NCBI RefSeq assembly: GCF_900129845.1
Contig: NZ_FQXB01000001.1
Location: 1,426,001 to 1,490,000 of the forward strand
DNA length: 64,000 bases
Direction: 5' to 3'
Origin: Cognatiyoonia sediminum
GTDB lineage: Bacteria; Pseudomonadota; Alphaproteobacteria; Rhodobacterales; Rhodobacteraceae
The notes under the pieces were generated by a model, which saw only the letters and a program-made list of their open reading frames with translations, ran no database searches and was not told the origin of the DNA. Position numbers and translations under genes: made by a program. This document shows, piece by piece, positions 1-64,000 of the stretch (its first letter is position 1; each line of letters starts with the position of its first letter).

Positions 1-80
1 CAGCCGCGTCAATCGCAGCTGGCGAGCTGGCAGTACACGACTACTCCAGCGACGAGACCTGCCCAGCGCTGGAATTCTAA
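1..80 (+). CDS. BMP-family ABC transporter substrate-binding protein, C-terminal end only
   Basis: Partial gene cut by the left edge. The third frame from base 3 is open and ends at a TAA at 78-80, giving 25 residues ending in TCPALEF. The short tail fits the end of rhodobacterial Bmp/Med-type lipoproteins, but the main reason for the call is context: it lies directly upstream of the ATPase and two permeases of a BMP-type nucleoside importer, where the binding protein normally sits. No domain is visible in so short a piece, so the family assignment is inference. Confidence 0.55.
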   Translation, partial: AASIAAGELAVHDYSSDETCPALEF

Positions 81-104
81 TCCGCGTTTTTTAGGCCTAA
101 GATC

Positions 105-136
105 ATGGGCCGCGTCTGAGGTAAGGCGCGGCCCAT
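105..136 (+). terminator. hairpin after the binding-protein gene
   Basis: A perfect 10-bp inverted repeat, ATGGGCCGCG at 105-114 and CGCGGCCCAT at 127-136, with a 12-base loop, followed by TTCAATTT. It lies between the binding-protein gene and the ATPase gene, so it may act as a partial terminator or 3' stabiliser that lets the binding protein be made in excess of the membrane parts. The weak T-run argues for incomplete termination. Confidence 0.55.
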
Positions 137-160
137 TTCAATTTCAGACTTGGTGTTTTC

Positions 161-1696
161 ATGTCCGAGACCGCACCCGCGATTGAGCTAAAAGGCATCT
201 CCAAAGCCTTTGGCCCCGTTCAAGCCAACAAAGACATCTCCATCCGCGTCATGCCCGGAACGATCCATGGGATCATCGGCGAAAATGGCGCTGGGAAATC
301 GACCCTCATGTCGATTTTGTACGGGTTCTATAAGGCCGACGCCGGCGAGATTTGGATTTCGGGGCAGAAAACCACAATTCCTGATAGCCAAGCTGCGATT
401 GCCGCCGGCATTGGTATGGTGTTCCAGCACTTCAAACTGGTCGAAAATTTTACGGTACTCGAGAACGTCGTTCTTGGTGCCGAAGACGGTGCCCTCCTCC
501 GCCCATCGCTGGCCAAAGCGCGGCGAGAGTTGAAGGCACTGGCCGAGGAGTATGAACTCAACGTTGATCCAGACGCTCTGATTGAAGACATCGGCGTGGG
601 CATGCAGCAACGCGTGGAAATCCTCAAAGCGCTTTATCGTCAGGCCGACATCCTGATCCTGGACGAACCAACCGGTGTTTTGACACCAGCCGAGGCCGAC
701 CAGTTGTTCCGTATCCTTGAGCGTCTCAAAGAAGAAGGTAAGACAATCATCCTCATCACGCATAAGCTGCGGGAGATTATGGACACGACGGACACGGTGT
801 CGGTGATGCGGCGCGGTGAGATGACCGCAACTGTCAAAACTTCTGAGACGTCCCCCCCAGAATTGGCCGAACTTATGGTCGGTCGGAAAGTCTTGTTGCG
901 GGTTGAGAAGAAACCAGCCGAGGTTGGCGACAAAATCCTTGAAGTTCAAAATCTTAACGTCACTGACGAAAAAGGCGTTCACCGCGTTAAAGACGTGAGC
1001 TTTGATGTTAAGGCCGGTGAAATTCTTGGTATTGCGGGCGTCGCAGGGAATGGCCAATCTGAGCTGCTCGAAGTGCTTGGCGGCTATGAAAAAGCCACGG
1101 GATCGATCAAGGTCAACGGTCAAGAGATCGACCTGACCGGCGCCAAATCTGACGGCCGCAGTCGCCGCGAACGCGGGATCAGCCACGTTCCAGAAGATCG
1201 CCAGTCCGAAGGGCTGATCATGGACTATATGGCTTGGGAAAACGTCGCCTTCGGTTATCACCACGATGATCGCTATAACAAAGGCATCCGTATGGACAAC
1301 GCCGCCATCCGCGCCGATACCGAGGCCAAGATGGAACGATTTGACGTGCGCCCGCCAAACCCGAAGCTGGCGGCCAAAAGCTTTTCTGGCGGCAACCAGC
1401 AGAAAATCGTTCTGGCGCGAGAAATCGAACGAAATCCAGATCTTTTGCTGATTGGCCAACCCACGCGGGGGGTCGATATTGGGGCTATCGAATTCATTCA
1501 CCAGCAAATTGTCGCCTTGCGCGATCAAGGCAAAGCGATCTTGCTGGTCTCCGTTGAATTGGAAGAAATCCTCTCCCTCTCAGACCGCATCGCTGTGATG
1601 TTTGACGGGCGGATTATGGGTGAACGGATGCCGGACCAGACCGATGAAAAAGAACTTGGCCTGCTGATGGCCGGTATGACGAAGGGGGCCGCGTAA
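161..1696 (+). CDS. nucleoside-type ABC transporter ATP-binding protein (two ABC domains)
   Basis: ATPase of a BMP-type importer (YufO/NupO, RbsA-like architecture), 511 residues with two fused nucleotide-binding domains. The first has Walker A GENGAGKST at about 40-48, a degenerate signature VGMQQR and Walker B ILILDEPTG. The second has a degenerate Walker A (GVAGNGQSE) and an intact signature FSGGNQQK followed by LLLIGQPTRGVD. This asymmetry is normal for the family. The stop overlaps the next start (ATG at 1696), so it is translationally coupled to the permeases. Known relatives take up purine nucleosides or related bases; the exact substrate cannot be read from the sequence. Confidence 0.93.
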   Translation: MSETAPAIELKGISKAFGPVQANKDISIRVMPGTIHGIIGENGAGKSTLMSILYGFYKADAGEIWISGQKTTIPDSQAAIAAGIGMVFQHFKLVENFTVLENVVLGAEDGALLRPSLAKARRELKALAEEYELNVDPDALIEDIGVGMQQRVEILKALYRQADILILDEPTGVLTPAEADQLFRILERLKEEGKTIILITHKLREIMDTTDTVSVMRRGEMTATVKTSETSPPELAELMVGRKVLLRVEKKPAEVGDKILEVQNLNVTDEKGVHRVKDVSFDVKAGEILGIAGVAGNGQSELLEVLGGYEKATGSIKVNGQEIDLTGAKSDGRSRRERGISHVPEDRQSEGLIMDYMAWENVAFGYHHDDRYNKGIRMDNAAIRADTEAKMERFDVRPPNPKLAAKSFSGGNQQKIVLAREIERNPDLLLIGQPTRGVDIGAIEFIHQQIVALRDQGKAILLVSVELEEILSLSDRIAVMFDGRIMGERMPDQTDEKELGLLMAGMTKGAA

Positions 1697-2796
1697 TGGA
1701 TGTGATGCCAAAATGGGCCGAAGTGGTCCTCGTCCCGCTGATCAGCCTCCTTCTCGCTTCGATTCTGTCGGCCATCGTCATCCTTGCCATCGGTGAAAAT
1801 CCTTGGGATGCGCTAATGCTGATGATCGACGGCGCGCTCGGATCAACCTATGGATGGGGTTACACGCTCTATTACGCCACCAACTTCATCTTTACCGGCC
1901 TCGCTGTCGCCATCGCGTTTCATGCGCGGATGTTTAACATCGGTGGTGAAGGGCAAGCCATGCTAGGCGGTTTGGGTGTTGCTCTTGTGTGTCTCTATAT
2001 TCCTTGGCCCCACTGGTCTTTGGCGTTGCTCGGCGCGTCCGTTTCTGCGGCTATTTTTGGCGCAGCATGGGCCACCATCCCAGCGTTCCTACAAGCCAAG
2101 CGCGGCAGCCACATCGTGATCACCACGATCATGTTCAACTTTATCGCCGCTGCCCTACTGAACTTCTTGCTCATCGGCGCACTCAAGCCGACAGGCTCTA
2201 TGGAACCAGCGACCGGAAAATTCCCTGAAACGACCCATCTGCCTTCATTCCAAGACATGTTCTCGACTGCCGACAACGTCATGTTCCGCGGCGCGCCTGC
2301 AAACATAAGTTTCTTTGTCGCCGTAGCCGCCTGTTTTGCCCTCTGGTTCCTGATCTGGCGCACGCGCTTAGGATATGAAATCCGCGCCTTCGGTCACTCT
2401 GAAAGTGCTGCGAAATACGCAGGCATTAGCCCAACCAAAATCATCATGATCGCGATGATGATCTCCGGTGCGCTGGCAGGAATGATGGCGATTAACAACG
2501 TGATGGGCGAAGCTGAACGGCTGGTTCTGAACGCAGTAGAAGGCGCTGGTTTCATCGGCATCGCCGTGGCGCTTATGGGCCGCAGCCATCCCTTTGGCGT
2601 TTTCCTAGCTGCTCTGCTTTTTGGGTTCCTCTACCAAGGTGGCGCAGAACTGGCGCTATGGACGTCGATCCCGCGTGAACTCATCGTCGTGATCCAAGCG
2701 CTTGTGATCCTCTTTACAGGCGCGCTGGACAATATGGTTCGGATGCCATTGGAACGTATTTTCCTCGCCTTCCGAAAACCAGCGAAGGGGGCTTAA
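1696..2796 (+). CDS. ABC transporter permease, nucleoside type, first subunit
   Basis: Membrane subunit of the BPD_transp_2 family, 366 residues, with about eight to nine hydrophobic segments and the typical early motif HARMFNIGGEGQAMLGG, where the FNIGGEG signature is diagnostic for YufP/NupP-like permeases. It begins one base into the stop region of the ATPase gene and is followed after 3 bases by a second permease, the usual heterodimer arrangement. The role is translocation of the ligand delivered by the upstream binding protein across the inner membrane. Confidence 0.92.
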   Translation: MDVMPKWAEVVLVPLISLLLASILSAIVILAIGENPWDALMLMIDGALGSTYGWGYTLYYATNFIFTGLAVAIAFHARMFNIGGEGQAMLGGLGVALVCLYIPWPHWSLALLGASVSAAIFGAAWATIPAFLQAKRGSHIVITTIMFNFIAAALLNFLLIGALKPTGSMEPATGKFPETTHLPSFQDMFSTADNVMFRGAPANISFFVAVAACFALWFLIWRTRLGYEIRAFGHSESAAKYAGISPTKIIMIAMMISGALAGMMAINNVMGEAERLVLNAVEGAGFIGIAVALMGRSHPFGVFLAALLFGFLYQGGAELALWTSIPRELIVVIQALVILFTGALDNMVRMPLERIFLAFRKPAKGA

Positions 2797-2799
2797 GTC

Positions 2800-3768
2800 A
2801 TGGATCTGCTGACCATCCTCCAAATCCTCGACAGCTCCGTCCGTCTTGCTGTGCCGCTTCTATTGGCTTGTCTTGCTGGTCTCTATTCCGAACGCGCCGG
2901 TATTTTCGATATCGGCCTTGAAGGAAAGATGCTCGCGGCCGCCTTCATGGCCGCAGCCATCGCTTATACCTCAGGCAGCGCATGGGTTGGCCTTTTGGCC
3001 GGGATCGGTGCCTCTCTCGTTCTCTCAGCAGTTCATGGTGTGGCGTCGATCACATTCCGAGGCAACCAACTGATCTCAGGTGTTGCGATCAATTTCCTTG
3101 CCGCTGGCCTGACGGTTGTCATTGCGCAAAGCTGGTTTGCACAAGGGGGCCGGACTCCAACGCTCCAAGGCGATGCACGATTTGAACCGATTACGCTTCC
3201 CTTTGCGGAAAGCCTGCAAAGCGTCCCTGTGATTGGCCCGATTTACTATGAATTGATCTCCGGTCACTCGGTCTTGGTCTACATCGCGTTCCTTCTAGTC
3301 CCGCTCACATGGTGGGTGCTCTACCGTACACGCTTTGGCTTGCGCCTGCGGGCTGTCGGAGAAAACCCTGCCTCGGTCGATACCGCTGGTATCTCTGTTG
3401 TCCAACTGCGCTATATCGCTGTGATCATCTGTGGCGTTCTCTGTGGCCTCGCGGGAGCCTACCTCTCGACCGCACTGCAAGCAGGCTTCACCAAGGACAT
3501 GAGCGCCGGACGCGGTTTTATCGCACTCGCCGCTTTGATCTTTGCGAAGTGGCGCCCTTGGCACGCGCTCTACGCAACTCTGCTTTTCGGCTTCCTGCAA
3601 GCCCTGGCACTGCGCCCTGACCTTCTGGAAAACACACTTGGCTTCAAGGTGAACGGACAGCTGCTCGATGCGCTGCCTTACATCTTAACGGTGGTTATTC
3701 TGGCAGGGTTCGTTGGCAAAGCCATCCCTCCGCGTGCAGGTGGGGAACCCTACGTCAAGGAAAGATAG
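2800..3768 (+). CDS. ABC transporter permease, nucleoside type, second subunit
   Basis: Partner permease, 322 residues, with the companion signature ERAGIFDIGLEGKMLAAA near residue 30, typical of YufQ/NupQ proteins. It is strongly hydrophobic throughout and starts 3 bases after the first permease stop. It ends the operon: a hairpin follows at 3812-3851. Together with the upstream genes it makes a complete importer (binding protein, double ATPase, two permeases). Confidence 0.92.
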   Translation: MDLLTILQILDSSVRLAVPLLLACLAGLYSERAGIFDIGLEGKMLAAAFMAAAIAYTSGSAWVGLLAGIGASLVLSAVHGVASITFRGNQLISGVAINFLAAGLTVVIAQSWFAQGGRTPTLQGDARFEPITLPFAESLQSVPVIGPIYYELISGHSVLVYIAFLLVPLTWWVLYRTRFGLRLRAVGENPASVDTAGISVVQLRYIAVIICGVLCGLAGAYLSTALQAGFTKDMSAGRGFIALAALIFAKWRPWHALYATLLFGFLQALALRPDLLENTLGFKVNGQLLDALPYILTVVILAGFVGKAIPPRAGGEPYVKER

Positions 3769-3811
3769 CAAAGGCTTCTTAGAACCAGTTGCCGCAACGG
3801 ATTAAGTCCAA

Positions 3812-3851
3812 AGGGGCGGTTTATGCTGCAAACGCAGAAAAAACCGCCTCT
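3812..3851 (+). terminator. terminator-like stem after the ABC operon
   Basis: AGGGGCGGTTT at 3812-3822 pairs with AAACCGCCTCT at 3841-3851, with a small inner hairpin CTGC-AAAC-GCAG between the arms. It sits 44 bases after the second permease stop and before the TauE/SafE gene, so it probably ends the importer transcript. Confidence 0.55.
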
Positions 3852-3857
3852 AGGGGT

Positions 3858-3887
3858 TTGACACGACGCCTAGAAAGGTGCTGATAC
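3858..3887 (+). promoter_or_regulatory. possible sigma70-type promoter of the TauE/SafE gene
   Basis: TTGACA at 3858-3863 is a consensus -35 box. An 18-base spacer leads to TGATAC at 3882-3887, a poor -10 box. It lies 35 bases before the TauE/SafE start and just after the terminator-like stem. The -10 match is weak, so this is tentative. Confidence 0.35.
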
Positions 3888-3922
3888 GCGTCAGCAGCAT
3901 CTGAGTCTGCGGGACAAGCCCA

Positions 3923-4837
3923 ATGCAAATCTACCTTCCTATCGCCGAAATTTCGGTGAATGCCTTCCTGCTTTTCGGCCTCGGCGGAATTGTTGGCATT
4001 TTGTCGGGTATGTTTGGCGTTGGTGGCGGTTTCCTCATGACACCGCTTTTGTTCTTTATCGGCATTCCACCCGCGGTCGCCGTTGCGACCGAAGCCAACC
4101 AAATCGTGGCGTCCTCATTCTCCGGCGTGCTCGCGCACCTTAAAAGAAAAACGGTCGACCTGCGTATGGGAACGGTCCTTCTAATCGGAGGTTTGATTGG
4201 TGCAGCTTTGGGTGTGTTGATCTTCAACTACCTGAAATCCCTTGGACAGGTCGATCTGCTGGTCCGGCTCTGCTACGTCGTGTTCCTTGGCATCATCGGC
4301 AGCTTGATGTTTGTCGAAAGCCTCAACGCGATCCGCCAAACCAACACGCCAGGTGCCGCTCCAAAACGACGACGCCATAACTGGGTGCATAACCTTCCCT
4401 TCAAAATGAAGTTCCGCGTGTCTGGGCTTTATATCTCAGTCATTCCACCAGTTCTGGTTGGTATTTGCGTTGGCATCCTCGCGGCCATCATGGGCGTCGG
4501 CGGAGGGTTCATCATGGTTCCGGCCATGATCTATCTGCTCGGAATGCCCACAAAAGTCGTTGTCGGCACCTCACTCTTTCAGATCATCTTCGTTACCGCG
4601 TTCACTACGATGTTGCACGCTACGACGAACTATACAGTCGACATCGTGCTGGCCGTATTGCTGCTGGTCGGTGGCGTGATCGGCGCGCAAATCGGCACAC
4701 GAATTGGCGTCCATCTAAAAGCGGAACAACTGCGCATTCTATTGGCTCTAATGGTCATCGCCGTCTGTGGTAAGCTCGCACTGGATTTGATCCTGCAGCC
4801 GTCGGAACGCTATTCCATCGGAACGGGAGGCCACTGA
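3923..4837 (+). CDS. TauE/SafE-family sulfite/anion permease
   Basis: 304-residue inner-membrane protein of the TauE/SafE family, made of two similar halves, each with a glycine-rich motif: MFGVGGGF near residue 34 and MGVGGGF near 193. A charged cytoplasmic stretch with PKRRRHN separates the halves. Relatives export sulfite or sulfoacetate or carry other small anions; the substrate is unknown here. Its stop overlaps the start of the next gene at 4837, a pair that recurs in Rhodobacterales, so the two proteins probably work together. Confidence 0.85.
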   Translation: MQIYLPIAEISVNAFLLFGLGGIVGILSGMFGVGGGFLMTPLLFFIGIPPAVAVATEANQIVASSFSGVLAHLKRKTVDLRMGTVLLIGGLIGAALGVLIFNYLKSLGQVDLLVRLCYVVFLGIIGSLMFVESLNAIRQTNTPGAAPKRRRHNWVHNLPFKMKFRVSGLYISVIPPVLVGICVGILAAIMGVGGGFIMVPAMIYLLGMPTKVVVGTSLFQIIFVTAFTTMLHATTNYTVDIVLAVLLLVGGVIGAQIGTRIGVHLKAEQLRILLALMVIAVCGKLALDLILQPSERYSIGTGGH

Positions 4838-5583
4838 TGCTACGCCTTCTCGCCCTGCTCCTTGTGCTTGCAATCCCCTTACAAGCAGAAGAAATCGTTT
4901 CAGACCTCAGCCAAGATGAAGTGTCGATCAACGCCACCTTTGACGGCTCCGATATCCTTGTCTTCGGCGCCATCCGCCGCGATGCGCCAGAACCAGAAGG
5001 CGAACTTGGCGTCATCATCACCGTCGCGGGCCCCGACCAACACGTCACAATCCGGCGCAAAGAACGCAAGTTTGGCATCTGGGTAAACTCCGACGAGGTC
5101 GAGATCGAGCAAGCGCCATCCTTCTATGCGGTTGCGAGCAACGCCCCACTCGAAGACATCTTGCGGCCCTCAGAAGACCTCAAAAACCGTGTCACAACCT
5201 CCCAAGCCGTGCGGCAGGTCGGTGCAAACGTGCTCGACAGCGGTAGTTTCGCTAAGGCCCTTGTGCGGATCAAAAGCGATCAGGATTTGTACCAGCTGAA
5301 CGAAGGTGCAGTGAGCCTCTCAGAAGACACGCTCTTTAGCACCTCGATCGAGATGCCCGCCAACTTGACCGAAGGTGACTACGCAACACGCATCATGCTC
5401 ACCCGCGATGGCACTATCGTGGATACCCATGAAACGGTGATCCCAGTACAGAAAGTCGGGATCGAGCGCTTGCTCTACAACATGTCGCGCGAAAACGCCT
5501 TCTGGTACGGGATCATGTCGTTGGCCATCGCGATCGCGGCCGGATGGTTGGCCTCAGCTGCGTTTAGCCTGATACGGCGCTAG
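4837..5583 (+). CDS. TIGR02186-family membrane-anchored protein
   Basis: 248 residues with an N-terminal signal peptide (LALLLVLAIPLQAEE), a periplasmic beta-rich body and one C-terminal membrane helix (about 225-245) ending in LIRR. This matches the TIGR02186 family of uncharacterised proteins found next to TauE/SafE permeases. Overlap with the upstream stop shows translational coupling. Likely an accessory subunit of the permease; no enzymatic motif is visible. Confidence 0.75.
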   Translation: MLRLLALLLVLAIPLQAEEIVSDLSQDEVSINATFDGSDILVFGAIRRDAPEPEGELGVIITVAGPDQHVTIRRKERKFGIWVNSDEVEIEQAPSFYAVASNAPLEDILRPSEDLKNRVTTSQAVRQVGANVLDSGSFAKALVRIKSDQDLYQLNEGAVSLSEDTLFSTSIEMPANLTEGDYATRIMLTRDGTIVDTHETVIPVQKVGIERLLYNMSRENAFWYGIMSLAIAIAAGWLASAAFSLIRR

Positions 5584-5585
5584 GG

Positions 5586-6314
5586 CTACCCGCGCCCGAT
5601 GTAGGGCATCTGCGTCGCCATCAACGTCTGGAACTGCACATTGGCGTTGAGCGGCAGGTTCGCCATCGACAGCACCGCATCCGCGACCAATTGCACGTCC
5701 ATCATCGGCGGCGGCGCATCACCGTTCTCCACCGCCCGCCGCGCCAATTCGCGCAACATATCGGTTTCAGCGTTGCCTATATCAATCTGGCCGCACGCGA
5801 TGTTGAAGGGCCGCCCATCCAGTGAAATCGTCCGCGTGAGGCCCGTGACACCATGCTTTGTCGCCGTGTAGGTTATCGAACCCTCTCTCGGCACATGTGC
5901 GGAAATAGAGCCGTTGTTGATGATCCGCCCCCCTTGAGGGTCTTGCCTGCGCATCTGCCTGAAGGCCGCGCGTGCAGCGAGAAACATGCCGGTCAAATTC
6001 ACGTCCACCGCCGACTGCCAATCGTCCAGCGAAATCTCATCGACAGGCGCAGCAGACGTAAAAATGCCCGCGTTGTTGAAAAGAACGTCCAAATGATTGG
6101 TTTTCGCAATCAATGCCTCGAACGCCGCTTCAACGTCCGTTTCTTTTGTGACATCGCCCGTCAAAACGACAGCATTCTTGCGCCCCTGCGCGACCTCCTG
6201 CAAAGCCGCTTCGCGCCGCGCCATAAGCCCAACGATCCAACCCTCTGCCAGAAACGTTTCTGCCACTGCACGCCCAATCCCGCCACTGGCGCCTGTCACC
6301 ATGATCGTCTTCAT
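5586..6314 (-). CDS. SDR-family NAD(P)-dependent oxidoreductase
   Basis: Classical short-chain dehydrogenase, 242 residues. The Rossmann motif TGASGGIG is at about 7-14, the NNAG motif at about 84-87, the catalytic serine lies in NGSISAHVP and the YxxxK pair in YTATK. It is the downstream gene of a pair with the RecD-like helicase, overlapping it by 4 bases (ATGA at 6311-6314). The substrate cannot be predicted; the link to the helicase is probably only transcriptional. Confidence 0.88.
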   Translation of the reverse strand: MKTIMVTGASGGIGRAVAETFLAEGWIVGLMARREAALQEVAQGRKNAVVLTGDVTKETDVEAAFEALIAKTNHLDVLFNNAGIFTSAAPVDEISLDDWQSAVDVNLTGMFLAARAAFRQMRRQDPQGGRIINNGSISAHVPREGSITYTATKHGVTGLTRTISLDGRPFNIACGQIDIGNAETDMLRELARRAVENGDAPPPMMDVQLVADAVLSMANLPLNANVQFQTLMATQMPYIGRG

Positions 6315-7843
6315 ATCTGCTCCTCCGCCGATAAGGTCAGCTCCGCCGCAGGTGCGCGTAGATCATCAACCGTGAGTGGCCCTTCCGGCCGCCCCAGCCG
6401 ATTGCGCACGACCCAGCGCAATTGGTTTTCTGCCCGCGTTATCGCCACATATGCCAATCGCTTCCACAACGGTTGACCCGCCTCGACCCGTCCCATGCGA
6501 CTGGCCGCATAAATATCAGGCGCAAACACCTGCACAGTATCCCATTGCGACCCTTGGGCCTTGTGGATGGTGACTGCCGCCCCGTGCAAAAATGTGGCAC
6601 CCATACGCGCCGCAAAAGGAATGAAGGGCTCCTCATCCCCTTCCTGTTCGATCTTTACGATGGACGCGGCGCTCACTTGCGGGTCTTCCGCACCGAAAAC
6701 ATGAAGGCGAGAAAATCCCGGCTTGCGCCCCGGCCCAAGGTAGATGACCTGCGCCCCCTTGGTTAGTCCACGCGCCTCCAAGTCCAGCCGTTTCTTGCGG
6801 TGCTTCATTGGCAATTCGATCCCGTCGCAAATCAACGGTTCGCCTTCCAGCAACTCGTCCTCTGGCGCATTATAAGCCGCGCGGAAGGCGTGGATTAATC
6901 TTATCCGCGTCGCATTGCGCCAAACCAAAGCGGGGGAACGCGCCATCAGGCCTGCCTCGACCCGCTGTGCGAGAACAACCCGTTCATCGCGTTCAGCGGC
7001 TTCTGTCACCATCCGCTCAAACCCATAGAAATCGAGCTGCGGGTCGGCCAACGCATGGGCCAAATCCAAGATCGGGTTGTCTGCATCCTGTCGATGGACG
7101 CGGTTCAATTTCAACACGCGGTTTTCGAGTAAGGTCTCAAACACCATACCACCCTCGGATTGAACCGGCGGGAGCTGCGCTGGATCACCAAACAACAGAA
7201 GCGTCGGGAAAATCTCCTGCAAATCCTCGAACTGCTTCTTATCCAGCATCGAACTTTCGTCGATGAACCCGATATCCAACGGCTCCTCGCGCCGTTTCCA
7301 GCCCGTAATGAAATCGCTGCCCCGCAGCCCCGCCGCCGCCAAGGCCGCGGGAATGGATTTGTTCTGCTGATAGGACGCAAACGCCCGATCAAGGGCTACA
7401 TCTGTCAGCCCTTCAATCTCTGGCTTGTCGCCTTGCCCGGCCAACCATTCGGCGATCTTTTCGTATTCAGGATCATAAACGGGCGTGTAAAGAATTCGGT
7501 GGATCGTCGTCGCGGGCACACCTCGATTACGCAACACGCTCGCCGCTTTGTTCGTTGGTGCAAGGATCGCGAGGGTGCGCCTGTCCTTCTTCTTGCGCCC
7601 CTCCCAATCGCCAGAAATTACATCCACACCCGCTTCTTCCAAAGCTCGGTAAAGCTCTGCCAACAACAGAGTTTTGCCCGAGCCCGCCTTTCCTACAACA
7701 GCCAAAACGGACGAAGCATCGGAGCGTGACGGTTGCAGCAAACTCTCATCCAGATCGACGCCCGATTGCCTCAAAACAACCGCTATGTCGTCCCAAGCAG
7801 CCGCCTGATCTTCGGAAAATGAAATCGCGTTATGAGCTGTCAT
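6311..7843 (-). CDS. RecD-like ATP-dependent DNA helicase (superfamily 1)
   Basis: 510-residue SF1 helicase. Walker A is VVGKAGSGKTLLL at about 50-62, Walker B is FIDESSM and the C-terminal UvrD_C_2 region contains TIHKAQGSQWD and YVAITRAENQL. It is shorter than RecD of RecBCD and has no recognisable nuclease domain, matching the stand-alone RecD2-like/Dda-like helicases annotated in Rhodobacterales. Likely role: 5'-3' DNA unwinding in repair. It starts 40 bases downstream of the original luxI end and so may be read through from the quorum-sensing genes. Confidence 0.85.
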   Translation of the reverse strand: MTAHNAISFSEDQAAAWDDIAVVLRQSGVDLDESLLQPSRSDASSVLAVVGKAGSGKTLLLAELYRALEEAGVDVISGDWEGRKKKDRRTLAILAPTNKAASVLRNRGVPATTIHRILYTPVYDPEYEKIAEWLAGQGDKPEIEGLTDVALDRAFASYQQNKSIPAALAAAGLRGSDFITGWKRREEPLDIGFIDESSMLDKKQFEDLQEIFPTLLLFGDPAQLPPVQSEGGMVFETLLENRVLKLNRVHRQDADNPILDLAHALADPQLDFYGFERMVTEAAERDERVVLAQRVEAGLMARSPALVWRNATRIRLIHAFRAAYNAPEDELLEGEPLICDGIELPMKHRKKRLDLEARGLTKGAQVIYLGPGRKPGFSRLHVFGAEDPQVSAASIVKIEQEGDEEPFIPFAARMGATFLHGAAVTIHKAQGSQWDTVQVFAPDIYAASRMGRVEAGQPLWKRLAYVAITRAENQLRWVVRNRLGRPEGPLTVDDLRAPAAELTLSAEEQI

Positions 7844-7883
7844 GGCGGGACACTACCCGCCCGCGAGAGTGGCTGCCAGAGGA

Positions 7884-8513
7884 TCAGGCGGCGATTGACA
7901 ACTTAATTGGTCGCCCAAACGAACGCTCGAACCACGCTTCGGAAATTTCTGATGAAATTCCTGCGCGACGCAACACGCGGCGCCGATCTTCATCGCGGTA
8001 AGACCACAACCCCACGCTGACTTTATCGCGCCCGTGGCCATCGCTTCCGATAACTTAGGGCGCCGTCCCGATCATATTGTAAATTCTCACCATGCGCGCA
8101 TCAAAAACGCCAAGCACATGACTTAGTCCAAAGGCGCGCACCAACTCCCCACCGGCAACAGACAGCAAAGCTGCCGTGCGAGAATTCGCATCTGGCGATA
8201 AGCAAAATCGGGTACATTCCCAAATGAATGGTGACATTATCTGAGCATCGGCGAGGTGAGAAAAATGATCATTCACCATTGTCCGCCCCGTCGTTGGCAA
8301 GAAACGCATAGAGCCGCCATGTCGACCGCCGGGTGTTTCCCAAATCAGATAGAGCGGATTCAATGCGTCGCATTCATCCCGCTCCCACCCAATTTCATCA
8401 ACAGCGACGTCCCAACCTAGTCGTTGTTTGAATTGTATAGCTCGGTCACGGTGCATCGTGTCTTGAAGCGTTGGGTAGTTGTGTATCTCATCGCCATAGA
8501 CAAACCTGATCAT
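7884..8513 (-). pseudogene. luxI: acyl-homoserine-lactone synthase (LuxI type) interrupted by an in-frame stop
   Basis: From ATG 8513 the frame encodes a clear LuxI N-terminus: FKQRLGWDV near residue 28, MRFLPTTGRTMVNDHF near 70 and WECTRFCL near 98. A TAA at 8055-8057 ends it after 152 codons at IGTAP. The same frame then stays open for 56 codons, reading VIGSDGHGRDKVSVGLWSY at its start, to a TGA at 7884-7886. That is the expected LuxI C-terminus, and 209 codons is the normal family length. The usual sequence at the break is APEVIGS, so a single GAA to TAA change explains it. A good ribosome site (GGAGGGAT) precedes the start. Probably inactive for signal synthesis; a sequencing error is the main alternative. 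Confidence 0.88.
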
Positions 8514-8569
8514 CTGTATCCCTCCAAAGGTTCAACGCCTTTGAAAGGTGGCTGTGTTAACTAAGAAAC

Positions 8570-8583
8570 CGGTTAACGAACCG
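8570..8583 (-). promoter_or_regulatory. lux-box-like inverted repeat upstream of luxI
   Basis: CGGTT-AACG-AACCG is a perfect 14-bp inverted repeat located 57 bases before the luxI start, between luxR and luxI. The same design with the same AACG spacer is found at 9560-9573 in front of the luxR unit. A further GTTAAC lies at 8556-8561. The likely binder is the adjacent LuxR protein; this is inference from position and repetition. Confidence 0.5.
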
Positions 8584-8598
8584 TCCGGTCCTTAAAAT

Positions 8599-9387
8599 TC
8601 AACCCACTTTCTCTATGAGAGCCTCATCTTTGCCGGGCCATTTACTTTCTTCGACCAGAACGGTTCCACCCATCAAAATTTGCCCCTCGCTGAGCGCCCT
8701 AGCAACGGCGTGGGTTGTGTTGAGAGCACCCAATTTCGCGCGAGCACTTTCGATATAGGCACGAAGCGTATGTTCAGAAATCGACAACATATCAGCGACT
8801 TGCCCACGACCGTACCCCATTGCCAGGTAGGTCAAGCTGTCAACCTCACGAGGTGAAAGTGGTCTGCTCGGCTTCTGCTTTCCGCCGTCTTTAACTTCTA
8901 GCGCCTTCTGATTCAGATAGTGGGCGACGAGAATAATGTCGCGCTGATAGGTCATCGTTAGGTCTGCCCAGCGATTGTCGGAGCATGTGTGCGACACTGT
9001 AAAGAGTGCGAATTGTCCATTCGGCCCCCGGATCGGAACCGAATACCCTTGGTTGCCAACTCCAAAGTCAATCGCATCCTTTCGAAATTGCCGCGCGGAT
9101 TTTGAAGACCAGTCCAGCCTTTTCCAGTCAACAGGATGAAACCGCTGAAAACAGCCAAGAATAACCGGATGTACCCGCAGATAGTCCTTGTCAATGTAAT
9201 GTTGGACCCAACTTGGCGGGTAACTCCCAAAGCCAAATTGTTCGCCGTCCGCGCTGACCCAATGGTAAACAACGTGGTCTACGCCGAACCAATCGCGCAG
9301 TCCGACAACCCAGTTTTGAATTTCAGCAAAGTCCTTTTTGCGCCCCAACTCCCGTAAAGAGCGCTCGATTGTGTTGGCTATCACCAT
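8599..9387 (-). CDS. luxR: LuxR-family quorum-sensing regulator (autoinducer-binding domain + HTH)
   Basis: About 262 residues from the ATG at 9387 (reading MVIANTIERSL). An upstream in-frame ATG at 9495 would add 36 low-complexity basic residues and is rejected. The N-terminal autoinducer-binding domain shows the family aromatic/acidic signature (VYHWVS, SYPPSWVQHYIDKDYLRVHP, with W, Y and D in order), and the C-terminal LuxR HTH reads LSPREVDSLTYLAMGYGRGQ onward. It lies upstream of luxI on the same strand. Since luxI has a stop, this regulator may now respond only to signals from other cells or other synthases. Confidence 0.9.
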   Translation of the reverse strand: MVIANTIERSLRELGRKKDFAEIQNWVVGLRDWFGVDHVVYHWVSADGEQFGFGSYPPSWVQHYIDKDYLRVHPVILGCFQRFHPVDWKRLDWSSKSARQFRKDAIDFGVGNQGYSVPIRGPNGQFALFTVSHTCSDNRWADLTMTYQRDIILVAHYLNQKALEVKDGGKQKPSRPLSPREVDSLTYLAMGYGRGQVADMLSISEHTLRAYIESARAKLGALNTTHAVARALSEGQILMGGTVLVEESKWPGKDEALIEKVG

Positions 9388-9541
9388 TTGGCACCAAAGA
9401 TTTCTCTTCGGATGTCGCCGCGATTTCGACCGATGCCACCTTCGTGGTTTGCGCCAATTGATCCGTGAGCAGTTGCAGATCGTTGTCTTGGGCAAAGGAC
9501 CTTAAATCGGTCAACACGTCGAGTATCCACTTATGTCCCAT
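9323..9541 (-). CDS. small conserved protein encoded in front of luxR
   Basis: 72 residues beginning MGHKWILDVLTDLRSFA, with a strong ribosome site (GGAGG, 6 bases before ATG). I recognise this opening from short hypothetical proteins placed beside luxR/luxI in Rhodobacteraceae, but no function is known to me. Its last 22 codons overlap the start of luxR in another frame, so translation of the two is probably linked. The C-terminal half (after about residue 45) looks less ordered. No signal peptide or catalytic motif. Confidence 0.65.
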   Translation of the reverse strand: MGHKWILDVLTDLRSFAQDNDLQLLTDQLAQTTKVASVEIAATSEEKSLVPNGDSQHNRALFTGVGAQKGLC

Positions 9542-9559
9542 AGTCAGCCTCCGGCGAAT

Positions 9560-9573
9560 TAGTTAACGAACTA
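9560..9573 (-). promoter_or_regulatory. lux-box-like inverted repeat upstream of the luxR unit
   Basis: TAGTT-AACG-AACTA, a perfect 14-bp inverted repeat 18 bases before the start of the small gene at 9541. The core GTTAACGAAC is identical to that of the site in front of luxI (8572-8581), and the arm changes (TA versus CG at the ends) keep the symmetry. Candidate LuxR operator for autoregulation. Confidence 0.5.
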
Positions 9574-9621
9574 TTAACAACCTATGGCAGCATTGATAAC
9601 TTTTTGATGGCTATTCACAAC

Positions 9622-9651
9622 TTCGCCCTCCCCAGAAATAGGGAGGGCGAA
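9622..9651. terminator. hairpin between ccr and the luxR unit
   Basis: TTCGCCCTCCC at 9622-9632 pairs perfectly with GGGAGGGCGAA at 9641-9651 around an 8-base loop. It lies 37 bases after the ccr stop on the minus strand and is the likely end of that transcript, although no clean T-run follows. Confidence 0.5.
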
Positions 9652-9688
9652 AATTGCTAACAGTCGGGAAATGCTAGAAGGAAGAATT

Positions 9689-10978
9689 TCAGCGCTTCGA
9701 TACGGCGATTGTATCCTCAAGCGTGCGCAAGCCCGTTTGTGTGGCCTGAACCAAGACAGACATGTTGCCTGGCTTATGCTCATTCTTACGCATCTTGATA
9801 TGCGCATCAGGGATTTCGTCCCACTTGAAACACTCAGACATGCAAGGATCCAAACGCTGCTCCAGCATCAGCTGGTTGGCCGCACTCGCCTGTTGCAAGG
9901 TGGCGAAGTGGCTGCCCTGCAAACGCTTCTGGTGCATCCACATGTAACGCGCGTCCACTGTAAGGTTATACCCCGATGTGCCCGCACAGATCACAACCAT
10001 GCCGCCTCGCTTCACAACAAAGCTAGAGACAGGGAAGGTTGCTTCACCAGGGTGCTCAAACACCATATCAACGTTGTTGCCTTTTCCGGTGATCTCCCAG
10101 ATCGCTTTGCCGAATTTCCGAACTTCCGAGAACCACTTGTTGTATTCCTCGGTGTTGACCTCAGGCAATTGCCCCCAGCAATCGAAATCCTTCCGGTTCA
10201 ACACGCCCTTGGCGCCCAGCGACATCACAAAGTCACGCTTGTCTTCATCGCTGATAACACCGATCGCATTGGCGCCTGCGGTGTTGATCAACTGGATCGC
10301 GTAAGATCCCAAGCCACCGGACGCGCCCCAAACAAGGACATTCTGACCCGGCTTTAGCTCATGCGGGTGATGGCCGAACAACATGCGATACGCTGTTGCA
10401 AGCGTCAGCGTGTAGCAGGCGGCTTCTTCCCATGTCAGATGCTTCGGACGATGCATCAACTGCTGAGACTGCACACATGTGAACTGCGCAAAAGACCCAT
10501 CAGGTGTTTCATAGCCCCAAATCCGCTGGGTTGGAGACATCATCGGATCACCGCCGTTACAATGCTCGTCATCGCCATCGTCTTGGTTACAATGAATGAC
10601 AACTTCGTCGCCGACTTTCCAGCGCTTCACCTTATCACCAACCGCCCAAACGATGCCGGATGCGTCAGAGCCTGCAATGTGAAAGTCTGCTTTGTGAACG
10701 TCGAACGGGCTAATCGGAATGCCCAAGCCAGCCCAGACGCCATTATAATTCACACCTGCGGCCATAACGAGAACCAAAACCTCGTTGCTGTCCGGCTTTG
10801 GCACATCAACAACTTCGATCTGGAACGCCTTATCAGGCTCGCCATGACGTTCGCGCCGGATCGTCCATGCGTACATTTGTTCTGGCACATGACCCATTGG
10901 GGGCATTTCGCCAACTTCATAAAGGTCTTTTTGAGGGGCGTCATAGACGTGAATGTCTGCGTTTTGATCCAAGGCCAT
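9689..10978 (-). CDS. ccr: crotonyl-CoA carboxylase/reductase
   Basis: Key enzyme of the ethylmalonyl-CoA pathway: reductive carboxylation of crotonyl-CoA with NADPH and CO2 to (2S)-ethylmalonyl-CoA. 429 residues from the MALDQ start; an ATG 12 bases further upstream (10990) is also possible. An MDR-superfamily fold is visible: GroES-like part with VMAAGVNYNGVWAG and AGSDASG, then the Rossmann motif VWGASGGLGSYAIQ near 222-235 and the FEHPGEATFPVS stretch typical of Ccr. Ethylmalonyl-CoA mutase is nearby on the other strand, separated by an acyltransferase gene. Confidence 0.95.
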   Translation of the reverse strand: MALDQNADIHVYDAPQKDLYEVGEMPPMGHVPEQMYAWTIRRERHGEPDKAFQIEVVDVPKPDSNEVLVLVMAAGVNYNGVWAGLGIPISPFDVHKADFHIAGSDASGIVWAVGDKVKRWKVGDEVVIHCNQDDGDDEHCNGGDPMMSPTQRIWGYETPDGSFAQFTCVQSQQLMHRPKHLTWEEAACYTLTLATAYRMLFGHHPHELKPGQNVLVWGASGGLGSYAIQLINTAGANAIGVISDEDKRDFVMSLGAKGVLNRKDFDCWGQLPEVNTEEYNKWFSEVRKFGKAIWEITGKGNNVDMVFEHPGEATFPVSSFVVKRGGMVVICAGTSGYNLTVDARYMWMHQKRLQGSHFATLQQASAANQLMLEQRLDPCMSECFKWDEIPDAHIKMRKNEHKPGNMSVLVQATQTGLRTLEDTIAVSKR

Positions 10979-11099
10979 CGGGGTCACCATCGCTGAGGTT
11001 TCTCTAAAATTGCCGCACCGCAGAATCGGCGCTTCATCGACTTAATATTCGACGCAAGAGTAACTTTGCAACCCTGTGATTGCATTTTTTGTAATTTAA

Positions 11100-12488
11100 T
11101 TACTTTGCAATCGCAGAAATTTCGACCTCTTCAGCGAAATGATGTGCAATGGATCGCGCATAATACTCTAAAACTGGCCGTCCCAGTTCTGTCGCAACAA
11201 TCTGACCGCCATTTCTTGTGACTATCTTGCGCCGTTCAAGGCGCTTTAAAATATCATTCACGAGTTCAGTTGCTTCCCGTTTCGGGCGCGGCATCGATTT
11301 ACTCTTCAGCATGTCAAGTTTCTGTTCAACAAACCGCACAATGTCGGCTTCGGAATCGGGCTCATCCGAAAGGATGGCTGAAGCCACCAAAGGTGCGGAA
11401 AGAACCGGTACGACATCACGAATACGGTTCATGAGTTCATCTGCGACCGCTTCTGTCAGTACGTCGTCTTCAAACTTCCCGCGATACTCACGCAGAGACA
11501 AGGGCGTCCCGAATCCCACAGATGCGGTTCCGTAGCCTCGCGCCTGTCTCGTTATCAAACGCCAGAAATATCCGAACGTTCCACCCAAAGCGGTCATCAC
11601 GGGCGGCCGGAATCGCCGCACCCCAGTGATATCCGCTTTTACAAGAAACTGGTCTTCCAAGACTCGATCATAGTTCAAACCAACCGGCACAAAAACAACG
11701 TCCCGCTTGTCTGGATCATTGCCCTCAACAATGTAGTTGAGCAAACCCAGCTTCGGCTCACCAACCGCTCCCGTCAAACTCAATCCACCCTCAGGGAACA
11801 TCGCCTGCGTGACGCCACCGTCCGTTGCCATTTGCACATATCGTGCCAAAACAGCCCTATATAAACGGCCACGAGACTTACGCCGGATAAAGTAGGCCCC
11901 CAGCATCTTGATCAGTGAACTCAGCGGCCAAATCCGCGCCCACTCCCCAACCGCATAAGACAAGGCACCGGCGCGGCTGACCAAATAGGTGACCAACACG
12001 TAGTCCATGTTGCTTCTGTGGTTCATTACAAAGACCACCGTCGCGTCCTTATCCACGCTTTCGAGCGTTTCGCGATCGAACGCACCCAGTCGAATGCGAT
12101 ACAGCGACCGGCTAATCCACTTCGCCAGTCGCATACCCACGGTGAAATACAAGGTAGCGGAAAAGCTGGGGACGATCTCACGCGCGTAGCGTTCGGCAGT
12201 CTCGAAGGCGACGTTTTCGGGTACGTCATGCGAGTCCGCGTACTCCACCACAGCCTCTGCAATTGACGGATCGTAAATCAGCCGCTGGATCATGTCGTGA
12301 CGCTTGGCGAGTTTAAACGGCTCGATTGGTCGTTGCAGTCTCGTGTTCAATTTCGCGACGAGCCGCTCCGCCCGTTTGCGAAAAAACCAACGCACTGATG
12401 GAAACAAGAAATGCGATGCAAGCGTCACCGCCGCGAAAAGCACCAAAAGTACAAAGGCCCACAGCGGCATGGTGATAGGTTGCGTCAT
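11100..12488 (-). CDS. PlsB-like glycerol-3-phosphate / 1-acylglycerol-phosphate acyltransferase
   Basis: About 462 residues from ATG 12488 (MTQPITMPLWAF). One N-terminal membrane helix is followed by the acyltransferase block: motif I VVFVMNHRSNMDYVLVTY (HRSNMD), then YFIRRKSRG and the FPEGGLSLTG motif III. The HX4D motif in the form HRSxMD resembles PlsB more than PlsC. Likely role is acyl transfer to a glycerol phosphate backbone in membrane lipid synthesis. Why it sits between ccr and ecm is unclear. Confidence 0.8.
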   Translation of the reverse strand: MTQPITMPLWAFVLLVLFAAVTLASHFLFPSVRWFFRKRAERLVAKLNTRLQRPIEPFKLAKRHDMIQRLIYDPSIAEAVVEYADSHDVPENVAFETAERYAREIVPSFSATLYFTVGMRLAKWISRSLYRIRLGAFDRETLESVDKDATVVFVMNHRSNMDYVLVTYLVSRAGALSYAVGEWARIWPLSSLIKMLGAYFIRRKSRGRLYRAVLARYVQMATDGGVTQAMFPEGGLSLTGAVGEPKLGLLNYIVEGNDPDKRDVVFVPVGLNYDRVLEDQFLVKADITGVRRFRPPVMTALGGTFGYFWRLITRQARGYGTASVGFGTPLSLREYRGKFEDDVLTEAVADELMNRIRDVVPVLSAPLVASAILSDEPDSEADIVRFVEQKLDMLKSKSMPRPKREATELVNDILKRLERRKIVTRNGGQIVATELGRPVLEYYARSIAHHFAEEVEISAIAK

Positions 12489-12624
12489 CAGGCAACACTG
12501 CCACCGAAAACAGAAATGGTAAATCCCGTCATGCCGCAACGCAGCGAATTGACAGCGACCAATAATGTCCTATAAATCAATTCTTGCGAAATAATATTGC
12601 GTGATAAGATTCGAGGTGCCCACC

Positions 12625-14592
12625 ATGTCGCAAACGCAGAAAGACCGCCCTTGGCTGTTTCGGACCTATGCCGGTCACTCCACCGCTGCGGCATCCAACG
12701 CGCTCTATCGTGGCAATCTCGCCAAAGGTCAAACAGGCCTCTCTGTTGCTTTCGACCTGCCCACGCAAACCGGCTACGACAGCGACCACGAACTCTCTAA
12801 AGGTGAAGTCGGCAAAGTCGGTGTGCCCGTGTGCCACCTTGGCGACATGCGCACGCTCTTCAATGATATCCCGTTAGAGCAGATGAACACCTCCATGACG
12901 ATCAACGCGACGGCCCCTTGGCTCTTGTCGCTCTACATCGCCGTGGCAGAGAAACAGGGTGCTGATGTCTCCAAACTGCAAGGCACAGTTCAAAACGACA
13001 TCATCAAAGAATACCTTTCGCGCGGCACGTACATCTGCCCGCCAGAACCGTCGCTCAGAATGATTACCGACGTCGCGGCTTACACGCGCGAGCATCTTCC
13101 CAAATGGAACCCGATGAACGTGTGCTCCTACCACCTGCAAGAAGCCGGTGCGACGCCGGAGCAGGAACTCGCTTTTGCGCTCGCCACTGCGACAGCTGTC
13201 TTGGACGATCTGAAAAACAAAGTGCCCGCCGAACACTTCCCCGCCATGGTCGGCCGGATTTCCTTCTTCGTAAACGCAGGCATCCGCTTTGTCACTGAGC
13301 TTTGCAAAATGCGCGCCTTTGTCGAGCTTTGGGATGAAATCTGCCAAGAGCGTTACGGCGTCGAAGACCCCAAATTCCGCCGCTTCCGTTATGGTGTGCA
13401 GGTCAACTCTCTTGGCCTCACGGAACAGCAACCGGAAAACAACGTTTACCGCATCTTGATCGAGATGCTGGCCGTCACCCTCTCCAAGAAAGCCCGCGCG
13501 CGCGCTGTGCAACTCCCCGCGTGGAACGAAGCCCTTGGTTTGCCCCGCCCTTGGGATCAGCAATGGTCGCTTCGGATGCAGCAAATCCTGGCCTATGAAA
13601 CCGACCTGCTGGAACACGACGACCTCTTTGATGAAAACCCAGCCATCGACCGCAAGGTCAACGCGTTGAAAGAAGGTGCGCGCGCTGAACTTAAGCAAAT
13701 CGACGGCATGGGCGGCGCGGTGGGCGCGATTGCCTATATGAAAGGCCGCTTGGTCGAATCCAACTCCAACCGCATCGGCGGGATTGAGACCGGCGACACC
13801 ACGGTTGTCGGCGTGAACAAATGGCAAGCGGGCGAAACGTCACCGCTGACGGCGGGTGACGATGCCATAATGGTAGCCGATGCGGAAGCCGAAGCCGATC
13901 AGCTCAAACGCCTCGCCGCTTGGAAGTCAAACCGCGACGCAGCAGCCGTCAAAGCCGCCTTGGCCGATCTACGAGACGCCGCAAAAGACGGCTCGAACAT
14001 CATGATCCCATCCATCCAATGCGCCAAAGTGGGTGTGACCACCGGCGAATGGGCCGACGTCGTTCGCGCCGCCTTCGGCCAATACCGTGCGCCCACGGGT
14101 GTCAGCGCGAACCCATCGAACCGCACCGAGGGCTTGGACGACATCCGCGAACAGGTTGACCTCGTTAGCCAGACCCTTGGCCGGCGCCTGAAATTCCTCG
14201 TCGGCAAACCGGGCCTCGACGGACACTCCAACGGCGCCGAACAAATCGCCGCCCGCGCACGCGACTGCGGCATGGACATCACCTATGAAGGCATCCGCCT
14301 GACACCCGATGAGCTCGTCGACGCCGCCCGCAACGATGAAGCCCACGTCATCGGTCTCTCGATCCTTTCCGGCTCACACATCCCGCTCATCGCCGCTTTC
14401 ATGGATAAAATGCGCGCGGCTGGCCTCGGCCATATCCCTGTAATCGCAGGCGGAATTATCCCCGACGACGACGCAGAAAAGCTGCGCGCTATGGGCGTCG
14501 CCAAGGTCTACACACCAAAGGACTTTGAACTGAACAAGATCATGACCGACATCGTGACCCTCGTAGACCCCAGTGCTATCGCCGCCGAATAG
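12625..14592 (+). CDS. ecm: ethylmalonyl-CoA mutase (coenzyme B12-dependent)
   Basis: 655 residues from ATG 12625 (MSQTQKDRPW); a GTG at 12601 is less likely. It converts (2R)-ethylmalonyl-CoA to methylsuccinyl-CoA in the ethylmalonyl-CoA pathway. The N-terminal acyl-CoA mutase barrel begins with RTYAGHSTAAASN and GLSVAFDLPTQTGYDSDH, and the C-terminal B12-binding domain has DGHSNG (DxHxxG), GLSILSGSH and GGIIPDDD. The short form without extended linker, often called MeaA, is the Ecm type rather than methylmalonyl-CoA mutase. Confidence 0.93.
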   Translation: MSQTQKDRPWLFRTYAGHSTAAASNALYRGNLAKGQTGLSVAFDLPTQTGYDSDHELSKGEVGKVGVPVCHLGDMRTLFNDIPLEQMNTSMTINATAPWLLSLYIAVAEKQGADVSKLQGTVQNDIIKEYLSRGTYICPPEPSLRMITDVAAYTREHLPKWNPMNVCSYHLQEAGATPEQELAFALATATAVLDDLKNKVPAEHFPAMVGRISFFVNAGIRFVTELCKMRAFVELWDEICQERYGVEDPKFRRFRYGVQVNSLGLTEQQPENNVYRILIEMLAVTLSKKARARAVQLPAWNEALGLPRPWDQQWSLRMQQILAYETDLLEHDDLFDENPAIDRKVNALKEGARAELKQIDGMGGAVGAIAYMKGRLVESNSNRIGGIETGDTTVVGVNKWQAGETSPLTAGDDAIMVADAEAEADQLKRLAAWKSNRDAAAVKAALADLRDAAKDGSNIMIPSIQCAKVGVTTGEWADVVRAAFGQYRAPTGVSANPSNRTEGLDDIREQVDLVSQTLGRRLKFLVGKPGLDGHSNGAEQIAARARDCGMDITYEGIRLTPDELVDAARNDEAHVIGLSILSGSHIPLIAAFMDKMRAAGLGHIPVIAGGIIPDDDAEKLRAMGVAKVYTPKDFELNKIMTDIVTLVDPSAIAAE

Positions 14593-14659
14593 GATCGGAT
14601 TGCCAAAGCTGCTCAACTGAGGGACACTTGTTGCGACAACGAACAAGGCGAGGGTCATC

Positions 14660-15364
14660 ATGAGCATTCACATCGGCGCAAATCCCGGCGACATCGCAGA
14701 AACCGTCCTGATGCCGGGCGATCCGTACCGCGCGAAATGGGCTGCGGAAACGTTCCTCCAAGACGTTGTTTGCATCAACGAAGTGCGCGGTATGTTGGGC
14801 TTTACCGGCACATGGAACGGCCACCGCGTTACAATCCAAGGCTCCGGTATGGGGATGCCATCGCTTTCGATCTACGTGAACGAGCTAATCAAAGACTATG
14901 ACGCCAAAACCCTGATCCGCATCGGGTCTTGCGGTGCGATGCAGGAACATGTGGGCATCCGCGATGTGATCCTTGCTACCACTTCCTCGACACTCTCAAC
15001 CCCCTCCATCGGGATGTTCAAAGAGCTCAACTTCGCGCCAACGGCCGACTTTGACCTCTTGCACAAAGCCTACCACGCAGCAGAAAGCAAACCATCACCC
15101 GTCCATGTTGGCGGCATCTATTCCGCGGATGTTTTCTATGACGAACGCCCCGATCTTAACGAGCAGATGACGCGCCACGGCATCCTCGCGGTCGAGATGG
15201 AATGCGCCGAGCTTTACACCCTCGCCGCCCGCTACAAGCGCCGCGCTTTGGCGGTGCTCACGGTCAGTGACCACCTCATCACTCATGAGGCCCTGCCGTC
15301 CGAGGACCGCGAGAAGTCTTTCGGCGATATGGTCGAAATCGCTCTAGAGGCTGCGTTTGCCTAA
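14660..15364 (+). CDS. deoD: purine-nucleoside phosphorylase, DeoD type
   Basis: 234 residues, the usual length for hexameric bacterial [23 protein letters not shown] at the start and RIGSCGAMQ near 91-99 form the phosphate and nucleoside site, with [12 protein letters not shown] and SDHLITHE near the C-terminus. It splits purine (deoxy)nucleosides to base plus (deoxy)ribose-1-phosphate in the cytoplasm. It may serve nucleosides brought in by the ABC importer at the left of the window, though the genes are not linked. Confidence 0.94.
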
Positions 15365-15366
15365 AT

Positions 15367-15801
15367 CTATTGGCAGCTGCTCACCTTATCGGCAAAGGCT
15401 GCCAAATACTCATCTGCACCAACACTTACCGGAACAGATATCTGCTCGCCCGGGCGGTTCGGCACAACGCAATCCTCGCCTACAATATCGGTGCACATCA
15501 CTTCATAGCCATTGGCACCCCAAAGCGTGACAGCATCAGCGACAATTTCCAACCGCGCCATGTCCACTTGGGCCAAATCAATATCGATACGCAAACTGTC
15601 TTCTGAGACGTCATCACCGTCGAATTCAGTGACCGTCTTGCTCAACATGCAACCATCCAATTCGAGCGTTACGGTATAATAGTCCCCGTTCGCCCAAGGC
15701 GTAGACGTAAACGGCTGCTCCGCCAAAATCGTGCTTTCGCTATCCGCAAAAGCCGCCGTACCACACAGAGCAGCGACACATCCAAAACAAAACTTCTTCA
15801 T
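15367..15801 (-). CDS. secreted protein of unknown function
   Basis: 144 residues from the ATG at 15801, chosen because it starts the signal peptide MKKFCFGCVAALCGTAAFA; upstream codons lack such features. The mature part is acidic and beta-rich with five or so cysteines (for example GCMLSKTV, EVMCTDIVGEDCVVP), suggesting disulfides in the periplasm. No family recognised. Convergent with deoD, with stops two bases apart. Confidence 0.6.
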   Translation of the reverse strand: MKKFCFGCVAALCGTAAFADSESTILAEQPFTSTPWANGDYYTVTLELDGCMLSKTVTEFDGDDVSEDSLRIDIDLAQVDMARLEIVADAVTLWGANGYEVMCTDIVGEDCVVPNRPGEQISVPVSVGADEYLAAFADKVSSCQ

Positions 15802-15811
15802 AAATTCCCTC

Positions 15812-16651
15812 TTACCTTCCGTGGCTGCGATCATAGCCATTGATCGGTGGCGATTGCCAACCTTCTGTCGACGCTGGTTTCAGAACTTCCATCTTCAACG
15901 GGTAACAGGCCGCCGCGTCGCTCGAATGCTCTGAACTGCAGTCCCCTCCGGGACAGGCGCTCAAGACCGCCAGCAAATCAATCTCAGCAAACAACTCCAG
16001 ATAATCCCCCGGGCTCACTGGGCTCGCTTTCATAAAATACTGCCCCGTATCGCGTGTGAAGCCAGTGCACATGAAGACGTTCAACACATCATGCACAAGG
16101 TTTTCCGCCGCATTCATCGACAAGCCAGCCGCATCCGCCAAGGCGCGGGTCAGGTTCGAGTGACAACAATGGTGATACTGCGTGTCTGACAACACATTGC
16201 CGGTATAGGGATCGCAGCGTGTGCCGATAACATCGTGTACACTGCCGCCATATTGGTCCATCCCGTACCAATTCAATGTATCATCGGTCACGGTTGCCAT
16301 CGGTCTAAGGTACGGAAAAGTCGACCACATTCTGTCGCCCGTGGTAATATGCGTCCCATGCAGAGCACGGGTTTTCCCCGAATAGAACCGTTCTGCAAGG
16401 TTTTGAGCGTTGAACAGGTTGAGATCCCCCACCTGCGGCCCCTCGACGCTATGAATGCGCAGAAAATGCCCAGAAGGGACTTTGATCGCCGCGGCCTCTC
16501 TGGGCGGTGCGATAGCCGTATCCACAAGCTCCAAACCGTCTCGAAATGACGCATAGAGCGCCATATCAGGCTGCGGTAGGGTCTCCGTTGGGTAGCAAAT
16601 CACCGGCTCTATGGCGCGCCGTTCTTCCGCGTCGGATGGGGCATTGGACAT
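15812..16651 (-). CDS. DUF1989 (urea carboxylase-associated type) protein
   Basis: 279 residues from ATG 16651 (MSNAPSDAEE), preceded by AAAGGGAG. The central block shows the DUF1989 pattern: VPSGHFLRIHSVEGPQVGDL, NLFNAQN, TFPYLRPMATVT and a cysteine/histidine-rich stretch with THITTGDRMW and YHHCCHSNL, plausibly metal-binding. Members accompany urea carboxylase, but no such enzyme is in the window, so this is a lone copy. Function unknown. Confidence 0.75.
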   Translation of the reverse strand: MSNAPSDAEERRAIEPVICYPTETLPQPDMALYASFRDGLELVDTAIAPPREAAAIKVPSGHFLRIHSVEGPQVGDLNLFNAQNLAERFYSGKTRALHGTHITTGDRMWSTFPYLRPMATVTDDTLNWYGMDQYGGSVHDVIGTRCDPYTGNVLSDTQYHHCCHSNLTRALADAAGLSMNAAENLVHDVLNVFMCTGFTRDTGQYFMKASPVSPGDYLELFAEIDLLAVLSACPGGDCSSEHSSDAAACYPLKMEVLKPASTEGWQSPPINGYDRSHGR

Positions 16652-16682
16652 GATCGAGGCTCCCTTTCGTATCGGGCAATGA

Positions 16683-17396
16683 TCAACCGATAACCATCTC
16701 TCCGGCAAGACCTAAGGCAAAACCAGCAACAGCCCCCAATGCAGGAAGACCCGTTCCAGAGATGTGCGATTCAGGTGCAATGTCTTGAAACAAAAGATAC
16801 AAAATTCCGCCCGCTGCAAACATCATAATGGCACCAAGTGTCTCTGGGGCATCTGACAAAAACACCAACCCCAAACCGGCGCAAAGCGGGCCTAACAAGG
16901 CCAGCGCAAAGAAGGTCATGATGATCTTCCCGCCATTCGATTTCTCCGGCTTGAACATCTCCCGAAAGGCCGAAAAACCCTCAGGCACATTCTGAAGAAA
17001 AATCATCAATGCCAGCAACTTAGCCGTCGCCGCTTCGGTTGCTAGCAGCGCACCTAACGCCAGTGCCTCCGGCAAGAAATCCAGCAACATTGCCAACATC
17101 AACGCGCCGCCACCGCCTTTGCGTTCCAGCATCTTGTCGACGATAAAGAAAACGACCCCACCGCCAAGAAAGAGCGACACCGCTACAAGGGGTGATAGGG
17201 CTTCGACACCGGCAGGCACCAAAACCAGAGCAATCGCAGACAAAAGCGCGCCGCCGCCAAAAGCGACGATGGTATGCATCACCTGATCGGCGATTTGGCG
17301 ATTTGAGATATGAGCGTACCGAGCAAGAATAGCACCTAGCGGGATCGCCAGGCCTGCAAGAGTTGCAAGGAGAAGAGCGTAACTAAGCGCGGGCAT
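16683..17396 (-). CDS. ZIP-family divalent metal transporter
   Basis: 237 residues with about eight membrane helices. Helix IV/V metal-site motifs are MLLDFLPEALALGA and LQNVPEGFSAF (the usual HNxPEG is here QNVPEG). A short loop between helices III and IV carries ERKGGGG. Relatives bring Zn2+ or Fe2+ into the cytoplasm; the Gln in place of His may alter selectivity. Confidence 0.82.
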   Translation of the reverse strand: MPALSYALLLATLAGLAIPLGAILARYAHISNRQIADQVMHTIVAFGGGALLSAIALVLVPAGVEALSPLVAVSLFLGGGVVFFIVDKMLERKGGGGALMLAMLLDFLPEALALGALLATEAATAKLLALMIFLQNVPEGFSAFREMFKPEKSNGGKIIMTFFALALLGPLCAGLGLVFLSDAPETLGAIMMFAAGGILYLLFQDIAPESHISGTGLPALGAVAGFALGLAGEMVIG

Positions 17397-17413
17397 GCAA
17401 ACCTATCGCGCGA

Positions 17414-18193
17414 TCACACCACTCGTTCAACCATCATCTGTTTGATCTCAGAGATCGCCTTGGCAGGGTTCAAACCCTTCGGGCAGGTCTTCGCGCAGTT
17501 CATGATGGTGTGGCAACGATAGAGCTTGAACGGATCTTCGAGGTTGTCCAGACGTTCGCCTGTCGCTTCGTCTCGGCTGTCGACCAACCAACGATGCGCC
17601 GCCAAAAGTGCGGCTGGCCCAAGATAGCGATCGCCATTCCACCAATAGGATGGGCAAGAGGTCGAGCAACAGGCGCACATCACGCATTCATAACCACCAT
17701 CCAGCTTTTCGCGATCTTCAATCGATTGCTTCCACTCTTTTGCAGGCGTGTTCGTTTTCGTCTCAAGCCATGGCATGATCGAGGCATGTTGCGCATAAAA
17801 ATGGGTCAGGTCAGGGATCAGGTCCTTGATTACAGGCATATGCGGCAGCGGGTAAATCTTAATATCACCCTTCACCTCATCCATGCCGTAGATGCAGGCA
17901 AGCGTGTTGATCCCATCAATGTTCATCGCGCAGGATCCACAAATCCCTTCACGGCAGGACCGGCGGAAAGTCAGCGTCGGATCGATCTCATTCTTAATCT
18001 TGATCAACGCGTCCAGAACCATCGGGCCGCATGTGTCCATGTCGACAAAGTAGGTATCCACCGATGGGTTCTTTCCGTCATCTGGGTTCCAACGATAGAT
18101 TTTCACGGTCCGCAGATTGGTCGCACCTTCCGGTTTCGGCCAGGTTTTACCGGTGACCATGCGGCTGTTCTTTGGCAGTGTGAGTTGAACCAT
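17414..18193 (-). CDS. sdhB: succinate dehydrogenase iron-sulfur subunit
   Basis: 259 residues. Cluster ligands are visible in order: [2Fe-2S] [11 protein letters not shown] and later a Cys in TLACIYG; [4Fe-4S]/[3Fe-4S] [11 protein letters not shown], then [17 protein letters not shown]. It carries electrons from the flavin of SdhA to ubiquinone. It is separated from sdhA by about 2.9 kb holding four other genes, one on the opposite strand, so it needs its own promoter or a long transcript. Confidence 0.96.
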
Positions 18194-18294
18194 ATCGTTC
18201 CCCTTTCGGCTACGACGTTTTGTACCACCCCTTTGAGAAAAAAGCCAATGAGAACAGGCGCGAAAACACCCAATTTCGCTCGTTTTTCGTGAGT

Positions 18295-19245
18295 TTAGCT
18301 CGATTTGAACTGATCTAAGAATAGGTCAATCTTTTCTTTCGGCAGTGACAACTCACAGGTCAGGTCACCGTTCAAACGTTCTGCCAATTTGTGCATCTCC
18401 GAGCGCGGAAGCGTAGGCAGCGAAACTTCCGCTCCGATATCGCGCGCGCGGTTATCGATCGCAATGGCAAGGACCCGCCGCCCATGGTGCAATCCGCGAA
18501 TTGAACCGTGCAGACGCGTCCCCACGACATCAACTTCCGTCGATGACAAGAAGGCGTCATAGGCCGACAAATTGGGCGGAAGAACCTTCACTCGGCCTTG
18601 ATTGTTTAAGGTCCGCAGATACTCAAGATCACGCGGCTGTTGCGGCCAGAAATACACATCCTCGTAGAGATCAAGCATCTGATCCAACATCTGCTGATCC
18701 AAAGGGTCTGCTTTGTGTTTGGTCAGCGTAAAGCAAACCGCACCCGGTCTTTTGGCCGGATCGACCTTTACACGAGGCGCCGCCCACAATGTCGGACAAC
18801 TCGTATTCACACTTTTCAAACCGCAAGCTTCGACAATGCGTGCCCCGGTTTCGTCTCTCACCGCATGAACGAAATTAGGAGCGAGCACGCGTTGCAGGAA
18901 CGCCAATTGTCGACGTTCAATCTTTTCAAAGTCGCGATTGGCCCCGACACCAAAGAGAACAACTTTACCTTCGATCGCAGAAATATCTTTCCGGTCGACG
19001 TACCAAATATACTTTTTCCCAACGCGATATTGGTGTCGCAGGGCATTTGTTCCCAACAGCAAAACTAAATCCGCCTTTCCAGCCAGATCGCGACTGTAGA
19101 CACCAAGGCCATCATGCCCCGCAGACGTTGTCACATAGGCATCCGAAATCAATGGCAACAGATGTGACTTAATCTCGCTCATGATGATTTCGTCACCGAC
19201 GTTGTCTGAGCCAATCGATGTGTCAATCAGGTGTAAATGCCGCAT
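18295..19245 (-). CDS. polysaccharide pyruvyl transferase family protein
   Basis: About 316 residues from ATG 19245 ([12 protein letters not shown]); an upstream ATG at 19284 adds an arginine-rich leader. The opening [17 protein letters not shown] and the late motif [19 protein letters not shown] are typical of the CsaB/WcaK family, which transfers pyruvate from PEP to sugars of cell-surface polymers. It is divergent from a glycosyltransferase with 86 bases between, and the pair interrupts the sdh cluster. Donor and acceptor are inferred from the family only. Confidence 0.75.
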
Positions 19246-19331
19246 TGATCGCCGAACCCTTTGCAATTGACGCCTTGCATCCATGCCAGATTAGCTATCT
19301 GGTCACCACTGAATTGTATCTTGAGGCAATC

Positions 19332-20426
19332 ATGTTTGCACTGGCCGTCGGCAATTTTTCTGTGACCTCGCAAACCTTCGTGCACCAACACGCACAGAAG
19401 ATTGCGCCTGGGAGTACGGTCTTTGTCTCTCATCAGTCGTTCGATAATCCCGATTTACCCGGTCCGCACCTTTATGCCTTAAAACGCACCCCTCAGGTCG
19501 CAAAGTCAGATTTTCAGGTCGGCCCGCTAGCTCGATTCACACCTCGAAACCGGTTGATCTCGCAGTTCTTGAAGCATCACGGTGTTCACACAATGATGGC
19601 CGAGTTTGGCACATATGGGGTGAAAATCCTACCAGCCGCCAAGGCCGCTGGCTGCCAGTTCTATGTCCATTTCCATGGCTGGGACGCCTCTAGCGTCTTG
19701 AACGATCCGACATTTGTGCGACGCTACAAGAAGATGTTTCAAATCGCAGATGGGTTCTTTGCACCTTCTCGGTTCATCGCAGATAAGTTGATCAAAATCG
19801 GTTGCCCTGACGACAAAATATGGGTCACGCCATGCGGCATCGAAATCGCCGACTTCCCTTATTCTAAAGGAACGCCAGGTCGTTGCCTTGCCGTAGGTCG
19901 GTTCATCGACAAAAAAGCCCCTCACATCACCGTTGAGGCATTTGCCAAAGCAGCCAAGGGCAATCTCGACGCTCATCTGGATTTCGTCGGCGACGGTCCA
20001 ATGATGGACGAAGCAAAATCTGTGGCAGAGAAGTTCGGTGCATCCGATCAAATTACGTTCCATGGGGAGCAACCGCACGCGTTCGTCAAGGAGCTCATAC
20101 AAACTTGCAACATATTTCTGCAGCACTCCGTCACAGCGGAAAACGGGAATGTCGAAGGGTTACCGGTCGCAATTTTGGAAGCGATGTGTGCTGGCGTTGC
20201 CGTGGTTTCGACCCGCCACAGCGGTATTCCAGAGGCCGTGCTGGAGAATGAAACAGGCTTGCTGTGTGACGAACACGAAGTCGACCAAATGGCCGCATCT
20301 ATCCGACACCTACTCACAGACCCAGAATTGACGGCCAAGCTAGGGTTGGCTGGACACGAAAGAGCCAAAAGTCAGTTTGACATCGATCTATCGATCTCGA
20401 TCCTTAGGTCGAAAATGCGCCTATAA
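19332..20426 (+). CDS. glycosyltransferase family 4 protein
   Basis: About 364 residues from ATG 19332 (MFALAVGNFSVTSQTF). The GT-B fold is shown by YVHFHGWDASS in the first half and VGRFIDKKAPH, VGDGPMMDEAK and the EX7E motif in EGLPVAILEAMCAGVAVVST in the second half. Likely adds a sugar to a surface polysaccharide or exported glycan. Its 3' end overlaps that of the minus-strand lipoprotein gene by 6 bases. Confidence 0.85.
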   Translation: MFALAVGNFSVTSQTFVHQHAQKIAPGSTVFVSHQSFDNPDLPGPHLYALKRTPQVAKSDFQVGPLARFTPRNRLISQFLKHHGVHTMMAEFGTYGVKILPAAKAAGCQFYVHFHGWDASSVLNDPTFVRRYKKMFQIADGFFAPSRFIADKLIKIGCPDDKIWVTPCGIEIADFPYSKGTPGRCLAVGRFIDKKAPHITVEAFAKAAKGNLDAHLDFVGDGPMMDEAKSVAEKFGASDQITFHGEQPHAFVKELIQTCNIFLQHSVTAENGNVEGLPVAILEAMCAGVAVVSTRHSGIPEAVLENETGLLCDEHEVDQMAASIRHLLTDPELTAKLGLAGHERAKSQFDIDLSISILRSKMRL

Positions 20427-20708
20427 ATCCCGCAAAACTGGCGGTCGGATCGGCAATTCGCCGGTTAAGTTGAACACGCAGCTTTCGTACAACGCGACCG
20501 GATCCGTACCGCGAATGAAGTCCGAACTGACGCCAATTGAGCCATTCACAAAGCCACCGCTGTTGCTGTTGACTCCAATGCCAATCTCAACCTCGGGCCC
20601 CTGAGCTGCACGGGCGCGTTCCTCGCATTGATCAGCCGCCCGTTCGGGCGAGATGGGAGCGCAGGCAACAAGGATCGGGGCTCCTATCGTAAAGGCCAGA
20701 TACCTCAT
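20421..20708 (-). CDS. small lipoprotein, second of a pair
   Basis: 95 residues from ATG 20708, which overlaps the stop of the upstream lipoprotein gene (ATGA). The start is set by the signal peptide MRYLAFTIGAPILVAC with lipobox LVAC. The mature part has a glycine-rich segment IGIGVNSNSGGFVNGSIGV and two cysteines. No family recognised; probably an envelope protein. Confidence 0.62.
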   Translation of the reverse strand: MRYLAFTIGAPILVACAPISPERAADQCEERARAAQGPEVEIGIGVNSNSGGFVNGSIGVSSDFIRGTDPVALYESCVFNLTGELPIRPPVLRDL

Positions 20709-21145
20709 TTCAGCCCTACGCAATATTGCGTTCCAGCCCGCATGACGCTCGAACCAGCGGGACACGGACTTATCGGCGCGCTTCTGCTTGAACCAGCGGG
20801 GTTTCCCCGCGCTTGATTGAGCAAAACGTCGTATGCTCCAGGGTTCTGCAAATAGGCTTGCGGGTCTTCGATGCCAAAACGCTCTAAGCATGCGCGGAAC
20901 CTTTGGTTCGCAGCATCTTTTTCGGCAGTCGTCGCAACCGCGCTCACAAAAATCGAAGCAATCACCGCCCCAACACTTTCAGTACTTGTCACGCTGGTCC
21001 CAGCCCTTTGACGCTCTTGTTGCCAGTCGGAACGGCATTCTTCTGGTGAAGAAGCTGGCGTTCCACGAACAGACGCTTGTGAACAACCAGATAAGACCAA
21101 CGCCGAAACTGCCACCAAGCCAAACGACCTAGTAATGGTTTGCAT
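20705..21145 (-). CDS. small lipoprotein, first of a pair
   Basis: 146 residues with signal peptide and lipobox ALVLSGC near residue 21. The mature part is Ser/Gln-rich, with a central hydrophobic stretch SVGAVIASIFVSAVATTA (about 57-74) and four cysteines. Its start codon overlaps the sdhA stop at 21145, so it is coupled to the sdh operon. No known function in succinate oxidation; membrane localisation is inferred. Confidence 0.62.
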   Translation of the reverse strand: MQTITRSFGLVAVSALVLSGCSQASVRGTPASSPEECRSDWQQERQRAGTSVTSTESVGAVIASIFVSAVATTAEKDAANQRFRACLERFGIEDPQAYLQNPGAYDVLLNQARGNPAGSSRSAPISPCPAGSSVMRAGTQYCVGLK

Positions 21146-22950
21146 TAATAAACCCTCGCTTTAGGTGCGATCTTCTTGAGATCAACGCCACCTTCAGCGG
21201 TTGTTGTCAGCGGGTCAAGGTGTACGGGGCGATAAGACAGTTGCGTCTTTGGGCCATCCACGGTCGCCAAAGTGTGTTTGCGCCACTTTTTGTCGTCGCG
21301 ATCTGGATAGTCTTCATGTGCATGGGCACCACGGCTTTCTTTGCGTGCTTCCGCTCCCACAATCGTAGCCAATGCGTTTGGCATCAGGTTTGTCAGCTCC
21401 AACGTTTCCATCAGATCGCTGTTCCAAACGAGGCTACGATCGGTGACTTTGAGGTCATCCATCTTGCCCGCGATGCCTTCCATCTTCTTGACCCCTTCGG
21501 CCAAGGTCTTGTCAGTCCGGAACACAGCAGCGTCTTCCTGCATCGCCTTCTGCATTTCCAGACGCAACTCAGCAGTGCCGGTTGCGCCGTTCGCATTGCG
21601 AACGTTGTCAAAGCGATCAAATGCATAGTCCACAGAGGCTTGGTTCAACGCCTGGTTCGGCGCATCCGCATCAACTACCTCACCCGCCTTGATCGCTGCG
21701 GCGCGACCAAAGACCACGAGGTCGATCAAAGAATTGGATCCCAAACGGTTCGCGCCATGCACAGACGCACAGCCAGCTTCACCAACGGCCATCAAGCCAG
21801 GCACGATTGCATCTGGATCATCTTTGGTCGGGTTCAGAACCTCACCCCAATAGTTCGTGGGGATGCCGCCCATGTTGTAGTGCACCGTCGGCAACACTGG
21901 GATCGGCTCTTTCGTCAGATCGACGCCCGCGAAGATACGCGCGCTTTCGGAGATACCGGGCAGACGCAGATCAAGCGTCTCTGGCGGCAAGTGGTTCAGG
22001 TGCAAATGAATGTGATCACCATTCGCTCCAACGCCGCGCCCTTCACGGATTTCCATCGTCATACAGCGCGACACAACATCCCGAGAGGCAAGATCCTTAT
22101 AGGTCGGGGCATAACGCTCCATGAAGCGCTCACCTTCGGAGTTGGTCAGGTAACCGCCCTCACCACGCGCACCCTCGGTAATCAGACAGCCCGCGCCGTA
22201 AATCCCGGTTGGATGGAACTGAACAAATTCCATATCCTGCAACGGCAAACCCTGACGTGCGACCATACCGCCACCGTCGCCCGTACATGTATGCGCTGAC
22301 GTGGCAGAGAAATAAGCGCGGCCGTAGCCACCAGTCGCCAGCACCGTCGTCTTGGCGTTAAACACATGCATGGTGCCATCGTCCAGCTTCCAGGCAACAA
22401 CCCCCTGACACTGCCCGTCTTCAGACATGATCAGATCGGTCGCAAAATACTCGATAAAGAATTCAGCCTTCTGCTTCACCGACTGACCATAAAGCGTGTG
22501 CAAGATCGCGTGACCAGTCCGGTCAGCAGCCGCACATGTCCGCTGCACGGGCGGGCCTTCACCAAACTCTGTCGTATGTCCGCCAAACGGGCGTTGGTAA
22601 ATCTCACCTTTTTCGGTCCGAGAGAACGGCACGCCGTAGTGTTCCAGCTCATAGACCGCCTTGGGCGCCTCTCGGGCGAGGTATTCCATCGCGTCCGTGT
22701 CACCCAACCAATCAGAGCCTTTCACCGTGTCATACATATGCCACTGCCAATGATCCGGTCCCATGTTGGAGAGGGATGCCGCAATGCCGCCCTGTGCTGC
22801 TACAGTATGTGACCGAGTCGGGAAAACCTTGGTGATACAGGCCGTCTTTAGCCCCTGCTCTGCCAGGCCAAGCGTGGCCCGCAGACCAGCACCACCAGCC
22901 CCGACAACAATCGCATCATAGGTATGCGTCTCATATTCATAAGCAGCCAT
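21145..22950 (-). CDS. sdhA: succinate dehydrogenase flavoprotein subunit
   Basis: 601 residues, normal length. The FAD-binding motif [11 protein letters not shown] is at about 16-26 and the covalent-FAD histidine lies in [10 protein letters not shown] at about 46-55. The substrate-site region includes [15 protein letters not shown]. The C-terminal SdhA domain ends in [11 protein letters not shown]. It oxidises succinate to fumarate. It is transcribed after sdhC and sdhD and overlaps the following lipoprotein gene. Confidence 0.97.
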
Positions 22951-22969
22951 TGTTCATAAACTCCGTGGC

Positions 22970-23341
22970 TTAAAGGGCGAGGCGGATGATGGCGAAAACG
23001 CCGAGTGCGGCAGCACCGTAGGACAGGCAAATCACGCCAATGATCAGCCCCTTGCGGGCAAGCCCATGCACATAATCTTCGATCAGGGTCTGCGCACCTT
23101 TGGCGAAGTGAAAGAAACCAACGAGCAGCGTCAAAATCGCGATCACAGCAGGTACGGGGCGCGAGTAGTAGGCAACAACCTCTTCATAGGTTCCGCCCAA
23201 AACACTGCCAAAAGTAAACATAAACAGCGGCACCAAAATCAAAAGCGCCACAGAGGTCACCATCATCTGCCAATGGTGTTCGGTTCCAGTTTTTGCGGAC
23301 CCCATGCCAGAGGCGCGCTTGCGATCAGTCAAAAAAGCCAT
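22970..23341 (-). CDS. sdhD: succinate dehydrogenase membrane anchor subunit
   Basis: 123 residues with three membrane helices (about 29-49, 60-82 and 98-120) and a positively charged N-terminus (TDRKRASGMG). Histidines in GTEHHWQMM and FFHFAKGAQTLIEDYVH fit heme/quinone-site roles. It lies between sdhC and sdhA in the conserved order, 19 bases before sdhA. Confidence 0.9.
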   Translation of the reverse strand: MAFLTDRKRASGMGSAKTGTEHHWQMMVTSVALLILVPLFMFTFGSVLGGTYEEVVAYYSRPVPAVIAILTLLVGFFHFAKGAQTLIEDYVHGLARKGLIIGVICLSYGAAALGVFAIIRLAL

Positions 23342-23353
23342 CTTAGCGCTCCC

Positions 23354-23737
23354 TTAAGTTACGATGATAGTGAAGATGGTCATCAGGACAGACCCGATGA
23401 TCATGACAAGGCCAAGTGTTTCTGCCTGTTCAACCTTCAGCATCCGACCCGTATCCCAGATCAAATGCCGGACGCCGCCAAGCAAGTGATACCACATCGC
23501 CCAGACCGACAGGAACAAGACCAGATCACCGAACCAGCTGCGCAGGAATGCATCGGCGGTTGCGAAGGCTTCTGGCCCCGTTGCGGCGGCTGCAAACCAC
23601 CAAACGATCATCAAGGCGGCCACGATCAAAGCGTTACCCGTGATCCTCACGAAAATAGAGGTCATAGATGTCATTTGGGGGCGATAAATGGTCAGGTGCG
23701 GCGACAAAGGCCGGTTTCCCCGATTTACGTCAGCCAT
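23354..23737 (-). CDS. sdhC: succinate dehydrogenase cytochrome b556 subunit
   Basis: 127 residues from ATG 23737, chosen because MADVNRGNRPLSPHLTIYRP is the standard SdhC opening; an in-frame ATG at 23824 would add 29 unlikely residues. Three membrane helices follow, with the heme-ligand histidine in WYHLLGGVRHLIWD near 85. It is the first gene of sdhCDA, with a pair of operator-like palindromes about 140-170 bases upstream. Confidence 0.93.
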   Translation of the reverse strand: MADVNRGNRPLSPHLTIYRPQMTSMTSIFVRITGNALIVAALMIVWWFAAAATGPEAFATADAFLRSWFGDLVLFLSVWAMWYHLLGGVRHLIWDTGRMLKVEQAETLGLVMIIGSVLMTIFTIIVT

Positions 23738-23875
23738 AACTCGGTTCCCTTCGGTTGCGGGCCGCTCTGCGGCGTGGCTACAGTCGCACCCTATTTGCAC
23801 GATGTTGAGGGCCGAGTCACGCATTCGACGCTCAAATTATTGAGAAAAAACGTCACAGTTGGAGTGTTTGCAAGA

Positions 23876-23910
23876 TTTGTGATCACGATTAATTTTTGCG
23901 TGATCACAAA
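23876..23910 (-). promoter_or_regulatory. paired operator upstream of sdhCDA
   Basis: TTTGTGATCACG (23876-23887) and CGTGATCACAAA (23899-23910) are mirror-image sites, each with the palindromic core GTGATCAC, with centres 21 bp apart. They lie between the mch stop and sdhC. The same arrangement and spacing occur before sucC, and one full palindrome precedes the GntR-family gene at 39832. Proposed binder: that GntR protein. Confidence 0.65.
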
Positions 23911-23925
23911 TTGTGAAGCCACTGC

Positions 23926-24951
23926 CTAGACCGGCAGCAAAGCCCAGTAGTCGAGATCAAGTAAAACACTCGGATGGTACTTGCCATCATCGGTCTTCCA
24001 CTCTCCGATCTTGCCCTTCGTCGCGACCAATCTTAGGCGAATGGCACCAACACCTGGAGCATCCGTCTCAGCCTTATCCAAAACCTCGGACCAGGCCCGC
24101 ACCGTGTCACCCGAGAAACATGGGTTCGCATGGGCACCCCCGTTCAGGGCGACCATCATTTGTGCATTCGCCAGACCATTGAAGGACAAAGCCCGCGCCA
24201 ATGAGATCACATGGCCCCCATAGATCAACCGCTGCCCATCGGCGCGGTTGGTCGCATCAAAATGCACCTTCGCGGTATTCTGCCAAAGGCGCGTCGCCAT
24301 CATGTGTTCGGCTTCTTCGATCGTGACGCCATCGACGTGATCGATCACTTCGCCAATCGCATAGTCGCCAAAACGATGCGCCTCACCGGCCTGTTCAAAA
24401 TCATACTCCGAGAAATCTAAACCTTCAGGGATAACCAGATCATTGGCGGCGACCGATTTGGCCAACTCAGGGATGACCGTCGCCGGCGCATCCCCTTCTG
24501 CACGCCGTCGCACCATGACCCAGCGCACATACTCCAGCACGGCCTCGCCATGCTGATTGCGCCCCGTCGTCCGCACCCAGACGACGCCGGATTTTCCGTT
24601 GGAGTTCTGCTTTAGCCCGATCACTTCAGAGGACGACCGCAAGGTATCCCCTGGCCAAACCGGCCTCAGCCATCGCCCCTCGGCATATCCTAAATTGGCC
24701 ACCGCATTCAGCGAAATATCCGGCACCGTTTTGCCAAACACCAAATGAAACGCGATCAGGTCGTCCATCGGGGACTCAGAAAGCCCACAGGACTGCGCAA
24801 AAGCATCTGAGGAATAAAGCGCCCCGCGTGCCGGATAAAGCGCGTGATACATCGCTCGTTCCCCACCCGAAACGGTGCGCGGCACCGCATGGTGGATCAC
24901 CTCACCAAGGCGGTAATCCTCAAAAAAACGACCTGCGTTTGTCTTGCTCAT
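23926..24951 (-). CDS. mch: mesaconyl-C1-CoA hydratase / beta-methylmalyl-CoA dehydratase (MaoC family)
   Basis: 341 residues made of two hot-dog/MaoC-like halves: the first with GRFFEDYRLGEVIHH and VWPGDTLRSSSEV, the second with DYAIGEVIDHVDGVTIEEAEHMM and YGGHVISLARAL. The length and double-domain form match Mch of the ethylmalonyl-CoA pathway, which hydrates mesaconyl-CoA to beta-methylmalyl-CoA. It overlaps the DUF1737 gene by 4 bases and is in the same direction as a malyl-CoA thioesterase gene, supporting the pathway role. Confidence 0.88.
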   Translation of the reverse strand: MSKTNAGRFFEDYRLGEVIHHAVPRTVSGGERAMYHALYPARGALYSSDAFAQSCGLSESPMDDLIAFHLVFGKTVPDISLNAVANLGYAEGRWLRPVWPGDTLRSSSEVIGLKQNSNGKSGVVWVRTTGRNQHGEAVLEYVRWVMVRRRAEGDAPATVIPELAKSVAANDLVIPEGLDFSEYDFEQAGEAHRFGDYAIGEVIDHVDGVTIEEAEHMMATRLWQNTAKVHFDATNRADGQRLIYGGHVISLARALSFNGLANAQMMVALNGGAHANPCFSGDTVRAWSEVLDKAETDAPGVGAIRLRLVATKGKIGEWKTDDGKYHPSVLLDLDYWALLPV

Positions 24952-25151
24952 TGCTGTCCCAAATTCATGTCTGGATGATAGTCTCCGTCGATCTCTTTCA
25001 CGACGGCCTGCGCACAGCGCATCACGCCATTTGCATGATCAAAGGCGTATTGGGGATCGCCATAAAGCGCCCAACCCTTTGAAATCGCGCCTGAAACCTT
25101 ATGGCAAAAAGCTGCCGTATCATCTTCGGTCAGGAGTCTGTAAATCTGCAT
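24948..25151 (-). CDS. DUF1737 domain protein
   Basis: 67 residues beginning MQIYRLLTEDDTAAFCHKVS with a GWALYGDPQYAFD stretch, the pattern of DUF1737 (a short fold usually associated with enzymes such as MaoC hydratases or GNAT proteins). It overlaps the mch start (ATGA) and may assist that enzyme; the function is unknown. Confidence 0.75.
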   Translation of the reverse strand: MQIYRLLTEDDTAAFCHKVSGAISKGWALYGDPQYAFDHANGVMRCAQAVVKEIDGDYHPDMNLGQQ

Positions 25152-25154
25152 GTT

Positions 25155-25700
25155 CTATCCAAACGGGTTGTAGCCAAGCCATAGGTGAATGGCCGAAACG
25201 ACGCTGAACACCACCAACGTCGCGATCACCGCAGTGACCTCTTTCTTGATCGGAACCGCGTGATAGGCCTCCTTTGGCCCTTCTGCGCGATTGATCAAAA
25301 TCATCTCAGCGATGGCCCAGACGCCAAGGCCGCCAAACAACAGGAATGACGGGCTGTCGCCATTCACCAACAGATGCGCGACGCACCAGACGACGACTGC
25401 CGTGAGCTGCGGATGCCGGATCAACTTTGTGACGCGCGTTTTCGCGCCACTGCTGGCGAACAGATAAAACGCAAACAACATCAGCAGGTTGTTGATCCCG
25501 ACCAGAGCTGTCGATCGCCCCCAATAGAATGTGCCATCCGCTCCACGATAGCCAATGACCATCAACACAATCGCTGCAACCGAAGCCAGCGCAACGATGC
25601 CCTTGCCTTTTTCCCCAAAACCCGCGCGTTGATCCGGCGCCAAGCGTTTCCAGAAATGGGCCGCGCTCCAAAGGAGCAAACCAGCTGTAATAAGAATCAT
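25155..25700 (-). CDS. NnrU family membrane protein
   Basis: 181 residues with about five hydrophobic helices and the family stretch TKLIRHPQLTAVVVWCVAHL (HPxL...AHLLVNGD). NnrU proteins were first linked to nitrite/nitric oxide metabolism in Rhodobacter; related enzymes include isoprenoid-modifying methyltransferase-like membrane proteins. Here it sits in an EMC-pathway operon, coupled to the malyl-CoA thioesterase gene by a 4-base overlap, with no denitrification genes in view. Confidence 0.82.
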   Translation of the reverse strand: MILITAGLLLWSAAHFWKRLAPDQRAGFGEKGKGIVALASVAAIVLMVIGYRGADGTFYWGRSTALVGINNLLMLFAFYLFASSGAKTRVTKLIRHPQLTAVVVWCVAHLLVNGDSPSFLLFGGLGVWAIAEMILINRAEGPKEAYHAVPIKKEVTAVIATLVVFSVVSAIHLWLGYNPFG

Positions 25701-26539
25701 GAGGCCTCCAACGTTGCGATTGCTTCTGCTTTCGCCAACGTCGCGCGGGCGGTCTCCACATGCAAGTTTTCAACGATCTTTCCATCCACAACAGCGACGC
25801 CCTGCCCACCGGCCACAGCGTCCTCAAAGGCCGCGATCTGGCGACGGGCCAGATCAATCTCAGCCTCGCTCGGCCCGAACACCTCATTCGCAATTGCCAC
25901 CTGAGCTGGGTGGATCAGCGACTTTCCGTCAAACCCAAAGTCACGCCCCTCATCACACTCAGCCCGCAAGCCCTCTTCGTCCTTAAACGCATTGTAAACG
26001 CCATCAATCGCGATCACCGCACACGCCCGCGCTGCCAACAAACAGGTCTGCAAAGACACTCTCATCGCCGCTCGGGTCCGCGAATTGAGTTCCTTCGCCA
26101 AGTCGTTTGTCCCCATCACGAACCCTTCGAGGCGTGGATGGGCTGCAATTTCGGCTGCGTTCAAAATGCCCTGAGGTGTTTCCATCATCGCCCAAATCGG
26201 CACATCTGGCAGTTGCGCCGCCAAAGCCTCGACATCCGCCGCACTGTTCACCTTTGGCAACAAAACCGCGTCACACGCCATTTCGGCGACCGCCGCGACA
26301 TCTGCCGCTCCCCAATCTGTATCGAGTCCATTGATCCGAACGACCTTATACCGCGGTCCATATCCACCCGCAGCCAACGCCTCCTCCAATGTCTCCCGCG
26401 CCGCCGCCTTTTCATCCGGCGCCACGGCATCCTCTAGATCGAACAAAATTACATCCACAGGCAGCCCGCGCGCTTTGTCCAACGCACGATCGCGGGAGCC
26501 GGGAATATAGAGGGCGGAGCGTGTGGGACGGTGAGTCAT
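25697..26539 (-). CDS. mcl2: (3S)-malyl-CoA thioesterase, CitE/HpcH family
   Basis: About 280 residues from ATG 26539 (MTHRPTRSALYIPGS). CitE-like TIM barrel with FDLEDAVAPDEK near 32, VRINGLDTDWG near 70, MMETPQGI near 120 and GFDGKSLIHPAQ near 205. Length and opening fit Mcl2, which hydrolyses (3S)-malyl-CoA to malate, rather than the longer Mcl1 lyase. It completes the final steps of the ethylmalonyl-CoA pathway together with mch. A malyl-CoA lyase activity cannot be excluded by eye. Confidence 0.82.
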   Translation of the reverse strand: MTHRPTRSALYIPGSRDRALDKARGLPVDVILFDLEDAVAPDEKAAARETLEEALAAGGYGPRYKVVRINGLDTDWGAADVAAVAEMACDAVLLPKVNSAADVEALAAQLPDVPIWAMMETPQGILNAAEIAAHPRLEGFVMGTNDLAKELNSRTRAAMRVSLQTCLLAARACAVIAIDGVYNAFKDEEGLRAECDEGRDFGFDGKSLIHPAQVAIANEVFGPSEAEIDLARRQIAAFEDAVAGGQGVAVVDGKIVENLHVETARATLAKAEAIATLEAS

Positions 26540-26718
26540 ATCTTCCTCGCAATAAAGTTGCGCATTCATGCCCTCATTCGAACAAATCATTCAAGCGAAA
26601 AATGCTGCGGCGCGGCGCAAACCGACCGTGACGGTCCGTTAACCGCTTTTTTCACGCGTTCGAGCAGTCTGAGACGCAATCAATCAAACGCAATTTTCAA
26701 TACCAAGAGGGACGCCCA

Positions 26719-27032
26719 ATGAACCACCAAAAGCTCATTCTCTGGTCCATGGCCTTTTTCGGGATGTTGCTTACCGCGCAACTCGCCCCCGCCCAAACCC
26801 GCAACTGCGGGCCGCATCAGGCGGTTGTAGAAAGATTGGCGGCAGGCTTCGGCGAAAGCAGGCAAGTCATTGCACTTGATGCCGCGAACAACGTTTTAGA
26901 GGTCTTCGCCTCCACCGAAACCGGCACATGGACGATCACTCTAACCCAACCTGGTGGCCCTACTTGCATTGTCGCAGCAGGGGACCACTATCAACACGTG
27001 GCCGAACCGCTACCGAACACAGATGAGGGCGC

Positions 27033-27036
<4 letters not shown>
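26719..27036 (+). CDS. small secreted protein of unknown function
   Basis: 105 residues with signal peptide MNHQKLILWSMAFFGMLLTAQLAPA and a mature part of about 80 residues with two cysteines (NCGPHQAVV, PTCIVAAGDH) and a WTITLTQPGG strand. Preceded by AGAGGGACG, an acceptable ribosome site. Its stop overlaps the end of the convergent TauE gene. No family recognised beyond similar short periplasmic proteins of Rhodobacterales. Confidence 0.6.
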
Positions 27037-28847
<1,811 letters not shown>

Positions 28848-28872
28848 TCCATTCCAACAAACTTACCTTACG

Positions 28873-28909
28873 GAAGCGCCTCTATTCTGAGGCGCTTCTT
28901 TTCGTTTTT
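28873..28909 (+). terminator. rho-independent terminator of mdh
   Basis: GAAGCGCCTC (28873-28882) pairs perfectly with GAGGCGCTTC (28889-28898), loop of 6, followed by TTTTCGTTTTT. It lies 26 bases after the mdh stop. Confidence 0.85.
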
Positions 28910-28957
28910 GGTGCGCTCAAACCCCTTTAAACACTGAGTCGTAGGACAATTGGTTAA

Positions 28958-28992
28958 TTTGTGATCACACTTTTTCTTAGTGTGATCACAAA
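28958..28992 (+). promoter_or_regulatory. paired operator upstream of sucC
   Basis: TTTGTGATCACAC (28958-28970) and GTGTGATCACAAA (28980-28992) form a large inverted repeat built from two palindromic GTGATCAC cores with centres 21 bp apart, that is two turns of the helix on one face. They end 93 bases before the sucC start. The same pair design occurs before sdhC. Proposed target of the GntR protein encoded at 39185-39832. Confidence 0.68.
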
Positions 28993-29085
28993 TGTCGCTT
29001 TTTCCGATAACATTCTCGCGAAGTTGTTTTTTTAGCTGCGACACTGTGCTTCATTGCCCCAAACAAAGCCACGTAAGGGATTGCA

Positions 29086-30279
29086 ATGAACATCCACGAA
29101 TATCAGGCCAAGGCGCTTTTGCGCGACTTCGGCGCCCCTGTCAGCGACGGCCGTGCCGTTCTCAAAGCCGAAGATGCAAAAACTGCGGCCGGTGAATTGG
29201 ATGGCCCCCTTTGGGTTGTCAAGGCACAGATCCACGCAGGTGGCCGCGGCAAAGGCAAATTCAAAGAAGCCGACGCTGGCGAAGCAGGCGGAGTACGCCT
29301 GACCAAATCCGTGGAAGAAGCTGCCGAAGAGGCCAAAAAGATGCTGGGCCGCACGCTGGTCACCCATCAAACCGGACCAGCTGGCAAGCAAGTCAACCGC
29401 GTCTATATCGAAGACGGCTCCGGCATCGAGACAGAGATGTACCTCGCGCTCCTCGTCGACCGCGCCACGTCCCGCGTGGGATTTGTCTGCTCCACCGAAG
29501 GTGGCATGGACATCGAAGAGGTCGCCGCCTCAACCCCAGAAAAGATCCTGAACTTCACCGTTGATCCAGCCACCGGCTACCAGCCCTACCACGGCCGCCG
29601 CGTGGCCTTTGCCCTCGGCCTCGAAGGTCAGCAGGTCAAGCAATGCGTCAAACTGATGGGCCTCCTCTACAAGGCATTCATCTCAAAAGACATGGAGATG
29701 CTCGAGATCAACCCACTGATCGTCACCGACAAAGGCGATCTGAAAGTCCTCGACGCAAAAGTCTCCTTTGACGGCAACGCGGTCTACCGCCACGCCGACG
29801 TCGCCGCCCTTCGCGACGAAACCGAAGAAGATCCGAAAGAACTCGAAGCCTCCAAGTTCGACCTCAACTATATCGCCCTCGACGGCGAAATTGGCTGCAT
29901 GGTCAACGGCGCGGGCCTCGCGATGGCGACAATGGACATCATCAAACTCTACGGGGCCGAGCCTGCCAACTTCCTCGACGTGGGCGGTGGTGCAACGAAA
30001 GAGAAGGTGACCGAAGCCTTCAAGATCATCACCTCTGACCCCAACGTCAAAGGCATCCTTGTGAACATCTTCGGCGGCATCATGCGCTGCGACGTCATCG
30101 CCGAGGGCGTGGTCGAAGCGGTGAAAGAGGTTGGGTTAAAAGTCCCCCTCGTCGTCCGCCTTGAGGGCACCAACGTGCAGCAGGGCAAAGACATCATCAA
30201 CAACTCAGACGTCGACGTGATCGCAGCCGATGACCTGAAAGACGGCGCTCAGAAGATCGTCAAAGCAGTGAAAGGTTAA
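29086..30279 (+). CDS. sucC: succinyl-CoA synthetase beta subunit
   Basis: 397 residues. ATP-grasp domain starting [19 protein letters not shown], with [15 protein letters not shown] near 45-59 and the C-terminal ligase part [17 protein letters not shown] near 325. Catalyses ADP/GDP-linked conversion of succinyl-CoA to succinate. First gene of the sucCD-sucA-sucB-lpd block, 4 bases before sucD. Confidence 0.97.
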
Positions 30280-30283
30280 GATC

Positions 30284-31168
30284 ATGGCAATTCTCGTAGA
30301 CGAAAACACCAAAGTCATCTGTCAGGGCCTCACCGGCTCTCAGGGTACATTCCACACCGAACAGGCGATTGCCTACGGCACCAAAATGGTTGGTGGCGTC
30401 ACACCAGGAAAAGGTGGGCAAACCCATCTTGATCTGCCGGTCTTCAACAGCGTGCATGAGGCGAAACATGTGACCGAGGCCAACGCCTCAGTCATCTATG
30501 TGCCGCCGCCGTTTGCAGCCGATTCAATCCTCGAAGCCATCGACGCCGAGATGGAACTGATCATCTGCATCACCGAAGGCATCCCCGTGCTCGACATGAT
30601 GAGCGTGAAGAAGGCGCTCGAAGGCTCGTCCTCCCGCCTGATCGGCCCGAATTGCCCCGGCATCATCACGCCGGATGCCTGCAAGATCGGCATCATGCCC
30701 GGCCACATCCACAAACGCGGCTCCGTCGGTGTTGTATCGCGCTCGGGCACGCTGACCTATGAGGCGGTGAAGCAGACCGCTGACTCAGGTCTTGGTCAGT
30801 CCACAGCCGTGGGCATTGGCGGCGACCCGATTAAAGGAACAGAGCATATCGACGTGCTCGACATGTTCCTCGATGATGATGAAACCCAATCCATCATCAT
30901 GATCGGTGAGATTGGCGGCACGGCGGAAGAAGAAGCCGCCGAATTCCTGACCGAGCAGAGCAAAAAGGGACGTTGGAAGCCCGTCGCTGGCTTCATCGCA
31001 GGCCGCACCGCCCCTCCAGGCCGCCGCATGGGCCATGCGGGCGCGATTGTCGCTGGTGGTAAAGGTGACGCGGAAAGCAAAATCGAAGCGATGAAGTCCG
31101 CGGGCATAGTCGTGGCCGACAGCCCAGCGACACTGGGAGAGGCCGTGCTGGAAGCGATTGCGAAGTAG
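30284..31168 (+). CDS. sucD: succinyl-CoA synthetase alpha subunit
   Basis: 294 residues. CoA-binding opening with [17 protein letters not shown] (about 13-29), active-site histidine in [17 protein letters not shown] near 246 and NCPGIITP near 125. Forms the heterodimer with SucC. Followed by a structured repeat and an AT-rich gene before sucA. Confidence 0.97.
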
Positions 31169-31194
31169 ATGACTTCGGTTGCTGTTCATACCAA

Positions 31195-31259
31195 GGGCAG
31201 CGCCGGACCCGAGGGGGGGCGTGAAACGCCCGCCCTGGGGGGCGGGTCGGGCGCTGCCC
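31195..31259. repeat. GC-rich palindromic element, copy A
   Basis: Nested stems: GGGCAGCGCC (31195-31204) pairs with GGGCGCTGCCC (31249-31259), GACCC with GGGTC inside that, and GGGCG-TGAAA-CGCCC at the tip. Copy B at 36414-36482 has the same layout, with base changes that keep the pairs (AGCGC/GCGCT becomes ATCGC/GCGAT; GACCC/GGGTC becomes GACCT/AGGTC). It lies 26 bases after sucD and directly precedes a low-GC gene. Read in frame from 31169 it could encode an extension of that gene, but this looks accidental. Confidence 0.7.
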
Positions 31260-31276
31260 GGCCTATCGCCCGGACG

Positions 31277-31930
31277 ATGATGGCACTGTTGCGAGTAACT
31301 CATACCACTATTTACGCGTTAGCTTTAGCAGTTACAGCCCCCTCAACAGCCTTAGCTGACGAAAGATACGCCGTTCTATTGGTCAACGATATATGCCTAA
31401 ATTCGGAACTGTCACATCAGGACCGAATAGATGAAGTTGACAAACGCGGCTGGACGAGAAGCGGAGGCAATGGGCTGCAGTTTGCAGCTTCAGTGGCTGC
31501 GGCTTTTGAAGAACTCGCACCAGAGCTTTCTGAACAACTTAATTCTGACCTAAGATCAGAAGAGTGGTCTGAACACCTTTGGAGAGAAGGAAATTTAGTT
31601 AGATCCACTGCTGCAATATGGGAGCAGCCCACGTCTTTCTTAGCGCCAAATGGAGCTCACCTAATCCTTACGAAGACTTCTGCTGGACCTCACATTTGCA
31701 TTTTTCTTGCTCCCGAACCACGTTCGCTTATTTTTGGTAGGTTTGGCGTTGTGGGTCGAACCAACTACGTAGATGGCAACGCCATTTTCAGAGGCGCGCT
31801 TCATGACGATGGCTCCCTACTAGAATACCGGGAAATAAATTCTAAAACTTCGAAAAAGCTATTTGGATCAAATGGCTACAGGTTTCTTGCACTAGTCTTG
31901 CTCAATAAAACGACAGAGGTCCCAACATGA
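31277..31930 (+). CDS. AT-rich secreted protein inserted between sucD and sucA
   Basis: About 217 residues from ATG 31277 or 31280. An open frame reaches back to 31169 but passes through the palindromic element, so the later start, at the signal peptide (YALALAVTAPSTALAD), is preferred. The mature part has no recognised domain; one region reads HICIFLAPEPRSLIFGRFG. Two sampled 60-base lines are about 42% GC against about 60% in a sucA line. The stop overlaps the sucA start (ATGA at 31927-31930) and its last codons contain the AGAGG ribosome site of sucA. Probably acquired; role unknown. Confidence 0.68.
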   Translation: MMALLRVTHTTIYALALAVTAPSTALADERYAVLLVNDICLNSELSHQDRIDEVDKRGWTRSGGNGLQFAASVAAAFEELAPELSEQLNSDLRSEEWSEHLWREGNLVRSTAAIWEQPTSFLAPNGAHLILTKTSAGPHICIFLAPEPRSLIFGRFGVVGRTNYVDGNAIFRGALHDDGSLLEYREINSKTSKKLFGSNGYRFLALVLLNKTTEVPT

Positions 31931-34887
31931 CCGACCAATCCCCCAACGACGTCTTCCATTCCTCGTCCTTCCTGCAAGGGCACAACGCGGAATATGTGGA
32001 GCAACTCTACGCCCGCTACGCCGATAACCCCGGCGCGGTGGATGAAAGCTGGCAGGCGTTCTTCCGCTCCCTCGGAGACGCTCCTACGGACACGAAAGCA
32101 GAGGCGGCTGGCCCCAGCTGGGCGCGCACCGATTGGCCGCCACAACCAAATGACGACCTGACCGCCGCGCTCGACGGTCAATGGCCCGCCGAACCCGAAG
32201 CGGCTGGCAAAAAGATCAAAGAGAAGGCCGCCGAAAAAGGCGTCACGCTGGATGAAAACCAAGTTCGCGCCGCCGTGCTCGATTCCGTCCGCGCTCTGAT
32301 GATCATCCGCGCCTATCGGATCAGGGGCCACCTTGTGGCCGACCTCGACCCGCTCGGCATGCGCGACGCGACCCCGCACCCAGAACTGGACCCTGCCTCG
32401 TATGGCTTCAAGCCAGTGGATATGGATCGCCCAATTTTCATCGACAACGTGCTTGGCCTCGAAGTCGCGACGATGACCGAGATTATGGCGATTGTGAAAC
32501 GCACCTATTGCGGCACCTTCGCCCTGCAATACATGCACATCTCCAACCCCGAGGAAGCCGGTTGGCTGAAAGAGCGCATCGAAGGTTATGGCAAAGAGAT
32601 TGCTTTCACCAAGGAAGGCCGCAAGGCGATCCTTGGCTCGATGGTAAAGGCCGAGGGTTTTGAGAAATTCCTCCACGTCAAATACATGGGCACCAAGCGT
32701 TTCGGCCTTGATGGCGGCGAAAGCCTGATCCCCGCGATGGAACAGATCATCAAGCGCGGCGGCCAACTGGGCCTCGAAGACATTGTCATCGGCATGCCGC
32801 ATCGCGGGCGTCTCTCTGTCCTCGCCAACGTCATGGAAAAACCCTACCGCGCGATCCTGAATGAATTCGAAGGCGGCAGCTTTAAGCCAGAAGACGTCGA
32901 TGGCTCAGGCGACGTGAAATACCACCTCGGCGCCTCCTCCGACCGCTCATTCGACGGCAATAACGTGCACCTGTCCCTCACCGCGAACCCCAGCCACCTA
33001 GAGGCAGTGAACCCTGTCGTTCTGGGCAAGGTCCGAGCCAAGCAGGATCAGAAGAACGACGAAGACCGCACAAAGGTCATGGGCATCCTGCTCCACGGTG
33101 ACGCAGCCTTTGCTGGACAAGGCGTTGTGGCCGAAGGGTTTGGCCTCTCTGGCCTCAAAGGGCACAAAACCGGCGGTACGATGCACATCGTGGTCAACAA
33201 CCAGATCGGCTTTACCACAGCTCCGCACTTCAGCCGGTCCAGCCCGTACCCAACTGATATTGCACTGATGGTGGAAGCCCCGATCTTCCACGTGAACGGC
33301 GACGATCCAGAGGCTGTTGTCCATGCGGCGCGCGTCGCGACCGAGTTCCGTCAGAAATTCCACAAAGACGTCGTGCTCGACATCATTTGCTACCGCCGCT
33401 TTGGTCACAACGAAGGCGATGAGCCGATGTTCACCAATCCGGTGATGTACAAGAAGATCAAGACGCATAAAACTTCTCTGACGCTCTATACCGAACGACT
33501 CGTCCGCGACGGTTTGATCCCCGAGGGTGAGATCGAGGATATGAAAACCGCCTTCCAAGCTCATCTGAATGAAGAGTTTGAGGCCGGAAAGAACTACAAG
33601 CCCAACAAGGCTGACTGGCTCGATGGCCGCTGGTCGCATCTGGACAAACGCGATGGCGAATACCAGCGCGGTCAAACCGCGATCAAACGCGAAACCTTCG
33701 ACGAGATCGGCAAAGCGTTGACCACCGTGCCGGAGGGTTTCCCGATCCACAAAACGGTTGGGCGCTTGGTCAAAGCCAAGACCGAGATGTTCGAAAAAGG
33801 CGAAGGCTTCGACTGGGCCACTGGCGAAGCGCTGGCCTTCGGCTCCCTCGCACTTGAAGGCTTCCCTGTGCGCCTCGCCGGTCAAGACTGTACGCGCGGC
33901 ACGTTCAGCCAACGCCACTCCGCCTTCATCAACCAAGACACCGAAGAACGCTACTACCCTCTGAACAACATCCGAGAGGGTCAGGCGCAGTACGAAGTGA
34001 TCGACTCGATGCTCTCCGAATACGCGGTGCTGGGTTTTGAATACGGCTACTCCCTCGCCGAACCCAACGCGCTGGTTCTTTGGGAAGCGCAGTTCGGCGA
34101 TTTCGCCAACGGCGCGCAAATCATGTTCGACCAGTTCATCAGCTCGGGCGAAAGCAAATGGCTGCGGATGTCCGGCCTTGTTTGCCTGCTGCCTCACGGC
34201 TACGAAGGCCAAGGACCTGAACACTCCTCTGCCCGCCTCGAACGCTTCTTGCAGATGTGCGGGCAGGACAACTGGATCGTCGCCAACTGTACGACGCCTG
34301 CCAACTACTTCCACCTACTGCGCCGCCAGATCCACCGCGATTTCCGCAAGCCGTTGATCATCGTGACGCCGAAGTCCTTGCTCCGCCACAAAATGGCGAT
34401 CTCCAAGGCCGAGGAATTCACCGAAGGCTCCAGCTTCCACCGGATCATGTGGGATGACGCTCAGTACGGCAATTCCGACACGAAACTGGCGGCCGATGAC
34501 AAGATCAAGCGCGTCGTCATGTGCTCCGGCAAAGTCTACTACGACCTGCTGGAAGAACGCGACGCTCGCCGCATCAATGACATCTACATCATGCGCTACG
34601 AACAGTTCTATCCGTTCCCTGCGCAATCCTCAGTCAAAGAGCTTGAACGCTTCAAAAATGCCGAAATGGTCTGGTGTCAGGAAGAACCCCGCAACCAAGG
34701 CGCTTGGACCTTTATGGAACCCAACCTTGAATGGGTCCTCACACGGATCAAAGCCAAGCACACCCGCCCCGTTTACGCAGGCAGACCGCCCTCGGCCTCC
34801 CCTGCCACCGGCCTTGCCAGCCAACACAAAGCCCAACAAGCAGCCCTCGTCGATGATGCGCTGACCATCAAAGGATCAAAGAAATGA
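31927..34887 (+). CDS. sucA: 2-oxoglutarate dehydrogenase E1 component
   Basis: 986 residues. The N-terminal E1 recognition segment is [34 protein letters not shown] and the thiamine diphosphate motif GDAAFAGQG...NNQIGFTT follow, and the transketolase-like C-terminal half contains [18 protein letters not shown]. Decarboxylates 2-oxoglutarate and transfers the succinyl group to the lipoyl arm of SucB. Overlaps both neighbours by 4 bases, so translation is coupled to the upstream AT-rich gene. Confidence 0.97.
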
Positions 34888-36389
34888 GCACAGAAGTTCG
34901 TGTCCCAACCTTAGGCGAATCTGTCACTGAGGCCACCGTCGCCACATGGTTCAAAAAACCCGGCGATAGCGTCGCTGTGGATGAAATGCTCTGTGAGCTT
35001 GAAACCGATAAAGTCACCGTCGAAGTCCCCAGCCCCGCCGCTGGCACATTGTCCGAGATTGTGGCCGCCGAAGGCGATACCGTCGGTGTCGATGCCCTGC
35101 TTGCGCAAATCTCTGACGGGGCCGCCGCCCCTGAGCCAAAGGCGGAAACACCAGCCCAAGCGCCCGCACCTGCTGCGGCCTCTGGCGGTGGTGAAAACAT
35201 CGACGTCATGGTTCCAACGCTTGGCGAAAGCGTAACAGAAGCGACGGTTTCCTCTTGGTTCAAAGCCGCTGGCGACGCCGTCGCACAGGATGAAATCCTT
35301 TGTGAGCTGGAAACCGATAAGGTAAGCGTCGAAGTGCCCGCCCCCGCCGCTGGCGTCCTGTCAGAGATCGTCGCTGCTGAAGGCACAACCGTCGATGCCT
35401 CTGCCAAGCTGGCCGTCATCGCCGCAGGAGCCGCAGCCGCAGCGGCCCCCGCGCCTGCCGCCGCCGCACCAGCCGCAACCGCTAGCGCACCCGCTGGCAT
35501 GAAAGACGGCCCCGCGGCTGAAAAAGCACTCGCCGAGGCTGGTATGACCCGTGATCAAGTCGCTGGTACCGGCCGCGATGGTCGCGTCACCAAATCCGAT
35601 GTCGCTGCCGCAGTTGCTGCTGGCGGGTCCGCCCCGGCGCCTGCGGCGACCGCGCCCGCCCCACGTGCCCCCGTCGCCGCCGATCAAGCCGCACGCGAAG
35701 AGCGTGTGAAAATGACGCGCCTGCGCCAAACCATCGCCAAGCGCCTGAAAGACAGCCAGAACACCGCCGCGATGCTCACCACCTACAATGAGGTCGACAT
35801 GACCGAGGTGATGGCCCTGCGCAACGAATACAAAGACCTGTTCTTGAAGAAACACGGCGTGAAGCTCGGCTTTATGTCCTTCTTCACCAAAGCCTGCTGC
35901 CACGCACTGAATGAAGTGCCAGAGGTGAACGCAGAGATTGATGGCACAGACATCGTCTACAAAAGCTACGTCAACATGGGCATCGCTGCAGGCACACCCA
36001 CCGGCCTCGTGGTGCCTGTGATCAACGACGCAGACGCCATGTCCTTCGCTGCGATTGAGAAAGCGATTGCCGAGAAGGGTGCAAAGGCGCGTGATGGCAA
36101 GCTGTCGATGGAAGAGATGCAAGGCGGCACCTTCACCATTTCCAACGGCGGCGTCTACGGCTCCCTGATGAGTTCTCCGATCCTGAACCCGCCACAGTCC
36201 GGCATCTTGGGCATGCACAAAATCCAAGACCGCCCGATGGCGATCAACGGAGAGGTCGTGATCCGCCCGATGATGTATCTCGCCCTCAGCTATGACCACC
36301 GGATCGTGGACGGTAAGGGTGCTGTGACCTTCTTGGTGCGCGTGAAAGAAGCGCTAGAGGATCCACGTCGGTTGTTGATGGATCTTTAA
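34884..36389 (+). CDS. sucB: dihydrolipoyl succinyltransferase (E2) with two lipoyl domains
   Basis: 501 residues. Two lipoyl domains with the lysine in ELETDKV at about 43 and 146, separated by Ala/Pro linkers, then the peripheral subunit-binding domain ([17 protein letters not shown]) and the catalytic domain ending [16 protein letters not shown] with the H...DG pair. Many OdhB proteins have one lipoyl domain; the duplicated form also occurs in this group. Followed by palindromic element copy B. Confidence 0.96.
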
Positions 36390-36413
36390 ACAGATGTTCC
36401 GCGCCGCACATAA

Positions 36414-36482
36414 GGGCATCGCGCGGACCTCAGGGGTGGGCGTGAAGCGCCCTCTCCTCGGGGGGAGGTCCGGGCGATGCCC
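36414..36482. repeat. GC-rich palindromic element, copy B
   Basis: GGGCATCGC (36414-36422) pairs with GGGCGATGCCC (36472-36482), GGACCT with AGGTCC inside, and GGGCG-TGAA-GCGCCC at the tip. It has the same nested design as copy A after sucD, and again lies just after a suc gene and just before an AT-rich gene. Compensatory differences between the two copies show that the fold is what is conserved. Confidence 0.7.
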
Positions 36483-36503
36483 GGCGACGCCGGGCAACCA
36501 GCT

Positions 36504-36821
36504 ATGAACTCACCAAAGTCGAAAGATAGTGACGAAGGTACTCCCGATGGAACTGTTTATTGGCTTTCAAAGCATCTAGGTTGGCAACCAACATTGGGGT
36601 CTGAAATGCCGTCCTTGTGTGTGGTCTCAGCCATAGCCAAAGACAGCGACCATGAACACTGCGCTGGCTGCTGGGAAAAATTTGGGAGCGGAACAAAATT
36701 TGAAGGCAAAATTTTTGCGACAAACAAGGACTCGGAAGTAGCAAAACACTTCGTCTGTGAAAATTGCTGGGATTTGATGAAAAAAGTAAAAAATGGCGAA
36801 CGAAAGGTAACAAGCCAATGA
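36504..36821 (+). CDS. AT-rich small zinc-ribbon-like protein between sucB and lpd
   Basis: 105 residues from ATG 36504 (MNSPKSKDSDEG); an ATG at 36477 lies in the palindromic element region. Two CxxC pairs, CAGCWEKF and CENCWDLMKK, about 31 residues apart look like a treble-clef or zinc-ribbon site. Highly charged and soluble. One sampled line is 42% and another 47% GC, below the neighbours. Its stop overlaps the following MAPEG start (ATGA at 36818). Function unknown. Confidence 0.62.
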   Translation: MNSPKSKDSDEGTPDGTVYWLSKHLGWQPTLGSEMPSLCVVSAIAKDSDHEHCAGCWEKFGSGTKFEGKIFATNKDSEVAKHFVCENCWDLMKKVKNGERKVTSQ

Positions 36822-37216
36822 CATCGGAACTCACTTACCTGCTATACACCGTTATCCTTCTGATCGTTCACGTGCTTTTTCAAGCTACCTTGTCTGACTT
36901 ATCAAAGGGCCTTGGCTGGGCCCTCGGTCCTCAAGATGAACCACGTGACCAAAACGCCGTCGCCGATCGTGTCCAACGGGCGTTGCGTAATTTTCTCGAA
37001 ACCTTTCCAGCGTTTGCAGCCTTGGCCCTCATGCTCGCCGTGACGGACAGCGGGACGGCTCAATCAGCTTTGGGTGCAGCAGTCTATTTCTGGGCTCGTA
37101 TCGCCTATATTCCCGCGTTTGCATCTGGCCTTCCGCTCGTCCGGTCGATTGCCTGGTTCACATCTCTCGGCGGGTTGCTCCTGATGATCCTACCGTTCTT
37201 CATAAGCGCGACTTGA
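36818..37216 (+). CDS. MAPEG-family membrane protein, first copy
   Basis: 132 residues from ATG 36818 (MTSELTYLLYTVILL). Four membrane helices with the MAPEG pattern RVQRALRNFLETFPAFAALAL (the ERxxxNxxE-like segment) and YFWARIAYIPAF. MAPEG proteins include membrane glutathione transferases and peroxidases. Directly followed by a second MAPEG gene with 4-base overlap, suggesting a tandem duplication or heteromer. Confidence 0.85.
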   Translation: MTSELTYLLYTVILLIVHVLFQATLSDLSKGLGWALGPQDEPRDQNAVADRVQRALRNFLETFPAFAALALMLAVTDSGTAQSALGAAVYFWARIAYIPAFASGLPLVRSIAWFTSLGGLLLMILPFFISAT

Positions 37217-37626
37217 TGACCCCTGAACTCCAAGTCCTCGCCTACGCCGTTGTCCTGCAAGCGACCCAATTCGCCCTGATGTCGATCTCGGCCAACCTCG
37301 ACCTTGGCCCCTCCAAGACCCTCTCAGCCCGCGACGAATCCCACCTCGGTGGCCCGCTCTCAAGCCAGCTCTCCGACAAACCCGCCCGCCTCTACCGCGC
37401 GATGAACAACCACTTTGAGGCGCTGATCCTCTACACCGCCGCCGTTGTCGTCGTCGTCCTTGGTGACAAGACAACCGGCCTCACCGCGATCTGTGCATGG
37501 ACCTACCTCGCCGCCCGCATCCTCTACGTCCCCGCCTACTACTTCGGCTGGGCGCCTTGGCGCTCTCTGATCTGGTTCACGGGCTTTCTCGCCACCCTCG
37601 CAATGGTCCTCTCCACATGGATTTGA
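37213..37626 (+). CDS. MAPEG-family membrane protein, second copy
   Basis: 137 residues, four helices; RLYRAMNNHFEALILYTAAVVVV and AARILYVPAYYFGWAPWRS mark the MAPEG fold. Divergent in sequence from the copy just upstream. Found inside the suc-lpd block, after the AT-rich zinc-ribbon gene and 91 bases before lpd. Confidence 0.85.
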   Translation: MMTPELQVLAYAVVLQATQFALMSISANLDLGPSKTLSARDESHLGGPLSSQLSDKPARLYRAMNNHFEALILYTAAVVVVVLGDKTTGLTAICAWTYLAARILYVPAYYFGWAPWRSLIWFTGFLATLAMVLSTWI

Positions 37627-37717
37627 CCACCCCCTATATGTCAGCTTGTATGTACGGGCTGTGTACGCTGTGTGTACGCACGGTGTACAAGCAAAATAAG
37701 GAAAAAAGGAGCCTCCC

Positions 37718-39106
37718 ATGGCCAGCTATGATGTCATCGTAATCGGAAGCGGACCCGGCGGATATGTCAGCGCAATCCGCTGCGCCCAGCTTGGTCTCAA
37801 GACCGCGATTGTCGAAGGTCGCGAAACCTTGGGCGGCACCTGCCTGAACGTCGGATGTATCCCGTCCAAAGCGCTCCTGCACGCGACCGAAATGCTGCAC
37901 GAAGCACAGGCCAATTTCGCCAAGATGGGCCTCAAAGGAAAAGCGCAGACGGTCGATTGGAAGCAGATGCTCCAATACAAGATGGACACCATCGGGCAAA
38001 ACACCCAAGGCGTTGAATTCTTGATGAAAAAGAACAAAATCGACTGGCTGAAAGGCTGGGGTTCGATCCCCGCCGTCGGACAAGTGAAGGTCGGCGATGA
38101 GGTGCATGAGGCGAAAAACATCATCATCGCCTCCGGCTCGACACCCACGGATTTGCCCGGTGTTGAAGTTGACGAGAAAACCGTCGTGACCTCTACAGGT
38201 GCGCTTGAATTGCCAAAGGTTCCAAAGACATTCGTCGTCATCGGCGGCGGTGTCATCGGCCTCGAACTCGGCTCCGTCTACGCCCGATTGGGCGCAGAGG
38301 TCACCGTGATCGAGTTCCTAGACCAGATCACCCCCGGCCAAGACAAAGAGATCGCCAAAACCTTCCAGCGCACCTTAAAGAAACAAGGCATGAAATTCGT
38401 CATGGGTGCCGCTGTACAGTCGGCCAAAAAGAAAGGCACTAAGGCCGAAGTCACCTACAAACTACGCAAAGATGACAGCGAACACACCATCACCGCTGAC
38501 GCTGTCCTCCTCGCCACCGGCCGCCGCCCCTATACCGACGGCCTCGGCCTTGCAGAGCTTGGCGTCGAAATGACGGAGCGAGGCCAGATCAAAACCGACA
38601 GCCACTACCGCACCAACGTCACTGGCATCTACGCGATCGGCGACGCCATCGAAGGCCCGATGCTGGCCCACAAAGCCGAAGACGAAGGCATGGCCTGCGC
38701 CGAAGGCATCGCTGGCCAACACCCGCACGTGAACTACGGCGTCATCCCCGGCGTGATCTACACCCACCCAGAAGTCAGTAGCGTCGGCGCAACCGAAGAA
38801 GTGCTGAAAGACCAAGGCGTTGACTATAAGGTTGGTAAATTCAGCTTTATGGGCAATGGCCGCGCCAAAGCAAACTTTGCAGGTGACGGTTTCGTCAAAA
38901 TCCTCGCCGACAAAGCGACCGACCGCATCCTAGGTGCCCATATAATCGGCCCAATGGCCGGCGATCTGATCCATGAGATTTGCGTCGCAATGGAATTCGG
39001 CGCCACCGCCGAAGACCTCGCTCGCACCTGCCACGCACACCCCACTTACTCAGAAGCGGTCCGCGAAGCCGCCCTCGCCTGTGGCGACGGCGCGATACAC
39101 ATGTAA
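37718..39106 (+). CDS. lpd: dihydrolipoyl dehydrogenase (E3)
   Basis: 462 residues. FAD motif [17 protein letters not shown] at about 9-25, redox disulfide [16 protein letters not shown] at about 40-55, NAD motif [19 protein letters not shown] near 175 and the C-terminal [13 protein letters not shown] with the active-site His/Glu. Re-oxidises the lipoyl arms of SucB. Preceded by AAAAGGAGCC, a strong ribosome site. Confidence 0.96.
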
Positions 39107-39110
39107 GCAT

Positions 39111-39157
39111 TTCCTCTTGCCAAAAATACCTCGGCGGTCTGGAGGCAGCGCCTCCAG
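39111..39157. repeat. intergenic element with hairpin after lpd
   Basis: TTCCTCTTGCCAAAAATACC starts at 39111, a string I recognise from many intergenic regions of Rhodobacterales, followed by the perfect hairpin CTGGAGGC-AGC-GCCTCCAG at 39139-39157 and a second GC-rich hairpin GGGCGGGCGGGCCCGCCC near 39167-39184. It separates convergent lpd and the GntR gene and probably serves as a two-way terminator. Confidence 0.55.
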
Positions 39158-39184
39158 AAAAAGGGGTGGGCGGGCGGGCCCGCC

Positions 39185-39832
39185 CTACCCCTTCAACATC
39201 CGCAATCCCTTGGTCGCATCTGCACGAATGGCCAAGCGTAACCCCGGCTCATCCCCGGCTTTCAACGCGCTCAAAATCAGCCGATGGCTCGCTGGTGGCT
39301 CTGTCCGGTTCAAACGCCCGTAAAGCGCGCTCATCGTCGGCCCTAACTGCAACCACACGGTCTCTGTCAAAGCCAACATCGCCGGCGCCTGCGCTCTCAA
39401 ATACAACGTCCGGTGAAACTCCAAATTCATCCGAATATACCCCGGTGCATCATGCCGGGCGACCATCTGCGATACGCGGTTGTTGATCTGCTCGAGCCGC
39501 TCAATCAGTGCCAAGTGCGCCCGCGGCAAAGCCCGGCTGGCGAGTTCCGGCTCCAGCAGCGCCCTCAGTGCCGCTAACTCCTCAATCCGTTCGTTGGAGA
39601 GTTCCGGCGTCGACACGCGCCCGGAGGACGACAGCGACAAAGCCCCTTCAGCCACCAAGCGACGCACCGCTTCGCGCGCTGGCGTCATCGAGACATCAAA
39701 TTCCTTCCCGATCCCGCGCAGCGTCAGCGCCATTCCTGGCTTGATCTCCCCATGCAGAATGCGGGTTCTGAGCGTTCGATAAACACGCTCATGCGCAGCG
39801 CCTACACCATCTTGCGTTTTAGGTCTTATCAT
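39185..39832 (-). CDS. GntR-family transcriptional regulator (FCD subfamily)
   Basis: 215 residues. N-terminal winged helix with LRTRILHGEIKPG and VSMTPAREAVRRLVAEGAL; the C-terminal FCD ligand domain has the metal-site pattern MNLEFHRTLYLRA and a later His in ASHRLILSAL. The gene is preceded, 9 bases before its start, by the perfect palindrome TTTGTGATCACAAA, and paired versions of that site precede sdhC and sucC. Inferred role: a regulator of TCA-cycle genes with autoregulation. A GntR-type TCA regulator (AkgR) is described in Rhodobacter; orthology is not established here. Confidence 0.85.
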   Translation of the reverse strand: MIRPKTQDGVGAAHERVYRTLRTRILHGEIKPGMALTLRGIGKEFDVSMTPAREAVRRLVAEGALSLSSSGRVSTPELSNERIEELAALRALLEPELASRALPRAHLALIERLEQINNRVSQMVARHDAPGYIRMNLEFHRTLYLRAQAPAMLALTETVWLQLGPTMSALYGRLNRTEPPASHRLILSALKAGDEPGLRLAIRADATKGLRMLKG

Positions 39833-39840
39833 GCGGTAAT

Positions 39841-39854
39841 TTTGTGATCACAAA
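39841..39854 (-). promoter_or_regulatory. operator in front of the GntR gene
   Basis: TTTGTGATCACAAA, a perfect 14-bp palindrome ending 9 bases before the start codon, so a bound protein would block transcription or translation start. It shares the GTGATCAC core with the paired sites before sdhC and sucC, but occurs here as a single site. Confidence 0.65.
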
Positions 39855-39864
39855 TAAGCGATTG

Positions 39865-40563
39865 TCAATTACCGAAGTCATAACGATGCAAGCTATCCCC
39901 GTTTTCTCGCAGCCACCGACGATGCACCTCATAGTCCGGCATCAGCCCCGCCACAGTCTCCCAAAAGGCCGCCGAGTGGTTCATTTCCACCAGATGCGAC
40001 GCCTCATGAGCAGCGACATAATTCAGCACATCAACAGGTGCCATGATCAGCCGCCAGGAATACATCAGCACCCCTTGTGACGAACACGACCCCCAGCGCG
40101 ACCGCGTGTCTCGCAAACTTATGCGCGTATACCGCCGCCCTAACTCAGCTGCATAATGATCCGACGCCACAGCAAGCGCGTCCCGCGCCTTCAGCTTTAA
40201 AAGCGCCTTCAACCGCACTCCCGATTGGGACGCATCATCGGGCACATAGAATACGCCGTCCTCAAACCGAGCGCGCCTCACTTCCGCCGCAACAATCGGC
40301 GTCTCTACCCCGCCAAACATCACGCTACCGCCAATCTGAACGGAGGCTTTCGGCATTACATCCCCAAGGTGTTTACGCAACCACTCCTCCCGCTCTTGCA
40401 GAAACGCCATCGCCTCTCGGTCACTGCTGTATTTCGGGACGGTCAGAGACACCGCGCCATCCAGCCGCGACACCCGCAAGCTTAACCGTCGCGCCCGCGC
40501 TGATGTCTTCACATTCACCGCAATCGGGGGGTTGCCAATGCTGAACTGACGGCCCATATCCAC
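39865..40563 (-). CDS. M48/YgjP-type zinc metallopeptidase family protein
   Basis: 232 residues. Metal site in AAHEASHLVEMNHSAAFW (HExxH with Ser/Ala variation, third His after), preceded by LRDTRSRWGSCSSQGVLMYSW, the DUF45/YgjP hallmark. Cytoplasmic, no signal peptide. Biological substrate unknown. Confidence 0.85.
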   Translation of the reverse strand: MDMGRQFSIGNPPIAVNVKTSARARRLSLRVSRLDGAVSLTVPKYSSDREAMAFLQEREEWLRKHLGDVMPKASVQIGGSVMFGGVETPIVAAEVRRARFEDGVFYVPDDASQSGVRLKALLKLKARDALAVASDHYAAELGRRYTRISLRDTRSRWGSCSSQGVLMYSWRLIMAPVDVLNYVAAHEASHLVEMNHSAAFWETVAGLMPDYEVHRRWLRENGDSLHRYDFGN

Positions 40564-40665
40564 CCTTCATCATTCAAACGTGTCAAAGCCTTTGACACCA
40601 CGCTGTGCTTATGGCAGTTGGCGACGATCCGCTGCAAGAGCACGTTAAACAAAAGGGATTCGAGT

Positions 40666-40998
40666 ATGCCGAAGGAAGAATGGGGAACCAAACGTCTGTG
40701 CCCAGAAACCGGCAAACGTTTCTACGATCTGAACGCTGACCCAATCATTAGCCCGTATACTGGCAATGAGGTCGCCGTCGACACTGGCAAGACCCGCACC
40801 ATGGTTGCAGATGCCGAAGACGCACAAACCAAGAAAATGCAGGATGCCAGCGAAGATGATGATCTGGTGCTGGACGATGACGTCGATGACGATGATGTCG
40901 ACGCCGATCTGGGCGATGATGTCCTCGACGACGACGATGACGACGATACAGTATCGCTGGACGAGTTGGCCGACGTGCCAACCAGTGACGAAGAATAA
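40666..40998 (+). CDS. TIGR02300 family (FYDLN acid) protein
   Basis: 110 residues from ATG 40666 (MPKEEWGTKRLCPETG), with GGGATTCGAGT upstream. The conserved N-terminus CPETGKRFYDLNADPI gives the family its name; the C-terminal half is almost all Asp/Glu. This is a small acidic protein of unknown role found throughout Alphaproteobacteria. The GAT/GAC-rich stretch at about 40855-40950 is coding, not a simple repeat. Confidence 0.9.
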   Translation: MPKEEWGTKRLCPETGKRFYDLNADPIISPYTGNEVAVDTGKTRTMVADAEDAQTKKMQDASEDDDLVLDDDVDDDDVDADLGDDVLDDDDDDDTVSLDELADVPTSDEE

Positions 40999-41004
40999 TC
41001 CAGC

Positions 41005-41036
41005 CGGGGCGCGATCTTTTGCTTGATCTCGCCCCG
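41005..41036 (+). terminator. hairpin between TIGR02300 gene and tRNA-Ala
   Basis: CGGGGCGCGATC (41005-41016) pairs with GATCTCGCCCCG (41025-41036), with one mismatch and an 8-base loop TTTTGCTT. Likely ends the TIGR02300 transcript; no T-run follows. Confidence 0.5.
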
Positions 41037-41063
41037 CTCGCTGCCTAGAACGCAGCACAGTAA

Positions 41064-41139
<76 letters not shown>

Positions 41140-41274
41140 AAATCTCGAAAAATTTCGCCTTAAATATTTGATTTTACTTATCTATTTAAGTTTCCCACAA
41201 ATTAGACCTCATCTGCCCCCCTTTATGCCACCTTTTTAATGTGCATTGGGCTGGGTCTGCTCCTTGCGACGCGG

Positions 41275-41379
41275 TTAGGTGTCGCGGCTGGCTTTTGCCA
41301 ACTGAAAGTACCCAATCACGCACCAGGGGCAGACCACGTCTGAGACGATTTCGACACGAATGGGCGTTGATGTGGTCAT
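41275..41379 (-). pseudogene. DsbA/FrnE-family oxidoreductase, N-terminal fragment
   Basis: From ATG 41379 the frame reads 34 codons, including RVEIVSDVVCPWCVIGYFQL, to a TAA at 41275. That is the start of a FrnE-type thioredoxin-fold protein with its CPWC active site; the rest (about 180 residues) is missing, and no other frame downstream resumes it. The start overlaps the ion-channel stop (ATGA), so it was the last gene of that operon. The break lies 135 bases from the tRNA-Ala 3' end. Confidence 0.75.
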
Positions 41380-42332
41380 GCGGATGTCTCCTTTTGATCT
41401 GACAAGCTACGCCCGCAGGACGGGCATAGATGCAATCGGGCCTGAACCTCTGCTTCAACCTCACTTCGGATTTGAAGAGCGGCGCGATAGGAAAGCCCGA
41501 GGGATTTACGTAGGTCTTCGATCTCGACCTCCTCTGCGTCACATATAAAGCCGTCCTCCAGCGCGCGCCGAAACTCCGCCTGCATGCTGGAGCGTCTGCG
41601 ATGCAACTGGTCGTTTAGGCCACTGGCAAGGATGCCTGCTGGAAGGGCAGCCATGCCGATCCCAAGCACAGTGATGATGGCTCCAAATATTTTTCCCGCA
41701 ATGGTTACGGGTGTTACATCACCGTAGCCCACGGTTGTCAGTGTGGCGACAGCCCACCACATGGCCGCCGGGATCGAGCCAAAGGCGTCGGGCTGCACTT
41801 GATGTTCCACTAGCCAGGCCCCGCTAGCCGCAAGCACCAGCATCACGATCAGAATGAAAAAGCCCGCGAAGAAAGCGCCTGCCTCTTCCTCGAAGACAGC
41901 CAGCAACATTCCAAGCGCAGGAGAGTAGCGGGTCAGCTTGAGGAGACGGACGATCCGGAACGCGCGCAGAATCCGAAGGTCAACTGGGAACAGCAGCACC
42001 AATAGGGCCGGGAGAATGGCCAGCAGATCAATGATGGCTGATGGTGTGACCACCCAAGCCCTGCGCGACCGGTTTTGCGGGTTTTCGGGGACGACCCAAA
42101 GACGGGCCGCATATTCGATGATGAACATCGTCAATGAGATGCGCTCGAAGACATCAAATGCAGGCTGCCATACGGCGTAGATTGTACTGACCGTCTCCAG
42201 AATGACTGCCGTGACATTGGCCGTGATCAGCAAGATCAGCGCAATTTCCAGCAAACGTGGGCCTCTGGCTTCTCGGTCGGGACGTTCAAGCCACCAGTAG
42301 ACCCGGGCGCGAAGGCTTGCGTGTTCACTCAT
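41376..42332 (-). CDS. voltage-gated-type potassium channel (ion transporter)
   Basis: 318 residues. Six membrane helices with an S4-like segment LRILRAFRIVRLLKLTRYS near 120, a pore loop with selectivity filter TTVGYGD near 200 and a C-terminal soluble tail containing CPSCGRS. The filter is that of K+ channels. It overlaps the LtrA gene by 8 bases and is in one operon with a quinone reductase and two glutathione transferases, recalling the link of K+ efflux to electrophile stress in Kef systems. Confidence 0.88.
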   Translation of the reverse strand: MSEHASLRARVYWWLERPDREARGPRLLEIALILLITANVTAVILETVSTIYAVWQPAFDVFERISLTMFIIEYAARLWVVPENPQNRSRRAWVVTPSAIIDLLAILPALLVLLFPVDLRILRAFRIVRLLKLTRYSPALGMLLAVFEEEAGAFFAGFFILIVMLVLAASGAWLVEHQVQPDAFGSIPAAMWWAVATLTTVGYGDVTPVTIAGKIFGAIITVLGIGMAALPAGILASGLNDQLHRRRSSMQAEFRRALEDGFICDAEEVEIEDLRKSLGLSYRAALQIRSEVEAEVQARLHLCPSCGRSLSDQKETSA

Positions 42333-43515
42333 GCCGAAACCTTAGCCACGCGCGGGTGACCGGGATGATGATCTGGGAAAACAAGGCCGTGCCCCACAGC
42401 AGATTGCCCACAATTGCAGGAACATGCGGCACGATAAAGAACGTGGTAATGGCCAATGCGATCCCGAATAAGCGGACATCCCCGCGACCGAATTCCGATG
42501 CGACACGATGTTCGATGACGTGCTGCAAAGCCCACAGCATGGCGATGTACCCGGCCAAGCCAAAACAGCCGATAGCCGCGTATTTGGTGGGATAAGGGGC
42601 CCAGAACCCTACCTTGACCTCGGCGGCAAGGGCCACGCCCACCATCACACCACATAGCATCAGAGAAAGGTGCGACAGCCACCACGTGATCAGTGTCGAC
42701 GGCCGATTGTCCTTTGGTTTCCCATTGCCGACGAAGTCAAAATAGATCCAGCACATGACGAACATGGACACACCACCGATGACGAAATTGACCAACACGT
42801 CAGGAGAGACCTTGTAAATGCCCTTTTCCGAGAGAGTGACCACCAATTTGAAGAACCCTTCCCCCAGCACGATCAGGGTCAACAAAGCAAAGCGCTCGGC
42901 CATGTGACCGGCCCGCGGGATGAACCTGTCAAACCGAAGGACAGAGACCTCCGGGATCATGTAAGGAAGCTGCGTCGCCACCATCACCGCTGCAAAGGCC
43001 CAGAAGGCAAAGGGTTTTGGCAGGAACGCGGTGATTGCAAACAGGACAGCGAAGATCGCGAAATTCCTGGCCTGTTCCGAGCACATGGAATGGCTGGACG
43101 CATTGACGCGCCGCGCGCGAAGATACAGCGCGGCGAGCATGGCGCGGTTGGCTGCAAAGCCGAGTGCAAAGAACATCCAGCCGCCCCCTTCTATGGCTGG
43201 AATGGCCGCCGCCATGAACATCAGCGTACAGATCATCACGGACATGATTACCCGATGCCAGACATCCGTACTGACGTAGATCGAGTTGAAAAGGCTCAAT
43301 TCACCCCATGCGTACCAGAGCGCGACAAAGACCCCCGCAAACACCAGGAAACCCTGCACATCCAGATGATGCGACAGGTAGTTTCCAAGCTGAAAAATCG
43401 TCACAACATGGATGAGATCGTAGAAAAGCTCGGTCCAGTGCACGTGTTCATGCGTGTGATCGAGTTCGTGATGGTGCTGTGGTTTCCGCCACATCGGATG
43501 ATCGTGCAACGCCAT
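42325..43515 (-). CDS. low temperature requirement protein A (LtrA) family membrane protein
   Basis: About 396 residues from ATG 43515 (MALHDHPMWRK); ATGs 6 and 9 bases earlier are possible. A His-rich N-terminus (HHHELDHTHEHVHW) leads to the LtrA motif WTELFYDLIHVVTIFQLG, then about ten membrane helices with AERFALLTLIVLGEGFFKLV. Function unknown in general. In the stress operon, between a GST and a K+ channel gene. Confidence 0.85.
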   Translation of the reverse strand: MALHDHPMWRKPQHHHELDHTHEHVHWTELFYDLIHVVTIFQLGNYLSHHLDVQGFLVFAGVFVALWYAWGELSLFNSIYVSTDVWHRVIMSVMICTLMFMAAAIPAIEGGGWMFFALGFAANRAMLAALYLRARRVNASSHSMCSEQARNFAIFAVLFAITAFLPKPFAFWAFAAVMVATQLPYMIPEVSVLRFDRFIPRAGHMAERFALLTLIVLGEGFFKLVVTLSEKGIYKVSPDVLVNFVIGGVSMFVMCWIYFDFVGNGKPKDNRPSTLITWWLSHLSLMLCGVMVGVALAAEVKVGFWAPYPTKYAAIGCFGLAGYIAMLWALQHVIEHRVASEFGRGDVRLFGIALAITTFFIVPHVPAIVGNLLWGTALFSQIIIPVTRAWLRFRHE

Positions 43516-43534
43516 GTACATCAATCCCTATCTG

Positions 43535-44215
43535 TCAGGCCGCATAGCGGGCACGCGCCCATCTGACGACTTCGGTTTTTTCTTCGCTAGCGATGACGGA
43601 GGCAAAGCCGGGCTGATCGAAACAGCGTCCCAGCCATTGGGCGACCATCGGCCAGCGTGCTTCATCGAGTTGAAATCCGGCCAACCTGGCGCCGCGCAAC
43701 CAACTTGCCATGGCGATATCGGCCACGCTGAAATCCCTTGCCACAAAGGATTCGTCGCCGATCAGGTTCGCCACGGTGTCAAGCAAAGGCGGAGCAAGCT
43801 GCGTAATAGCGTTTTGTACCATGTCTTCCTTGCCCTGGGCTTTACCGAAGTAATACGGCACGACGATCCGTTGACCGAACATCATACCGCCGAAGACCTG
43901 GGCCATCTGACCGTCGGCAAAGCGTTGCACGTCGAGGGCGCGGGCACGCAATTGAGGGTCTTTTGGAATGATGGCGGGCGACGGAACGGTCTGATCGCTC
44001 CAGGCCACGACATCGGCGCTCTCGGTGATCGGTGCCGCACTTTCGCCCGGGATGAGCACGGGCACAGTCCCCGCCGGATTGACGGTCAGCACTTTCTCGC
44101 GCTCAGTGTAAGGGACGATGGGATCAAGCGTGTAGCTGATCCCTTTCGTCTCAAGTGCGACCCGAACCTTGCGCACGAAGGGGGATACCGGATAGCCGAT
44201 CAGAGCGACGCCCAT
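43535..44215 (-). CDS. glutathione S-transferase family protein
   Basis: 226 residues. Thioredoxin-like N-terminal domain with YPVSPFVRKVRVALETKGISY, cis-Pro in TVPVLI and the glutathione-contact ITESADV; all-helical C-terminal domain with DFSVADIAMASWLRG (N-capping motif). 4 bases separate it from the other GST gene. Conjugates or reduces electrophiles by family. Confidence 0.86.
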   Translation of the reverse strand: MGVALIGYPVSPFVRKVRVALETKGISYTLDPIVPYTEREKVLTVNPAGTVPVLIPGESAAPITESADVVAWSDQTVPSPAIIPKDPQLRARALDVQRFADGQMAQVFGGMMFGQRIVVPYYFGKAQGKEDMVQNAITQLAPPLLDTVANLIGDESFVARDFSVADIAMASWLRGARLAGFQLDEARWPMVAQWLGRCFDQPGFASVIASEEKTEVVRWARARYAA

Positions 44216-44218
44216 GGC

Positions 44219-44938
44219 TCAGCCCTTCTTGGCGTCGGACGCGAACCGAGCCGCGTTTTCCGCCGCAAAAGCGCCGTCGTCGGCCTTGGCGTCCCAGAAT
44301 TGCGGTTGCGCCTTGGGAATGGTCAGGGCCTTTTGCACGGCGGGGCGAGCGTCAATCCGGTCAAACCACGCCTTAAGGTGTGGCAGGTCATCAACCTCGA
44401 CCTTGGCCCAGACATAGGCCCGCGCCCATGGATAAGTGGCCATATCCGCGATGGTGTATTCATCGGCAGCTAGCCAATCCCGCCCTTCAAGACGTGTATT
44501 CATTACCTCAAGAAGGCGACGCGATTCCGACACATAGCGATTGATCGAATAGGGCTCGTCATGCCCGTTCGGGGCCGCGATGCGTTGGAAGTACATGGCT
44601 TGCCCCATCATTGGACCAATGTGACCAACCTGAAAGAACAGCCACTGCATGACCTCGGACTGCTTCACTGGATCGGTCGGCAGGAACTCTCCGTATTTCG
44701 TAGCCAGATGCCACAGAATCGCCCCGGATTCGAAAATCGCGCGATCCTCGGCGCGATCCACGATGGTCGGGATTTTGCCATTAGGATTGAGCTTCAGATA
44801 GCCCGGTGCCTTCTGTTCCTGCTTGGCGAAGTTGATGAAGGTCAGATCGTAGGGGACTTCAGCTTCCTCAAGGAAAATGACGGGCTTATACCCGTTCATC
44901 GTGGCGGCGGTATAGAGGTGAATGTCAGGTTGCGACAT
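44219..44938 (-). CDS. glutathione S-transferase, YfcG/Nu-like disulfide-bond reductase type
   Basis: 239 residues starting MSQPDIHLYTAATMNGYKPV, with NPNGKIPTIVD, FESGAILWHLA and EYTIADMATYPW; the TxNG opening is typical of YfcG/YghU Nu-class GSTs that act as glutathione-dependent disulfide reductases. Its start overlaps the end of the quinone reductase gene by 14 bases. Confidence 0.86.
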   Translation of the reverse strand: MSQPDIHLYTAATMNGYKPVIFLEEAEVPYDLTFINFAKQEQKAPGYLKLNPNGKIPTIVDRAEDRAIFESGAILWHLATKYGEFLPTDPVKQSEVMQWLFFQVGHIGPMMGQAMYFQRIAAPNGHDEPYSINRYVSESRRLLEVMNTRLEGRDWLAADEYTIADMATYPWARAYVWAKVEVDDLPHLKAWFDRIDARPAVQKALTIPKAQPQFWDAKADDGAFAAENAARFASDAKKG

Positions 44939-45533
44939 GGGACGTGTCTCCGAAATGAGTGGTGAGATGCGTGTCGAAACGCGCGAAATCGGCTGTGACG
45001 TTGGGATTTTTCATCACGTCATGAGCCGAGAAAGTTGGCAGGGGCGTCATGCCGAAGAACTTGGCGTTCAGGTGGACGGGGCGTAGTAGATCGTCGATGC
45101 TCGCGCCTTCGAAGAAGGGTTCGGAGGAATCGTCAAACGCCTCTGACGGCGCATTCAACGTGGTTGAGATCATGTAGCGTGTGCCGGTCAGCGCCCCGCC
45201 CATACCGTAGTTGGCCTTTGGCGCATCGGGGCTGCGGCCATCGCCGTTGCAGAGGCGCCCGTCCATGCCTGCGGTGTACACCTCATCCATGTATTTCTTG
45301 AATGACCACGGCACGCCCATCCAGTTCACCGGGAACTGCATGATGATTGTGTCGGCCCATTGGTGATTGGCGATTTCTTCCTCGACATCATACCCCTCGG
45401 CCACCTTTGTGAGCCGCAGGTCGTGGCCTAGGGCCTTCAGGACCGCCTCGGTGCGAGTGGCAAAGGCTTCGTTGAGTGCGCCCGGTGCAAAGGGATAAGG
45501 CTGTGCGCCGTTGAGAATGAAGATGTTGCTCAT
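44925..45533 (-). CDS. NAD(P)H-dependent quinone oxidoreductase (MdaB-like flavodoxin fold)
   Basis: About 202 residues from ATG 45533 (MSNIFILNGAQPYPFAPG); an ATG at 45605 adds an unlikely leader. Flavodoxin-like fold of the MdaB/KefF group: QWADTIIMQFPVNWMGVPWSFKKYMDEV is the FMN/quinone site, and YMISTTLNAPSEAF follows. Two-electron reduction of quinones. First gene of the stress operon and divergent from an HxlR regulator. Confidence 0.87.
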   Translation of the reverse strand: MSNIFILNGAQPYPFAPGALNEAFATRTEAVLKALGHDLRLTKVAEGYDVEEEIANHQWADTIIMQFPVNWMGVPWSFKKYMDEVYTAGMDGRLCNGDGRSPDAPKANYGMGGALTGTRYMISTTLNAPSEAFDDSSEPFFEGASIDDLLRPVHLNAKFFGMTPLPTFSAHDVMKNPNVTADFARFDTHLTTHFGDTSHVAT

Positions 45534-45618
45534 GTGGATTACCCTTGGATTGGAAATGCGAGTCTCTTGACTCGCGTAGGTCTGTTGGTGAAGTTGCGTG
45601 AGCAAGATACAAAAATCA

Positions 45619-45635
45619 ACCAGTATACTTTTGGT
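45619..45635. promoter_or_regulatory. possible HxlR operator between quinone reductase and hxlR
   Basis: ACCAGTATACTTTTGGT carries ACCA/TGGT arms around a GTATAC palindrome in the divergent promoter region, 28 bases before the HxlR start. HxlR/DUF24 proteins bind such short inverted repeats near their own genes. Only positional support. Confidence 0.35.
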
Positions 45636-45663
45636 AACCTAATAACACGCGAGGGCGAACAAG

Positions 45664-46035
45664 ATGAAGGCAAGAGTGGAAGCCGACGCAAAGGGGCGCC
45701 GCCATGTGCATGACGCCTGTATTGAGCCCTGCGCAATCGAACGCGGGATGCGGGTTATTGGCGGTAAATGGACCGGATCGGTCCTCTGGCACCTCAAGGA
45801 CGGTCCTGTGCGGTTCAACGATTTGGCCCGCATGATTGGGGGCGCGTCAAAGAAGATGATCACAGAAAGACTACGTCAGTTGGAGGCACAAGACCTGATT
45901 AACCGGCAGGTGATGGATACCGCGCCAGTCTCTGTTCAATATGAAATCACGGAGTTTGGCCGCACGGCCCTGGGTTTCTTGGAAGAACTTCGAAAATGGA
46001 GTGAAAGCCTGCCGGAAGACATGGTGAATGACTGA
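45664..46035 (+). CDS. HxlR (DUF24)-family transcriptional regulator with N-terminal cysteines
   Basis: 123 residues. The HxlR winged helix starts CAIERGMRVIGGKWTGSVLW, with MITERLRQLEAQDLI as recognition part. Cys19 and Cys23 precede the helix at the place where YodB/CatR-type regulators carry their redox- or quinone-sensing cysteine. Divergent from the MdaB/GST operon, which is its likely target. Overlaps the following gene fragment by 8 bases. Confidence 0.88.
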   Translation: MKARVEADAKGRRHVHDACIEPCAIERGMRVIGGKWTGSVLWHLKDGPVRFNDLARMIGGASKKMITERLRQLEAQDLINRQVMDTAPVSVQYEITEFGRTALGFLEELRKWSESLPEDMVND

Positions 46036-46240
46036 GCTTCCGCGCCTTAAACCCTTGCCGATCCCCGAGATACATCCCATTCCCGAATACGCCGCGACAG
46101 GAGCATTGGCAGAAACGTTTGCGTGCATAAAGCAAGGCTTGGGCATGCCTTGGATGGGAGTCATTGCCATGTGTCTTGCTGCCTTCACACCCGATCAAAG
46201 CGTGAGCCAGCAAATAGGGTCCATGCTTTGTGAAGTTTGA
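46028..46240 (+). pseudogene. DehI-family (2-haloacid dehalogenase-like) protein, N-terminal fragment
   Basis: 70 codons; PLPIPEIHPIPEYAATGALA and the IKQGLGMPWMGVIAM stretch match the opening of DehI-family proteins, which are about 200-260 residues long. After LAAF the sequence loses similarity and stops. The piece overlaps the HxlR gene, so an intact co-transcribed gene probably once stood here. What follows is non-coding with degenerate repeats. Confidence 0.5.
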
Positions 46241-46548
46241 AAGCGGCGACTAGTTTTGAATGATGGAGTGCCGACCTTGTCCCGCGACCTCATTCTTGAG
46301 CGTGTCGTTTCCGCTGCGGATGGAATGAACGCCCGGTTTTCCCGCTGCGCAGCGGCGTAGAGATTTACGCTGTTGCAGCGATTTCCGCGCAGCGAGAAAA
46401 CTAAATTCACAGGTTGGGCTCAGTCCTGCCATTCGCTGCATAGCAGCGGGTTGCAACCATTTGAACTGCAGCTAGGCGGGACAAAACGACCATTGCTTTG
46501 GAGCTATCCAACGGCCGCTTCTGAGGGCTAAGTCTTTCGCGCCAATCG
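46241..46548. other. non-coding gap with degenerate repeat, copy 1
   Basis: No gene seen in 308 bases. It contains AATTCACAGGTTGGGCTC at 46404-46421, identical over 18 bases to 51412-51429, with loosely similar sequence on both sides (CGCAGCG-rich before, TTCGCTGCA after). A shorter match, AGGTCTGGGCTC, is at 48242-48253. Probably decayed mobile or repeat DNA. Confidence 0.5.
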
Positions 46549-47355
46549 CTATTCAGTTGATAACCTGGCAAGCACCACCTTGAAAGCGGCGCCGAACTCG
46601 ATCCGACCATCTGCCTTGCGGTATGGAGCGATGGCCGAACGATGCGCTTCATCCACCGCATCCTTGCCTGCCAAGCTTATTGCATTGGCAGCTACGCCAG
46701 ATGCGGCGAGACCCGCGAGTGCCGCCGGTTCATCGGGATAAGACCAAGGACTTTCGACATCGAATACATCGTATGCTTCGAACCCGCCTTTCTCAACGAA
46801 CTGACGCAGAACTTCGTCATCAGACAAAGCGAACGGGCCCGGTGCGTTGGGTGGCGGCGGCGGCAAGAGCGGCTTCAAAACTGTCACTACCTCAGCTGCT
46901 TCCATGCCTTCCGGATTGCCCCAAGTCGCGATGGCTATTGTGCCACCGGGTGCAAGGACGCGTTTCACCTCTGACAAAGCTTCGGCGACATCCCCGGCAT
47001 ATTGGATGGCATTGAAACTTGTCACCAGATCAAATCTGCCATCTGCAAACGGGAGTTCCTGCAAATCCCCTACTTGAAAGGCCGCTGCCGGTAACCGGGA
47101 TTGGGCAATGTCGATCATCGCACTCGATGCATCGAGACCAGTCACCACCGCTCCCAGCGCGCTGGCTTTTGCGGCCGCCATTCCTGCCCCGCAACCGATG
47201 TCGAGATATCTTGTCCCCTCGCCCACGCAAGTTCGGTCGAGAACCGCATCGAAAACAGGTGCGATTGAGGCTTCCTGATACTTAGCCCAATCCTGCGCTC
47301 GGTGGCCCCACAACTCTCCGTTGGCGACCCCTGTCATCCTGGTGTTCTGTGTCAT
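46549..47355 (-). CDS. class I SAM-dependent methyltransferase
   Basis: About 268 residues from ATG 47355 (MTQNTRMTGVANGELW). Methyltransferase motif I YLDIGCGAGMAAAKA near 50, acidic loop GLDAS, motif II FDLVTSFNAIQYAG and post-motif LAPGGTIAIATWG. Relatives include UbiE/Coq5-like and small-molecule methyltransferases; the acceptor is unknown. Divergent from an HxlR-type regulator that may control it. Confidence 0.85.
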   Translation of the reverse strand: MTQNTRMTGVANGELWGHRAQDWAKYQEASIAPVFDAVLDRTCVGEGTRYLDIGCGAGMAAAKASALGAVVTGLDASSAMIDIAQSRLPAAAFQVGDLQELPFADGRFDLVTSFNAIQYAGDVAEALSEVKRVLAPGGTIAIATWGNPEGMEAAEVVTVLKPLLPPPPPNAPGPFALSDDEVLRQFVEKGGFEAYDVFDVESPWSYPDEPAALAGLAASGVAANAISLAGKDAVDEAHRSAIAPYRKADGRIEFGAAFKVVLARLSTE

Positions 47356-47422
47356 CGTTTTCTCCTCACTATGCGATGACCAACTCAACCATGGCGCAGT
47401 TCAGTCAGAGTAGTGCGTAGAA

Positions 47423-47451
47423 GGTACTGATGCTGGTACTTCAGGCGTACT
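47423..47451. promoter_or_regulatory. GTACT repeats in the divergent methyltransferase/HxlR promoter
   Basis: GTACT occurs at 47424-47428, 47436-47440 and 47447-47451, spaced 12 and 11 bases, about one helical turn each; the first two are GGTACT. This lies between the divergent methyltransferase and HxlR genes and may be the operator of the latter. Suggestive only. Confidence 0.3.
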
Positions 47452-47497
47452 AGCCCAAGTGCGTTTGCTGGGTATGATGGGCAGTGAGGAGTTTCTT

Positions 47498-48205
47498 ATG
47501 AACGTCAAACCATACGGTCTTCTATGTCCGATTTCCCGTGCCAGCCAATTGCTGGAACCTAGATGGACTATTCCAATCCTGACTGAAATTTGGGCCGGAG
47601 CCACCAGGTTCAACACTTTGCGACGACGCCTTGGCAGCATCTCCCCCGGGGTTCTCTCCCGGCGACTTTCGGAGATGGAGCACAATGGTCTAGTTGAACG
47701 TGTCGAAGACAAAGCAACGGGTGCCGTGGACTATATCCGTACGCCGAAATCCGAAGCGTTGGAACCTGTCATCAAAGCGCTCGGGGTCTGGGCACAGCAG
47801 AACATTGAGGCAGAGGTTGCGCTTGCTGGAACACTTGCCTCACCTATGATGTGGAAGTGTCAAAGCGTGCTCCAGGTAGACGCTCTGCCTGACAAGCGAT
47901 CCGTGATCCGCTTTCATTTCAGGGATGAGCCAACGGACTACGACACTTTTTGGTTTCTGGCCCAACGAGGAACGCCTCCTGAACTTTGCGTCCACGATCC
48001 TGATCTGGATGTTGACCTATATGTTGAAACAACACTGGTCGCGATGGGCGGAATTATCATGGGGCGAACGACGTTGGCAAAAGAGACAGAACTGGGTTCC
48101 TTCTTTCTGAGTGGCGATCCACGACTGGCGCGGACATTTCAAAACTGGCTACCCCCAGCACCCTACGCGAAGGTTCCTGACATCCTCCCACTGCGACTGG
48201 AGTGA
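47498..48205 (+). CDS. HxlR-family regulator with C-terminal SCP2-like domain
   Basis: About 235 residues from ATG 47498 (MNVKPYGLLCPISRASQ), chosen because GAGGAG lies 7 bases upstream. Winged helix with LLEPRWTIPILTEIWAGATR and PGVLSRRLSEMEHNGLVERV; a CP motif at residue 10 sits where sensing cysteines occur in the family. The second half (about 115-235) resembles the sterol-carrier-like domain fused to some HxlR proteins and may bind a lipophilic ligand. Confidence 0.83.
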   Translation: MNVKPYGLLCPISRASQLLEPRWTIPILTEIWAGATRFNTLRRRLGSISPGVLSRRLSEMEHNGLVERVEDKATGAVDYIRTPKSEALEPVIKALGVWAQQNIEAEVALAGTLASPMMWKCQSVLQVDALPDKRSVIRFHFRDEPTDYDTFWFLAQRGTPPELCVHDPDLDVDLYVETTLVAMGGIIMGRTTLAKETELGSFFLSGDPRLARTFQNWLPPAPYAKVPDILPLRLE

Positions 48206-48608
48206 GAAAACCGGACGTTCGCTGAGCGCGCAGCATTTGGGAGGTCTGGGCTCCTTGCAGTCGTTCGCTGTGGCTCGAAATAACGAACGCTTAGCGGACG
48301 AAGTGCACTTGTGCGCTTTCAGCTTTCGTTGACGCAGAGAACCTTCGCGACCGCAGCGCTCAAATTCAAGCACTACCCTGTATTTCTCTTTAGCGGTCGT
48401 TTGAAGGAAAGTGTCTTAGGTATCCCAATCCCCCCATTATTGGGCGCGCAAAGGCCTTTATGAAACTTCTAGGCCTTCTGCCGTACCTCCCTAGCGAGAA
48501 TCCGATCTGCGTGCTTCGTATCAGCATCGAAAGCAGAGCCGTTGGTGCGAGGCGTATCTGCCGTGGATCGGCTAAGTGCAGGTCATAGGCAATCCCGGTC
48601 GGTGTTAA
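48206..48608. other. non-coding gap with degenerate repeat, copy 2
   Basis: 403 bases without a supportable gene. AGGTCTGGGCTC at 48242-48253, followed by TCGTTCGCTG, is related to the repeats at 46404 and 51412. Several short frames in the right part look like decayed coding DNA but I cannot name them. Confidence 0.4.
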
Positions 48609-48752
48609 CCCGGGGCGGGCCAGATAAATGACACGGTGGTTACGAAATCTCTGGCTGACATGGGCTATGATGGCCCGATCGGTATGGAGGCCTTTGCCAA
48701 GGGCGATGAAATCGCAGCACTTGAAGCTTGTTGGAGCGCATTCACGCTTTAG
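48609..48752 (+). pseudogene. sugar phosphate isomerase/epimerase, C-terminal fragment
   Basis: An open frame with no start of its own, preceded by an in-frame TAA at 48606, reads TKSLADMGYDGPIGMEAFAK and ends ...WSAFTL at TAG 48750-48752. The GYxGPxGxEAF pattern is the usual end of xylose-isomerase-like TIM-barrel epimerases (hydroxypyruvate isomerase/psicose epimerase group). About 220 upstream residues are gone. Its stop overlaps the end of the convergent LysR gene. Confidence 0.6.
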
Positions 48753-49645
48753 ATTGTCTTCGTGCGGCCGCGCGCAAAGTCAGCTGCGGTGTCGATAAAG
48801 CTTCGGACGGTCGCCGGCACGAAATTTTGCTTGGTATAGGCAAAGACCGCTCTGAATGGCGCGGTCTTGTACTGCGGCAAGACAGGAATCAGGTCCGGAT
48901 CACCCTGCAGATTGGGAAGATTGAAGCGTGGCAAAAGACCAATTCCCAAGCCCTGCTCAACGTAGTGCTTTAGGGTTTGAAGGTCGTCCACGTCCAGCCA
49001 GCCCGACGACTTCAAAGACAGGGTTTCACCTGCCGGGCCCATGAGGTCGATTTTGCTTTGCCGCGTGCGAAGCCAGATTAACCGATGCCGCTCCAGATCT
49101 TCGGGGCGGGTCGGAAGGGTGAACTGTGCCTGGTAAGCCGATCCAGCCCAGAGAGACAAAGAGCCGTTTGTGAACGTTCGAATAACAAGGCTTGCGTCGC
49201 TGAGCTCACCGATACGTATGGCGAGATCAACTTGTTCCGAGACCAAATCGACAAAGCTGTTTGTCACGCGAAGGTCGACGTGAACATCCGGATAGCGCTT
49301 GAGATAGGTGTCGATAATCGGAGCCAATGCGATCTGTGCAATATCGGGTGGGGCGGTCATGCGCAGGGTTCCCTGTGGCTCTGACCTATTCTGTTGCAGC
49401 GCGGCACTGGCCTGTTCGATCGTTTGAAGCGCGGGTGCACAACTGCGGTAGTATGCGTCCCCGGCCTCAGTCAGGCTTTGCTTGCGCGTCGTGCGTCGCA
49501 AAAGCGAGACGCCAAGCTGCTCTTCGAGACGCGATACCTTCGCGCTGACGGTCGTGGTTGGCATGCCGAGTTTGCGTGCTGCGCCCGCAAAGCTTTTGGC
49601 CTCAACAACTGCCACGAAAACATCCAGCCCATCGAGCTTGTTCAT
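48749..49645 (-). CDS. LysR-family transcriptional regulator
   Basis: 298 residues. N-terminal HTH: MNKLDGLDVFVAVVEAKSFA, LGMPTTTVSAKVSRLEEQLG and RTTRKQSLTEAGDAYY; the C-terminal PBP-like domain begins GTLRMTAPPDIAQ. Divergent from the DoxX-dioxygenase pair, which is the likely target, with a palindrome at 49660-49673 just before its start codon. Confidence 0.9.
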   Translation of the reverse strand: MNKLDGLDVFVAVVEAKSFAGAARKLGMPTTTVSAKVSRLEEQLGVSLLRRTTRKQSLTEAGDAYYRSCAPALQTIEQASAALQQNRSEPQGTLRMTAPPDIAQIALAPIIDTYLKRYPDVHVDLRVTNSFVDLVSEQVDLAIRIGELSDASLVIRTFTNGSLSLWAGSAYQAQFTLPTRPEDLERHRLIWLRTRQSKIDLMGPAGETLSLKSSGWLDVDDLQTLKHYVEQGLGIGLLPRFNLPNLQGDPDLIPVLPQYKTAPFRAVFAYTKQNFVPATVRSFIDTAADFARGRTKTI

Positions 49646-49659
49646 GCGATCTCCAATTG

Positions 49660-49673
49660 TCCCGTATATGGGA
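49660..49673. promoter_or_regulatory. palindrome between LysR gene and doxX
   Basis: TCCCGTATATGGGA, a near-perfect 14-bp palindrome 15 bases upstream of the LysR start and 89 bases before the DoxX gene. TCCC recurs at 49690. LysR proteins usually bind such a site in divergent promoters. Candidate only. Confidence 0.4.
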
Positions 49674-49761
49674 TAGTGAAAACATAAAATCCCAAATAGT
49701 CGAGATAAGGCTCACTGTCTATGTTTGCGAACATCTGAAAACAGGACAGTAGAGGTTCCCA

Positions 49762-50154
49762 ATGTCCAAGAAAACAATGGCCCTTTGGGGCGCACAAGTT
49801 CTTCTGGCGGCCGTTTTCGCGCTGGCCGGCTTCATGAAAGCAACGCAGCCAATCCCTGACCTGGCGGCTATGATGGGATGGCCCGGTGAGGTGCCCGTCG
49901 CGCTCGTTCGTTTCATCGGCGCTGCCGAACTTGCAGCGGCTGCAGGCCTGATCCTACCCGTCCTGACGGGTATCATGCCACGCCTGACCGCGTTGGCTGC
50001 GCTCGGCCTCGCAACAATCCAGGTGCTGGCCATGGGCCTGCATATCTACCGTGGTGAACTCGAGGTGCTGCCGGTTAATGCCGTGCTGCTGGCCTTGGCC
50101 GTGTACGTCATCCTGGGACGTCGCACCTCGCGGTCCGTGCCCGCTACCGCCTGA
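49762..50154 (+). CDS. DoxX family membrane protein
   Basis: 130 residues with four membrane helices; LLAAVFALAGFMKATQP and VRFIGAAELAAAAGLILP are the DoxX signature segments. Preceded by AGAGGTTCCC. It is 9 bases upstream of an extradiol dioxygenase gene, the same pairing as CatD-CatE in Bacillus, where DoxX and a dioxygenase protect against catechols and quinones. Confidence 0.87.
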   Translation: MSKKTMALWGAQVLLAAVFALAGFMKATQPIPDLAAMMGWPGEVPVALVRFIGAAELAAAAGLILPVLTGIMPRLTALAALGLATIQVLAMGLHIYRGELEVLPVNAVLLALAVYVILGRRTSRSVPATA

Positions 50155-50163
50155 GGTGACACA

Positions 50164-50958
50164 ATGACCAAAATGCCAACCTTCTATATCTCGCACGGCG
50201 GAGGCCCATGGCCATGGGTGCCGCAGTTACGCGCGATTTTCAAAAACCTGGAAGCGTCCTTTGTGCAAATGGAGGAGGACCTACCCGAGCGGCCCAAAGC
50301 CGTTGTGATGATCTCTGGTCATTGGGAAGCCGATCAAGTGCGGGTCATGTCGTCAGACGCGCCAACGATGGAATACGACTATTCCGGCTTTCCGCCCGAA
50401 ACCTACCAGATCAGGTACGGTGCGCCCGGCGATCCGGCCTTGGCGGAACGGATCATCGGGCTGTTGGCCGGGGCGGGGATCTCTGCCACGCCAGACCCCA
50501 AACAGGGCTATGATCACGGGACCTTTGTGCCAATGCAGATCATGTACCCGGATGCGGATGTGCCGCTGATCCAGGTGTCCATGCTGAGCTCCTATGATCC
50601 TGCAAAGCATTTCGAGATCGGCCGTGCGCTTGCGCCGTTGCGCGACGAGGGCGTTCTGATCATCGGTTCGGGCCTGAGCTACCACAACATGTCAAAGATG
50701 AACCCGGCGGCAAAAGTGCCCTCGGCCGGATTTGACGCGTGGCTGGGTGAGACGCTGGCCAAGGCACCGGAGGCCCGAACAGCGGACCTGCTGAACTGGG
50801 AAAGCGCGCCCCATGCCCGCGAATGCCATGTCAAGGAAGACCATTGGGTGCCGATCTATGTCGCCGTTGGCGCAGCAGAGCAGGCAACAGCAACCCTTGT
50901 CTACCACGAAACCGATCTTTTGGGCGGCATAACCGCGTCGAGTTATCGGTTTGACTAA
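50164..50958 (+). CDS. class III extradiol ring-cleavage dioxygenase (DODA/YgiD type)
   Basis: 264 residues. The metal-site histidines of the DODA/LigB-like family are visible: YISHGGGPW near 10-18, MISGHWEAD near 55, YDHGTFVPM near 118 and SGLSYHNMSKM near 170. Cleaves catecholic rings by family; the natural substrate is unknown. Forms a two-gene unit with doxX. Confidence 0.86.
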   Translation: MTKMPTFYISHGGGPWPWVPQLRAIFKNLEASFVQMEEDLPERPKAVVMISGHWEADQVRVMSSDAPTMEYDYSGFPPETYQIRYGAPGDPALAERIIGLLAGAGISATPDPKQGYDHGTFVPMQIMYPDADVPLIQVSMLSSYDPAKHFEIGRALAPLRDEGVLIIGSGLSYHNMSKMNPAAKVPSAGFDAWLGETLAKAPEARTADLLNWESAPHARECHVKEDHWVPIYVAVGAAEQATATLVYHETDLLGGITASSYRFD

Positions 50959-50991
50959 CAGGAACAGGGACAAAAAACGCTGAAAGCCCTC

Positions 50992-51111
50992 ATGAGAAAA
51001 CCTCATTGGCTTTGGTTGCTTTTGTCCTTACCCGCGCTTGCCTTTGCGATGAACGGGGCAACGCAAGATGTTCAAGGCGATCTCGAGTTCATCATGCCGA
51101 CGATGGGTTGA
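50992..51111 (+). pseudogene. ferric reductase-like / YedZ-type membrane protein, N-terminal fragment
   Basis: 39 codons from ATG 50992: RKPHWLWLLLSLPALAF, then DLEFIMPTMG and a TGA at 51109. The WLW...ALPAL helix and the later PTG-like step resemble the start of YedZ/ferric-reductase-like heme proteins, which normally continue for about 160 more residues. Possibly co-transcribed with the dioxygenase, since it lies 33 bases downstream. Short, so the assignment is weak. Confidence 0.4.
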
Positions 51112-51118
51112 CAGAATT

Positions 51119-51138
51119 GACGGGGCCTCAGCCCCGTC
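51119..51138 (+). terminator. hairpin after the dioxygenase operon
   Basis: GACGGGGC-CTCA-GCCCCGTC is a perfect 8-bp stem with a 4-base loop, followed by ATTCTCC. Likely terminator of the doxX-dioxygenase transcript, just after the membrane-protein fragment. Confidence 0.6.
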
Positions 51139-51834
51139 ATTCTCCCCGAGGCATGCGTTATTGACTGCGGTCGTTTCTGAACGATGATGCGTCCCTCGTT
51201 CCCGGCTTTACGATTTGTTGTGACGGCTGGGAGTTGGACTCTTGGCATCATGTGCCCTCTGATCCTCCCTCCGGAACCAAGCATCAACACAGTGCCGACG
51301 ATGACATCATAGCATCTGATCGAATGGCCGCTTTACCTGCTGAAGGGCAGCATCAGATTTATTGCTCCCACAGCATTCTCTGTGCTGCGAGCGCACGCAG
51401 AGAAGAAATCGAATTCACAGGTTGGGCTCGGAGCCGTCGTTGGATCGATCGCAGCATGTGCGCCGGTCAGGCAACGCCTTTACGGCAAGGCCGGCCCGAA
51501 GTTGCCTTTCGTCTCGCTAACAAGTTGCGGCGGCCGTAGTCCACATAGCTGACATTCGCCGCGGCCGCAAAATTTAACAAAGCTTAGACGCACGGATCAC
51601 GGACAATCCTACTGTCGCCTGATGTCTGCAACTTTTGCCGAGTCTTAGAAACTGTCATGACTTGGTGCCGAGATCCGACTTCAGCCAGGAGTGTATGCTG
51701 GTCTTTTCTTGAAAGCAAAGCTGCCATTCAATGCAGCACCCCAATATCCGTTCGAGCCTGGACACGCCTATATGCGCTGTGAGAAATTCGCCAGGCTCCG
51801 AGTGGGTGTGATGCCTTAAGACTAAGCTAGATCG
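51139..51834. other. non-coding region with degenerate repeat, copy 3, bordering the phn genes
   Basis: About 700 bases without a recognisable gene. AATTCACAGGTTGGGCTC at 51412-51429 repeats 46404-46421 exactly. A 41-codon frame at 51187-51312 has no family match. The region ends at the phnM stop at 51835 and forms the right border of the accessory segment. Confidence 0.5.
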
Positions 51835-53031
51835 TCAAGCAACCTGCTTGCCTTGGCTCCAAGCACCGCAAAGTACAGGTGCTTTGCTGGTCTTGCGAAC
51901 ACGGAGTACATCGCCGCGCTGGCCGATGTCTAGGCGTCCGCGATCGCGTAGGCCAGCGGCGGTCGCAGGATTGCAGGTGACCGTCGCAACCGCGCGCGGC
52001 AAGTCGGACCATAATTCAGCCAAATAGAAAGCGGACAACAGCAGAGCAGACGGCACATAGTCCGACGAAACGATATCGAGTAAATCAGCCTTAGCGAGTT
52101 CTTCCGCTGCAACGTTTCCAGAATGTGACCCCCCGCGGATCAGATTAGGAGCACCCATCATAACCGCGATCCCTTGTTCGCGGCAGGCTTTCGCGGCTTC
52201 GAAGGTTGTCGGGAATTCCGCAAATCCAACTCCATTGGCCGACGAAGTCACGACTTGCTCTGCTGTTGTATCATCGTGACTGGCCAAAACCGCCCCCAGT
52301 CGGCGGGCTTCCTTCACTGCACCTGCCTCATGAGCAGCGCCGAATTTCTTTTGTAAGGCCAAAAGGTTCTCGACATGTTCAGCAAACTCCGCCTCGTTCA
52401 TTCCGCGTTTTTTAGCAACGTAGGTTCTAAGTGCGGTGAGGTCGCGGAACTGCCGTTGACCTGGTGTGTGGTCCATGAGGCTCACGATGCCCACACGGTC
52501 ATCCGCGCTGAATGCCGCAAGCTCGTCCATTAGGGTTTCGGAACAAATCTCGGCCCGCAGATGCAGGAAATGGCTGATCTTGAACAGACCTTCTGCACGC
52601 GCAGCCAAAAGTTCATCCGCAAGTTTGCGAGCATAATCAACATAACGCCCCTTTTTGCCGCTATGGATGGAGCCAACGCGCATTGCATCAAATACTGTGG
52701 TGATGCCTGTTGATGCTAGTTCCGCGTCATGCGCAATCAAAGCAGGTAGATGAGGCCAATCAACCTCTGGCCGCGGTTCGATATGGCGCTCGACATTATC
52801 GGTGTGCAGTTCAACCAATCCGGGCAGCACGAAATCGCCCTGACAATCCGTTGCCCCCTCAGGAACGTGGTCACCTTCAGAAATTTCGGTGATGACACCT
52901 TGTTCGATGGTGACTGATCCCTTTAGGACCTGATCAGGCAGGATAAGCTGGGCATTTGCCAGCCAAAGGTCGCTTGTCGCACCGTTGTCATATGTCTTTG
53001 TAAAAGAGGCCGCAGAAAAAGGGGAATTCAT
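51835..53031 (-). CDS. phnM: alpha-D-ribose 1-methylphosphonate 5-triphosphate diphosphatase
   Basis: 398 residues, amidohydrolase family. VLPGLVELHTDNVERHIEPRP near 72 (the HTDNVE metal motif of PhnM), LMDHTPGQRQF near 190 and VLASHDDTTAEQV near 255. Removes pyrophosphate from the triphosphate formed by PhnGHIL. The first 21 residues before LWLANAQLILP are not typical, but no better start is present. Its start codon shares 2 bases with that of the divergent DUF1045 gene, so it must be transcribed separately from phnN. Confidence 0.93.
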   Translation of the reverse strand: MNSPFSAASFTKTYDNGATSDLWLANAQLILPDQVLKGSVTIEQGVITEISEGDHVPEGATDCQGDFVLPGLVELHTDNVERHIEPRPEVDWPHLPALIAHDAELASTGITTVFDAMRVGSIHSGKKGRYVDYARKLADELLAARAEGLFKISHFLHLRAEICSETLMDELAAFSADDRVGIVSLMDHTPGQRQFRDLTALRTYVAKKRGMNEAEFAEHVENLLALQKKFGAAHEAGAVKEARRLGAVLASHDDTTAEQVVTSSANGVGFAEFPTTFEAAKACREQGIAVMMGAPNLIRGGSHSGNVAAEELAKADLLDIVSSDYVPSALLLSAFYLAELWSDLPRAVATVTCNPATAAGLRDRGRLDIGQRGDVLRVRKTSKAPVLCGAWSQGKQVA

Positions 53032-53701
53032 GTCATACTCTCGATTTCCGATCTATTTTATCCCACCCGAAGGCCCCTTGGCCGATTTCGGCGCGGCGTG
53101 GCTGGGGTGGAACGTTGTGACGGGTCGTGTGGCCGCTCAGCCGGAGGTATCCGGTTTGCGTGACATCACGATGACACCGATGAAGTACGGGTTTCATGGC
53201 ACCTTGAAGCCGCCGTTTAGGTTGGCTGACGGTATGTCTGTTGAGGCCCTTGAGACTGCCGTTGGGGAACTGGCCGCGTCTTTGAAACCTGCCGCTTGTG
53301 ATAGATTGGCGCTCACCACATTGGGTGGATTCCTCGCTTTGACGCCGCAAGGCGACGCAACCGGGTTGCGGCGCATAGCTGACGCCTGTGTTCGCGACTT
53401 GGACAGGTTCCGCGCCCCTGCGCCAGACGCTGAGCTTGCGCGCCGCCGGCAAGCAGGATTGACGGACCGGCAAGAGGCACTGCTGACGCAATGGGGCTAT
53501 CCCTACGTGATGGAGGAGTTCCGCTTTCATCTGACACTGTCCGGACGTCTGCCCACCGCGGACATCGCCCACTGGTCTGCTGTGGTCGAACAGCACCTGC
53601 CGCCCATAACAACACCGTTCCCCATCGATCAAATCGCGCTTTGTGGAGAGCGGTCGGACGGTCGGTTTGAACTGATCCAACGCTACGCCCTCACCGGTTG
53701 A
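53030..53701 (+). CDS. DUF1045 / TIGR03223 phosphonate-associated 2H phosphoesterase-like protein
   Basis: 223 residues from ATG 53030 (MSYSRFPIYFIPPEGP), with GGGGA 5 bases upstream. Two HxT motifs, GFHGTLKPPF near 50 and RFHLTLSGRL near 168, are the signature of 2H phosphoesterases acting on cyclic phosphates. It is on the plus strand between phnM and phnN, overlapping the phnM start by 2 bases and the phnN end by 19. Since no phnP is seen, it may open the cyclic ribose phosphate made by C-P lyase; this is a hypothesis. Confidence 0.85.
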   Translation: MSYSRFPIYFIPPEGPLADFGAAWLGWNVVTGRVAAQPEVSGLRDITMTPMKYGFHGTLKPPFRLADGMSVEALETAVGELAASLKPAACDRLALTTLGGFLALTPQGDATGLRRIADACVRDLDRFRAPAPDAELARRRQAGLTDRQEALLTQWGYPYVMEEFRFHLTLSGRLPTADIAHWSAVVEQHLPPITTPFPIDQIALCGERSDGRFELIQRYALTG

Positions 53702-54225
53702 ATGAGTGCCGCGGCCCGGGCAACTGTCTGGTTCAAAGGTCCATCGTTTGAAACTTCGACAGTGTCTAAGCCATCTGGCAAGCACTTCTGCGCGACAGAA
53801 ATGCGTTGGGCTATCTCTTCTTCAGATTCACGGCCACGCGCAGTCAGCCGTTTTGCTAAAGTTTCCGGTGAGGCGGTGATATTGAGAACCAGAAAATTCG
53901 GGAAGATGGAGGCCCCTTCAGAAAGGGCTTTGCGAGAAAAGTTAACGAGACAATCCGTTCCCTTGGTCAATTGGTACTTCACGGTGATCGGAATGCCGTA
54001 CCGTAGACTATGGCCCCCCCAATGCAGCGCAAATGCTCCGCTTTGGACCATCGTATCGAATTCCTCAGGCGAAACAGCGTCGTAGTCTTCGCCGCCGAGG
54101 CCTGGTTCGCGAGTGATGACACGCCGAACGACATGAAGATCGGGCATAAGGCTTTTCAGCCCAGACATAACGCTGTCTTTGCCAACGCCGGATGGACCGA
54201 CCACGGCGATGACCCGGCCGGTCAT
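53683..54225 (-). CDS. phnN: ribose 1,5-bisphosphokinase
   Basis: About 180 residues from ATG 54225 (MTGRVIAVVGPSGVGKDSV), overlapping the phnL stop (ATGA). P-loop GPSGVGKDS at about 9-17, then RRVITREPGLGGEDYDAV, guanylate-kinase-like. Phosphorylates ribose 1,5-bisphosphate to PRPP, the last step of C-P lyase ribose recycling. Its 3' end overlaps the convergent DUF1045 gene. Confidence 0.92.
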   Translation of the reverse strand: MTGRVIAVVGPSGVGKDSVMSGLKSLMPDLHVVRRVITREPGLGGEDYDAVSPEEFDTMVQSGAFALHWGGHSLRYGIPITVKYQLTKGTDCLVNFSRKALSEGASIFPNFLVLNITASPETLAKRLTARGRESEEEIAQRISVAQKCLPDGLDTVEVSNDGPLNQTVARAAALIQPVRA

Positions 54226-54908
54226 CACGCTGCCATCTTCGGGGTGAAAGCACTGACATCTATTTCTCGATCGCATACACGGTCCCGCGCAGCTTCATCG
54301 TGGAAGATGCCGATGATCGCAGCACCCCGCGCCTTTGCCTCTTCAATGAGGGAGAGAACGACCTCTCGGTTCGCCGCGTCGAGACTAGCAGTCGGTTCGT
54401 CTAGCAACATCGCTGGGTATTCATGGGCAAACCCGCGAGCGATATTAACTCGCTGCTGTTCTCCGCCAGAGAATGTGGTGGGCGAGAGCGACCAAAGACG
54501 TTCCGGGATGTTGAGTTGCGACAGCAGTTTCTTTGCCCTGGCTTCGGCGTCTTTAACCGACACACCAACCGCACGCATCGGCTCTGCAACGACCTCCATG
54601 GTTGGAACGCGTGGGACAACACGCAGGAACTGACTGACATAGCCGAGCACCTCGCGACGCAAGGCAATCACTTCACGCGGTTCGGCTTGAACCAAATCGA
54701 CACCACCAATGCGGATTTCACCGGCTTGGGTCAGATAGTTGCCGTAAATCATCCGCATCAGCGTTGATTTGCCAGCACCGGAGGCCCCCGTCAGCGCCAC
54801 GCATTCACCTTTCGCGACCGAAAGGGAGACATCGTTGATCACTTCGATGACAGCACTGCCCTGATTGTGCAGCGTAAAGGTTTTTGAGACGTCTTTAAGT
54901 TCAATCAT
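54225..54908 (-). CDS. phnL: C-P lyase ABC-type ATPase subunit PhnL
   Basis: 227 residues. Walker A LTGASGAGKSTLMRMIYGNY near 39-58, signature FSGGEQQRVNIARGF near 147 and Walker B AMLLDEPTASLD. Works with PhnGHI in attaching the phosphonate to ribose triphosphate; not a transporter ATPase. Follows phnK in the operon by 3 bases. Confidence 0.94.
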   Translation of the reverse strand: MIELKDVSKTFTLHNQGSAVIEVINDVSLSVAKGECVALTGASGAGKSTLMRMIYGNYLTQAGEIRIGGVDLVQAEPREVIALRREVLGYVSQFLRVVPRVPTMEVVAEPMRAVGVSVKDAEARAKKLLSQLNIPERLWSLSPTTFSGGEQQRVNIARGFAHEYPAMLLDEPTASLDAANREVVLSLIEEAKARGAAIIGIFHDEAARDRVCDREIDVSAFTPKMAA

Positions 54909-54911
54909 GGC

Positions 54912-55682
54912 TCATACCTGCAAAACGGAGCTGACGAGGAGTTGGCTGTAGGCGTGCTGCGGATCATCCAGCACTTGATCGGTTAAACCGGCCTCAACCA
55001 CGCGACCGGATTTCATCACCATCAACCGGTCGGCCAGTAGTCTAACAACTGCGAGGTCATGGGTTACGATGATGGCAGACAGACCCAAATCGCGCACTAG
55101 ACCTCGCAGCAGATCAAGCAGTCTTGCTTGAACCGAAACATCCAACCCGCCAGTGGGTTCATCCATGAAAACCAAACGCGGCCCAGTCACTAGATTTCGA
55201 GCAATTTGCAGACGCTGCTGCATCCCGCCGGAGAAAGTGGTGGGGCGATCATCAACACGTTCGGCATCAATTTCGACGCGTTGCAACCAATCGGTCGCTT
55301 TGTCGCGAATGTCGCCATAGTGGCGCTCGCCCACCGCCATTAGTCGCTCGCCGACGTTCCCTCCTGCGCTGACACCCATACGCAAACCGTCGCGCGCATG
55401 CTGATGGACAAATGCCCAATCGGTACGACCCAGCATCCGCCGCTCTGGCTCTGACATAGTGACGGTGTCTCTTGGCCCATCTGTGCGGGTATCAAAAACA
55501 ACTTGGCCGGAGTCGGGCGCAAGATGACCAGCCATACAGTTCAACAATGTGGACTTGCCGGAACCAGATTCACCTACAATCCCCATGACTTCTCCGGGGT
55601 AAAGGTCAAACGACACATCGGCACAGCCAATATGCCGACCATAGTGTTTTGTTACACCCTGAACGGACAAAAGCGGTGTCAT
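54912..55682 (-). CDS. phnK: C-P lyase ABC-type ATPase subunit PhnK
   Basis: 256 residues. Walker A GIVGESGSGKSTLLNCMAGH near 34-53, signature TFSGGMQQRLQIARNLV, Walker B LVFMDEPTGGLD, and the GRTDWAFVHQHARDGLRMGV stretch specific to PhnK. Binds the PhnGHIJ core complex. Overlaps the phnJ stop by 4 bases. Confidence 0.94.
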   Translation of the reverse strand: MTPLLSVQGVTKHYGRHIGCADVSFDLYPGEVMGIVGESGSGKSTLLNCMAGHLAPDSGQVVFDTRTDGPRDTVTMSEPERRMLGRTDWAFVHQHARDGLRMGVSAGGNVGERLMAVGERHYGDIRDKATDWLQRVEIDAERVDDRPTTFSGGMQQRLQIARNLVTGPRLVFMDEPTGGLDVSVQARLLDLLRGLVRDLGLSAIIVTHDLAVVRLLADRLMVMKSGRVVEAGLTDQVLDDPQHAYSQLLVSSVLQV

Positions 55683-56554
55683 GCCGCCACCTCACTTCCT
55701 GGAAATGCTGGACCTTGATGGCCGGCAGCGCGGCGGCTGGTGCAATAATCAGTATCTGAACAGCAAAAGAGCCGCCCGCCTTGATCATCAATGATAACCT
55801 CGTCGAGATAGCTGTCTTCAGCGCCGCATAGCCCACAGACTTGATCGGCCTTAGACGCCTCAAAGGGGTGGTCGTCAAAATCGAGACTGACGACATCCGT
55901 GTATGGCGGCAGCGCATAGATCCGCTGCTCTCGACCGGCACCAAAGAGCTGAACAGCAGCCATTTGGCCAAGTTTTGGGTTGTCGAATTTTGGGATCGGG
56001 GACGGGTCCATCACATAGCGGCCTTCGACCTTCACCGGATAGGCGTAAGAGGTCGCGATATGGCCATGACGACTGATGTCTTCATAAAGTTTGACGTGCA
56101 TAAGCCCGTATTCTTCAAGACTGTGCATCTTACGCGTTTCGCTTTCGCGTGGCTCAAGGAACCGGAGCGGTTCCGGAATTGGCACTTGATAAACGAGGAT
56201 CTGATCTTCGGTCAGTGGCTCCTCAGGTATCCGGTGCCGCGTCTGGATGACTGACGCCGCACTTGTTTCTGTCGTCGTCTCTACGTCAGCGGTGCGTTCA
56301 AAGAACGTGCGAATTGACACGGCATTGGTTGTGTCATCTGCACCTTGGTCGATGACTTTGAACGTATCTTCTGGTGTGAGTACCGCCGCGGACACCTGAA
56401 CGCCGCCGGTCCCCCAACCATAAGGCATCGGCATCTCGCGCGAGGCGAATGGCACCTGATAGCCCGGAATTGCCAACCCTTTTAGGATCGCACGACGGAT
56501 CATCCGTTTCGTTTGTTCGTCTAGATAGGCGAAGTTATAGGCGCTTTCACTCAC
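55679..56554 (-). CDS. phnJ: carbon-phosphorus lyase catalytic subunit PhnJ
   Basis: 291 residues. Radical SAM enzyme that breaks the C-P bond. The iron-sulfur cysteines are in CGLCGAEDSYLDEV and LFCCSDTDYC near 240-272, and the opening YNFAYLDEQTKRMIRRAILK is typical. Overlaps the upstream HAD gene (ATGA) and downstream phnK, so the three are translationally linked. Confidence 0.96.
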   Translation of the reverse strand: MSESAYNFAYLDEQTKRMIRRAILKGLAIPGYQVPFASREMPMPYGWGTGGVQVSAAVLTPEDTFKVIDQGADDTTNAVSIRTFFERTADVETTTETSAASVIQTRHRIPEEPLTEDQILVYQVPIPEPLRFLEPRESETRKMHSLEEYGLMHVKLYEDISRHGHIATSYAYPVKVEGRYVMDPSPIPKFDNPKLGQMAAVQLFGAGREQRIYALPPYTDVVSLDFDDHPFEASKADQVCGLCGAEDSYLDEVIIDDQGGRLFCCSDTDYCTSRRAAGHQGPAFPGSEVAA

Positions 56555-57144
56555 AGCAGCCCCCTTTGCTTAAGACCTGCTTCAAGAGCGTCCGGTCCGG
56601 TAAAATGAATGGCGTTCATGCCCGCGGCTTTCGCGCCAAGACAGTTGTGCAACCCGTCATCGGTGAAAATGCAATCGGCAGCGTCAACGCCCGCTTCGAC
56701 GCAGAAGTAGCTGAAGATCTCTACGCTGGGTTTGATCATCCCAACTTGACCCGACACGACCGTGAATTCGAAAACTTCAGCCAGTTCCGGATGTGCTTTG
56801 CAGCCCTGAGGCCAGGTCTCCACCGACCAGTTGGTTATGGCGAAAACCCGCACATCTTTTGCTTTCAGCGCGTTCAGAATATCCCACGTGCCCTGAATCT
56901 TATTCGGCACCGTCTGCGAATAACGTTCTACATATTGCCTCAGAAGAGCGGCGTCGTCGGAATCATCCAATAGGGATGCAGCTTCATTGAACGTCGCGCC
57001 CGCATCACAGGCCAAATTCAATTTGTCGAAGTTGATGCGTTCCAAGAAAGCGTTGGTTTCCGATTGGCCGAGGTCGTCTACCCAAGCCAAAGCTGGATCC
57101 CACTCAACCAGCACTGCACCGATGTCGAAGACGACGTGTTTCAT
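56551..57144 (-). CDS. HAD-superfamily hydrolase inside the phn operon
   Basis: 197 residues. HAD motifs: FDIGAVLVEWDP near 6-17 (here DIGAV, with a Gly-Ala instead of the common D-x-D second acid), AITNWS motif II near 103, K in GMIKPSVEIF and FTDDGLHN motif IV near 155. The replaced second Asp is unusual for phosphatases, although DxGxV forms such as FDIGxV occur in this subfamily (haloacid dehalogenase/YihX-like). Coupled to phnJ by a 4-base overlap, so a role in phosphonate use is likely; substrate unknown. Confidence 0.82.
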   Translation of the reverse strand: MKHVVFDIGAVLVEWDPALAWVDDLGQSETNAFLERINFDKLNLACDAGATFNEAASLLDDSDDAALLRQYVERYSQTVPNKIQGTWDILNALKAKDVRVFAITNWSVETWPQGCKAHPELAEVFEFTVVSGQVGMIKPSVEIFSYFCVEAGVDAADCIFTDDGLHNCLGAKAAGMNAIHFTGPDALEAGLKQRGLL

Positions 57145-57350
57145 TTAATAGGTCCTCGCTGCTGAAGAGCTGCTACATTAGACCTTTGTCGCAATTCTGT
57201 TACGTGCGTTGTGCTATCCGCAGGCCAGACATGATGTGTATTCGATTTAGCAGGTTCATATGACGCGCTGGGGTGCGATAGATTGGCCCCTTTACCGCAG
57301 AACAAAACCCCTCGTATCGGACTATTTTCAACAACATAAGGAGACTTAAC

Positions 57351-57647
57351 GTGACGAGCGCTTGCTCGAACAATTTTGCTTTTTGGAAAAGCATTTGGCC
57401 CTTTGGCATTCCGATTGGCTTGGTCGCCTGTTTTGGAGACTCGGTGATGGAAATTTTTTGGACCGTCGGTATTTGCCTTTTTCTTTGGTTCAAAGACTAC
57501 AGCCGGCGTAGCACTCTCCGAAAAAGAGAGGATGGGGTCTATATCTGGGTCGAATGGCACGGAGGCGAACGAAGTTCGATGTGCGACCCCTCTGAGCCCG
57601 GTGGAGAATGGGCCAGTGAAGGAGATGGCGGAGACGGAGGCGATTGA
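57351..57647 (+). CDS. small membrane protein on the opposite strand within the phn cluster
   Basis: 98 residues from a GTG start at 57351 with an excellent ribosome site (AAGGAGA, 7 bases upstream), followed by a terminator at 57637. The N-terminal half has one or two hydrophobic segments (WPFGIPIGLVACF, IFWTVGICLFLWF); the C-terminal half contains GVYIWVEWHGGE and ends in Glu/Gly/Asp repeats. No family recognised. It lies between phnI and the HAD-phnJ block, breaking the minus-strand operon, and is probably an insertion. Confidence 0.6.
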   Translation: MTSACSNNFAFWKSIWPFGIPIGLVACFGDSVMEIFWTVGICLFLWFKDYSRRSTLRKREDGVYIWVEWHGGERSSMCDPSEPGGEWASEGDGGDGGD

Positions 57648-57663
57648 TCGGCCTCTTTTTTTT
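57637..57663 (+). terminator. rho-independent terminator of the small membrane protein gene
   Basis: GAGGC (57637-57641), loop of 9, GCCTC (57651-57655) and a run of eight T (57656-57663). The stem overlaps the stop codon of the plus-strand gene. It points in the plus direction, supporting that gene as a separate unit. Confidence 0.7.
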
Positions 57664-57715
57664 GTCTCGGGTACTCGACTTTCTAGACGTAAAAAGTCTT
57701 TTTTTGCAGCCACTT

Positions 57716-58804
57716 TCATTCCGCCGCCTCCTGAACCTGATGCGCGCCGGCCTCTCGGCGCAGCTTGCGGACCAGTTCAAGTTCAGACTGAAAGTCGACG
57801 TAATGTGGCAATTTGATATGTTCGAGAAAGCCCGTCGCTTGGATATTGTCGGCGTGATAAAGAACAAATTCCGCGTCCTGCGCCGGGGCGCCTGCGCTAT
57901 CTTCGCCCAATTCCTCCCAACGAAGGGCGCGATCGACCAAAGCCATCGAGATCGCTTTGCGTTCGGTTTGGCCAAACACCAAACCGTACCCGCGTGTAAA
58001 CTGCGGCGGCTCGGTTTTTGAGCCGGTGAATTGGTTGACTGTTTCGCATTCAGTCAGGGTGATTTCGCCAATTTCGATTGAGAATCCGAGCTCAAGTATC
58101 TCCATCTCCACCGGAACAGAGCCAATCCGCAGTTCCCCCACAAAAGCATGGTTTCTGCCGTATCCTCGTTGCGTGGAGTATGCCATGCCAAGCGTAAACC
58201 CTTCGTCAGACCGTGTCAGGGCCTGCAATCGAAGGGCACGATCAGCCGGCATTTCTAATGGCTCGCGCGTAAGGTCAGGCGGCATTGTGTCGTCATGCGG
58301 TGCTTCCTCGATCAATCCCTCTTGATTGAGAAACTCAGTGACATGCGGCACATCAGCAGGCTCAACGTCACGCGAAGGGGCTTCGGCAACCTCTCCATCT
58401 GCGGCGAGTTTGAAATCCAGCAAGCGGTGGGTGTAGTCGAAGGTTGGCCCAAGGATCTGCCCACCAGGCAAGTCTTTGAACGTAGCGGAGATTCGGCGAT
58501 CGCAGTCCATCACACCGGTATCAATCGGTTTGGATGACCCAAAGCGTGGTAACGTCGTCCGGTAAGCGCGAATGAGAAAGATCGCTTCGATCAGATCACC
58601 GCGTGATTGCTTGATCGCTAAGGCCGCAAGGTCGGGATCATAAAGTGACCCTTCGGCCATCACGCGATGTACAGAGAGGCTCAGTTGTTCGCGGATTTGT
58701 TCGATTGTTAGTTCGGCTACTTTGGTATCGCCGCGCCGTTCTTCTGCCAACCAGGCATGGGCGTTTTCGATAGCGCGTTCGCCGCCCTTTACAGCCACAT
58801 ACAT
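57716..58804 (-). CDS. phnI: C-P lyase subunit PhnI
   Basis: 362 residues starting MYVAVKGGERAIENAHAWLA, with SVHRVMAEGSLYDPDLAALA near 48-68, LLDFKL, GYGRNHAFVGELRIG and EFVLYHADNIQATGFLEHIKLPHY near 325. PhnI forms the PhnGHIJ core and is the nucleosidase that exchanges adenine of ATP for the phosphonate. It directly follows phnH. A 570-base gap with an opposite-strand gene separates it from the next operon gene. Confidence 0.95.
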   Translation of the reverse strand: MYVAVKGGERAIENAHAWLAEERRGDTKVAELTIEQIREQLSLSVHRVMAEGSLYDPDLAALAIKQSRGDLIEAIFLIRAYRTTLPRFGSSKPIDTGVMDCDRRISATFKDLPGGQILGPTFDYTHRLLDFKLAADGEVAEAPSRDVEPADVPHVTEFLNQEGLIEEAPHDDTMPPDLTREPLEMPADRALRLQALTRSDEGFTLGMAYSTQRGYGRNHAFVGELRIGSVPVEMEILELGFSIEIGEITLTECETVNQFTGSKTEPPQFTRGYGLVFGQTERKAISMALVDRALRWEELGEDSAGAPAQDAEFVLYHADNIQATGFLEHIKLPHYVDFQSELELVRKLRREAGAHQVQEAAE

Positions 58805-59368
58805 TTAAGACACCTCCGTTGAACGCGGTAACGCTGCGAGTTGGTCGCCACAGGTGAAATAGAAATCCAGACCCAGCGGAAATTTCGCTTGATTGGCTTG
58901 GAACGCAGCAAGCTCTGGTAGGTTTAGGCTTGCTTGGTCTTTGATCCCAGGACCCTTTAGCGTTGCCTCACCGTCGAGGCTGGAGCTTTCAACGATAAGC
59001 GTCGCGGAGCGATCGGGATATTCAGACGTTCCAATTTGATAGGCGCTGAGAGGAGCGAGCGCCTCCCACGTCCCGACGGCAAACATCGCATGGGATGGTC
59101 CCATCAACGGAGCACCGGTGTGAAAAGCGATCCAAGCCCGAATTTCTGCGGTGTCGGTCTCACCCGCCAAATAAACGGGTGTGTCAGCGTCGCAAAGTGT
59201 AAGCAAGATGCATCCTGCTGCCCTTGAGAGCGGAGACGGCGGTTCTGCTCCCGAAATATCTTGGATCGTTCCTGGGCGCGCCATAACTTCCATCACGCTC
59301 CTAAAAGCGTGGGCGGATTGAATTGCGGGTTCGGTGAAGCCTCCGCCGAGCGTTTGCGCGTCCATCAA
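58805..59368 (-). CDS. phnH: C-P lyase subunit PhnH
   Basis: 187 residues with GGGFTEPAIQSAHAFRSVMEVMARPG at the start (the FRxxMxxMARPG motif), LLTLCDADTPVYLA and the C-terminal FPLGLDFYFTCGDQLAALPR. PLP-transferase-like fold without cofactor; structural member of the core complex. Overlaps phnG by 4 bases and is followed without gap by phnI. Confidence 0.93.
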   Translation of the reverse strand: MMDAQTLGGGFTEPAIQSAHAFRSVMEVMARPGTIQDISGAEPPSPLSRAAGCILLTLCDADTPVYLAGETDTAEIRAWIAFHTGAPLMGPSHAMFAVGTWEALAPLSAYQIGTSEYPDRSATLIVESSSLDGEATLKGPGIKDQASLNLPELAAFQANQAKFPLGLDFYFTCGDQLAALPRSTEVS

Positions 59369-59820
59369 TCCTCTCCTCGGACCAAAGTGAAAAAATCAAC
59401 CTTTGTGGCTGCTGCTTTGGAAGACCGGGCAGCCCTGCGCGCCGCTGCCTCGGCCGCCAAGGGTTCCAGAATCGCCGTGCGGACCTGCTCCGCAGCGTCC
59501 GTTTGCATCAAAGCGTCAACCAAAGCCGCCGCTTCCGCGTCTGCCTTGCGCCGACCCTGAATATACGCGTGACCCACTTCGCCACTTTCGAGCGTTAGAG
59601 CGCATCGGGTGACACTCATTTCGCCTAAGTTAAACGGTGCACCGGTTCCGCCAGCACGTGCTTGCACCATCGTGCTACCAATTTCCGGAGCGCGCAGCCA
59701 TTCGAAGCTGGGCCGCGCAATACAGGCATCCAGCAACGCCGAGACGCGTCCAGCAGGCGCCTTTGCCAAGAGGCCCATCCACCGTTTACGTGGGTTTTCT
59801 TCTTCAAAGGTGTCTTTCAT
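59365..59820 (-). CDS. phnG: C-P lyase subunit PhnG
   Basis: 151 residues; RKRWMGLLAKAPAGRVSALL near 11-30, PEIGSTMVQARAGGTGAPFNLGEM and TRCALTLESGEVGHAYIQGRRK are the PhnG signature. First gene of the C-P lyase operon, divergent from phnF with 81 bases between. Confidence 0.94.
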   Translation of the reverse strand: MKDTFEEENPRKRWMGLLAKAPAGRVSALLDACIARPSFEWLRAPEIGSTMVQARAGGTGAPFNLGEMSVTRCALTLESGEVGHAYIQGRRKADAEAAALVDALMQTDAAEQVRTAILEPLAAEAAARRAARSSKAAATKVDFFTLVRGED

Positions 59821-59840
59821 CTCGACAACTTTTCTCTATC

Positions 59841-59855
59841 CTATACAACTATACA
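59841..59855. promoter_or_regulatory. possible PhnF operator between phnG and phnF
   Basis: CTATACA is repeated at 59841-59847 and 59849-59855 (period 8) within an AT-rich promoter region, 21 bases before the phnG start. PhnF regulators of the GntR/HutC type bind short TATA-containing repeats in this intergenic space. On the minus strand a CTGTCAT half-site of a Pho box can be read at 59879-59885, with a poor second half. Both are tentative. Confidence 0.38.
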
Positions 59856-59901
59856 TATATTACCATAACTGACCGATGATGACAGAAGAGTTTTGTGAAG
59901 A

Positions 59902-60621
59902 TTGAGTGACATTTCCCCCAAAACACCTGTTTGGAAAGCGATCGCAAATGCATTGCGTAGCGACTTAGCCGAAGGACGATACACGCCCGGAGACAAGCTT
60001 CCTACGGAAGCGGCGCTGGCGGAACGGTTTGGTGTCAATCGTCATACTGTTCGGCACGGAATATCCGCTTTGGTAGAAGAGGGACTGATCCGAACGCGAC
60101 GTGGAGCTGGCGCTTTTGTTGCGGCGACACCGACCGATTATCCCATCGGGCGTCGGGTACGTTTCCACGAAAACCTGATCGCCGCCGGGCGCCGGCCCGA
60201 AAAACGTGTCCTGCATGTCGAAGAACGTCTCGCAACAGAGGGTGAGGCGCAGGCCTTGCGCATCCCTTCGGGTGTTCGGATCTGCGCCTATCACGCGTTG
60301 TCCTTAGCCGATGGTCAGCCGGTCGCCGTTGTAGAAAGCGTTTTTCCTTCCGACCGCTTGATCGGGCTTGCTACGGCGTTGGCCGAGAACACAAGCATAA
60401 CTGAAGCTCTTAAAGTTGTAGGCGTTGAAGATTACACCCGAGCGTCAACGCGACTGACAGCGGTTCGCGCCTCTGCGACCCAAGCGCTGCATCTAAACGT
60501 GACAGAAGGCGACCCCTTACTTAAGTCAACAAGCGTCAATGTAGATGCGTCAGGGCGGCCGGTCGAATATGGCCGCACCTGGTTTGCAGGGGACCGGGTG
60601 ACGCTAACCCTTGAAAATTGA
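59902..60621 (+). CDS. phnF: phosphonate operon regulator, GntR family (HutC subfamily)
   Basis: 239 residues from a TTG start at 59902; an in-frame stop lies 6 bases upstream and no ATG/GTG gives the full winged helix, so TTG is forced. HTH: IANALRSDLAEGRYTPGDKL and FGVNRHTVRHGISALVEEGL; C-terminal UTRA domain with RTRRGAGAFVA and ARSxxxTRxTAVRAS-like segment. Divergent from phnG, the usual place of phnF. Probably a repressor released by phosphonate metabolites. Confidence 0.9.
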   Translation: MSDISPKTPVWKAIANALRSDLAEGRYTPGDKLPTEAALAERFGVNRHTVRHGISALVEEGLIRTRRGAGAFVAATPTDYPIGRRVRFHENLIAAGRRPEKRVLHVEERLATEGEAQALRIPSGVRICAYHALSLADGQPVAVVESVFPSDRLIGLATALAENTSITEALKVVGVEDYTRASTRLTAVRASATQALHLNVTEGDPLLKSTSVNVDASGRPVEYGRTWFAGDRVTLTLEN

Positions 60622-60623
60622 AA

Positions 60624-60651
60624 TGGCCTTCGCAAGAGTTTGCGAAGGCCA
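60624..60651. terminator. bidirectional hairpin between phnF and the GDPD gene
   Basis: TGGCCTTCGCAA (60624-60635), loop GAGT, TTGCGAAGGCCA (60640-60651): a perfect 12-bp stem placed between convergent genes. No T-run, but the stability and position fit a terminator for both. Confidence 0.65.
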
Positions 60652-60670
60652 ACTCCGGTGTCGGACAGAG

Positions 60671-61885
60671 CTATTCCAGACCCATGCAGTTTGCGTAGTA
60701 AGTCACGGTTGCAGGCCAATCTGAGAAAATACCTACAACGCCGACATCTTGGGCCAAGGCATCGATGTATTTATACATAACGCCATCATTGTCGGTGATG
60801 TCAGCAATTGACTGATAGTACCAGCCACCGCCGCGGACCAACGGTCCTGAACGTTCGATGGTCCAGGTGATGATATTCAAACCGGCTGCCTTCGCTTGGA
60901 TCGCGAGTTCAGACGGCACAATCTCTTCGCGATCCAATGTGACGAGCATCCAAGTCGGGGGCGCGATGTAGTTTACACCCATCGCTTTCAGCTCTTCCAT
61001 GGTGTTTGGCCAGGTCGCCGGATCCATCGGGGAATAGCCATCAATGTTGTATTCATCCATCAGATAGACAGCTTGCGCGCCAAAGTCCGGTTCCGCTTCG
61101 ATCCAATACAAGATGTCTTCGAGGTTAAAGGATTGAAGCCAAACGTCAGATGCGGGAACGCCTGCCGCTTTGTACTCATCAACCAACTTTTGTGCATAGT
61201 CTTCCTGCGAGAAGCCGTTGAACGGCATTTCCACAGACGGTGATTTCAGCTCTGGCGTAAACTTCGCACCCAGGGATTTGAACAACTCGATGGACTCTGC
61301 ATGCGACATGATCGTCGCAGGCTCAACGGAATAAAGATCAGTGCGCCAATCAGCGGTGCCGCCAAGATAAGCTTCAACAGTCGTGGCTGAACGATCGGCT
61401 GCATCCATCTTTGGGGTCAGTGTGCGGTATTCAGCCAACGTAATTTCGGATGTCCGGCATTCTGCAGCGGCGTCTGTGTCACCATCTGCTGGCGCAAATG
61501 GGGTCACGCAGGTGTCCGCGAGCGGCGTGGCAAGGATATTGGTCGTTGTGTGAAGGTCGTTCTGCGCATGCCGGCAAACCAATTCCAAGTCTTCGGTAAA
61601 TGTCACGTCGCATTCCAGAATGCCTGCACCCATGCGGGCCGCTGCGAGGTTTGATTCCGCCGTATGCTCAGGAAACTGCATCGGTGCCCCACGGTGTCCG
61701 ATTGAGAAGCGAGACGGCGTCGCCTCTTGTCCAGCGCAAGACATCAACTTTTCTTTGAGCGGACTATCCGCCATTCGATCAATCAAATAGTAGGGCCGTG
61801 GGCCATATTCGACGCTATCGACAGATTGCGCTAGCACAGGCGCGGCTGACACAGCCAGCGCTGCGATTGTAGAAATTCTAAGCAT
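60671..61885 (-). CDS. periplasmic glycerophosphodiester phosphodiesterase (GlpQ type)
   Basis: 404 residues with signal peptide [24 protein letters not shown] active site: [15 protein letters not shown] near 63-77 (HRG), [11 protein letters not shown] (E and D) and the second His in [15 protein letters not shown]-like TPELKSPS and WTIERSGP follow. It cleaves glycerophosphodiesters to glycerol-3-phosphate and alcohol in the periplasm. Placed among phosphonate genes, it may supply phosphodiester-derived phosphorus; C-P lyase systems of this group often carry such enzymes. Confidence 0.88.
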
Positions 61886-61927
61886 GGGTATCCCCTTAAA
61901 TTTGGAATGCCCTGTTGCTCTGAACCG

Positions 61928-62590
61928 TCAGAGTAAACCGTCCGTGACAGTTGTTTGAAGTTTTTCTGACATCTGGGAGGCCTCATATTTTTCAAGGAAA
62001 GCCTCTGCACTGAGAGCGCGAAAATCGCCTAGCGCGCAGCGCAGTTTGGGGTGCTCCCAATCCCACCACGCCAGCGCGATCAAACGGTCGGCTATCTCTC
62101 TTGGTTGGCGCAACCGCAGCGCCTTCGCTGGCGTGCCGGCAACAATAGTAAAGGGATCGACATCTTTGGTGACAACGGCCCCAGCCGCGACAACAGCTCC
62201 ATCTCCAAGTGTCACCTCAGGTTTAATCATTGCACCCGCGCCGATCCATGTATCGTGCCCAATTACAGAGATGCGGGATTTGCGGTGGGCGAAAAAATCC
62301 GCATCGCAACCAACATCATCCCAATAATCATCAGATCGATAGAGAAAATGATGCAGCGACGCCGTGTGCAGGGGATGGTCTGTCGCACCAATTCTGCTGA
62401 ACGCTGCGATGTTTGCAAACTTGCCGATCTTTGCATTGGCCACATCGGCATATCGATCGCAATAGCTGTAATCATCAAAGCTAGAATGCGCGATGCGGCT
62501 ACCTCTACCGATCTCCACAAAGGACCCAAAAGAACTGTCCGTGATCTCGCAATCAGGGTGAATGAACGGGTCGTTTCCCAGACGTGTCAT
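61928..62590 (-). CDS. phosphonate-associated hexapeptide-repeat acetyltransferase
   Basis: 220 residues from ATG 62590 ([16 protein letters not shown]), overlapping the phnE stop. Left-handed beta-helix hexapeptide repeats (for example [36 protein letters not shown]), catalytic-type His in [15 protein letters not shown] and the [12 protein letters not shown] end. Matches TIGR03308, xenobiotic acetyltransferase-like proteins of phn operons. Probably acetylates an aminoalkylphosphonate, as PhnO does with another fold; inferred. Confidence 0.85.
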
Positions 62591-63903
62591 CAGTCTTTCC
62601 GCCCAATCAACTTGCCGCGAAGCCAACCAGAGAACCAATCCATGAACATGACCATCAGAATGATAACAACGATGTAGTAAGCGACTTCTTCCCAATCCTT
62701 TTGCGTCTGAATGGCTTGGGTCAACAAAAGGCCAATACCGCCGCCAGTGATCGCACCGATAATCGTGGCAGACCGCGTGTTAGATTCAAGGAAGTAAAGG
62801 ATCTGAGCCAACAAGACTGGCACCACTTGTGGGATTACGCCGAACCGATAGCGCTGAAGAGGTTTTGCACCCGTCGATGACACACCTTCGATCTGTCTCT
62901 GATCCACGTTCTCGAGCGCTTCGGAAAAGGTTTTTCCGAATGTTCCTGTGTCCGTGATCAAGATGGCCAGCGTACCAGTCAACGGACCTGGGCCGAATGC
63001 ACGTGCCAATACAACTGTCCAAATTAGGGCATCGACGCCACGGACAAAATCAAAAAAACGGCGCGTGGTGGCGCGGATCAGCATAAATGGAGAGAAACGT
63101 TTTGCTGCGAGAAACGCGAGCGGCAAAGCGATCATTGCGGCACCCATTGTGCCTAGGAACGCCATCAATATTGTTTCACCAATCGCCCAAGCAACATCGC
63201 CATGTCTCCACATTTTGTTGTACCAAAAGTCATTGGCTGCACCCGATACATTGCTGCGCTCGGGATCAATTTGCTGACCAAAGAAAATGGAAGTGAAGCT
63301 TTGCCCATAGTACGGGCTATCAAGAGTGAACCAGAAGAGTTCCCAACCGGGGAAATAGTTGAACACTTCGGTCCGAGCGCCCGTCAGTGTGATGCGTCCT
63401 TCCTCGGTTGTGATCCCAATCCGCCTGTCTGATGCAGAAATCCAGTCTGGCAGCTCATCAGGCAGATTACTGGTGACCTTACGTCCCTCAGCCTGCGCCT
63501 CGATCAGAGGAAAGCCGGGTATCTCAATTTCGGTCCGATTGTCTGGCAAATATCGCACTATATGATCGCCGCCGAGGTCAATGGTCAAGACATCATCGCC
63601 GCTGACCCAATCCGGGCGTTCTCCATCGGGATATAGCCCTTTACGCTCTCCTTCGACGGCGTAGACGACATCACCACTACGATTGTCTCGCGTTACGTGG
63701 ACCTTGTAGGACCAACTATCGGAAGCAAGCGTGACAGCATTGTTCCAATTCGCGCGCCCGGCAAGACCTGCGACATCAAACGAAAAGAAAATGTAGATAA
63801 GGTAAGTCACAATCACTGCGGGGATGGCAAAGCCCACAAGACGCTTACGTTTAAAGAGGCTGTCCGCGGCGAGCTTGGATGCATTGATATCGACAGCAGT
63901 CAT
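62590..63903 (-). CDS. phnE: phosphonate ABC transporter permease PhnE, long form
   Basis: 437 residues, longer than the about 260 residues of E. coli PhnE. One N-terminal helix ([15 protein letters not shown]) is followed by a soluble insert of roughly 190 residues and then the BPD_transp_1 helices with [41 protein letters not shown] and the EAA-type loop [21 protein letters not shown]. The insert is probably periplasmic. Overlaps the upstream permease stop by 4 bases. Confidence 0.9.
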
Positions 63904-64000
63904 TGAGCTTGTCCTTCGGTGAGACGATTACGGTAACGGCTGGACAATTGATCGAAGAAGACGATCGTGCAGAACAGCAGAATGAAAATGGCGGCGGCTT
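63900..64000 (-). CDS. phnE: phosphonate ABC transporter permease PhnE, second copy, C-terminal end
   Basis: Partial gene leaving the right edge. The last 33 codons read AAAIFILLFCTIVFFDQLSS followed by [12 protein letters not shown] and a TGA at 63900-63902. A terminal helix plus DQLSxRYRxRL is typical of PhnE permeases, and a tandem pair of phnE genes is usual in Alphaproteobacteria. Coupled to the next gene by ATGA. phnC and phnD are expected beyond the edge. Confidence 0.82.
   Translation of the reverse strand, partial: AAAIFILLFCTIVFFDQLSSRYRNRLTEGQAQ

Follow-up and report, generated by a model that had tools for sequence, protein, structure and literature searches.

The suc operon of Cognatiyoonia sediminum raises the question of why two similar palindromes stand between its genes, each of them followed by a gene of lower GC content. 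A first-pass annotation of the window, that is, of the whole stretch of 64,000 nucleotides analysed here, had offered two answers: a mobile hairpin that brings or attracts cargo genes, or an RNA element that insulates such cargo inside the operon. The order of the operon is sucD, element A, a cargo gene of 217 amino acids, sucA, sucB, element B, a cargo gene of 114 amino acids, two MAPEG genes and lpd, with the following features:

30284..31168, + strand: sucD (open reading frame; named by sequence reading; orthologues used for gap measurement)
31193..31267, + strand: element A, a nested three-level stem-loop in the sucD-sucA gap (covariance model R1, fold, covariation)
31277..31930, + strand: cargo A, 217 aa (open reading frame)
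31927..34887, + strand: sucA (open reading frame; named by sequence reading)
34884..36389, + strand: sucB (open reading frame; named by sequence reading; orthologues used for gap measurement)
36412..36495, + strand: element B, the repeat plus a small 3' hairpin, in the sucB-lpd gap (covariance model R1, fold, identity)
36477..36821, + strand: cargo B, 114 aa, start possibly at 36504 (open reading frame)
36818..37216, + strand: MAPEG protein 1 of the sucB-lpd slot (Pfam PF01124, E 5.5e-22)
37213..37626, + strand: MAPEG protein 2 of the sucB-lpd slot (Pfam PF01124, E 1.3e-25)
37718..39106, + strand: lpd (open reading frame; named by sequence reading; orthologues used for gap measurement)

Both copies were found where the first-pass annotation had placed them. 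Element A starts 24 nt past the sucD stop and element B 22 nt past the sucB stop (about 25 bases had been given), and each of them folds into a stem of three nested levels at about -61 kcal/mol, with 1 of 200 dinucleotide shuffles folding as well for A and none of 200 for B. Covariance model R1, built on six other copies with A left out, recovers A at E = 3e-7; element B scores 104.6 bits with this model, B itself being among the model's copies, and is 89-93% identical to four other copies of its own genome. The genes that follow are indeed lower in GC, since the slot of A, taken without the element, lies 11.3 GC points below sucA and the open reading frame 3' of B has 46% GC; sucA itself is nearer 58% than the 60% first estimated. 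In the window, sucA and sucB overlap by 4 nt, and a sucA homologue is present in 79 of 80 genomes. Rfam gave no match for A or B at E<=1 and, for the elements of 12 loci including A's own, no family at E<=0.1, only a tRNA being found.

The repeat to which A and B belong is palindromic, dispersed and 75-85 nt long. In their own genome, the covariance model finds nine places at E below 1e-6 and a weaker one, which makes about ten copies with A and B included; the near copies are also found by DNA search, and the model without A recovers A together with two other divergent copies. The first-pass annotation had suggested extending such a search to related genomes, and there the repeat is present in 94 of 248 genomes of the Rhodobacteraceae in the wide sense (E up to 1e-4, 18 candidates scored per genome), with 6 to 43 copies per genome in 12 genomes that were chosen for high counts. 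Among the three members of the genus examined, G001 has no copy and G002 has one at E up to 0.001. A 23-base core pattern occurs in at least 120 stretches of named genomes, and 80 loci (81 elements) among the matches listed make up what we call the named sample. The genera among the matches listed are Leisingera, Phaeobacter, Shimia, Rhodovulum and others, which we take to be Rhodobacteraceae in the wide sense, in addition to MAGs that are placed no more closely than in Rhodobacterales or Alphaproteobacteria. With one G223 copy as query, 144 plasmid records were retrieved, from hosts of the genera Pseudosulfitobacter, Phaeobacter, Leisingera, Ruegeria and Tritonibacter, and no match was found among phage records. 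Among the matches listed in searches of the open-access literature, no description of this palindromic repeat was found.

The repeat forms an imperfect hairpin whose loop, of GNGAARC type, is conserved and which has a G-rich bulge on one side only; in 91 of 97 copies a small hairpin comes after it. Compensatory changes had been claimed from the arms of A and B. Two copies are too few to judge them, and the six own-genome model copies alone give no significant covariation; in 98 copies the claim is borne out, with 94.9% of the pair cells paired and double-sided changes in 22 of 27 pairs, a level that none of 500 shuffles reached and that slides did not approach. The structure of the repeat is under selection. 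In its stems, G-U pairs outnumber A-C pairs by 80 to 12 in the model-aligned copies, a count that leans towards G-U because the model scores G-U; when the exact loop core decides the strand, the numbers are 48 and 18 (p = 0.0003; 73 of the 81 elements of the named sample scored, among the matches listed). This excess is in keeping with a hairpin that acts in single-stranded form, as RNA or ssDNA, and from one particular strand. In the small 3' hairpin, G-U pairs do not outnumber A-C pairs (4 to 6).

Where the repeat sits in genomes was evaluated in two samples. In the family sample, 69 placed copies lie in 31 convergent, 36 co-directional and 2 divergent gaps, against 29, 134 and 94, respectively, among the control gaps (p = 1.5e-12; of 71 elements, 2 are not counted, and 5 of those counted overlap a called gene). 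The named sample, among the matches listed, gave 14 convergent, 27 co-directional sense, 17 co-directional antisense and 2 divergent positions (p = 2.5e-5), omitting 15 of 81 elements at locus edges and 6 overlapping a called gene. It should be noted that the two counts are not independent, because the samples overlap in genomes (G223, G206, G145, G233), and that gene contexts come from a home-made ORF caller which misses cargo A and cargo B. The repeat thus sits mainly at gene 3' ends and hardly ever between divergent genes. The same distribution would result from purifying selection by itself, and this speaks for a neutral REP-like insertion that is merely harmless past sucD and sucB and has no role in suc expression. 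The absence of a clear genome-wide strand bias (16 sense and 20 antisense copies in the co-directional gaps of the family sample) agrees with such neutrality. In Leisingera, a copy separates the gene of a TAXI-TRAP binding protein from that of its permease and is antisense to both; since there is no clear sense bias genome-wide and this copy is antisense, an RNA role is not the general rule of the element. In Phaeobacter, a copy in sense orientation is found in the layout rfbB-[element]-small ORF-rfbD. Both copies would fit the same intercistronic use that we discuss below for suc. The 3' end of cysS (gene named by sequence reading) is another recurrent neighbour, at 5 loci.

These traits recall the REPs, described in the available excerpt of PMC3733652 as palindromes at gene 3' ends, mainly in convergent or co-directional gaps, with G-T pairs in their stems. 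The present repeat is likewise dispersed, placed at 3' ends in the same kinds of gaps and richer in G-U than in A-C pairs. It differs in length (75-85 nt, against the 20-40 bp given in that excerpt), in its three nested levels with a second hairpin, and in that no Y1/RAYT gene is present in its own genome. The motifs GTAG or CGTC were found in the 5' 12 nt of 10 of 97 copies, about 7% being expected per copy, and their complement in the 3' 20 nt of 8 of 97, with about 13% expected. The repeat is a REP in the general sense, a multicopy intergenic palindrome, and lies outside the tagged super-families (GTAG, CGTC); it is a new untagged REP-like family.

That the hairpin is mobile, as the first-pass annotation had supposed, is supported by its dispersed copies and by a pair of filled and empty sites. 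Leisingera aquaemixtae has a copy inside xdhC, an in-frame insert of 114 nt (38 codons) that was aligned in two strains at this single locus and is absent from Leisingera sp. M658 (DNA alignment) and from one Pseudosulfitobacter (protein alignment). The insert contains no gene, so the repeat can be gained without one, and as it is longer than the modelled element of 78 nt, the gained unit takes in some flanking DNA. At a second L. aquaemixtae site, one intergenic region has non-homologous stretches in two strains, each with an element of its own and the two elements facing opposite ways, which indicates that such regions turn over fast. A copy in frame within a protein gene is also a trait of the Rickettsia palindromic elements (RPE) as presented in the same excerpt of PMC3733652; those belong to another bacterial family, most copies of our repeat are intergenic, and the likeness is one of description. 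A look for a nearby transposase that recognises the hairpin had also been suggested, and mobilisation of the RAYT/IS200 type was rejected: the Y1 transposase (RAYT, PF01797) is absent from the own genome and from 13 of the 15 genomes searched (14 with the element, plus G001 without it), being found in G091 and G249 and not in G000, G223 or G233. Bacterial MITEs are short, non-autonomous and palindromic, and vary in copy number. Our repeat has all these properties. MITEs also have a target-site duplication, and share terminal inverted repeats with an autonomous element; at the one filled and empty pair, xdhC, where the flanks have diverged, no duplication was visible, and no parent insertion sequence was found, Y1 being the sole family searched.

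We then come to the suc operon, surveyed in 43 genomes: the own genome and 42 relatives, the operons of 40 of the 79 sucA-positive genomes were taken in order of score, as far as the contigs permitted, and those of G001 and G002 were added. The suc copies of G022, G038 and G051 had been noticed before this choice. The sucD-sucA gap ranges from 54 to 3484 nt and the sucB-lpd gap from 58 to 2503 nt, whereas sucA and sucB either overlap or leave no more than 44 nt between them. In the gaps are found MAPEG genes, families that recur between sucD and sucA, and numerous singletons (63 of 125 gap ORFs, some of them probably spurious antisense ORFs). Hence the two slots proposed at first are real: in most of the 43 operons, both gaps are variable gene slots. 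At E below 1e-4, the element is present in the suc gaps of 8 of the 43 genomes (7 of 42 relatives and the window), in 9 copies, all sense, only in these two gaps and 15-129 nt past the stop; a weaker match, L184 (E 0.0013), lies after lpd. G001 and G002, of the same genus, have no element in the suc slots.

Several of these results bear on whether the suc copies are neutral. Among the matches listed for the core pattern, the suc gaps hold 6 of 81 copies against 0.15 expected (P = 1.2e-8), about 40 times what would fall to them if copies were spread evenly over the non-divergent gaps; the expectation assumes such an even spread over about 1,105 called non-divergent gaps per 3.8 Mb. The orientation is sense in all 9 surveyed copies and in 6 of 6 named ones (among the matches listed). 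On the other side, presence on the sucA tree is patchy: the sucD-sucA element is scattered, and its 7 rows need 7 changes if the weak G051 copy is counted, or 6 rows need 6 if it is not. The suc copies mostly have their nearest relatives among copies that lie outside suc in other genomes, and element B clusters with copies of its own genome; with this and the scattered presence, orthology of the suc copies was rejected. The operon has probably recruited the repeat, either repeatedly or with many losses. Taking into account also the excess of G-U over A-C pairs and the hairpins of other sequence described next, we consider neutral insertion rather unlikely as the explanation for suc.

In element-free genomes, the stretch past the stops tends to fold as well. 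The 80 nt past sucD have a mean z of -1.64 (n = 36), below -2 in 14 of 36, and the 80 nt past sucB a mean z of -2.04 (n = 40), below -2 in 20 of 40; the sucA-sucB junction gives +0.61, and windows inside the slots and inside sucA give -0.16 to -0.31. The element-free stretches are not clearly better than shuffles in 22 of 36 genomes past sucD and in 20 of 40 past sucB. A stem-loop at the ends of sucCD and sucAB is therefore a family-wide tendency, though not a universal one. In the folding test the weak G051 sucD-sucA copy counts as element-bearing, and in the gap and GC comparisons as element-free. The stem-loops at these ends are built from different sequences, the repeat being one way to have one.

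This folding of element-free stretches is what makes the idea of an RNA separator plausible, and we think it fairly likely that a REP-like repeat has been recruited as an intercistronic stem-loop separating the sucCD, sucAB and lpd segments of the mRNA. This REP-like repeat, which is non-autonomous, can be gained by itself and stands for the most part at gene 3' ends; within suc, it would have been recruited as a stem-loop past sucD and sucB, where relatives often have other hairpins. There the hairpin would most likely act on the mRNA: it would shield the sucCD and sucAB segments from 3'-5' decay and might stop some of the read-through as well, which would leave the accessory genes of both slots expressed below the TCA genes. 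Protection or attenuation of the mRNA, and selection for it, are inferred here, and a single transcript for the suc genes is assumed. There are precedents in the available excerpts of PMC10253847 and PMC5927463, where an intercistronic hairpin of the Rhodobacter puf operon keeps the upstream segment longer and E. coli operons have internal protective hairpins without a U-tract. The suc hairpin similarly is mostly without a U-tract, lies between neighbouring genes and is 3' of the segment to be kept; unlike those in the excerpts, it is a dispersed repeat, and for the suc genes a single transcript is presumed.

Some observations run against the hairpin as an end cap. Stem-loops past stops are common, and the suc gaps may simply be transcript ends; G001 and G002 lack the element in their slots; three of the four named sucB-lpd copies (among the matches listed) lie about 300-500 nt past sucB; and the small 3' hairpin lacks the G-U excess, as we mentioned before. 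If the gaps were the ends of transcription units, the element could be a terminator that ends the sucCD and sucAB transcripts. Its position past the stops would suit this role, as would the U-tailed hairpins seen by eye in some relatives (G040 past sucD; G043 and G078 past sucB). However, a T-run lies within 17 nt of the element in only 9 of 97 copies, and a terminator scan of the region lists neither A nor B, so that the element differs from intrinsic terminators on both accounts; we regard termination as doubtful. A further candidate, a promoter of the element's own for an sRNA, was discarded. The 40 nt upstream of 97 copies have no conserved box, their profile showing only a weak CA at the edge of the element, and the CATATG-like spacer after sucD of several genomes, considered as a -10 box, is also seen by eye in the element-free G001, G077 and G020.

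There remains the idea that the hairpin brings or attracts cargo, i.e. that the element and an AT-rich gene were acquired together, the hairpin bounding small replaceable cassettes and the slots turning over as units. Element-bearing sucD-sucA gaps are more AT-rich, with a median of -6.7 GC points relative to sucA (n = 6), than element-free gaps of at least 450 nt, with -0.2 (n = 24; p = 0.0013), which is what is left in favour of a cargo link. Nevertheless, the sucB-lpd slot shows no GC difference between element-bearing and element-free gaps (n = 3 and 35), and AT-rich sucB-lpd genes occur without the element in G001, G004, G005, G022, G029 and G075. Long gaps are common without it: 24 of 37 element-free sucD-sucA gaps and 35 of 40 element-free sucB-lpd gaps measure 450 nt or more. 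Genome-wide, an AT-rich flank accompanies 22 of 70 copies (70 of the 71 elements tested) against 32 of 247 control gaps, but 48 of the 70 have none, and the median GC shift of the flank, taken across the copies as a whole, falls short of significance (p = 0.08), G233 by itself giving p = 0.01. The opposed elements in non-homologous stretches of the Leisingera site, and the small ORF of the Phaeobacter rfbB-rfbD layout, would be compatible with cassettes, while the xdhC insert was gained with no gene. Cargo carried by the element as a general rule was therefore rejected on the flanks and on that gene-free insert, and joint acquisition, which we retain as a rival reading for the sucD-sucA slot, seems to us unlikely.

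The cargo genes themselves were also considered. Cargo A has a signal-peptide-like N-terminus (by eye) and no match in Pfam or NCBIfam, and single-sequence searches of 60 other genomes found no relative of cargo A or cargo B. In a profile comparison, cargo A is 11-23% identical to slot proteins; one Cys is invariant, inspection by eye shows a recurring Gly-Trp motif and another Cys, and the N-termini of the slot family are signal-peptide-like. After element-encoded N-termini had been trimmed, the five seeds of this family gave leave-one-out E-values of 0.02 to 2e-7 in a set of 126 proteins. On this weak homology, cargo A probably belongs to a secreted family of the sucD-sucA slot that diverges fast. 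Its profile, run against 80 genomes, returned 9 strong matches, all already in the query alignment, and one G072 match elsewhere (E 0.009), with no clear new member. An apparent clustering of cargo A with slot ORFs of G073 and G081 was dismissed, as it arose from translation of the element itself. Members of the family, probable relatives of cargo A, are present in the element-free slots of G015, G034, G054, G065 and probably G001, with GC close to that of sucA, which counts against cargo brought by the hairpin. Family members in slots with the element have a lower third-position GC than those in slots without it (p = 0.016, n = 5 and 5), in favour of joint acquisition, but this link is biased because the family was seeded from element-bearing slots, and the independent pairs are too few to reach 0.05. 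AlphaFold2 gave cargo A a mean pLDDT of 51.6. Cargo B is an orphan, present in 1 of 61 genomes, its own, with a sub-threshold DZR_2 match (E 0.004) and a possible zinc-ribbon motif.

The insulating RNA is thus the better half of what was first proposed, and the cargo half goes unsupported beyond a small-sample link in one slot. The likelihoods that we attach to the readings are not mutually exclusive, and a further one joins parts of them: the upstream edge of the suc slots may be set by an exchangeable hairpin, and the mobile REP-like repeat, as one standard part for that edge that is captured there repeatedly in sense, may travel with AT-rich newcomers of the sucD-sucA gap and ease their settlement, which we hold to be improbable. 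What we describe is a palindromic repeat that covaries and is widespread in a large bacterial family; it is without the tags and, here, without the Y1 transposase that define known REPs. It provides a concrete example of a mobile repeat that comes, time and again, to stand as an intercistronic hairpin in an operon of central metabolism. If the hairpin does form the exchangeable edge of the slots, the mobility of the repeat would help new genes to settle in an essential operon without disturbing it.

The REP-like palindromic element in the sucD-sucA gap lies within an open reading frame in three genomes: the frame opens at the sucD stop and runs, without a change of phase, through the element and into the slot protein, the product of the gene that occupies this gap. 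A copy of the element also lies in frame within xdhC of Leisingera aquaemixtae. The sites are as follows.

Window 31169-31276, and the corresponding slots of genomes G073 and G081: read-through ORF; the element is in the same frame as the slot protein.
L320:2504-2581 (L. aquaemixtae locus), antisense to xdhC: element within xdhC, in frame, with 38 extra codons.

In relatives from several genera, the first 30 nt after the sucD stop were seen by eye to hold a recurrent CATATG-like spacer, which separates this stop from the element or hairpin that follows; the spacer is also present in genomes that do not carry the element there (G001, G077 and G020). In our own sequence, the spacer after the sucD stop (window 31169-31192) has CATACC only. 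Clustering of the proteins encoded in the sucD-sucA slot showed, in addition, a second recurrent family (G011, G013, G033, G040, G045, G050, G051, G057 and G075), which we take to resemble the DUF805 membrane proteins.

Outside the suc operon, the second recurrent location of the element is the 3' end of cysS, a gene that was named from reading the sequence; in five loci (L213, L055, L046, L216 and L234) the element is found 8-24 nt from the cysS stop. A plasmid of Phaeobacter inhibens presents the order rfbB, element, a 186-nt hypothetical ORF and rfbD (L321:2484-2753), being another gene cluster with the element and a small ORF inside. At one intergenic site, two strains of L. aquaemixtae carry different elements in opposite orientation (L323:48475-48552 and L324:47690-47767), with flanks that are non-homologous between the strains, as if the entire stretch had been replaced.

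Inspection by eye also revealed variant elements in two genomes (L263, about 5250-5370, and the sucD-sucA gap of L156), where the G-rich bulge is replaced by an insert of ~28 nt resembling further small hairpins. The genome of C. sediminum itself contains a second repeat of ~150 nt (loci L006, L007 and L008, around 1400-1560), whose copies are 77-79% identical, together with further partial matches. Compared by eye, its inner part is longer than that of the element, and both repeats seem to share a common scaffold composed of the outer stem, the one-sided GGGGGG bulge and the 3' hairpin.
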